The notes beneath the pieces were generated by a model. That model was not told where the DNA came from, searched no databases, and was given only the letters and a program-made list of their open reading frames with translations. Below are positions 1 to 22,856 of a stretch of 22,856 nucleotides of DNA, piece by piece; within the stretch, counting starts at the first letter, position 1, and each line of letters begins with the position of its first letter. Made by a program: the position numbers and the translations under genes. Source of the stretch: a virus; the IMG/VR virus record IMGVR_UViG_3300010401_000082, positions 1 to 22,856 of that record, one strand, 5' to 3'.

Positions 1-1
1 C

Positions 2-247
2 AACGAGCCTGCTGGTCCCGCTGCCGAAAGCTCGGAGCCCCGCCGCAAGTCAAAGCAGGAAGTCGAAGATGAGGTCATGGGCCTGAGTAAGGATCTCGGC
101 TGGGATGAACGGAGAACTTTCGACGAGGCGGAAACATTCACTGGGAAGGATCTCGACAATATCTCCATGGCTGATCTCGAGCGCTTCGCGTCCCACCTTC
201 ACGCCCTGAAAATGGCCAAACCTTCCAGAAGGGGATTCGGAAGATGA
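2..247 (+). CDS. C-terminal fragment of unknown phage protein
   Basis: An open frame enters from the left edge and runs to a TGA that overlaps the next start codon as ATGA. The visible 81 residues are charged and hydrophilic: an Ala/Pro/Glu-rich stretch, then a stretch containing DLGWDERRTFDEAE, then a basic tail ending in RRGFGR. No catalytic motif or membrane segment is visible. Tight coupling to a recombinase-associated coiled-coil gene suggests it belongs to a recombination or replication operon. A single-strand annealing protein could sit here, but the visible part does not prove that. Function is unassigned. Confidence 0.6.
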   Translation, partial: NEPAGPAAESSEPRRKSKQEVEDEVMGLSKDLGWDERRTFDEAETFTGKDLDNISMADLERFASHLHALKMAKPSRRGFGR

Positions 248-1122
248 GCGATCAAAAGGAACTAGTCGAGTTTGACCAGCTTCAAGCTGAGGTGACCAAA
301 TTCTTCGGCCAGGCCCTGAAGGCTCAGGTCACAGACGCCCGCTCAAGCGCGGACGCCGTTCTCGACCTCAAGACGATCAAGGATTATGAGAAGAAGGTGA
401 AGCGCCGCCTGGAGGACCTGGTCGATCCCCTCAAGAAAAAGATCGAGTTCTACAAAGCGCTTGCCGCTAAAGTTCAGTTGCCGCTTGAGAAGGCTGAGGA
501 TCACCTCCGCGGCCAGGTCGATGGCTATGCAGCCGAGCAGTATAAGATCCAGGAGCGCGCGCGGAAGGAAGAAGCCGACCGAGTTCGGCGTGAAAATGAA
601 GCGGCCGAGAAGAAGCGCGCCCAAGAGGAGGCTGCGGCCGAGGCCAAACGCAAGGCGGATCTTGCTGCGCTCGAGCGTGCGCGTCCACCTGAACCGGCTC
701 CTCAGCGTCGCTCCTCTTTCGGTCGTGCACTTTCGTCCGACGACGAGCGTGAGGCCGCGCGCAAAGCACTGGAGGAGAAACACGAGCAACAGCGGCTCGA
801 GCGTGATGCCAAGGCTGAGCGCGAGCGGCTCGAGCGCGAGAGCCAAGCTTCCGCGCGGCAGTATGACATTCGTAAGCAGAACGTCAGCGGGACCCGCAAG
901 GACTACGAAATCGAGATCGATAATATCGACCTCGTTCCCGTCCACCTCCTCAAGCGCGAGCTCAGGATCAACGAGGCGAAAGCCGCCTACAAAGCGGGCG
1001 GACTTAAGCCGATCCCGGGTCTTACGTTCAAAGAGAAGATCGGCGTCGCTATCGGCGCTGCGACTCACGTTCCTCGCCAACTCCTCGAGAGCGAGCGCCC
1101 ACCCAGGAGCGGAAACGAATGA
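244..1122 (+). CDS. Coiled-coil protein of phage recombination operon
   Basis: This is a 292-residue protein. The N-terminal part (about 1-95) is predicted helical. A long charged coiled coil follows (about 95-215, rich in Glu, Lys, Arg and Ala, with REN-EAAEKKRAQEEAA-type repeats). The small C-terminal domain carries a pattern of the type YEIEI.NIDLVP, then KAAYKAGG and IPGLTFKEK. This organisation is familiar from phage proteins encoded beside exonuclease and RecT/Erf-type genes, whose C-terminal domain ends in an 'IPG' strand. The biochemical role of that family is not established; recombination support is inferred from position. The start is the ATG in ATGA overlap with the upstream gene. 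The large antisense frame at 343-1080 is a GC-rich shadow. Confidence 0.75.
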   Translation: MSDQKELVEFDQLQAEVTKFFGQALKAQVTDARSSADAVLDLKTIKDYEKKVKRRLEDLVDPLKKKIEFYKALAAKVQLPLEKAEDHLRGQVDGYAAEQYKIQERARKEEADRVRRENEAAEKKRAQEEAAAEAKRKADLAALERARPPEPAPQRRSSFGRALSSDDEREAARKALEEKHEQQRLERDAKAERERLERESQASARQYDIRKQNVSGTRKDYEIEIDNIDLVPVHLLKRELRINEAKAAYKAGGLKPIPGLTFKEKIGVAIGAATHVPRQLLESERPPRSGNE

Positions 1123-1292
1123 TCAAAGCCGCTCTTATTATTCTCATTCTCGCCCTCACCTCGAGCTGTGGCCTTGCCCATGGTGGCGGTGGAGGAAGCG
1201 CAAGCATCATCAGCGGGCCTCCTGGCTATACCTGCTTTGGGATTTTTGACAGCGCTGGGGAACTCCGCGGGGGGAGCTGTGTCCGCGATTGA
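1119..1292 (+). CDS. Small exported or lipoprotein-like protein
   Basis: This 57-residue reading frame starts at an ATG overlapping the previous stop (ATGA). It begins MIKAALIILILALTSSCG, a textbook Sec-type signal with a short basic n-region and a hydrophobic core. The Cys at residue 17 sits after Thr-Ser-Ser, so it only partly fits a lipobox (Leu would be expected at -3). The mature part is Gly-rich and holds two more Cys (residues 39 and 54) around a GYTCFGIFD patch, which could form a disulfide in the periplasm. Its 3' end overlaps the exonuclease gene by 14 bases. Function unknown; such tiny exported proteins are common among phage early genes. Confidence 0.6.
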   Translation: MIKAALIILILALTSSCGLAHGGGGGSASIISGPPGYTCFGIFDSAGELRGGSCVRD

Positions 1293-2013
1293 ACCCAAGC
1301 CCAATTTAATACTGGTCGGAATTGACCTAGAAACCACAGGCCTAGTGATTGACGAGCTTTCAATCACGGAGGTGAGCGCCGTCCTTTGGGACTCCTTGAG
1401 CAGCTCTCCCATTCGCATGTTCACCTCTCTCATCAAGTTGCCCTCCGGCGTCCGGATCCCCGAAGAGATCATTGAGCTCAACGGAATCACGGATGAGGCC
1501 TGCGCGAAGTGGGGCAGGGATCTCGCCACCGTGCTCGGCGAGATCGGGGCCGATTTTTTTCATCACTCGTCTGCGGTTGTTGCCCACAACGGGACGGACT
1601 TCGAAAAGCCGATCTTAAAGCGCTTCATGCCAGCGATCTCCATCCCGTCTCTCTGGATTGACACGAGCCTTGACGTTCCCTATCCCAATCGGATCTCAAC
1701 CCGGAAGCTGACGCACCTTTGCGCTGAGCATGGTTTCCTCAACCCATTCCCCCATCGAAGCCTCTTTGATGTCGTTTCGATGATGAAAATCCTAGACCAG
1801 TATCCGCTCTCAGCCGTCCTTGAGCTCGCCCGGAGCGAGACGATGCGGATCCAGGCGGACGTCTCCTATGATGATCGGGAGAAGGCCAAGGCCCGCGGCT
1901 ACCGCTGGGTGACCGAACAGAAGATCTGGGCTCGGAACATCAAGGCCTGTCACCTCGAGCGCGAACGCGCGGAGGCCGGTTTCCCCGTGATCATTCTCCA
2001 GGGTGGGCCGTGA
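1279..2013 (+). CDS. DnaQ-like 3'-5' exonuclease with DUF5710-like tail
   Basis: This is a metal-dependent exonuclease of the DEDDh type, expected to degrade DNA from 3' ends. From the GTG start, the Exo I motif DLETTG gives Asp16 and Glu18. Exo II is HNGTDFEKP with Asp107. Exo III is HRSLFDV with His159 and Asp164. After the nuclease fold, residues from about 194 (VSYDDREKAKARGYRW...KIWARN) resemble the small DUF5710 domain, which recurs as an appendage on phage and plasmid DNA enzymes. I chose GTG 1279, with a GGGGGAG stretch just upstream, because residues encoded before it look like the other frame of the preceding gene. An upstream start at 1168 cannot be excluded. A role in phage recombination or replication is inferred from neighbours. 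Confidence 0.85.
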   Translation: MSAIEPKPNLILVGIDLETTGLVIDELSITEVSAVLWDSLSSSPIRMFTSLIKLPSGVRIPEEIIELNGITDEACAKWGRDLATVLGEIGADFFHHSSAVVAHNGTDFEKPILKRFMPAISIPSLWIDTSLDVPYPNRISTRKLTHLCAEHGFLNPFPHRSLFDVVSMMKILDQYPLSAVLELARSETMRIQADVSYDDREKAKARGYRWVTEQKIWARNIKACHLERERAEAGFPVIILQGGP

Positions 2014-2026
2014 CCCACCGGACGAA

Positions 2027-2284
2027 TCAAACGGCCGCGCTCTTTCCGGCTTTTTCTCTCCGAATAGCGTCGAGGCGCTCGACGATCCACATCTTCACGA
2101 GTGACTGCCTGGGCACGCCCTGCCGGTTTGCCTCGGCGTCAAGCGCCCGGAGTGCCCAGATCGGCAGATCGACGTTGAAGCGCTTGGTGCCCTCATTGAA
2201 GTCGAAGTACTCCGATACGTCTTCGCCGGCCTCAGCCTTTCGGTCGAACTCCTTCGCGCTGATCTGCTTTTTAGTCTTTGCCAT
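2027..2284 (-). CDS. brnA: BrnA-family antitoxin
   Basis: This 85-residue minus-strand gene begins MAKTKKQISAKEFDRK, has the acidic EDVSEYFDF segment typical of BrnA, then a ribbon-helix-helix DNA-binding region (KRFNVDLPIWALRALDAEANRQGVPRQ). BrnA binds and neutralises the BrnT RNase and represses its own operon. The start is the ATG at 2284, preceded by GAGAGAGG five bases upstream. A longer frame from 2422 exists, but its extra N-terminus is only the BrnT coding region read out of frame. The gene overlaps the end of brnT by 14 bases, the usual toxin-first order of this system, which argues for translational coupling. Confidence 0.88.
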   Translation of the reverse strand: MAKTKKQISAKEFDRKAEAGEDVSEYFDFNEGTKRFNVDLPIWALRALDAEANRQGVPRQSLVKMWIVERLDAIRREKAGKSAAV

Positions 2285-2582
2285 AATAGCCTCTCTCGAA
2301 TTTTGTTCCTTCGGCCCGGTGGACCGAGATGATCCTGATCTTCGGCTCATGCTCCTGGCTTGGGTCTGCGTAAGCCTCGGGAGATTCATCAGTCCAGATG
2401 GCAACCCACAGCTTGTCTCCAATAAAACCGATGGTCGCGTAACGAATCTGTCCTTCGGTCATCCTCGCTGGAACCGTTCGCACCGAAGGGTCGAGCCAGA
2501 TAACGCGAGCCTGCACGAAATCGATCCCCCGATCCGCCTGGGTCCTCTCACTCTTAGATCGGTCGAACGAATCCGAAAACAT
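2271..2582 (-). CDS. brnT: BrnT-family toxin (RNase)
   Basis: This 103-residue protein fits the BrnT family in length and pattern: FDRSKSERTQADRGIDF near the N-terminus (matching the family's 'WD..K...N..KHG..F'), a central IRYATIGFIGDKLWVAIWT strand pair, then IRIISVHRAEGTKFERGYY at the C-terminus with the characteristic R-I-I-S...R-A...E pattern. Known BrnT toxins are RelE-fold ribonucleases that stop translation under stress. Its reading direction opposes all neighbours, and its upstream region carries repeats suited to an RHH operator. It may act in lysogen maintenance, superinfection exclusion or stabilisation of the element; that is inference. Confidence 0.87.
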   Translation of the reverse strand: MFSDSFDRSKSERTQADRGIDFVQARVIWLDPSVRTVPARMTEGQIRYATIGFIGDKLWVAIWTDESPEAYADPSQEHEPKIRIISVHRAEGTKFERGYYGKD

Positions 2583-2630
2583 ACTAAAAGTATACAGCCT
2601 ATAGCGTCAAAAGTATACCAATATTATACT
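2581..2630 (-). promoter_or_regulatory. brnTA operator/promoter region
   Basis: This short AT-rich stretch lies between divergent brnT and the HNH gene. It holds AAAAGTATAC twice (2586-2595 and 2609-2618, 23 bases apart). It also holds two inverted repeats: ATACT-aaa-AGTAT at 2581-2593, and AGTATA with TATACT around a 7-base centre at 2612-2630. A perfect TATAAT reads on the minus strand at 2628-2623, but no convincing -35 is visible. Repeated GTATAC half-sites are what an RHH autorepressor such as BrnA would bind. The binding itself is inferred. Confidence 0.55.
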
Positions 2631-2650
2631 AAATCGTTTCGTGAGGTTGC

Positions 2651-2923
2651 ATGACCTACTACGCCCAGGCCGCCTTCCCCAAGCAGATCCGAAAGCGTGA
2701 CCCAAAGCTCCTCGCCCGGATCCGAATGCGGCCCTGCCTCATCTGCTTTAAGCGGCCGGTCGAGGCTTCGCATATCAAGTCGCGCGGTGCGGGCGGGGAT
2801 GACTCTGAGGGGAACGTGGTCGCCTTGTGCCTAGCTCATCATAGGGAATGGCATAAGCTCGGGTGCGACTCGATGGCCGAAAAATATCAGGCGCTCGCCG
2901 AATTTTTGAGGGTTCATTCATGA
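2651..2923 (+). CDS. HNH-like phage nuclease / zinc-binding protein
   Basis: This 90-residue protein has a Cys-x2-Cys knuckle (RPCLICFK), then ASHIKSRGAGGDDSEGNVVALCLAHHREWH. The pattern C-x2-C ... SHI ... N-V-V-x-L-C-x2-H-H ... H is the treble-clef/HNH arrangement seen in small phage nucleases of the DUF968/Ref type, where the His of 'SHI', the Asn and the HH pair form the metal site. Such proteins are usually encoded near phage recombination genes and may resolve or nick DNA structures. The exact subfamily is uncertain. The ATG start has GAGG four bases upstream. It overlaps the excisionase-like gene by ATGA. Confidence 0.75.
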   Translation: MTYYAQAAFPKQIRKRDPKLLARIRMRPCLICFKRPVEASHIKSRGAGGDDSEGNVVALCLAHHREWHKLGCDSMAEKYQALAEFLRVHS

Positions 2924-3276
2924 GAGTAGCGGTGATGGAGTATCCAATTCTGGAGAGGTTCTCGGGGGATGCGAGGATTTCACGGACAACCAAGGGGATG
3001 GCGGACGTGGCAAAGCAGAAGCAAGCGGAAGTTCAGCGGGACGGGGTGGAGTTCCAGGGAAAGGTGCGCCTCCTGACTGAGGATCAGGTGAGCCAATGGA
3101 CCGGGGTGCCAGTCGCAACACTCAAATCGATGCGGACCAGGCCGGGGAAAGATCCAATTCCCTTCACCAAATTCGGCAGGACCGTCCGTTACCGCGAGGA
3201 CCTGCTCTTGAAATGGATCGAGCGCAATACTTTCGACGATACCGAGCAGAGCAGGGAGGCCCACGGTACGGGATGA
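2920..3276 (+). CDS. Excisionase-like HTH protein
   Basis: This is a 118-residue protein whose C-terminal half reads VRLLTEDQVSQWTGVPVATLKSMR, then PFTKFGRTVRYREDLLLKWIERNTF. It is a MerR/AlpA-type winged helix-turn-helix (HTH_17) as found in recombination directionality factors. It lies three bases before the integrase start, the classic xis-int order, so control of excision is likely. It could also double as a transcription regulator. The ATG at 2920 is chosen because it overlaps the preceding stop (ATGA) and has GAGGG eight bases upstream. A second in-frame ATG at 2998 would give a protein limited to the core domain. Confidence 0.78.
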   Translation: MRVAVMEYPILERFSGDARISRTTKGMADVAKQKQAEVQRDGVEFQGKVRLLTEDQVSQWTGVPVATLKSMRTRPGKDPIPFTKFGRTVRYREDLLLKWIERNTFDDTEQSREAHGTG

Positions 3277-3279
3277 GCC

Positions 3280-4416
3280 ATGAAGTCAAGGCGGTACCCC
3301 AATCTCCACAAATACTCGACCTCTCCCTTCTGGGTCTTCCGCAAGTATTCGAGCGTGAAGCGCCAGGAATTTGTGAAGAGCACCCGGGAGGACAAGGACG
3401 AGGCCAAGGCCTACAAGAAGGGCCTCGAGCTTTTCAACGAATGGCTAGGGACCTCTTTGCCGTCGGGGCGCGACATCCTGATCCGCGATATCGCTCGGGC
3501 AGTTCTGGCGGGGAAGGAGCGGAAGGAAAAGACTACCTACGATACTGCCGCCAACCAGATTCGGAATCACATCATCCCAGCCTTTGGCCATCTGAGGCCC
3601 AACCAGATCACGCCTCTCAAGTGGGACCAATACGACGAGCTCGAGCGGCGCAAGGGCAAGCGGTCCAAGACCCAACCGACTCAGCGAGTGCTAAAGGAGA
3701 TTCTCAGGCGCGCTCAGGAGGAAGCGCTAATTCGAAACCTTCCCAAGCTCCGGAACCACGACGCCCCGCCCGAGGCGCCCCGCTACCTCGAGTACCAGGA
3801 GCGTCGGAGGATCTTCCACCAGGCCGGCCTACCCGGGAAGCTCTGGATGTTCACCATGTCCAAGCAAGGCCCGCGGCCGCGCGAGCTTCTGCGCTACCGC
3901 TGGGACATGCTGCGGTGGAGCACCGAGAAATGGACTGGGAAGTCCGGCCGGCCCAGGACGCGGATCCAGGCCGAGATCGACATTCCTGGCGCTATTACGA
4001 AGAACAAGACTCCGCGCACGATCGCGCTCAACTCGCGTGTTGCTCGGATCCTGGCCTGGATGCTTCGCAAGGGCGCCCAGTGGAACCTGACCCAGGCCGA
4101 GCTGGACCCCCTCAGTCCCAAGGAGCGCCGCGGCCGCAAATGGATCGTCGAGTCGGTCTCAAGCCAGTTTATCTTCCCGTCGCCCATCAACCCTGGGAAA
4201 CCCATGCTCGAATACAAGACGGCCTGGGAGACGGCCTGCTCGAAGGCCCAGATCACGGCAGTGCCCTACAACCTCCGGGACACGGCCATTACCGACATGC
4301 TGAATCGGGGGGAACAAAGCTCGTTCATTGGGAAGTACGTCCAGAACAGCGCCGCGATGATCGACCTCAAATATGCGGTCCTCATCCGGAAGTCGATGCG
4401 TAAGCTCGCCGGGTGA
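3280..4416 (+). CDS. int: Tyrosine recombinase (phage integrase)
   Basis: This 378-residue integrase cuts and joins attP and attB. The layout is a basic N-terminal arm-binding region (1-65), a core-binding SAM-like domain (about 66-160) and a catalytic domain (about 165-378). Visible catalytic positions are Arg199 in GPRPRELLRYRW, Lys241/243 in ITKNKTPRTIAL, Arg333 in YNLRDTAITDML, and the likely nucleophile Tyr365 in MIDLKYAVL. Two usual histidines look replaced: the HxxR box reads Tyr-Asn-Leu-Arg (Tyr330), and the later His/Trp position reads Gln-Asn in YVQNSAAM. The gene ends about 110 bases before the tRNA-derived att core. The 435-residue frame at 3096-4403 is a shadow in another phase. 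Confidence 0.92.
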   Translation: MKSRRYPNLHKYSTSPFWVFRKYSSVKRQEFVKSTREDKDEAKAYKKGLELFNEWLGTSLPSGRDILIRDIARAVLAGKERKEKTTYDTAANQIRNHIIPAFGHLRPNQITPLKWDQYDELERRKGKRSKTQPTQRVLKEILRRAQEEALIRNLPKLRNHDAPPEAPRYLEYQERRRIFHQAGLPGKLWMFTMSKQGPRPRELLRYRWDMLRWSTEKWTGKSGRPRTRIQAEIDIPGAITKNKTPRTIALNSRVARILAWMLRKGAQWNLTQAELDPLSPKERRGRKWIVESVSSQFIFPSPINPGKPMLEYKTAWETACSKAQITAVPYNLRDTAITDMLNRGEQSSFIGKYVQNSAAMIDLKYAVLIRKSMRKLAG

Positions 4417-4452
4417 GGCCGGCCATCATGAAATCACGTACTTGGCTGGACG

Positions 4453-4473
4453 TTCGTAGAGTTGTCGTAGACT
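4453..4473 (+). repeat. Left arm-type integrase repeat pair
   Basis: TTCGTAGA and TCGTAGACT share CGTAGA, with starts 11 bases apart (4455 and 4466), one helical turn. The identical composite recurs at 4687-4707. This suits binding by the integrase N-terminal domain; binding is inferred. Confidence 0.65.
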
Positions 4474-4523
4474 GTGTGTCTAAACGGCCACTTTTCTCTA
4501 GAAATTCTGAACACGGTGCATTG

Positions 4524-4568
4524 CTTCTAAGCATGAGGTCGCAAGTTCGAACCTTGCCGGGGTCGCCA
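4524..4568 (+). tRNA. 3' half of tRNA-Arg(UCU), att core
   Basis: From the anticodon loop CTTCTAA (anticodon TCT at 4526-4528) the sequence follows a tRNA exactly: 3' anticodon stem GCATG, five-base variable loop AGGTC, T stem GCAAG/CTTGC around TTCGAAC, acceptor strand CGGGGTC, discriminator G and CCA. The 5' half is missing: no GACCCCG acceptor strand, D arm or full anticodon stem precedes it. This is the expected remnant carried by a phage that recombines within the anticodon loop and restores the host tRNA on integration. It is not a functional tRNA by itself. Confidence 0.8.
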
Positions 4569-4618
4569 TCAAAATACATCTATAACACAGGCACTTATTG
4601 CGAATACCGGCGGTTATC

Positions 4619-4669
4619 TAGCCCCTGTTTAGCCCCTCCTTCGTTTGCATTCATTTGCAGTGGTTTGCA
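4619..4669 (+). repeat. Helically phased accessory repeats in attP
   Basis: TAGCCCCT occurs at 4619-4626 and 4630-4637 (11-base period). TTTGCA occurs at 4644-4649, 4654-4659 and 4664-4669 (exact 10-base period). The clusters lie between the att core and the right arm-type pair. They could bind the excisionase-like protein or host bending proteins. The phasing is seen; the binder is unknown. Confidence 0.5.
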
Positions 4670-4808
4670 CGAAACCCGCCCATCCATTCGTAGAATATTC
4701 GTAGACTCAAAGCCTCTACGCTCGACCTGGAAATGCGCTGAGTGCGGCAACGAAAAGCCGGCTTCCTGGGGGCATTGCCTCCAATGCGGCTCCCGGGAGG
4801 TCGCATGA
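4665..4808 (+). CDS. Small zinc-ribbon protein (start uncertain)
   Basis: The 3' part of this frame encodes TWKCAECGNEKPASWGHCLQCGSREVA, a compact C-x2-C ... C-x2-C zinc ribbon. It ends in an ATGA overlap with the next small gene, so it looks real and joins the operon after attP. The 5' end is unclear: there is no in-frame ATG nearby. TTG 4665 is the best visible candidate but lies inside the attP repeats and has no good ribosome site. The same frame is open back to 4413, but that stretch is the attP region. Function unknown; small zinc ribbons often bind nucleic acid or partner proteins. Confidence 0.45.
   Translation: MHETRPSIRRIFVDSKPLRSTWKCAECGNEKPASWGHCLQCGSREVA
4687..4707 (+). repeat. 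Right arm-type integrase repeat pair
   Basis: This is a second copy of TTCGTAGA-N4-TCGTAGACT, in the same orientation and spacing as the copy at 4453-4473. Only the four-base spacer differs (ATAT instead of GTTG), so the two halves rather than the spacer are conserved. Confidence 0.65.
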
Positions 4809-4915
4809 GACCCGGTCGTCCTCCCTCCCTGACAGGCATTGCTGGGTTCTATGCTGCAATCCTTGGCCTGCTCTTCCTGGCCGCCGCCATCTATTCCCAG
4901 GGGGTGCCCTCATGA
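4805..4915 (+). CDS. Tiny single-pass membrane protein
   Basis: This 36-residue frame is joined at both ends by ATGA overlaps. It begins MRPGRPPSLTG, followed by a hydrophobic helix IAGFYAAILGLLFLAAAIY (about residues 11-30) and a short polar tail. One transmembrane segment with a basic N-terminus is predicted. Overlapping starts and stops at both sides are the main evidence that it is translated. Function unknown. Confidence 0.5.
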   Translation: MRPGRPPSLTGIAGFYAAILGLLFLAAAIYSQGVPS

Positions 4916-5292
4916 GCTCCGACGAGGAACTCATCGAGCGGAACATTCTGAAGCTGGCCGGCGATGGGCGCCGTATCCTGGAGGGCCACCAGACCAGCAC
5001 GACCCGCCTCGGGCTCCGGCATTACGTCCTGGGGCATGCCCTGATGGTTCATGCCTTCGGGCGCTTCCGGATCTTCATCACCCGACTCGAGGCCACGACA
5101 TTCGAATGCCTACTGCCCGAGCATGCCCAGACTGAGGGGTGTGAATCGGAGCGTGCCCTGAAACAAAAGGTCCGGCGCTTCTATCCTCGAGTCCGCGCGA
5201 GCGACTGGATCACCTATGTCCGCTTCGAGATCGAGGAGACGGATCCCATTCCCGCTCGGCGGCGCGGCTTTGGCTGGGGGCGACGTGGCTAG
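4912..5292 (+). CDS. Hypothetical phage protein
   Basis: This is a 126-residue soluble protein starting at the ATG of an ATGA overlap. The N-terminus is helical and acidic (MSSDEELIERNILKLAGDGRRIL), the middle hydrophobic and His/Arg-containing (LGLRHYVLGHALMVHAFGRFRIFITRLEATTFECLLPE), and the C-terminus ends in a Gly/Arg tail (RRRGFGWGRRG). No known motif is recognised. It is directly upstream of, and overlaps by eight bases, a replisome-organizer-like gene, so an early replication context is likely. Confidence 0.65.
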   Translation: MSSDEELIERNILKLAGDGRRILEGHQTSTTRLGLRHYVLGHALMVHAFGRFRIFITRLEATTFECLLPEHAQTEGCESERALKQKVRRFYPRVRASDWITYVRFEIEETDPIPARRRGFGWGRRG

Positions 5293-5950
5293 GCGGCAAC
5301 GGGATACCCGCATTTGGGAAATGCGCTGGTTCATCGCCCTCGAGCCGCGGCTCAAGTGCCTTTGGGATTACCTCTGCGACAACTGCGATCATGCCGGCTT
5401 CTGGGATGAATGCTACGAGCTGGCCAGCGGCAGAATTGGCGCGCACGTCACGTCAGAGGACCTCGGGGTTTTTGGGAAGCGTGTCGTACGAGTGAGTGAC
5501 GAAAAGATTTGGGTCAGGCGTTTTGTTGAATTTCAGTACAGCGTCGGAACCGGAGCGCGTGAGGAAAAGTTAAATCCCAAGAACAATTCCCACAAAGGGG
5601 TGATCCGGCTGCTCGAGGCGAATGGGATCGACTCCACGCCATGGATCGAGTTTGTCCATCCGCAACTCGAAGTTATCCACAAACGCCGGTCCCATTTAGG
5701 GGCTGCGGTGCCCCTGCCTAGCCCCACAGAAGAAGAAGAAGATATAAATATAAATGTAAAAAAAGAAGAGGGGGGATCGGGGGGAGAAACAGGGAAAACC
5801 CTCAACCCCGACGAACCGGTGACTCCGGGTATCGACACACCGGTTCCCACGGGCCTGGCCGAGGCGGCGCGGGTGCCAGCCCTTCGCAGATGGTTCCGCT
5901 TCGGCCGTCAAGCCGAGCCCGGGGCTCCTCTTGGGCCAGCCCATGTCTAA
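5285..5950 (+). CDS. Replisome-organizer-like replication protein
   Basis: From the GTG start this is 221 residues. Residues about 1-125 read WEMRWFIALEPRLKCLWDY, CDNCDHAGFWDE, LGVFGKRVVRVSDEKIWVRRFVEFQY, then a HKGVIRLLEANGI segment. This matches the N-terminal winged-helix domain of phage replisome organizer / DnaD-like replication proteins, which bind the phage origin and help load the helicase. After it comes a low-complexity linker encoded by an AT-rich purine run at about 5730-5790 (EEEEDININVKKEEGGSGG), then a Pro- and Arg-rich tail that may be disordered. GTG 5285 overlaps the preceding stop. The frame is also open from 5216, but that part is the other gene's shadow. The role at an origin is inferred from family resemblance. 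Confidence 0.65.
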   Translation: MARRQRDTRIWEMRWFIALEPRLKCLWDYLCDNCDHAGFWDECYELASGRIGAHVTSEDLGVFGKRVVRVSDEKIWVRRFVEFQYSVGTGAREEKLNPKNNSHKGVIRLLEANGIDSTPWIEFVHPQLEVIHKRRSHLGAAVPLPSPTEEEEDININVKKEEGGSGGETGKTLNPDEPVTPGIDTPVPTGLAEAARVPALRRWFRFGRQAEPGAPLGPAHV

Positions 5951-6311
5951 AGTAGACATAATCTGGATCCTTCCCCCCTTCGCCTTCATGGTCAGCCTCA
6001 TTGCCATGGCAGTGTCTCTACGGCTGTGGCCGCTACCTCCGCTCGGGGGCTATCAGCCGCGCCCGGGGAAAGATCCTGGGCCACCGCCCAAAGGCGGAAG
6101 CGCGGTGAGGCCACCGCCTGTTGAGACACTGCCCAGGACTGGCATTCGACTTCACCACGACTGGTGCAAAGTCTGTCAGCGAGACTGCGGCACGGGACGG
6201 CCTGTCCCACTGATCCCACTCACAGTTGCAGTCGGCATCTGCGAAACCTGCCGCCTCCGGCCGAGCCCCGCGGAGCGCGCTGTCGACCACGCATGGGAGT
6301 TCAACCGATGA
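5943..6311 (+). CDS. Membrane-anchored zinc-ribbon protein
   Basis: This 122-residue protein begins MSKVDIIWILPPFAFMVSLIAMAVSL, a clear transmembrane helix near the N-terminus. It is followed by a Pro/Gly-rich linker, then a WCKVCQRDCG ... ICETCRL region with two C-x2-C pairs suggesting a zinc ribbon. The ATG at 5943 overlaps the end of the replication gene; a TTG at 5931 is the alternative. The gene ends in an ATGA overlap with the next. Function unknown; the design is a tethered cytoplasmic ribbon. Confidence 0.6.
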   Translation: MSKVDIIWILPPFAFMVSLIAMAVSLRLWPLPPLGGYQPRPGKDPGPPPKGGSAVRPPPVETLPRTGIRLHHDWCKVCQRDCGTGRPVPLIPLTVAVGICETCRLRPSPAERAVDHAWEFNR

Positions 6312-6688
6312 ACGTCGTTGAAACCCTCGAGAAGAGCCTAGCTGGCATCGTTCAGGAGTTTGGCGATGAATGCGAAAAGGTCTGTCAGGCCTATCTAGAT
6401 CGTTGTTACCCGGGCATGGGCGGCAAGGTCAGGATCCATATCGTAGTCACGCCTCTCGTCTCGTTCGACGGTGGCCAAGAACAAGATTCAACCCACGGAG
6501 ATCGGGATGGAAAGACTGCAGGGAAGACAGGAGCGCGAGCTCGAGGAAGTGCGCCAGGAGCTCGTGGAGGCGCAGGCTCTTATCCGGAAGATGGGCCGAA
6601 TCATTCAGTCAAGAGACACGGAGATCAAAGAACTTCGCGAGCACATTGCGAAGAAAGAAAGGCGCCGGATCCTTCCGGCGATGCCTGA
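6308..6688 (+). CDS. Small hypothetical protein with doubtful 3' part
   Basis: Starts in ATGA overlap. The first 55 or so residues look like a real protein: MNVVETLEKSLAGIVQEF, then GDECEKVCQAYLDRCY and VRIHIVVTPLVSF. Beyond about position 6475 the frame turns into a Gly/Ala/Arg-rich sequence typical of an out-of-phase reading of a GC-rich gene, and the overlapping frame there encodes a good coiled coil. Either the true gene is frameshifted into the downstream frame, or it lost its own stop and runs through its neighbour. The N-terminal part is well supported; the end is not. Confidence 0.5.
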   Translation: MNVVETLEKSLAGIVQEFGDECEKVCQAYLDRCYPGMGGKVRIHIVVTPLVSFDGGQEQDSTHGDRDGKTAGKTGARARGSAPGARGGAGSYPEDGPNHSVKRHGDQRTSRAHCEERKAPDPSGDA

Positions 6689-6701
6689 GGGTAAAGCATG
6701 A
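6507..6701 (+). CDS. Small coiled-coil protein
   Basis: This 64-residue protein is almost wholly helical and charged: MERLQGRQERELEEVRQELVEAQALIRK, then SRDTEIKELREHIAKKERRR. It is predicted to form a coiled coil. The ATG at 6507 has GGAG six bases upstream. A GTG at 6471 would add twelve residues but has no ribosome site. It ends in an ATGA overlap with the next gene, which supports it over the competing frame of 6308-6688. Function unknown. Confidence 0.62.
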   Translation: MERLQGRQERELEEVRQELVEAQALIRKMGRIIQSRDTEIKELREHIAKKERRRILPAMPEGKA

Positions 6702-7012
6702 GTCAGAGACATATTTCGGAAGCGTTCATCAAGATCTGCGAGCTAGGCAAGAAGCTCGGCATCCCGCCGCTAAACACCTTGCCAGGACTTTGGGAGCATC
6801 GGCTCGATGAGTACTGGGAGATCAAGGTCAACGGGCAGAAGCGGGAGATCGGCGGCATAGCTCCCTTCTCGGCTGGGATTTTCTTCAATGGTTGGCCGGC
6901 CGGAATCATCAACCCTTACGGCGGTCAGATCGTACGCTCGCACGACATCAGCGAGGACCTGTTTATCGAAGCCATCGAGGCTGCGATTGCAACGGCTGCG
7001 GGGGCCGCATGA
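6698..7012 (+). CDS. Hypothetical phage protein
   Basis: A 104-residue protein flanked by ATGA overlaps on both sides. The middle carries LDEYWEIKVNGQKREIGGIAPFSAGIFFNGWPAGIINPYGGQI, a strand-rich, Gly-rich region, and the C-terminus is an Ala-rich helix (EDLFIEAIEAAIATAAGAA). No catalytic motif is recognised. Position in a run of small early genes is the only context. Confidence 0.7.
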   Translation: MSQRHISEAFIKICELGKKLGIPPLNTLPGLWEHRLDEYWEIKVNGQKREIGGIAPFSAGIFFNGWPAGIINPYGGQIVRSHDISEDLFIEAIEAAIATAAGAA

Positions 7013-7377
7013 GCTCGGTCAAGAAACTCAGCAAGATTTCACTCGGAAGCATCGGCAACGGGATTGCCGGGGAACTCTTCGATCGGGAGATGAAGGCCAT
7101 CCTGGAGAATATCCGTGATGTCACGACGCCCTGGAAGAAGGCGCGCCGGCTCACGATCGAATTCACTATTTATCCCCAGGAGTCGCGAGAATCGGCGGAG
7201 GTCGAAATCGAATGCAAGAAAAAGATCCCGACCGTTGAGCCCAGGCTCAGCACGCTTTTCATCGATGAGGATGACGATGGCGAGTTCATTGCGGTTCAGG
7301 AAGATCCCAGGCAGCCGATGCTTGATCTCAAACCGCGAACGCTCAAAAAGGGCGAAACCGTGGAGCTGCAGCAGTGA
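7009..7377 (+). CDS. Conserved phage protein, replication-region type
   Basis: This 122-residue protein has an N-terminal GELFDREMKAILENIRDVTTPWKKARRLTIEFTIYP segment, then SAEVEIECKKKIP, and an acidic C-terminal half ending in a Lys/Glu tail. The 'helix, N-I-R-D-x-x-T, R-x-L-T-I, P' pattern with a Lys-rich strand is one I associate with a widespread unnamed phage protein encoded near replication and recombination genes. No enzyme motif is visible. It is joined at its start by ATGA and at its end by a GTGA overlap. Confidence 0.7.
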   Translation: MSSVKKLSKISLGSIGNGIAGELFDREMKAILENIRDVTTPWKKARRLTIEFTIYPQESRESAEVEIECKKKIPTVEPRLSTLFIDEDDDGEFIAVQEDPRQPMLDLKPRTLKKGETVELQQ

Positions 7378-7763
7378 GCCGGCTAGAAATTCCTCACTGC
7401 CCTTACTGCACCAAGCTATCTGATCTCGTCGGCGGTCTTGCGATCTATCCCCATCGCCCGGACCTGGCCGACAAGCCTTTCTGGCTCTGCAAACCATGCT
7501 CTGCATACGTCGGGTGCCACCCCGGTACTCAGCAGCCGCTGGGACGACTCGCCAATGCCGAGCTCCGAATGTGGAAGCAACGCGCGCATAGGGCTTTCGA
7601 TCCCTTCTGGAAATCCGGCTCGCGATCGCGGAAGCAAGCTTATGCCTGGCTAGCTGAACTCCTCGGGATCCCGGTCGAGGAGACTCATATCGGGATGTTC
7701 GATGTCTATCTCTGCAAGCGCGTCGTCGAGCTCTGCGAGAACAAGCTCAGGAGCGAGCCATGA
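7374..7763 (+). CDS. DUF3268-like zinc-finger protein
   Basis: This 129-residue protein starts with GTG overlapping the previous stop. It reads HCPYCTKLSDLVGG, then FWLCKPCSAYVGCHPGTQQPLGRLANAELRMWKQRAHRAFDPFWKSG, then KQAYAWLAELLGIP and THIGMFDVYLCKRVVEL. The C-x2-C pairs, the 'VGCH...PLG..A' centre, 'AH..FDP.W' and 'HIG.FD' are the signature of the DUF3268 zinc-finger family common in phages and prophages. Molecular role is not established; zinc binding is inferred from the Cys/His pattern. Confidence 0.8.
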   Translation: MSRLEIPHCPYCTKLSDLVGGLAIYPHRPDLADKPFWLCKPCSAYVGCHPGTQQPLGRLANAELRMWKQRAHRAFDPFWKSGSRSRKQAYAWLAELLGIPVEETHIGMFDVYLCKRVVELCENKLRSEP

Positions 7764-8065
7764 GCATGCCGAACGGCGAACGTCGCGAGAACGTCCCCGG
7801 AACGATCTACCTCCTCCACTTCGACAAGCCCTATCGCCATGCCCGGCACTACCTTGGCTGGACCGAAGGCGACTGCCTGGATGATCGCATGAAGACACAT
7901 CGGAGCGGGCGGGGTTCTAAGCTCATGTCCGCCATCAACCAGGCGGGGATTGATTTCACGATCGCTAGGCTTTGGAGCGGAACCCGGCACGATGAGCGGA
8001 AGCTCAAGAACGGGAAGAACGCTGGCAAATGGCTTTGCCCGATTTGCAGGAAGGGGGAGACGTGA
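7760..8065 (+). CDS. GIY-YIG-like phage protein
   Basis: This is a 101-residue protein beginning with GTIYLLHFDKPYRHARHYLGWTEGDCLDDRMKTHRSGRGSKLM, then AGIDFTIARLWSGTRHDERKLKN and a C-terminal CPICRK knuckle. 'YLLHF...ARHYLG' takes the place of the GIY...YIG strands, with Arg in DDRMKTH and a conserved Gly-Arg-Gly-Ser. This resembles the compact GIY-YIG-fold proteins of phages and actinobacterial prophages. Whether it is an active nuclease is unclear: a catalytic Glu in the expected place is not obvious. The ATG overlaps the DUF3268-like gene by ATGA, suggesting a functional pair. Confidence 0.65.
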   Translation: MSMPNGERRENVPGTIYLLHFDKPYRHARHYLGWTEGDCLDDRMKTHRSGRGSKLMSAINQAGIDFTIARLWSGTRHDERKLKNGKNAGKWLCPICRKGET

Positions 8066-8322
8066 GCGGAGGAGAGCCGGCCTTTCCAGAAATGCATGAG
8101 ATTGAACACCTGAGCGAGACCTGCTCGATTCCAAAAATCTCTGGCGGCCTCACCAAGCGCGAGCTTCTCGCCGCGATGGCGATGCAGGGGATTTGTACCG
8201 GACCCTGCTTAGCGATCGGGGGCAAAGAGGTCACGGATAAGAACATGGTCTCGCTCACGGCTAAGCGATCCATTGAATACGCCGACGCCCTCCTGGCCGA
8301 GCTTGCGAAGGGAACAGTATGA
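8062..8322 (+). CDS. Small conserved phage protein
   Basis: An 86-residue protein from a GTG start in GTGA overlap. The core is GLTKRELLAAMAMQGI followed by an Ala/Lys-rich helix ending SIEYADALLAELAKG. This 'LTKRE..AAMAMQG...A..AD.LLAEL' arrangement recurs in many siphoviruses as an uncharacterised small protein in the early region. An earlier in-frame start at 8029 would read into the preceding gene and is less likely. Function unknown. Confidence 0.7.
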   Translation: MSGGEPAFPEMHEIEHLSETCSIPKISGGLTKRELLAAMAMQGICTGPCLAIGGKEVTDKNMVSLTAKRSIEYADALLAELAKGTV

Positions 8323-9323
8323 AAAATGATCATATGAGCGACGAGATTACCGAACTGAAATGCCAGCTCCATTGCAGTTCGGAGCGCGTCCGGGAGCTTA
8401 CGCTTCAACTGCGTCTATTACGTGATGAGATTATTGAGAACGCCCTCGACGTTGTGTGGGTCGACGGTGCAGAGACCGCTTGCGAGCGCATCACGTCCAT
8501 CCTGGGCGACGACTGGGGCAAGAACGGCGACACGAGTTCTTTGCGCTCTCGACGACTTATCCAAGGCTCAACCAAAGGAGACGAAAGTGGACAACAGGAC
8601 CGCAGTGCAGAAGCTAATCCAGTGGCACATGAGGAGACGGGACCTGGAGCACCGGGCTCTTCTTCGCAAACTTTGGTGGCAGGTTCCGACGTGTGCGACC
8701 TAATCGGTAAGCACGAGCTGGAGATATACGCAGCAAAGTCACAGGCGCCGAAGGAAGTTTCACCGGGTAACTGGGCACACGAATGCCCGAAGGTAGGAAA
8801 GGCAGGGTTTGCGGGGCTGCTCCATCCAGGTGATTCCTGCCGCCTGTGCGGCTGGGCAGTTCCTGCTAAAGCGACGGCAGATTACAAGGCCGGGCTAGGC
8901 GCTGCGCTTGGCATCGTCCAAGCCGAGAAGACCAGGCTCAAGGGCATGTGGGAGCGTCGAAAGAAGTGGGACAAGGGCGATGACCTTCAGTATCGCATCT
9001 TCTGCGCCGAGGACCTGGAGCGGGAGATTCTGAACGCAGCAGCACAGGCCCCAGCGGACAGTGCAGACGTTGGACGCGATGGTTACCGGGAGCTGGCCGC
9101 CAATCGGATGCAAGAGATTGAGCGTCTGCGCGCGGCGCTGGAGAAGCTGAGAGATGGCCCCGGCAGAGACATGGCCGGGTGGAAGATGACCTGGGCGCAT
9201 GAGTTCGCCAAGGCGGCGCTGGAAGACGATTACCAAGACTGCTGCTTCGGTCGAAAGCGCGAAGGCACCCACTCGCCCATGTGCCCTTCAAAGTCCCGAC
9301 CGGTAGGTGGAAAAGATGAGTAA
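8319..9323 (+). CDS. Long hypothetical coiled-coil / Cys-rich protein
   Basis: This 334-residue open frame appears to be made of three parts. Residues 1-75 form a charged coiled coil ending VVWVDGAETACERITSILGDDWG. Residues about 76-125 are low-complexity Ser/Gly/Gln. The remainder has a possible zinc site (HECPKVGKAG, then DSCRLCGW), a helical segment (YKAGLGAALGIVQAEKTRLKGMWERRKKW), a coiled coil and a Cys-rich tail (DCCFGRKREGTHSPMC). The middle overlaps another frame with a strong ribosome site, so this may be two genes joined by loss of a stop. A GTG at 8691 could start the distal part. Function unknown. Confidence 0.5.
   Translation: MKNDHMSDEITELKCQLHCSSERVRELTLQLRLLRDEIIENALDVVWVDGAETACERITSILGDDWGKNGDTSSLRSRRLIQGSTKGDESGQQDRSAEANPVAHEETGPGAPGSSSQTLVAGSDVCDLIGKHELEIYAAKSQAPKEVSPGNWAHECPKVGKAGFAGLLHPGDSCRLCGWAVPAKATADYKAGLGAALGIVQAEKTRLKGMWERRKKWDKGDDLQYRIFCAEDLEREILNAAAQAPADSADVGRDGYRELAANRMQEIERLRAALEKLRDGPGRDMAGWKMTWAHEFAKAALEDDYQDCCFGRKREGTHSPMCPSKSRPVGGKDE
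8587..8703 (+). CDS. Possible embedded small basic protein
   Basis: This is a 38-residue frame inside the longer 8319-9323 frame, from a GTG with AAAGGAG six bases upstream, the best ribosome site in the area. It encodes VDNRTAVQKLIQWHMRRRDLEHRALLRKLWW, a well-formed amphipathic basic helix, whereas the larger frame is low-complexity there. It could be a true gene or a remnant of the original gene order. Nothing more can be said about function. Confidence 0.35.
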   Translation: MDNRTAVQKLIQWHMRRRDLEHRALLRKLWWQVPTCAT

Positions 9324-9621
9324 GACCAAGATTACCTTTGGCGTCTACTACGGCCCCGACCGGAGCACCTGTGGCTGGTTTCGCTCGGATGAGTATCTGC
9401 CCATCGGCACTGTCCGCTGCATCAAGGGCGTTTTGTTCCAGGTCATAGACGCATTCAGGCTTTCCTTTCCGATTAGCGAGAAGGAATCGATTTGGGCGCC
9501 GGTAGACATGCGGCTATGGGCGGAGGACGTGAAGCGGTCTTTCTGGTCCCAGATTGCTAACGATGCTGCGAGGCTCGACCTGCCAGCACCTACCTCCGAT
9601 GACAGGAGCAAAGATGGGTAA
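9316..9621 (+). CDS. Hypothetical phage protein
   Basis: A 101-residue protein starting at an ATG that overlaps the previous stop; AGGTGG lies about seven bases upstream. The sequence begins MSKTKITFGVYYGPDRSTCGWFRSDEYLPIGTV and is strand-rich up to residue 60. It then has an amphipathic helix with several Trp (WAPVDMRLWAEDVKRSFWSQ). No recognised domain. It overlaps the DUF1643 gene by eight bases. Confidence 0.65.
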   Translation: MSKTKITFGVYYGPDRSTCGWFRSDEYLPIGTVRCIKGVLFQVIDAFRLSFPISEKESIWAPVDMRLWAEDVKRSFWSQIANDAARLDLPAPTSDDRSKDG

Positions 9622-10126
9622 AGCAGTCATCAGCGATTGCGGGCGCTACCGCTATACGCTCCACCGAGACATTCCCCAGCCGGTTCGCTGGGTTCGCCCG
9701 ATGCTATTCGTGATGCTCAATCCGAGCACCGCTGACGCCGAGAAAGATGATGCAACGATCCGCCGGTGCCTGGCTTTCGCGAAGCGCGAGGGATGCACGT
9801 CGTTGACTGTGGTCAACCTGTTTGCCTGGCGGGCTACTGACCCGAAGGAGCTTTCTGAGAACATGGCCAATGCGGTCGGTCCGGAGAATGACCGTTACAT
9901 TCAGGAGCAGGTATCGAAGCACGGGACGGGCTGGATTGTCGCCTCCTGGGGCGCTCACCCTCTCGCCAAGGACAGAGCGAAGCGGGTCATTCACCTGCTC
10001 GGAGACGTGTGGTGTCTCGGGACAACTAAGGACGGCTCTCCGAAACACCCGCTCTATCTGTCCGATAAGAGCCCGCTGAAAAAACTCAATTGGCGATCCA
10101 CCGAGGTACAGAGCCCTGAAAAGTAA
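9614..10126 (+). CDS. DUF1643 family protein
   Basis: This 170-residue protein has the DUF1643 pattern: RYRYTLHRDI, then LFVMLNPSTADAEKDDATIRRCLAFAKREGCTSLTVVNLFAWRATDPKEL. Further on come GPENDRYI, WIVASWGAHP, DVWCLGTTKDGSPKHPLYL and a Lys-rich end. The 'MLNPSTAD...D.T..R' block and 'VNLFA.R.T.P' are diagnostic. The family is widespread in bacteria and phages, with no settled activity. The ATG at 9614 has AGGAG five bases upstream, and the family begins near this point, so an earlier start at 9554 is rejected. Confidence 0.88.
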   Translation: MGKAVISDCGRYRYTLHRDIPQPVRWVRPMLFVMLNPSTADAEKDDATIRRCLAFAKREGCTSLTVVNLFAWRATDPKELSENMANAVGPENDRYIQEQVSKHGTGWIVASWGAHPLAKDRAKRVIHLLGDVWCLGTTKDGSPKHPLYLSDKSPLKKLNWRSTEVQSPEK

Positions 10127-10171
10127 GAGCGTATTTTGAACTATGAACCGTTTTGGATTTGAGGTTTGGCA

Positions 10172-10426
10172 ATGCGGAAAAACGAAGAATTATCTAATCG
10201 CAATTCAGCTCGGGACCAAAAGCCCCCGTATGGCCCGAAAAATCGGAGGCTGGGCGTCCTGGCATCTCTCAAGGATGTTTCGGACGGCGAAGCCTTTGAA
10301 AGCGAAGCCGAGAAGGCCCTCAAAAATCGCGTCCGGTTCCTCGAAAAGAAACTAAGAGCCATCAACTGTGGCGACTGCAACGGAACCGAGCTGAAGCACA
10401 AGAGGACTTGCGAATGGCGGGACTAG
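10172..10426 (+). CDS. Small coiled-coil and zinc-knuckle protein
   Basis: This 84-residue protein is polar at the N-terminus, then a helix AEKALKNRVRFLEKKLRAIN, then CGDCNGTELKHKRTC, a likely metal knuckle. The ATG at 10172 has GAGG eight bases upstream. A second frame from ATG 10143 starts plausibly but decays into a Lys/Ser-rich tail and is judged a shadow. Function unknown. Confidence 0.55.
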   Translation: MRKNEELSNRNSARDQKPPYGPKNRRLGVLASLKDVSDGEAFESEAEKALKNRVRFLEKKLRAINCGDCNGTELKHKRTCEWRD

Positions 10427-10438
10427 GAGTGAACAAAG

Positions 10439-10648
10439 ATGGCTAAGCACGTCAGGGTCAAGGTGGCCGATATTCAGCTCGACGCCGGTCCAGACGAGAA
10501 AGGCCGAGACTGGTACGTCAGTATTGAACTTCGGAACAACGGGATGCCGAACACTTGGATATATCCGGAGGAGGCGCGACGGCTGGCGAAGGCCCTGCTC
10601 AGACTCGCAAAGAAGCCGCGTGCTTCACACGCTCAAAGGGGCAAGTAA
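10439..10648 (+). CDS. Small hypothetical protein
   Basis: A 69-residue protein with AGGAG nine bases before its ATG. It reads VRVKVADIQLDAGPDEKGRDWYVSIELRNNGMPNTWIYPEEARRLAKALLRLAKK: a small beta-sheet followed by an amphipathic helix with Arg/Lys/Leu spacing, and a basic tail. No domain recognised. The size and charge would suit a nucleic-acid-binding or inhibitor protein, which is only a guess. Confidence 0.6.
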   Translation: MAKHVRVKVADIQLDAGPDEKGRDWYVSIELRNNGMPNTWIYPEEARRLAKALLRLAKKPRASHAQRGK

Positions 10649-10654
10649 CGAGCA

Positions 10655-11286
10655 ATGCGGTCTACTTCACGTACACAGATCGCAGCACTGTTCATCGACG
10701 AGAGGGGTCCTTATGTCGGGCTTCCGAACGTCGATGCATGGGGAAAAACCCGGGACGCGCGTCTATACCGCGGGCCCTGGCCTGTCGTGGCTCATCCGCC
10801 CTGCGAACGATGGGGCGCTATGCTACTGGAGGACCGTCGGCAAAGGTCCGCCGAACCAAAGGCGACGATGGCGGTTGCTTCGCTGCGGCCCTGGCTGCAG
10901 TCCGAAAATATGGCGGCGTTCTTGAACACCCGGCACATTCCGGAGCATGGGAGGCGTTCGGCCTATTCGAGCCCGATGAGATCGGGTGGAAGGCTGACGT
11001 TCTTGGTGGATGGACTTGCCAAGTCTGGCAGGGACACTACGGTCATCGCGCCGCCAAGGCTACGTGGCTTTACGCTTTTGGCGTTCTGGATTTGCCGTCT
11101 CTTTGCTGGGGTCCTTGTGTCGGAGTGCGGATGGACGAAGGGTTCCATAGCGCCGAAGAACGCGCGCGCGCGCGCGCTGCAGGAGTCGCGCCGATCAAGA
11201 GGCTTACGCCGAAAGAGAACCGATGTACTCCAATTCCGTTTCGAGATCTGCTCGTTCAGATCGCAGAGCACGCGAGGCCGGCTTGA
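10655..11286 (+). pseudogene. Conserved phage protein gene with -1 frameshift
   Basis: Two frames together encode one recognisable protein of about 210 residues. From ATG 10655 the first frame reads DERGPYVGLPNVDAWGKTRDARLYRGPWPVVAHPPCERWG. The rest continues in the -1 frame as RYATGGPSAKVRRTKGDDGGCFAAALAAVRKYGGVLEHP, then GGWTCQVWQGHYGHRAAKATWLYAFG, and ends AEHARPA. The switch point is the G run at 10812-10815: one extra G would restore TGG-GGG-CGC. Without it the first frame ends at 11296 as an unrelated basic tail. The family ('VVAHPPC.RW' plus 'GVLEHP..S.AW' plus 'YGH.A.KATWLY') is common in phages and vaguely methyltransferase-like through its PPC motif. A sequencing error, a true mutation or programmed slippage are all possible. 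Confidence 0.72.
11161..11177 (+). repeat. CG dinucleotide run
   Basis: An unbroken alternation of C and G, 17 bases long, lies in the 3' part of the frameshifted gene, where it encodes Arg-Ala repeats. Such runs can slip during replication and can form Z-DNA. Confidence 0.9.
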
Positions 11287-11376
11287 GAGCGTGTGAATTC
11301 CTATCTTCAAACCAGCGCGCGCGGACGCCAACGAAGTTCCGCGACCTACTCATTTCTATTGCAACGGGGGCAAGCC

Positions 11377-11631
11377 ATGAAAACTTCTAAAAAGAGACCG
11401 ACAGCGAAACAGGTTGTAAAGGCCTGGAAAAAGGTCACCGCCGACCCCCACGCAAAGGAGTTCCTGGCGATGCGGCTGCTCATCTCCAAGATTGCGAACA
11501 TGGGTAAGGGAATGAAGGAGGACGTCATCGACTGGAATGCTATCGGTAAAAATGCAACCTACCTCGCCGACCAGTTCCTGAAACCCAAGTGTAAGACCTG
11601 CGGCCATGTTGTGGATGAGGCTGGTCAATGA
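11377..11631 (+). CDS. Small helical protein with C-terminal Cys knuckle
   Basis: This is an 84-residue protein from ATG 11377. The frame is open back to 11293, but the upstream part lacks protein-like character and follows the end of the frameshifted gene. It begins MKTSKKRPTAKQVVKAWKKV, is helical and basic, and ends PKCKTCGHVVDEAG with one C-x2-C pair, too little for a full zinc ribbon unless it dimerises. GGGG about six bases upstream is a weak ribosome site. Function unknown. Confidence 0.55.
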   Translation: MKTSKKRPTAKQVVKAWKKVTADPHAKEFLAMRLLISKIANMGKGMKEDVIDWNAIGKNATYLADQFLKPKCKTCGHVVDEAGQ

Positions 11632-11656
11632 ATCAATTTCTTCCGGAAGATACGCT

Positions 11657-12433
11657 ATGACCCGCGGCGAATTCGATAAGGCCATGAATCTCGGCTACCG
11701 CGATCGCTTTGGATTCCCCGTGAGCCGGAAAGGAGATCAGGACCCTGCTGGGAACTGCCTCATGTTCTTGGGGGAGGAATACGTTATCAAATCGGATCTG
11801 GGGCTAGAGCCCGAGGATCGGGGTTCTTTCTATCTCATGGCGACGCTTTGCCAGACGGAGATCGGGAACTTCCGGAGGACACCGAAGGACTGTCCCTTCT
11901 CGAAAGATCAGGAAGGCTGGGACGACTTCATGGGACTCACCACTGCGGCCCTCCTCATGAAAGGCGGAGAGCCCGATCTCTTACCTGTGGCCGTGGTCAT
12001 GTTTGGGCGTGCACATTTCTTTCGCTGGGGACCGTTCCGCTTTCGCTATTGCTGGCCTACCCCTAAAGGTGATGCCGATACTATCGATGAGCGCGATCCC
12101 GCGCCTTGGTTGGGGCGTTATCTTCAGTTCGTCGCCCATCTCAGGTGGTGCGTGGGCGAGACCCCATCTCTCCTTCAGCGTTTCGTCTGGTGCTGGAGCA
12201 TCGCCTTTGCCGGCTGGAACGATCCTGACGGCCAGGACCCCTGGCGGCTGACCTATCTCATGGTGCGAGCTCGTAAGCTCAGACGTAGGTGGTGGCATCC
12301 GGAGAATCTCGCGGAACGGATCTGGCGCATGAGATTTCTCAAGCGCTGGCCTGGCGGGATCAGCGACGTGCGCAGGGTCTATTTCAAAGATGGTGATCAT
12401 CCGCTTGCGGTCTTTGCGAGCATGGAGTTTTAA
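11657..12433 (+). CDS. Hypothetical phage protein, Trp/Arg-rich
   Basis: A 258-residue protein starting at ATG 11657 with GGAAG about eight bases upstream. It begins MTRGEFDKAMNLGYRDRFGFPVSRKGDQDPAGNCLMFLGEEYVI and has a central AALLMKGGEPDLLPVAVVMFGRAHFFRWGPFRFRYCWPTPKGDADTID. An aromatic segment (FVWCWSIAFAGW) and a strongly basic, Trp-rich C-terminal third follow. This size range and composition recur in phage genomes between early and structural genes, but I know no assigned role. It is followed at once by a small membrane protein, so an envelope-related function is possible. Confidence 0.7.
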   Translation: MTRGEFDKAMNLGYRDRFGFPVSRKGDQDPAGNCLMFLGEEYVIKSDLGLEPEDRGSFYLMATLCQTEIGNFRRTPKDCPFSKDQEGWDDFMGLTTAALLMKGGEPDLLPVAVVMFGRAHFFRWGPFRFRYCWPTPKGDADTIDERDPAPWLGRYLQFVAHLRWCVGETPSLLQRFVWCWSIAFAGWNDPDGQDPWRLTYLMVRARKLRRRWWHPENLAERIWRMRFLKRWPGGISDVRRVYFKDGDHPLAVFASMEF

Positions 12434-12655
12434 GTGACCCTCTCAATCATCGCATGCCTCTACCTCCTGGTCGGCGCCTATCAGGCCCGGATGATCCTCC
12501 AAATGATCAAAGACCCCGAGCTCCAGGATCCGCGTATACAAATCATCCGGAGCCAGATTGAGGCTAGGCCCGTTTACATGGCTCTCGTGACCTTTGTGGT
12601 CTGCATGTTCTTTTGGCCGGCCGCGATCCGAGCCGTTCCCCGAAAGGACAAATGA
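12434..12655 (+). CDS. Small two-helix membrane protein
   Basis: A 73-residue protein from a GTG that follows directly on the previous stop. Two hydrophobic segments are visible: SIIACLYLLVGAYQARMIL near the N-terminus and YMALVTFVVCMFFWPAAI near the C-terminus. They are separated by a charged loop, with a basic end (RAVPRKDK). That is holin-like topology, but no lysis enzyme is seen nearby, so a holin role is not supported. ATGA overlap with the next tiny gene. Confidence 0.6.
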   Translation: MTLSIIACLYLLVGAYQARMILQMIKDPELQDPRIQIIRSQIEARPVYMALVTFVVCMFFWPAAIRAVPRKDK

Positions 12656-12744
12656 TCGTCCATAAGCTCAAGCTCCGATTCGCCTCACCGCAGATCGTCC
12701 GTTATGATCCAAAGAGACACCCTGAAGGAGGGCAGACAGAATGA
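12652..12744 (+). CDS. Tiny linked reading frame
   Basis: A 30-residue frame joined by ATGA overlaps at both ends: MIVHKLKLRFASPQIVRYDP, then a short polar tail. Its last codons contain the GAAGGAGG ribosome site of the next gene, so it may serve mainly to couple translation. Translation is inferred from the double overlap only. Confidence 0.4.
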   Translation: MIVHKLKLRFASPQIVRYDPKRHPEGGQTE

Positions 12745-13079
12745 CTCAGGCACCGGGCGCAAAGGTTGGAGCGAGTTATCAGGCCTCAGGGTTCCCCGCG
12801 ATTTTTCCTGGAGATTCCCAGAAAGTATCCTTCACCGGAACGAGCGCCCAATCGGCCGCCTTCTCTGGCGGTACAAACACCGAGTCCACGGTCATCAGGG
12901 TCTTTGCAACCGAAGACTGCCATATCAAAGTGGGCGCCAATCCGACGGCCTTAGCCGACGGGAGCTGCATGTTCCTTCCGGCCGGCATCGTCGAATACAT
13001 CGGAGTGAATCCGACCGATAAGATCGCGGCCATTCGGGACACGACGAGCGGAACCCTCTACATCACGGAAGGGGCGTAA
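12741..13079 (+). CDS. Virion-associated beta-sandwich-like protein
   Basis: This 112-residue protein is rich in Gly, Ser, Thr and Ala with few charged residues. It reads AFSGGTNTESTVIRVFATEDCHIKVGANPTALADGSCMFLPAGIVEYIGVNPTDKIAAIRDTTSGTLYITEGA. The pattern 'V.R...T.DC.I..G..PTA..DG..LPA...E...V...DKIA...D...G.LY.TE' is typical of small phage structural or appendage proteins of beta-sandwich type, usually encoded near head or fibre genes. A very good ribosome site (GAAGGAGG) precedes it, suggesting high expression. Assignment to the virion is inferred. Confidence 0.65.
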   Translation: MTQAPGAKVGASYQASGFPAIFPGDSQKVSFTGTSAQSAAFSGGTNTESTVIRVFATEDCHIKVGANPTALADGSCMFLPAGIVEYIGVNPTDKIAAIRDTTSGTLYITEGA

Positions 13080-13082
13080 ATC

Positions 13083-14066
13083 ATGGTCGGCGGCATCTGG
13101 AAATCCATCCTTCAGGCGGCGACGGCGCGGCTCAGTGTCACGAACTCCGCCGACGGGAACCCGGCTAGCGCGTCCCGGATCACCACCGGTAACTCGGACA
13201 CCGTTGGTCTGGAGATCAAAGGAACGGCGGCAGGAGGCTCCGCAGCCCCAGGGTCAACCCTGTTTGCGACCTTCGCCACCTCCCTGAACGCGACGTCCTC
13301 AAACGGATCCGGCACGGGCACGTCCCACAATGGCGCTGCCATCTCCGGCGGAATGCTGGACCTCACCGCTGGGGGAACTCCTCCGAAGTATCTTCAGTTT
13401 GCCGCTGCTGCGAACTTCGCTCAGACGCAGATCTTCACGGTTCGATTCAACGTCAAGCCTGCCTACTCCGGGACCCCAGGCAACCGAATGTATTGGTTCA
13501 GCCGTACAGATGGCGGTGGATCCAATTACGTTCAGCTCTGGCACAGCACTGATGGAAATGTCCATATCGCTGGAAGCGGCTTTTCAGGTGACTTCGGTGC
13601 ATGGAATCCGACGAGCGGAACGACCTATGAGATCGAGTTGGATCTCGATATCGCCACAGGAGCTACCCGTTTGTTCATCGATGGTGTTCAGCATGGGAGT
13701 ACGGACACCACCACAGGAACTATGGCCGCCCCAGCTAATTTCCAGCTTGGAATTGGGTATGACTTCGATCTGGTGAATCATCCGCCGAACTTCTCCATGT
13801 CCAATTTCGTTGTATTTTCTACGATCAAGCACACGTCCAACTTCACCGGTGAAATTCCCAGAACCTATGCGGGTCAAGCCGCGGATCTTCAGCGATGGCT
13901 TTCTCCGTCCGGATCAGTTCTCGCGAAGCTCGACAGCGCTGGAGATTTCTCGGTCGCGCTGACTGATTCCACGTTCTGGAATGGGACCCCTCCGGTCACG
14001 ATGAATGAGGCGCTTGATCGTTGCGCCGCATTGCTGAAGACGCTCAACAGCGGAACCGGGCCTTAA
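13083..14066 (+). CDS. LamG-like domain structural protein
   Basis: This 327-residue protein has three parts. The N-terminal part resembles fibre repeats (RLSVTNSADGNPASASRITTGNSDTVGLEIKGTA). Residues about 60-265 form a LamG/concanavalin-like jelly roll: MLDLTAGGTPPKYLQF, IFTVRFNVKPAYSGTPGNRMYWFSR, YVQLWHSTDGNVHI, TTYEIELDLDIATGATRLFIDGVQHGS, and FQLGIGYDF. The C-terminal strip (LSPSGSVLAKLDSAGDFSVA) is the kind found at the root of tail-fibre or appendage proteins. A carbohydrate-contacting or decoration role on the virion fits. It sits upstream of the terminase genes, away from where tail-fibre genes usually lie. Confidence 0.72.
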   Translation: MVGGIWKSILQAATARLSVTNSADGNPASASRITTGNSDTVGLEIKGTAAGGSAAPGSTLFATFATSLNATSSNGSGTGTSHNGAAISGGMLDLTAGGTPPKYLQFAAAANFAQTQIFTVRFNVKPAYSGTPGNRMYWFSRTDGGGSNYVQLWHSTDGNVHIAGSGFSGDFGAWNPTSGTTYEIELDLDIATGATRLFIDGVQHGSTDTTTGTMAAPANFQLGIGYDFDLVNHPPNFSMSNFVVFSTIKHTSNFTGEIPRTYAGQAADLQRWLSPSGSVLAKLDSAGDFSVALTDSTFWNGTPPVTMNEALDRCAALLKTLNSGTGP

Positions 14067-14113
14067 TACCAGTGGCATGCCGATTACCGAGAGAGCCTTT
14101 TTGAGGGGGCGGC

Positions 14114-14269
14114 GTGAAACTTCTTCTCCTATTTCTCTTCGTGGCCATGTACCTCCTGGGTGCCGTATTTACGCTCGCAATGGCGGCGGCTTACGCTAAC
14201 CATCCAGTGCGTTGGTATGAGATCGTATTCTGGCCGCTCACCTTCATGGGCCTATTCCGAGACGGGTAA
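14114..14269 (+). CDS. Small membrane protein
   Basis: A 51-residue frame from GTG 14114 with GAGGGGG about five bases upstream. It begins MKLLLLFLFVAMYLLGAVFTLAMAAAYA, a long hydrophobic helix, then RWYEIVFWPLTFMGLF, a second hydrophobic or amphipathic segment. Probably one or two membrane passes. No family recognised. It is followed eight bases later by the zinc-ribbon gene. Confidence 0.55.
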   Translation: MKLLLLFLFVAMYLLGAVFTLAMAAAYANHPVRWYEIVFWPLTFMGLFRDG

Positions 14270-14277
14270 GGCGCGAG

Positions 14278-14466
14278 ATGACCATTCACAAACTCACCAT
14301 CTGCCCAGAGTGTTCCCAGCGGCATGAGACGTTTGCTTGCAGACATACGTTTCAGACGCGCACCGCTTCGGACGCAGTCGCTATCCGCTGGGAAGACGTG
14401 ACCTGCCTGCATTGTCTGGAAATCCATCTCAAGAAGGCGGGGCCCGATTCGCCTCCTAACAGATGA
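14278..14466 (+). CDS. Small zinc-ribbon protein
   Basis: A 62-residue protein: MTIHKLTICPECSQRHETFACRHTF, then WEDVTCLHCLEIHLKK. Two C-x2-C pairs plus several His indicate a zinc ribbon. The ATG has a weak AAGG site eight bases upstream. It ends in an ATGA overlap with a further small frame. Function unknown. Confidence 0.6.
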   Translation: MTIHKLTICPECSQRHETFACRHTFQTRTASDAVAIRWEDVTCLHCLEIHLKKAGPDSPPNR

Positions 14467-14570
14467 GGCCTTATGATCTCAGACAGCCCTCCGAATTGAC
14501 GCTCGATCCGGTTGGCAAGGCCCCAGGTGCCCGAACTGGTGGTCGGGTGGAGTCAGGGGTACACCCGTGA
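14463..14570 (+). CDS. Tiny linked reading frame
   Basis: A 35-residue frame starting at the ATGA overlap: MRPYDLRQPSELTLDPVGK, then a Gly/Arg tail. It has no hydrophobic core. It may be a leader-type peptide whose translation affects folding of the RNA ahead of the Fis-type gene. Existence is supported only by the overlap. Confidence 0.35.
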   Translation: MRPYDLRQPSELTLDPVGKAPGARTGGRVESGVHP

Positions 14571-14590
14571 TTAGCCCCACCTGAGGCCGA

Positions 14591-14603
14591 CCTTTCAGAA
14601 AGG
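14591..14603 (+). promoter_or_regulatory. Leader hairpin pairing the Fis-type gene's ribosome site
   Basis: CCTTT (14591-14595) can pair with AAAGG (14599-14603) around the loop CAG. AAAGG is the Shine-Dalgarno core for the ATG at 14618. Just upstream, GGGTG (14545-14549) with CACCC (14562-14566) and GGGG (14556-14559) with CCCC (14575-14578) are interleaved and could form a pseudoknot. Pairing is read from sequence; regulation is inferred. Confidence 0.4.
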
Positions 14604-14617
14604 AAATCCCGAAAACC

Positions 14618-14827
14618 ATGAAGCCCCTTGCCTGGCAGCCCGGACAGCCCCTGATCGAGCTCGAGATGGAGGCTCTCGTGCGGACTCTCGAGAAGTTCCA
14701 GGGCAACCGGACGCGGGCTGCGCGGGCCCTGGGTTGGTCTATCGGGACGATCCGGAGCAAGATCAGGCGCTTCGGCATCGTGGCTGAAAACCCAGGCGGA
14801 AGGCCTCGCTCGGGGAAAACTGGTTAA
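14618..14827 (+). CDS. Fis-type HTH DNA-binding protein
   Basis: A 69-residue protein whose body is a Fis/NtrC C-terminal helix-turn-helix (HTH_8): IELEMEALVRTLEKFQGNRTRAARALGWSIGTIRSKIRRFGI. 'GNRTRAARALG.S..T.R.KIR..GI' is the classical recognition motif of sigma54-activator C-termini, here standing alone. It is followed by a basic tail GGRPRSGK. As a single-domain DNA binder it is a candidate regulator of the downstream packaging and head genes. No acidic receiver or AAA+ domain is attached. AAAGGA lies about 14 bases upstream of the ATG, in a possible hairpin. Confidence 0.85.
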   Translation: MKPLAWQPGQPLIELEMEALVRTLEKFQGNRTRAARALGWSIGTIRSKIRRFGIVAENPGGRPRSGKTG

Positions 14828-14830
14828 ATT

Positions 14831-14851
14831 TTGACCGTTTTATTTTTGACC
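14831..14851 (+). promoter_or_regulatory. TTGACC direct repeats, possible promoter
   Basis: TTGACC occurs at 14831-14836 and 14846-14851 in an AT-rich gap right after the Fis-type gene. Either copy could be a -35 box (the first is followed after 16 bases by TATTCG), or the pair could be a protein site. The -10 match is weak. Confidence 0.3.
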
Positions 14852-14874
14852 ATATTCGCCGTTAATTGAATGGA

Positions 14875-15168
14875 GTGGAGAGAGAAGAAAAGAGGCCCTG
14901 TCCGGCATGCCGGCGGATGAAGCGCGTCTGTCCGCGCGCCCTGGTCAAGCCGGGTCGGAGGAAGTCCTGCGCGGAATGCCGGAGACGTAAACGGGTCTGC
15001 GCTGACTGCGACTCGCCCTACCGGATGAGGAGACGCGTGCGGCTCAAGTTTCGGCCTTGCCTCAAATGCGATCTGATGCTTGAAAAAAAGTGTCGCGAGC
15101 CGCACGTCTGCAGCGAATGCAAGCGTCGGGTGGACTGGCGAGACTGTGAGACGGGGGCGGCCGCGTGA
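14875..15168 (+). CDS. Cys-rich, Arg-rich zinc-binding protein
   Basis: This protein of about 97 residues has repeated C-x2-C pairs in a very basic background: RPCPACRRMKRVC, then SCAECRRRKRVCADC, then RPCLKCDLMLEKKC, then HVCSECKRR and a final Cys. Four or more knuckles suggest two zinc ribbons, likely RNA- or DNA-binding. Start codon choice is uncertain: GTG 14875 is used, TTG 14866 is in frame, and neither has a convincing ribosome site. It ends in GTGA overlap with the next gene. Confidence 0.55.
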   Translation: MEREEKRPCPACRRMKRVCPRALVKPGRRKSCAECRRRKRVCADCDSPYRMRRRVRLKFRPCLKCDLMLEKKCREPHVCSECKRRVDWRDCETGAAA

Positions 15169-15377
15169 GCGAAAACAACAATGTTGTATTTCAGCTCGAG
15201 ACCAGGACCTGCGTCTGCGGCTGTGAGGCCACTTTCAAGGTTTTGCCCACGAGTGCCCAGAAATTCGCCTCCCAGGCCTGCGTGCTCCTGGGACCCCCGC
15301 CCGAATGGGATCGCAACCCTTACGCCCGGCTTACTGGGGTCCGCCGCGGGAGACAACCCTTCAGGAGCCGCGACTGA
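15165..15377 (+). CDS. Small Cys-containing protein
   Basis: A 70-residue protein from GTG in overlap. It has TRTCVCGCEATFKVLPTSAQKFASQAC at its centre, a C-x-C-x-C cluster followed by a distant Cys. That resembles small zinc-binding phage proteins in which 'C.C....F.......KFCS..C' coordinates a metal. The basic tail (VRRGRQPFRSRD) could contact nucleic acid. Function unknown. About 110 non-coding bases follow, ending in a palindromic promoter-like element. Confidence 0.55.
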   Translation: MSENNNVVFQLETRTCVCGCEATFKVLPTSAQKFASQACVLLGPPPEWDRNPYARLTGVRRGRQPFRSRD

Positions 15378-15464
15378 GCGGGTCTCGCCAGGCGGAAGCG
15401 GCAGCAGCCAAGTTTTTGAAGTCCCTGCGCTTTTCTCGCCTCGCTCACTTTTTCTGCCAGGCTG

Positions 15465-15488
15465 GGACTAGTATTATAATACCAGTCC
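15465..15488 (+). promoter_or_regulatory. Palindrome overlapping a TATAAT box before 15489
   Basis: A 24-base palindrome with one mismatched pair (GGACT-A-GTATTATAATAC-C-AGTCC) ends exactly at the ATG of the next gene and contains TATAAT at 15475-15480. There is no Shine-Dalgarno sequence between it and the ATG. A transcript starting the normal distance from this -10 would begin at or next to the start codon, i.e. leaderless. No good -35 is visible. A related element lies at 16061-16081. Confidence 0.5.
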
Positions 15489-15890
15489 ATGAAACCCGGC
15501 CGCGAGCTCGACGCCCTGGTCGCTGAGAAGGTCTTCGGCGCCAAGAAGATCACCCAGGATGCGCGCGGTCTTTTGCGGGCAGATATCGACCTCTACACGC
15601 CTTGCTGCCCCTGCATGGAAGATCGGATGAGCAGAGAGGACTTTCGCGACGTTCCTGAATACTCCACCGACATCGCTATAGCGTGGGAAGTGGTTGAGAA
15701 GCTCCGATCGATCCCAGGAATGGATCTGGACGTATCTTGGGATGGCGGTCGCTGGCTCGTGAACCTAGGGATCTATCGGAAGGACGAGCGGGGCTACCTC
15801 AACCTTGACTATGATTCGGTCCAGGAAGAGGAGGGCGAAACCGCTCCGCACGCGATCTGCCTCGCCGCGCTCAAGGCGGTAGGCGCATGA
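15489..15890 (+). CDS. Phage ABA-sandwich (BC1872-like) domain protein
   Basis: This 133-residue protein begins GRELDALVAEKVFGAKK and continues with EYSTDIAIAWEVVEKLRS, LDVSWDGGRWLVNLGIY and TAPHAICLAALKAVG. The pattern 'LD.LVAEKV.G ... YSTDI..AW.VVE.L ... AICLAALKA.' is the phage ABA-sandwich domain typified by BC1872. It is frequent in phages and prophages with unknown function. A C-C-P-C cluster near residue 40 is an addition. The gene has no ribosome site and starts right after a palindrome; it is translationally linked to the next small gene. Confidence 0.82.
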   Translation: MKPGRELDALVAEKVFGAKKITQDARGLLRADIDLYTPCCPCMEDRMSREDFRDVPEYSTDIAIAWEVVEKLRSIPGMDLDVSWDGGRWLVNLGIYRKDERGYLNLDYDSVQEEEGETAPHAICLAALKAVGA

Positions 15891-16042
15891 AGGACCTTTT
15901 GAAGAAGATCATTCGAAGCCTATCAATCAAGACCACTAAACCAGGCGAGACTGAGATCGGATCGCATGTCGACTGGTCAAAAGGCCTTCGATTCGGTTCG
16001 AAGAGCGCACTCCCACCTCGCCCCTTCAAGAAACTCCGCTGA
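15887..16042 (+). CDS. Small basic protein
   Basis: A 51-residue frame in ATGA overlap: MKDLLKKIIRSLSIKTTK, then WSKGLRFGSKSALPP and a basic end. It has an amphipathic basic N-terminal helix and no hydrophobic span. It precedes the small terminase gene, separated by the promoter-like palindrome at 16061. Function unknown. Confidence 0.45.
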   Translation: MKDLLKKIIRSLSIKTTKPGETEIGSHVDWSKGLRFGSKSALPPRPFKKLR

Positions 16043-16060
16043 TTCGCCCTCCAGCAGATT

Positions 16061-16081
16061 ACTGGATATAATTTATCTAGT
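16061..16081 (+). promoter_or_regulatory. Promoter-like palindrome before the terminase genes
   Basis: ACT-G-GATA...TATC-T-AGT forms an imperfect inverted repeat with TATAAT at 16067-16072 in its centre. It mirrors the element at 15465-15488 (ACT-x-GTAT...ATAC-x-AGT around TATAAT). The start of TerS lies 26 bases after the TATAAT, with AAGGA in between, so this would be a conventional leader. The -35 region is poor, which suggests an activator. Confidence 0.5.
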
Positions 16082-16097
16082 AAGGAAGTAACCAGCC

Positions 16098-16520
16098 ATG
16101 GCCTGGAAAAGGGGGCAGCCGAAGCTCAAAACTGGCGGCCGAAAGAAGGGCACGCCGAATAAGCGGACGATGGAATTCCTGAGGATCCTCGAGGAGGAGG
16201 GCTTCTGCCCCACGCGCGCGTTGATCTCGACTTATCGGAAGGCACTCAAGGAATACCGGCGCGCGGACGAGCTCGCGAACCTCATCATGGAGAAGGAATG
16301 GATGGCGGATCCCGGCAAGCGAACGCCGAGAGATCTCCATTCGCGCGCGGCAACCTTCCTCGGGGTCGCAGAAAAAGCCGCCTCCGAGCTCATGCAGTAT
16401 TCACAACCCAAGCGAAAGGCGATCGAGTTCAAGCCCGCTGGCAACGATGATGAGACCGCCGGCGGCGTCCTGATCTTCATGCCTTCCAATGGACGCGAAG
16501 CCAAACGCAAAGCCTCCTGA
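16098..16520 (+). CDS. terS: Terminase small subunit (probable)
   Basis: A 140-residue basic protein that would bind the phage packaging site and present DNA to TerL. The N-terminus has KTGGRKKGTPNKRT, an AT-hook-like basic patch often found at the start of such proteins. Helical segments follow (ALISTYRKALKEYRRADELANLIMEKEW and RAATFLGVAEKAASELMQY). It lies directly upstream of, and overlaps by 32 bases, the large subunit gene, the standard arrangement. Sequence motifs for TerS are weak in general, so the call rests mainly on position, size and the basic N-terminus. Confidence 0.75.
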   Translation: MAWKRGQPKLKTGGRKKGTPNKRTMEFLRILEEEGFCPTRALISTYRKALKEYRRADELANLIMEKEWMADPGKRTPRDLHSRAATFLGVAEKAASELMQYSQPKRKAIEFKPAGNDDETAGGVLIFMPSNGREAKRKAS

Positions 16521-17925
16521 GATCCGACCTCAGGAAGGCCCGCAGACGGAGTTCCTCGGCTGCCCGGCTGACATAGTTTTCTATGGTGGCGCCGCTGGTG
16601 GCGGGAAAAGCTACGGACTCCTCATGGATCCGCTTCGCCACAAGGACAACGGCGAATGCGGAGCCGTAATTTTCCGGCGCACGACTCCGCAGATCACGAA
16701 TAAGGGCGGCCTTTGGGATACCGCCATGAGCCTTTACGGCCCGCTCGGATGGGAACCCCGGAGCCAAAAGCACGACTTCACCGCGCCCTCAGGCATGTCG
16801 GTCAAGTTCTCCCACCTCGAGAATGAGACGGACGTCTTCGCCTGGCAGGGCTCGCAGATCCCGATTCTCATGTTCGATGAGGTGACCCACTTCACCGAGT
16901 ACCAATTCTTTTACATGCTGACTCGCAATCGCTCGACGTGCGGGGTTCGCCCCTACGTGCGAGCGACCTGCAACCCGGATCCTGACTCCTGGGTGGCAAC
17001 GTTTCTCGAGTGGTGGATCGAGCAGGACGAGGACTCTCCCAGCTACGGGCTACCGATCCCGTCCCGCGCTGGCAAGATCCGCTACTTCCTCCGGATCAAC
17101 GACGAGATCCATTGGGCGAGCGATATCGAGGACCTCTTCAAGAAGTTCGGCCGCGGCCCGGAGATCCAGCCCAAGTCGGTGACGTTCATTCCGTCAAAGC
17201 TCCAGGATAACAAAATCCTGATGGAGAAGGACCCGGCCTATATGGGTAACCTCCTCGCCCAGGACAAAGTCACGCGCGCGCGGCTCTTAGACGGGAACTG
17301 GAAGATCCGCTACTCGGCCGGCAACGTCTTCAAACGCGAATGGTTTGAGATCGTCGACCAGGTCCCTGGCGGTTGTATCGAAGTCCGCGGCTGGGACCGC
17401 GCCGCGACTGAGGTCACTCCGGAGGAACGGAAGGGCGGCAAGGAGAAGGTCGGAAAGAAAGGCGTCAAGGCTGACTGGACTGCCGGAGGCAAGATGCTCT
17501 ACCATCCACCAACCAAGATCTATTACCTAGTCGACATGAGGCATGAGCAGTACTCACCCGGCAAGGTCGAACAGCTCGTAAAAGGCACCGCGAGCCAGGA
17601 CGGGGTAGCATGCCCTGTTGGTCTTGAGCAGGAGCCCGGGGCGTCTGGCGTCAACGATATCCGGAATTACCGAATCCTTCTCGACGGCTTCACCGTTATC
17701 GTCGAGAAGCCCACGACGAGCAAGATCACGCGCGCGAGCCCCCTCTCAGCCCAGGCCCAGGGCGGGAACGTGAAGCTTCTCCGTGGGAAGTGGAACGATG
17801 CTTTCCTCAAGGAGGCCGAGAACTTTCCCGATGGGGATAATGACGACCAGGTCGACGCCGCGGCAATCGCCTATAACATCCTGCTTAAGCGCCGTGGCGG
17901 CGGGGTCAAGGCGACCAGTCTTTAG
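16489..17925 (+). CDS. terL: Terminase large subunit
   Basis: A 478-residue packaging motor and nuclease that pumps DNA into the prohead and cuts it. The Walker A motif is GGAAGGGKS (residues 33-41). Walker B is ILMFDEV (about 126-132) with catalytic Glu131, and the coupling region is RATCNPDPDSW. The C-terminal RNase H-like nuclease shows Asp303 in GWDRAATE, Glu380 in GLEQEPGASG and an Asp cluster in DGDNDDQVDAAAIAY (about 448-461). All three acidic positions are in place, so the enzyme appears intact. Length suits the family. Located between TerS and the portal gene. Confidence 0.95.
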   Translation: MDAKPNAKPPEIRPQEGPQTEFLGCPADIVFYGGAAGGGKSYGLLMDPLRHKDNGECGAVIFRRTTPQITNKGGLWDTAMSLYGPLGWEPRSQKHDFTAPSGMSVKFSHLENETDVFAWQGSQIPILMFDEVTHFTEYQFFYMLTRNRSTCGVRPYVRATCNPDPDSWVATFLEWWIEQDEDSPSYGLPIPSRAGKIRYFLRINDEIHWASDIEDLFKKFGRGPEIQPKSVTFIPSKLQDNKILMEKDPAYMGNLLAQDKVTRARLLDGNWKIRYSAGNVFKREWFEIVDQVPGGCIEVRGWDRAATEVTPEERKGGKEKVGKKGVKADWTAGGKMLYHPPTKIYYLVDMRHEQYSPGKVEQLVKGTASQDGVACPVGLEQEPGASGVNDIRNYRILLDGFTVIVEKPTTSKITRASPLSAQAQGGNVKLLRGKWNDAFLKEAENFPDGDNDDQVDAAAIAYNILLKRRGGGVKATSL

Positions 17926-17984
17926 CCCCTCATCCCCCGATTTGACCCCCTGCAGGTCATCGGTTGAAGTGGATATAGGCGCCT

Positions 17985-20159
17985 ATGACCCTTTTTCAAA
18001 AGCTCGGCCGTCTATTCTCGCGAAAAGATAGCGTTTCCCGCCAGTTGATCGCGATCAATGCATCCGGGCGGCCGATCAGCACGCCCAGGCGCTATGACCA
18101 GTTCGCCGAAGAGGGCTACCGAAAGAACGTCATTGTTTATAAGTGCATCTGGCTCATTGCCAATGCCTGCGCCTCGATCCCTTGGGTGCTCTACCGGAAG
18201 GCTCAATCCGGGAACAGTCGACGCGAGGAGATCACGTCCCACCCCTTCTTTGATCTTCTTGGAAAACCCAATCCTTTCCAAAGCTCATCTGAGTTTGAGG
18301 AAGCAATCCATGCGTTTAAGCTGATCTCGGGAAACTCCTATATCGAGGCCGTTGGCCCGGCAAAGAACAGGATCACGGAGCTTCACAACTGGCGCCCCGA
18401 TCGCACACGGGTCATTCTTGCGGCGAGCGGTTACCCAGGCGCGTATGAGTACACCGTCGGATCCACATCGAGGCAGGTGCAAGTAGACGCCGTGAGCGGG
18501 CGCTCCCCGATCCTGCAGCTCAAGTCCTTCAACCCGCTTGATGACACGTACGGCATGGCTGCGATCGAAGCGGCAATACTTGGGATCGATCAACACAATC
18601 AGGCGGGCCTTTGGAACCTGGGGTTACTTCAGAACTCGGCCGTGCCGAGCGGGTTCCTGGTGGCCGAGGCGTCTGAACTCAATCCCTCCGGAGCGCTCTC
18701 CACCGACCAACGCGCGCAACTCAAGCAGGAGATCGAAAATAAGTTCTCAGGCCCCAGGAACTCAGGTCGCCCCATGCTGCTCGAGGGCGGCGTCCGCTGG
18801 GAACAGGTCTCGCTCAACCCGAAGGACATGGACTGGGTGAATAGCCGGCATACCTCCGCACGCGATATCGCGCTCGCCTTTGGCGTACCCCCGATGCTCC
18901 TTGGGATCCCCGGCGACAATACTTTTTCGAATTACAAAGAAGCCAACATGGCTTTTTACGAACAGACGGTCATTCCGCATAAGAATTCACTCAAAGCCTG
19001 GTGGAATCTTTGGCTCCTGCCATCCCTTGACGAGAAAACCGAGTGCGATTTTGACAAGGATGAAATCGACGCTCTCGCGCCGAAGCGTGCTGAGATCTGG
19101 GATCAGACCCAGAAAGCCGACTTCCTCACGCCAAACGAGAAGCGCGATCGCCTAGGTTACGAGCCCGTCGAGGGTGGTGACACGCTGTTTGTCGAGGCGT
19201 CTAAGGTCCCACTCCAATTCGCAAACGCGGATCCGGCCCTCTCTGAAACGACGCCGGCACCCGGTACGCCTCCCAACCCAAACGCGGATCCGTCCGAGGA
19301 GGACCCCTCCCAGGATCAGCCCGACGCCCAGGGCGAAGCCGCTACTTCTGGGAAACAGTCGAAGATATTCAATCTCAAGAGCCAGTCCGCAAAGACCCGC
19401 GAATGGCGGGAAGTGAATCGAATTAGGCTCAAGCACGAGCGCCGTCTAGCGAAGCGCGCAGCCTCCATCTTCCGCGAGGAGGGGGTTCTGGTCGCTGACG
19501 CTATCCGCTCTAAGAGCAACGGGGCAGCGGCTTTTGATGCGGCCGAGCAAGTCATCTTTACGAATCGCCGAAAGATGAGGTCCGCGATCAGCGCTTCGGC
19601 CGACACGGTCGGGACCGAGTTCGGAAAGCGCGTCATGAACGGGCTCAAATCCCGCGCTGGCGCGCGCGAGGCGAAGGACATTTTCTCGACTTTTGCCCAT
19701 CACTTTGCAGCATGGGCTGAGAATCATGTCGGCGAGCAGATCGTCAAGATCACCGACACGACCAAGAGCCATGTGAAGAAAGCTGTCGAGAAGTGGCAGA
19801 CGACCGGGGAACCCATCTCTAAACTCGCCGACGACGTCGAGAGTCTTTATGAGGGCTTCGCCGGCTACCGCGCCGATGCGATCGCAATCACCGAGGTGCA
19901 TGCCGCGTCGAGCTTCTCTTCGCTTGAGGGTGCCAAGGCCACCGGGATCCCGAAGCTTCGTAAAGAGTGGATCTTCACCAACGACAAGAGGACGCGTGAC
20001 GAGCACAAGCTCTCCGGAGACGAAGCGATTGTCGGAATCGATGACACGTTCAGCGTCGGAGGCGAGCAGCTCGAGGCCCCCGGGGATCCGAAAGGCTCGC
20101 CTGAGAACGTGATTCGTTGCCGCTGCACCATGGGTTTCCTCTCCGAGGGGGATGAATGA
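17985..20159 (+). CDS. Portal protein fused to MuF-type head protein
   Basis: A 724-residue fusion. Residues about 1-400 are an HK97-type portal: IVYKCIWLIANACASIPWVLYRK, then HPFFDLLGKPNPFQSSSEFEEAI, GNSYIEAVG, a central NLGLLQNSAVPSGFL, the ARDIALAFGVPPMLLGIPGD block, and a C-terminal PNEKRDRLGYEPV. A Pro/Glu/Asp-rich linker (about 407-452) leads to a MuF / SPP1 gp7-like domain (about 460-724), mostly helical and ending in DEHKLSGDEAI, GIDDTFSVGGEQLEAPGDP and NVIRCRCTM. The portal is the DNA gate at the unique vertex; MuF proteins enter the head and may be ejected with DNA. In most phages they are separate genes. The ribosome site is weak. Together with the protease downstream it forms the head module. 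Confidence 0.9.
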   Translation: MTLFQKLGRLFSRKDSVSRQLIAINASGRPISTPRRYDQFAEEGYRKNVIVYKCIWLIANACASIPWVLYRKAQSGNSRREEITSHPFFDLLGKPNPFQSSSEFEEAIHAFKLISGNSYIEAVGPAKNRITELHNWRPDRTRVILAASGYPGAYEYTVGSTSRQVQVDAVSGRSPILQLKSFNPLDDTYGMAAIEAAILGIDQHNQAGLWNLGLLQNSAVPSGFLVAEASELNPSGALSTDQRAQLKQEIENKFSGPRNSGRPMLLEGGVRWEQVSLNPKDMDWVNSRHTSARDIALAFGVPPMLLGIPGDNTFSNYKEANMAFYEQTVIPHKNSLKAWWNLWLLPSLDEKTECDFDKDEIDALAPKRAEIWDQTQKADFLTPNEKRDRLGYEPVEGGDTLFVEASKVPLQFANADPALSETTPAPGTPPNPNADPSEEDPSQDQPDAQGEAATSGKQSKIFNLKSQSAKTREWREVNRIRLKHERRLAKRAASIFREEGVLVADAIRSKSNGAAAFDAAEQVIFTNRRKMRSAISASADTVGTEFGKRVMNGLKSRAGAREAKDIFSTFAHHFAAWAENHVGEQIVKITDTTKSHVKKAVEKWQTTGEPISKLADDVESLYEGFAGYRADAIAITEVHAASSFSSLEGAKATGIPKLRKEWIFTNDKRTRDEHKLSGDEAIVGIDDTFSVGGEQLEAPGDPKGSPENVIRCRCTMGFLSEGDE

Positions 20160-20184
20160 TGACGAAGGAACAGGAGTAGCCCCT

Positions 20185-20904
20185 ATGCCCCAGCCTAAAT
20201 ACGATCCGAACAGCAAGGCCGTAACCGGGAAGAAGGAATACCTGGGCTTCAAGTTCAAGGTCGAGAAGGCCGAGGATGATCCGAACACCGGCTATGTCGA
20301 AGGCCTTGCATCCACTTTCGGAAACGTCGATCAGGGGTACGACATTGTCGAGCATGGCGCGTTCGCCAAGACTATTTTAGAACAGAACGGCGTCTTCCCT
20401 ATCTTGCTCGATCACTCGCCGGGCGATCCCGCTGGCTACAACCGGAAGGCGAAGGAGACCGACCAAGGCCTCGACGTCGACGGCGAGTGCAAGCTTTACG
20501 ACCCGAAGGTAAAGCAGCGGTATGAGCTCGCGAAGCTCTCGCTCGAGCTCAAGCGGCCAATGGGCCTATCGATTGGGTACACCGCAATCAAGGCCGACTT
20601 CCAAAAGGTCATGCGGGATGGGCAAGAGATTTTTGTCCGCGTTCTCAAGGAGATCCGCCTTTGGGAATACTCCTGGGTGATCTTCCCCATGAACGAGCAG
20701 GCCACCTTCACGGGGGCCAAGGCTGCCGAGTGGAGTGGGCTGTTTGCGCTCCTGCAGAGTGGCCGATACGATTTAGATACAGTTCGAAAGGCACTCGATG
20801 ACCTCGACCGGGACGCTGGTCAGTCGCGAGCCGCCACTTTAGAAGCCGACCCGGAGTTTCTCCAGTCGGTGGACAGGTTGAAGAGGAGCATGCAGGGCCA
20901 ATAA
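20185..20904 (+). CDS. HK97-type prohead protease
   Basis: A 239-residue serine protease of the U35/HK97 gp4 type. It cleaves the delta domain of the capsid protein during head maturation and then itself. Key features are GYVEGLASTFGNVDQGYDIVEHGAF, PILLDHSPGDPAG with His77, PMGLSIGYTA with Ser129, and RLWEYSWVIFPMNEQATF with Glu161, a plausible His-Ser-Glu triad. The ATG at 20185 is preferred because AGGAG lies eight bases upstream. An in-frame ATG at 20152, overlapping the portal gene stop region, would add eleven residues. The C-terminal part is helical and basic. Confidence 0.92.
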   Translation: MPQPKYDPNSKAVTGKKEYLGFKFKVEKAEDDPNTGYVEGLASTFGNVDQGYDIVEHGAFAKTILEQNGVFPILLDHSPGDPAGYNRKAKETDQGLDVDGECKLYDPKVKQRYELAKLSLELKRPMGLSIGYTAIKADFQKVMRDGQEIFVRVLKEIRLWEYSWVIFPMNEQATFTGAKAAEWSGLFALLQSGRYDLDTVRKALDDLDRDAGQSRAATLEADPEFLQSVDRLKRSMQGQ

Positions 20905-20937
20905 CCCCGCGGCCTCTCTGCGAAAAACAAAACAGCA

Positions 20938-20985
20938 GAAGCCCCTCGCGTAGGCGGCACCTGCATGTCTACCGAAAGGGGTTTC
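20938..20985 (+). promoter_or_regulatory. Leader hairpin holding the capsid gene's ribosome site
   Basis: GAAGCCCCT (20938-20946) pairs with AGGGGTTTC (20977-20985), nine pairs with one G-U. An inner stem follows (GTAGG 20950-20954 with TCTAC 20968-20972 region) and a small GC hairpin at the tip. AAAGGGG (20975-20981) is the Shine-Dalgarno for the GTG at 20990, so it would be closed in the folded RNA. A terminator is less likely, as no T-run follows. Confidence 0.5.
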
Positions 20986-20989
20986 ATTC

Positions 20990-22201
20990 GTGGATGAGCT
21001 AAAAAAGTCGCTTGAGGCGCTTGGTAAGGCGTTCGAAGAGTTCAAGGTTGTGAACAACCAGCGGATCACTGAGATTGCGACCAAAGGGTCCGCATCCGCA
21101 TTGACCGAAGAGAAGGTCGCCAAGGCTAGCGCCGCGGTTGATCACCTGACTCAGGAGAGGGACCGCCTCCAGAAAGAGATCGACGGCATCAAGACCGCGA
21201 TGGCTCGCCCGGGAATGGGTGGCGGCACCGAAGACGAAGCCAAGGCCCAGGTCAAGGCTCACACGGAGGCCTTCAATAAGTTCGCCCGCAAGGGGGAACA
21301 TCGCCTCACCGCTGAAGAGGTGAAGCTCCTCTCGACGGATTCCGACCCGAGCGGCGGAATGCTCGTCCCGACCAATCGGTCGAGCGAGATCATCATGAAA
21401 GTTTTCGAAAGCTCCCCTCTCGCCGAACTCGCGTCGGTTGAGACGATCGGCTCGGGAGATTCGATCGACGTCCTCCAGGACACCGACGAAGTCGATGCCG
21501 GATGGGTCGGCGAGGAAGAGGATCGGGATACCGCGACAGACAACCCGGAATTCGGGATGGTCAACATCGTGTGTCACGAGATGAAAGCCATGCCGAAGAC
21601 CACTCAGCGTCTTCTTGATGATGGCGCTTGGGACTTCGAGGCTTGGCTCCAGGCCAAGCTGCAGGACAAGTTCTCTCGAACCGCTGCGACCGCCTGCATC
21701 TCCGGCAACGGAGTCAAGAAGGCCCGCGGCATCCTCACATACCCGTCCGGCACCGGCACGGGACAGATTGAGCAGGTCAATTCCGGATCTGCTGCGACGG
21801 TCACGGCCGACGGTCTCGTTAATCTGCAGGGCGCCCTCAAGGAGCCCTATCAGAAGAACGCGACTTGGCTGATGAAGCGTGCGACCCGCACCACGATTCG
21901 GACCCTCAAGGACGGCCAGGGACAGTATCTCTGGCAGCCCGGCCTCACGGCTAAGGAACCCGACACGATCCTGGGCAACCCCGTCAGACTCGCTGACGAC
22001 ATGACGGCGCTCGGATCGAACGCCCTCTCGGTCGCTTACGGCGACTTCAAACAGGGTTACAAGATCGTGCGCAAGCTCGGCATGCGGACCCTGCGTGACA
22101 ATGTCACGGTGAAGGGCTTCGTCCTGTTCTACACGACCATGCGCTTCGGCGGCGGCGTTCAGAACTTCGAGTCCATCAAGATCGGTAAATGCTCGGCCTG
22201 A
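20990..22201 (+). CDS. HK97-type major capsid protein
   Basis: This 403-residue protein builds the icosahedral shell. Residues about 1-115 are a helical coiled-coil delta/scaffold region (MDELKKSLEALGKAFEEFK ... LTQERDRLQKEIDGIKTAM) removed by the protease. The HK97 fold follows: SGGMLVPTNRSSEIIMKVFESSPLAELASVETI (N-arm and E-loop start), DAGWVGEEEDRDTA, MPKTTQRLLDDGAWDFEAWLQAKLQDKFSRTAATACISGNG, LTAKEPDTILGNPVRLADDM, and the closing YGDFKQGYKIVRKLGMRTLRDN. The start is a GTG with AAAGGGG about eight bases upstream. It follows the protease gene as in HK97-like phages. Confidence 0.95.
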   Translation: MDELKKSLEALGKAFEEFKVVNNQRITEIATKGSASALTEEKVAKASAAVDHLTQERDRLQKEIDGIKTAMARPGMGGGTEDEAKAQVKAHTEAFNKFARKGEHRLTAEEVKLLSTDSDPSGGMLVPTNRSSEIIMKVFESSPLAELASVETIGSGDSIDVLQDTDEVDAGWVGEEEDRDTATDNPEFGMVNIVCHEMKAMPKTTQRLLDDGAWDFEAWLQAKLQDKFSRTAATACISGNGVKKARGILTYPSGTGTGQIEQVNSGSAATVTADGLVNLQGALKEPYQKNATWLMKRATRTTIRTLKDGQGQYLWQPGLTAKEPDTILGNPVRLADDMTALGSNALSVAYGDFKQGYKIVRKLGMRTLRDNVTVKGFVLFYTTMRFGGGVQNFESIKIGKCSA

Positions 22202-22232
22202 TTCCCTGGGCCCTGAGCCCCTGATGTTATTC

Positions 22233-22268
22233 GCCGGCCCGGATGCGCGAGTTTCGCCCCGGGCCGGC
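22233..22268 (+). terminator. Strong hairpin after the capsid gene
   Basis: GCCGGCCCGG (22233-22242) and CCGGGCCGGC (22259-22268) form a perfect 10-base stem with an inner GCG/CGC pair in the loop. The T-rich tail of a typical intrinsic terminator is missing (CCTAAAAACTTT follows), so partial termination or protection of the capsid mRNA 3' end are both possible. Confidence 0.55.
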
Positions 22269-22298
22269 TCCTAAAAACTTTGAACGGAGGAGAGTGAG

Positions 22299-22718
22299 AT
22301 GAAAGACCTACACAATAATATTGAAGTACGCCGGGCGCTTAGCCCGGTTTCGGTTTCGGCCGATACCCCGCTTGTGAGCGAAATCATCGATCGTCAGGGC
22401 TTTGAGGCCCTGGAATTCGCGATCGATCTAGGCTCAATCGGCGACGCAAACGTGACCTTCACGGTCCTCGTCGAGGATGGAGACGATCCGACATTGTCCG
22501 ACAATGCGGCCGTCGCCGATTCCGAGCTTCTCGGAACCGAGGCTGGCGCCGCGTTCCGATACGACGACGACAACGAAGTCCGGAAGATCGGTTACCGCGG
22601 CCATAAGCAATACGTCCGCATGACGATCACTCCGTCCGGAAACTCCGGAACGCCGTCGGAAGCCCTGCTTTCCGTGCTCGCGATCCTGGGCTACCCGGCA
22701 CAGAAGCCGACCGTCTGA
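22299..22718 (+). CDS. Small head-associated phage protein
   Basis: A 139-residue acidic, strand-rich protein: SVSADTPLVSEIIDRQGFEALEFAIDLGSIGDANVTFTVLVEDGDDPTLSDNA, then VRKIGYRGHKQYVRMTITPSGNSG and LLSVLAILGYPAQKP. The pattern 'D..GFE.LEF.I..G...D.N.TF.VLVE.GDD..LSD' with 'IGY.G.K.YVR' recurs as the gene right after the major capsid protein in many siphoviruses. It may be a decoration or head-completion protein, but the role is not proven. It has an excellent ribosome site (GGAGGAG) and lies between two strong hairpins. Confidence 0.75.
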   Translation: MKDLHNNIEVRRALSPVSVSADTPLVSEIIDRQGFEALEFAIDLGSIGDANVTFTVLVEDGDDPTLSDNAAVADSELLGTEAGAAFRYDDDNEVRKIGYRGHKQYVRMTITPSGNSGTPSEALLSVLAILGYPAQKPTV

Positions 22719-22744
22719 TTCTTACTTCGTTCTGACTTGCTTCA

Positions 22745-22780
22745 ACCGGGCTCTCCCCCAGCAGCGCGGGAGGGTCCGGT
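22745..22780 (+). terminator. Hairpin after the head-associated gene
   Basis: ACCGGGCTCTCCC (22745-22757) and GGGAGGGTCCGGT (22768-22780) pair over 13 positions including two G-U, with a 10-base loop. The sequence after it is CTTAAACAAAATT, not a T-run, so it is terminator-like only in its stem. It mirrors the hairpin before the same gene. Confidence 0.55.
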
Positions 22781-22816
22781 CTTAAACAAAATTGAAAGGA
22801 CCCTCAGGGTACGACA

Positions 22817-22856
22817 ATGACAAATAAGATCATGCTTTTCCTGGCGGCCCTCGCGC
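22817..22856 (+). CDS. Start of exported protein (cut by window end)
   Basis: Thirteen codons are visible: MTNKIMLFLAALA, a typical beginning of a Sec signal or membrane helix. AGGG lies about eight bases upstream of the ATG. The gene continues beyond the window, so nothing more can be said. Confidence 0.5.
   Translation, partial: MTNKIMLFLAALA

Follow-up and report, generated by a model that had tools for sequence, protein, structure and literature searches.

Positions 4440-4710 of the window (the whole 22,856-nucleotide stretch of virus record IMGVR_UViG_3300010401_000082) most probably constitute the attP of a temperate tailed phage that would employ a lambda-type (heterobivalent) tyrosine integrase; as judged from the nucleotide sequence, we assign this reading a probability of about 93%. 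The layout was that of a textbook site, in good agreement with the original prediction of a complete attP: a tRNA 3' half follows the integrase gene, and repeat pairs and phage genes are found on both sides of it. The relevant features, all on the plus strand, were as follows.

2920-3276, plus strand: DNA-binding protein of the HTH_17/excisionase family, candidate recombination directionality factor (RDF, Xis), from PHROG, Pfam and TIGR matches
3280-4416, plus strand: divergent tyrosine integrase, 378 aa, from Pfam and PHROG profile matches
4432-4444, plus strand: weak IHF-like site AATCACGTACTTG, one mismatch to WATCAANNNNTTR
4453-4473, plus strand: putative left arm-type pair, two TCGTAGA repeats at 11-bp spacing
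4524-4568, plus strand: predicted attP common core, tRNA-Arg(UCU) 3' half, from direct sequence reading and comparison with complete tRNA-Arg(UCU) genes
4619-4637, plus strand: two copies of TAGCCCCT at 11-bp spacing, candidate RDF or accessory sites
4644-4669, plus strand: candidate RDF (Xis) array, TTTGCA three times, 10 bp apart, from a shuffle test
4687-4707, plus strand: putative right arm-type pair, two TCGTAGA repeats at 11-bp spacing

The tRNA-derived core

The 45 bases at 4524-4568 (CTTCTAAGCATGAGGTCGCAAGTTCGAACCTTGCCGGGGTCGCCA) could be read throughout as parts of a tRNA. From 5' to 3', CTTCTAA corresponds to the anticodon loop (UCU; C32-A38 in tRNA numbering), GCATG to the 3' side of the anticodon stem, AGGTC to a variable loop of 5 bases, GCAAG-TTCGAAC-CTTGC to a perfect T-arm and CGGGGTC to the 3' strand of the acceptor stem; the discriminator G and the terminal CCA follow. 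A tRNA-Arg 3' half extending from the anticodon loop to CCA had been predicted to lie after int, and its position relative to the end of the integrase gene at 4416 bore this out. ARAGORN detected no complete tRNA in the window, and the usual tRNA 5' half (TAGCTCAG..GGA.AGAGC, the D-arm half) was absent from it even when three mismatches were allowed.

Complete tRNA-Arg(UCU) genes from phage contigs aligned in register with the core from the anticodon loop onward. Among the 50 tRNAs of the fetched loci, Arg(UCU) genes scored highest against the core, those seven having themselves been fetched by pattern. In an unbiased blast search of the core against plasmids, tRNA-Ile, tRNA-Arg(CCU) and others matched through the T-arm. 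The T-arm half is thus generic, and the Arg(UCU) assignment depends on the anticodon half only, with the position-34 base that distinguishes UCU from CCU falling at the presumed crossover. Judged from the phage copy alone, the target gene is very likely tRNA-Arg(UCU). Immediately to the left of the core stands CATTG, whereas the host anticodon stem, as deduced from the core GCATG, is expected to read CATGC; identity with the host gene should therefore begin at C32. The crossover would probably take place within the anticodon loop, at 4524-4530.

tRNA-Arg(UCU) genes whose 3' halves resemble the core are found in phages (complete in all loci checked), and operators and replication origins also have phased direct repeats. 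The site might accordingly be viewed as a decayed phage-encoded tRNA gene, the repeats around it serving gene regulation or a replication origin. This explanation is hardly credible, however, because the 3' half, T-arm included, is perfectly preserved as far as CCA and nothing of the 5' half is left, and decay would not be so one-sided; moreover, the core is situated between the repeat pairs, 108 bases past the stop codon of int.

A weak second likeness to the core was observed at 4769-4805, consisting of GGGGCATTGCCTCCAA, identical to 4515-4530 at 13/16 positions, and after it GAGGTCGCA, which agrees with 4535-4543 at 9/9. It sits in a small open frame bearing a CxxC-CxxC zinc-ribbon pattern (CAECG...CLQCG) and is probably a coincidence. 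An Rfam search of the attachment region returned a sub-threshold match only, which was dismissed as chance.

Putative arm-type repeats and phased repeats

The pattern TTCGTAGA-N4-TCGTAGACT matched the window exactly twice, once on each side of the core and in a shared orientation. The two copies differed solely in their spacers, GTTG at 4453-4473 and ATAT at 4687-4707 (18/21 identical with the spacer included). The claim that a repeat pair of identical spacing flanks the core on each side was hence confirmed, these two being the sole matches in the window. No further copies were detected there with up to three mismatches allowed, and at the same tolerance dinucleotide-shuffled windows gave a mean of 0.04 matches and never two. 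In addition, apart from the arm pair, a single 21-mer pair in the window agreed at 18 or more positions, and none of 500 dinucleotide shuffles of the 304 bases at 4417-4720 produced a 21-mer pair with 18 matches. The arm centres lie approximately 64 bp to the left and 170 bp to the right of the anticodon loop, and the putative attP measures about 255 bp. In viral_contigs, the arm-repeat pattern gave a single match. The 800 bases read around it showed nothing resembling an attachment site, and the match was judged to be chance.

As an addition to the first description of the site, two sets of phased repeats were identified at 4619-4669, all between the core and the right arm: TAGCCCCT starts at 4619 and 4630, and TTTGCA at 4644, 4654 and 4664. 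None of 2000 shuffles contained three copies of a 6-mer spaced by 10/11 bp, TTTGCA being the only such triple in the window, and likewise none yielded as many 8-mer pairs at this spacing. Sliding windows across the 22.8 kb revealed phased repeats of such type solely at 4619-4669. When the exact phased-repeat test was applied to known att regions, lambda gave none and HP1 gave one, inside its attP. The test therefore misses degenerate arm sites, and an absence of exact repeats elsewhere is uninformative. IHF-like sites of the grade found at 4432-4444 numbered three in the whole window, both strands counted. Separately, GAACG occurs three times at 11-bp spacing at 7778-7806, near the start of the open reading frame 7760-8065; as this is coding DNA, the occurrence may be due to chance.

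The integrase and excisionase-like genes

The gene order was shown to be excisionase-like gene (2920-3276), integrase gene (3280-4416) and then the attachment site. The product of 2920-3276, for which the start codon ATG 2920 was picked from the sequence, matched PHROG 66 'excisionase and transcriptional regulator' (E 3e-8); its matches to HTH_17 (E 6e-5) and to TIGR01764 excise (E 0.0024) were below the respective cut-offs. RDF proteins such as Apl of phage 186 bind direct repeats spaced by 10-11 bp inside att (PMC7498355). Since the spacing of the phased repeats is as in RDF sites and an excisionase-like gene precedes int, the repeats at 4619-4669 are proposed as candidate sites of the 2920-3276 product.

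The integrase matched the Pfam family Phage_int_SAM_3 above the cut-off, Phage_integrase below it (E 2e-4) and PHROG 216 (E 1.4e-4). A fold model built from the single sequence was unusable (pLDDT 38). No close relatives were detected in viral_contigs (two scans), phages or plasmids, and the 15 virus records found via the capsid contained no such integrase. Within the catalytic signature R-K-H-R-H/W-Y, motif reading pointed to R199, R333 and Y365 as its likely catalytic residues. At the two positions where most tyrosine recombinases have His, motif reading and a weak alignment with XerA placed Tyr330 and Asn356.

These two substitutions bear on the question of activity, for the locus could be a non-functional relic in which the attP is intact and the integrase has been inactivated through its substituted active-site residues. 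Against this reading, which we regard as very unlikely, the frame is open for 378 aa and R199, R333 and Y365 are apparently retained; the nearly identical arm repeats are, furthermore, what selection would predict. Active tyrosine recombinases with substitutions at these two His positions are known. A more speculative thought, which we consider doubtful, is that the enzyme might represent an undescribed, deeply divergent branch of tyrosine recombinases in which Tyr and Asn have replaced both histidines, and might act on an otherwise conventional attP in a bacterial lineage not yet sampled.

Genome context, related sites and known systems

To the left of the site lie exonuclease-like, HNH, HTH/excisionase and integrase genes (phage or DNA-metabolism families); to the right, genes for an ASCH-domain protein, several phage families, the large terminase, a portal with a Mu-F domain, the prohead protease and the capsid. 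Because phage DNA flanks both sides, the site was assigned to attP rather than to attL or attR. The original prediction that this is the attP form is thus well supported, both arms being present with phage genes left and right, past 4710 as well. It could nevertheless be argued that the site marks one end of an integrated prophage (attR or attL) or the junction of tandem prophages, its flanks not being free phage DNA. The window is a virus record classed as linear and possibly a fragment, and a tandem-prophage junction would display an identical P-core-P' sequence. This possibility appears most improbable, however, given that both arm pairs are present and that phage genes extend on both sides to terminase, portal and capsid, whereas at a simple attL or attR one flank would be chromosomal.

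The search proposed with the original prediction, for bacterial tRNA-Arg(TCT) genes with the same 45-base 3' end, gave no match in 84,980 genomes (genome_contigs). The exact 45-mer was absent from this set, as was a relaxed tRNA pattern in which the loop (UCU), the stem (GCATG) and the acceptor strand (CGGGGTC) were kept fixed, such that hosts changed at these elements would escape it. No attB, attL or attR was seen in these exact and relaxed genome searches. The claim that the core gives the host target gene accordingly held in part: tRNA-Arg(UCU) is very likely, on the phage copy, and no host gene was found in the genomes searched.

No related attP was found in the collections searched. The exact 41-mer core had no match in viral_contigs, and the relaxed-core matches in seven viral_contigs were all complete phage tRNA-Arg(UCU) genes, hence not attP. 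Pseudomonas phage PPpW-3 was ruled out as a parallel attP, its tRNA-Arg(UCU) being complete by ARAGORN. In this phage (positions 1339-1350 and 1469-1545 of locus L114), the complete tRNA-Arg(UCU) adjoins an integrase gene, a lone CCTTCTAAGCAG word standing between the two, and the 3' end of the tRNA, CGGGGTCGCCATCA, is the same as that in the window.

Among known systems, the closest precedent appeared to be that of Omega and other Cluster J mycobacteriophages, with which the match in layout is almost complete. In Omega and BAKA, attP lies 3' of int and has a 44-bp tRNA-Leu core starting in the anticodon loop, and a plasmid carrying int and attP integrates (PMC3706429). The present site similarly has its attP 3' of a rightward int, a tRNA 3'-half core starting in the anticodon loop, and putative arm-type direct-repeat pairs flanking the core (repeats of about 10 bp in Cluster J). 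It differs in its tRNA (tRNA-Arg versus tRNA-Leu), in its arm consensus (TGCATAC.. in Cluster J) and in the direction of the candidate RDF gene, which is the same as that of int here and opposite in Cluster J. Integration was demonstrated there with the int-attP plasmid, whereas the present site is known from its sequence.

Resemblances to lambda attP (PMC4880445) were found in the order xis-int-attP, in int being transcribed toward attP, in a length of about 250 bp, and in the placing of arm sites (putative in the window) to either side of the core, with accessory sites, likewise putative here, between core and arm. The lambda core, in contrast, is not a tRNA gene, and its five arm sites are more degenerate and unevenly spread; IHF and Fis sites are proven in lambda, as opposed to the one weak IHF-like match here. 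Direct repeats spaced by 10-11 bp within att are a feature shared with phage 186 and its Apl sites (PMC7498355), which comprise five Apl-footprinted repeats as against two plus three predicted sites of two different words in the window. In the Islander collection of 3919 islands, 2083 were anticodon-centred and 3760 had a 3' fragment (PMC4383910). Considering how common such sites are, together with the Cluster J parallel, the attachment site is ordinary in kind.

The lambda integrase is bivalent and bridges core and arm sites, with bending proteins acting between them (PMC4880445). In the mechanism proposed here, the N-terminal domain of the integrase would bind the arm repeats and its catalytic domain the anticodon-stem region. 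Upon integration, the phage-borne 3' half would rebuild a full tRNA at the attL end, where the right arm and early genes lie, and the displaced 3' half of the host's own tRNA would end up next to int (attR). The excisionase-like protein would bind the phased repeats in the right arm and thereby set the direction of the reaction.

The site leaves the general knowledge of attachment sites unchanged and offers a clean, complete example of a well-known type, an int-attP cassette in which the arm and accessory repeats stand out with unusual clarity. It indicates that the phage is probably temperate, and the 45-base tRNA-Arg end would provide a testable host tag for a phage whose only source is an assembled virus record.
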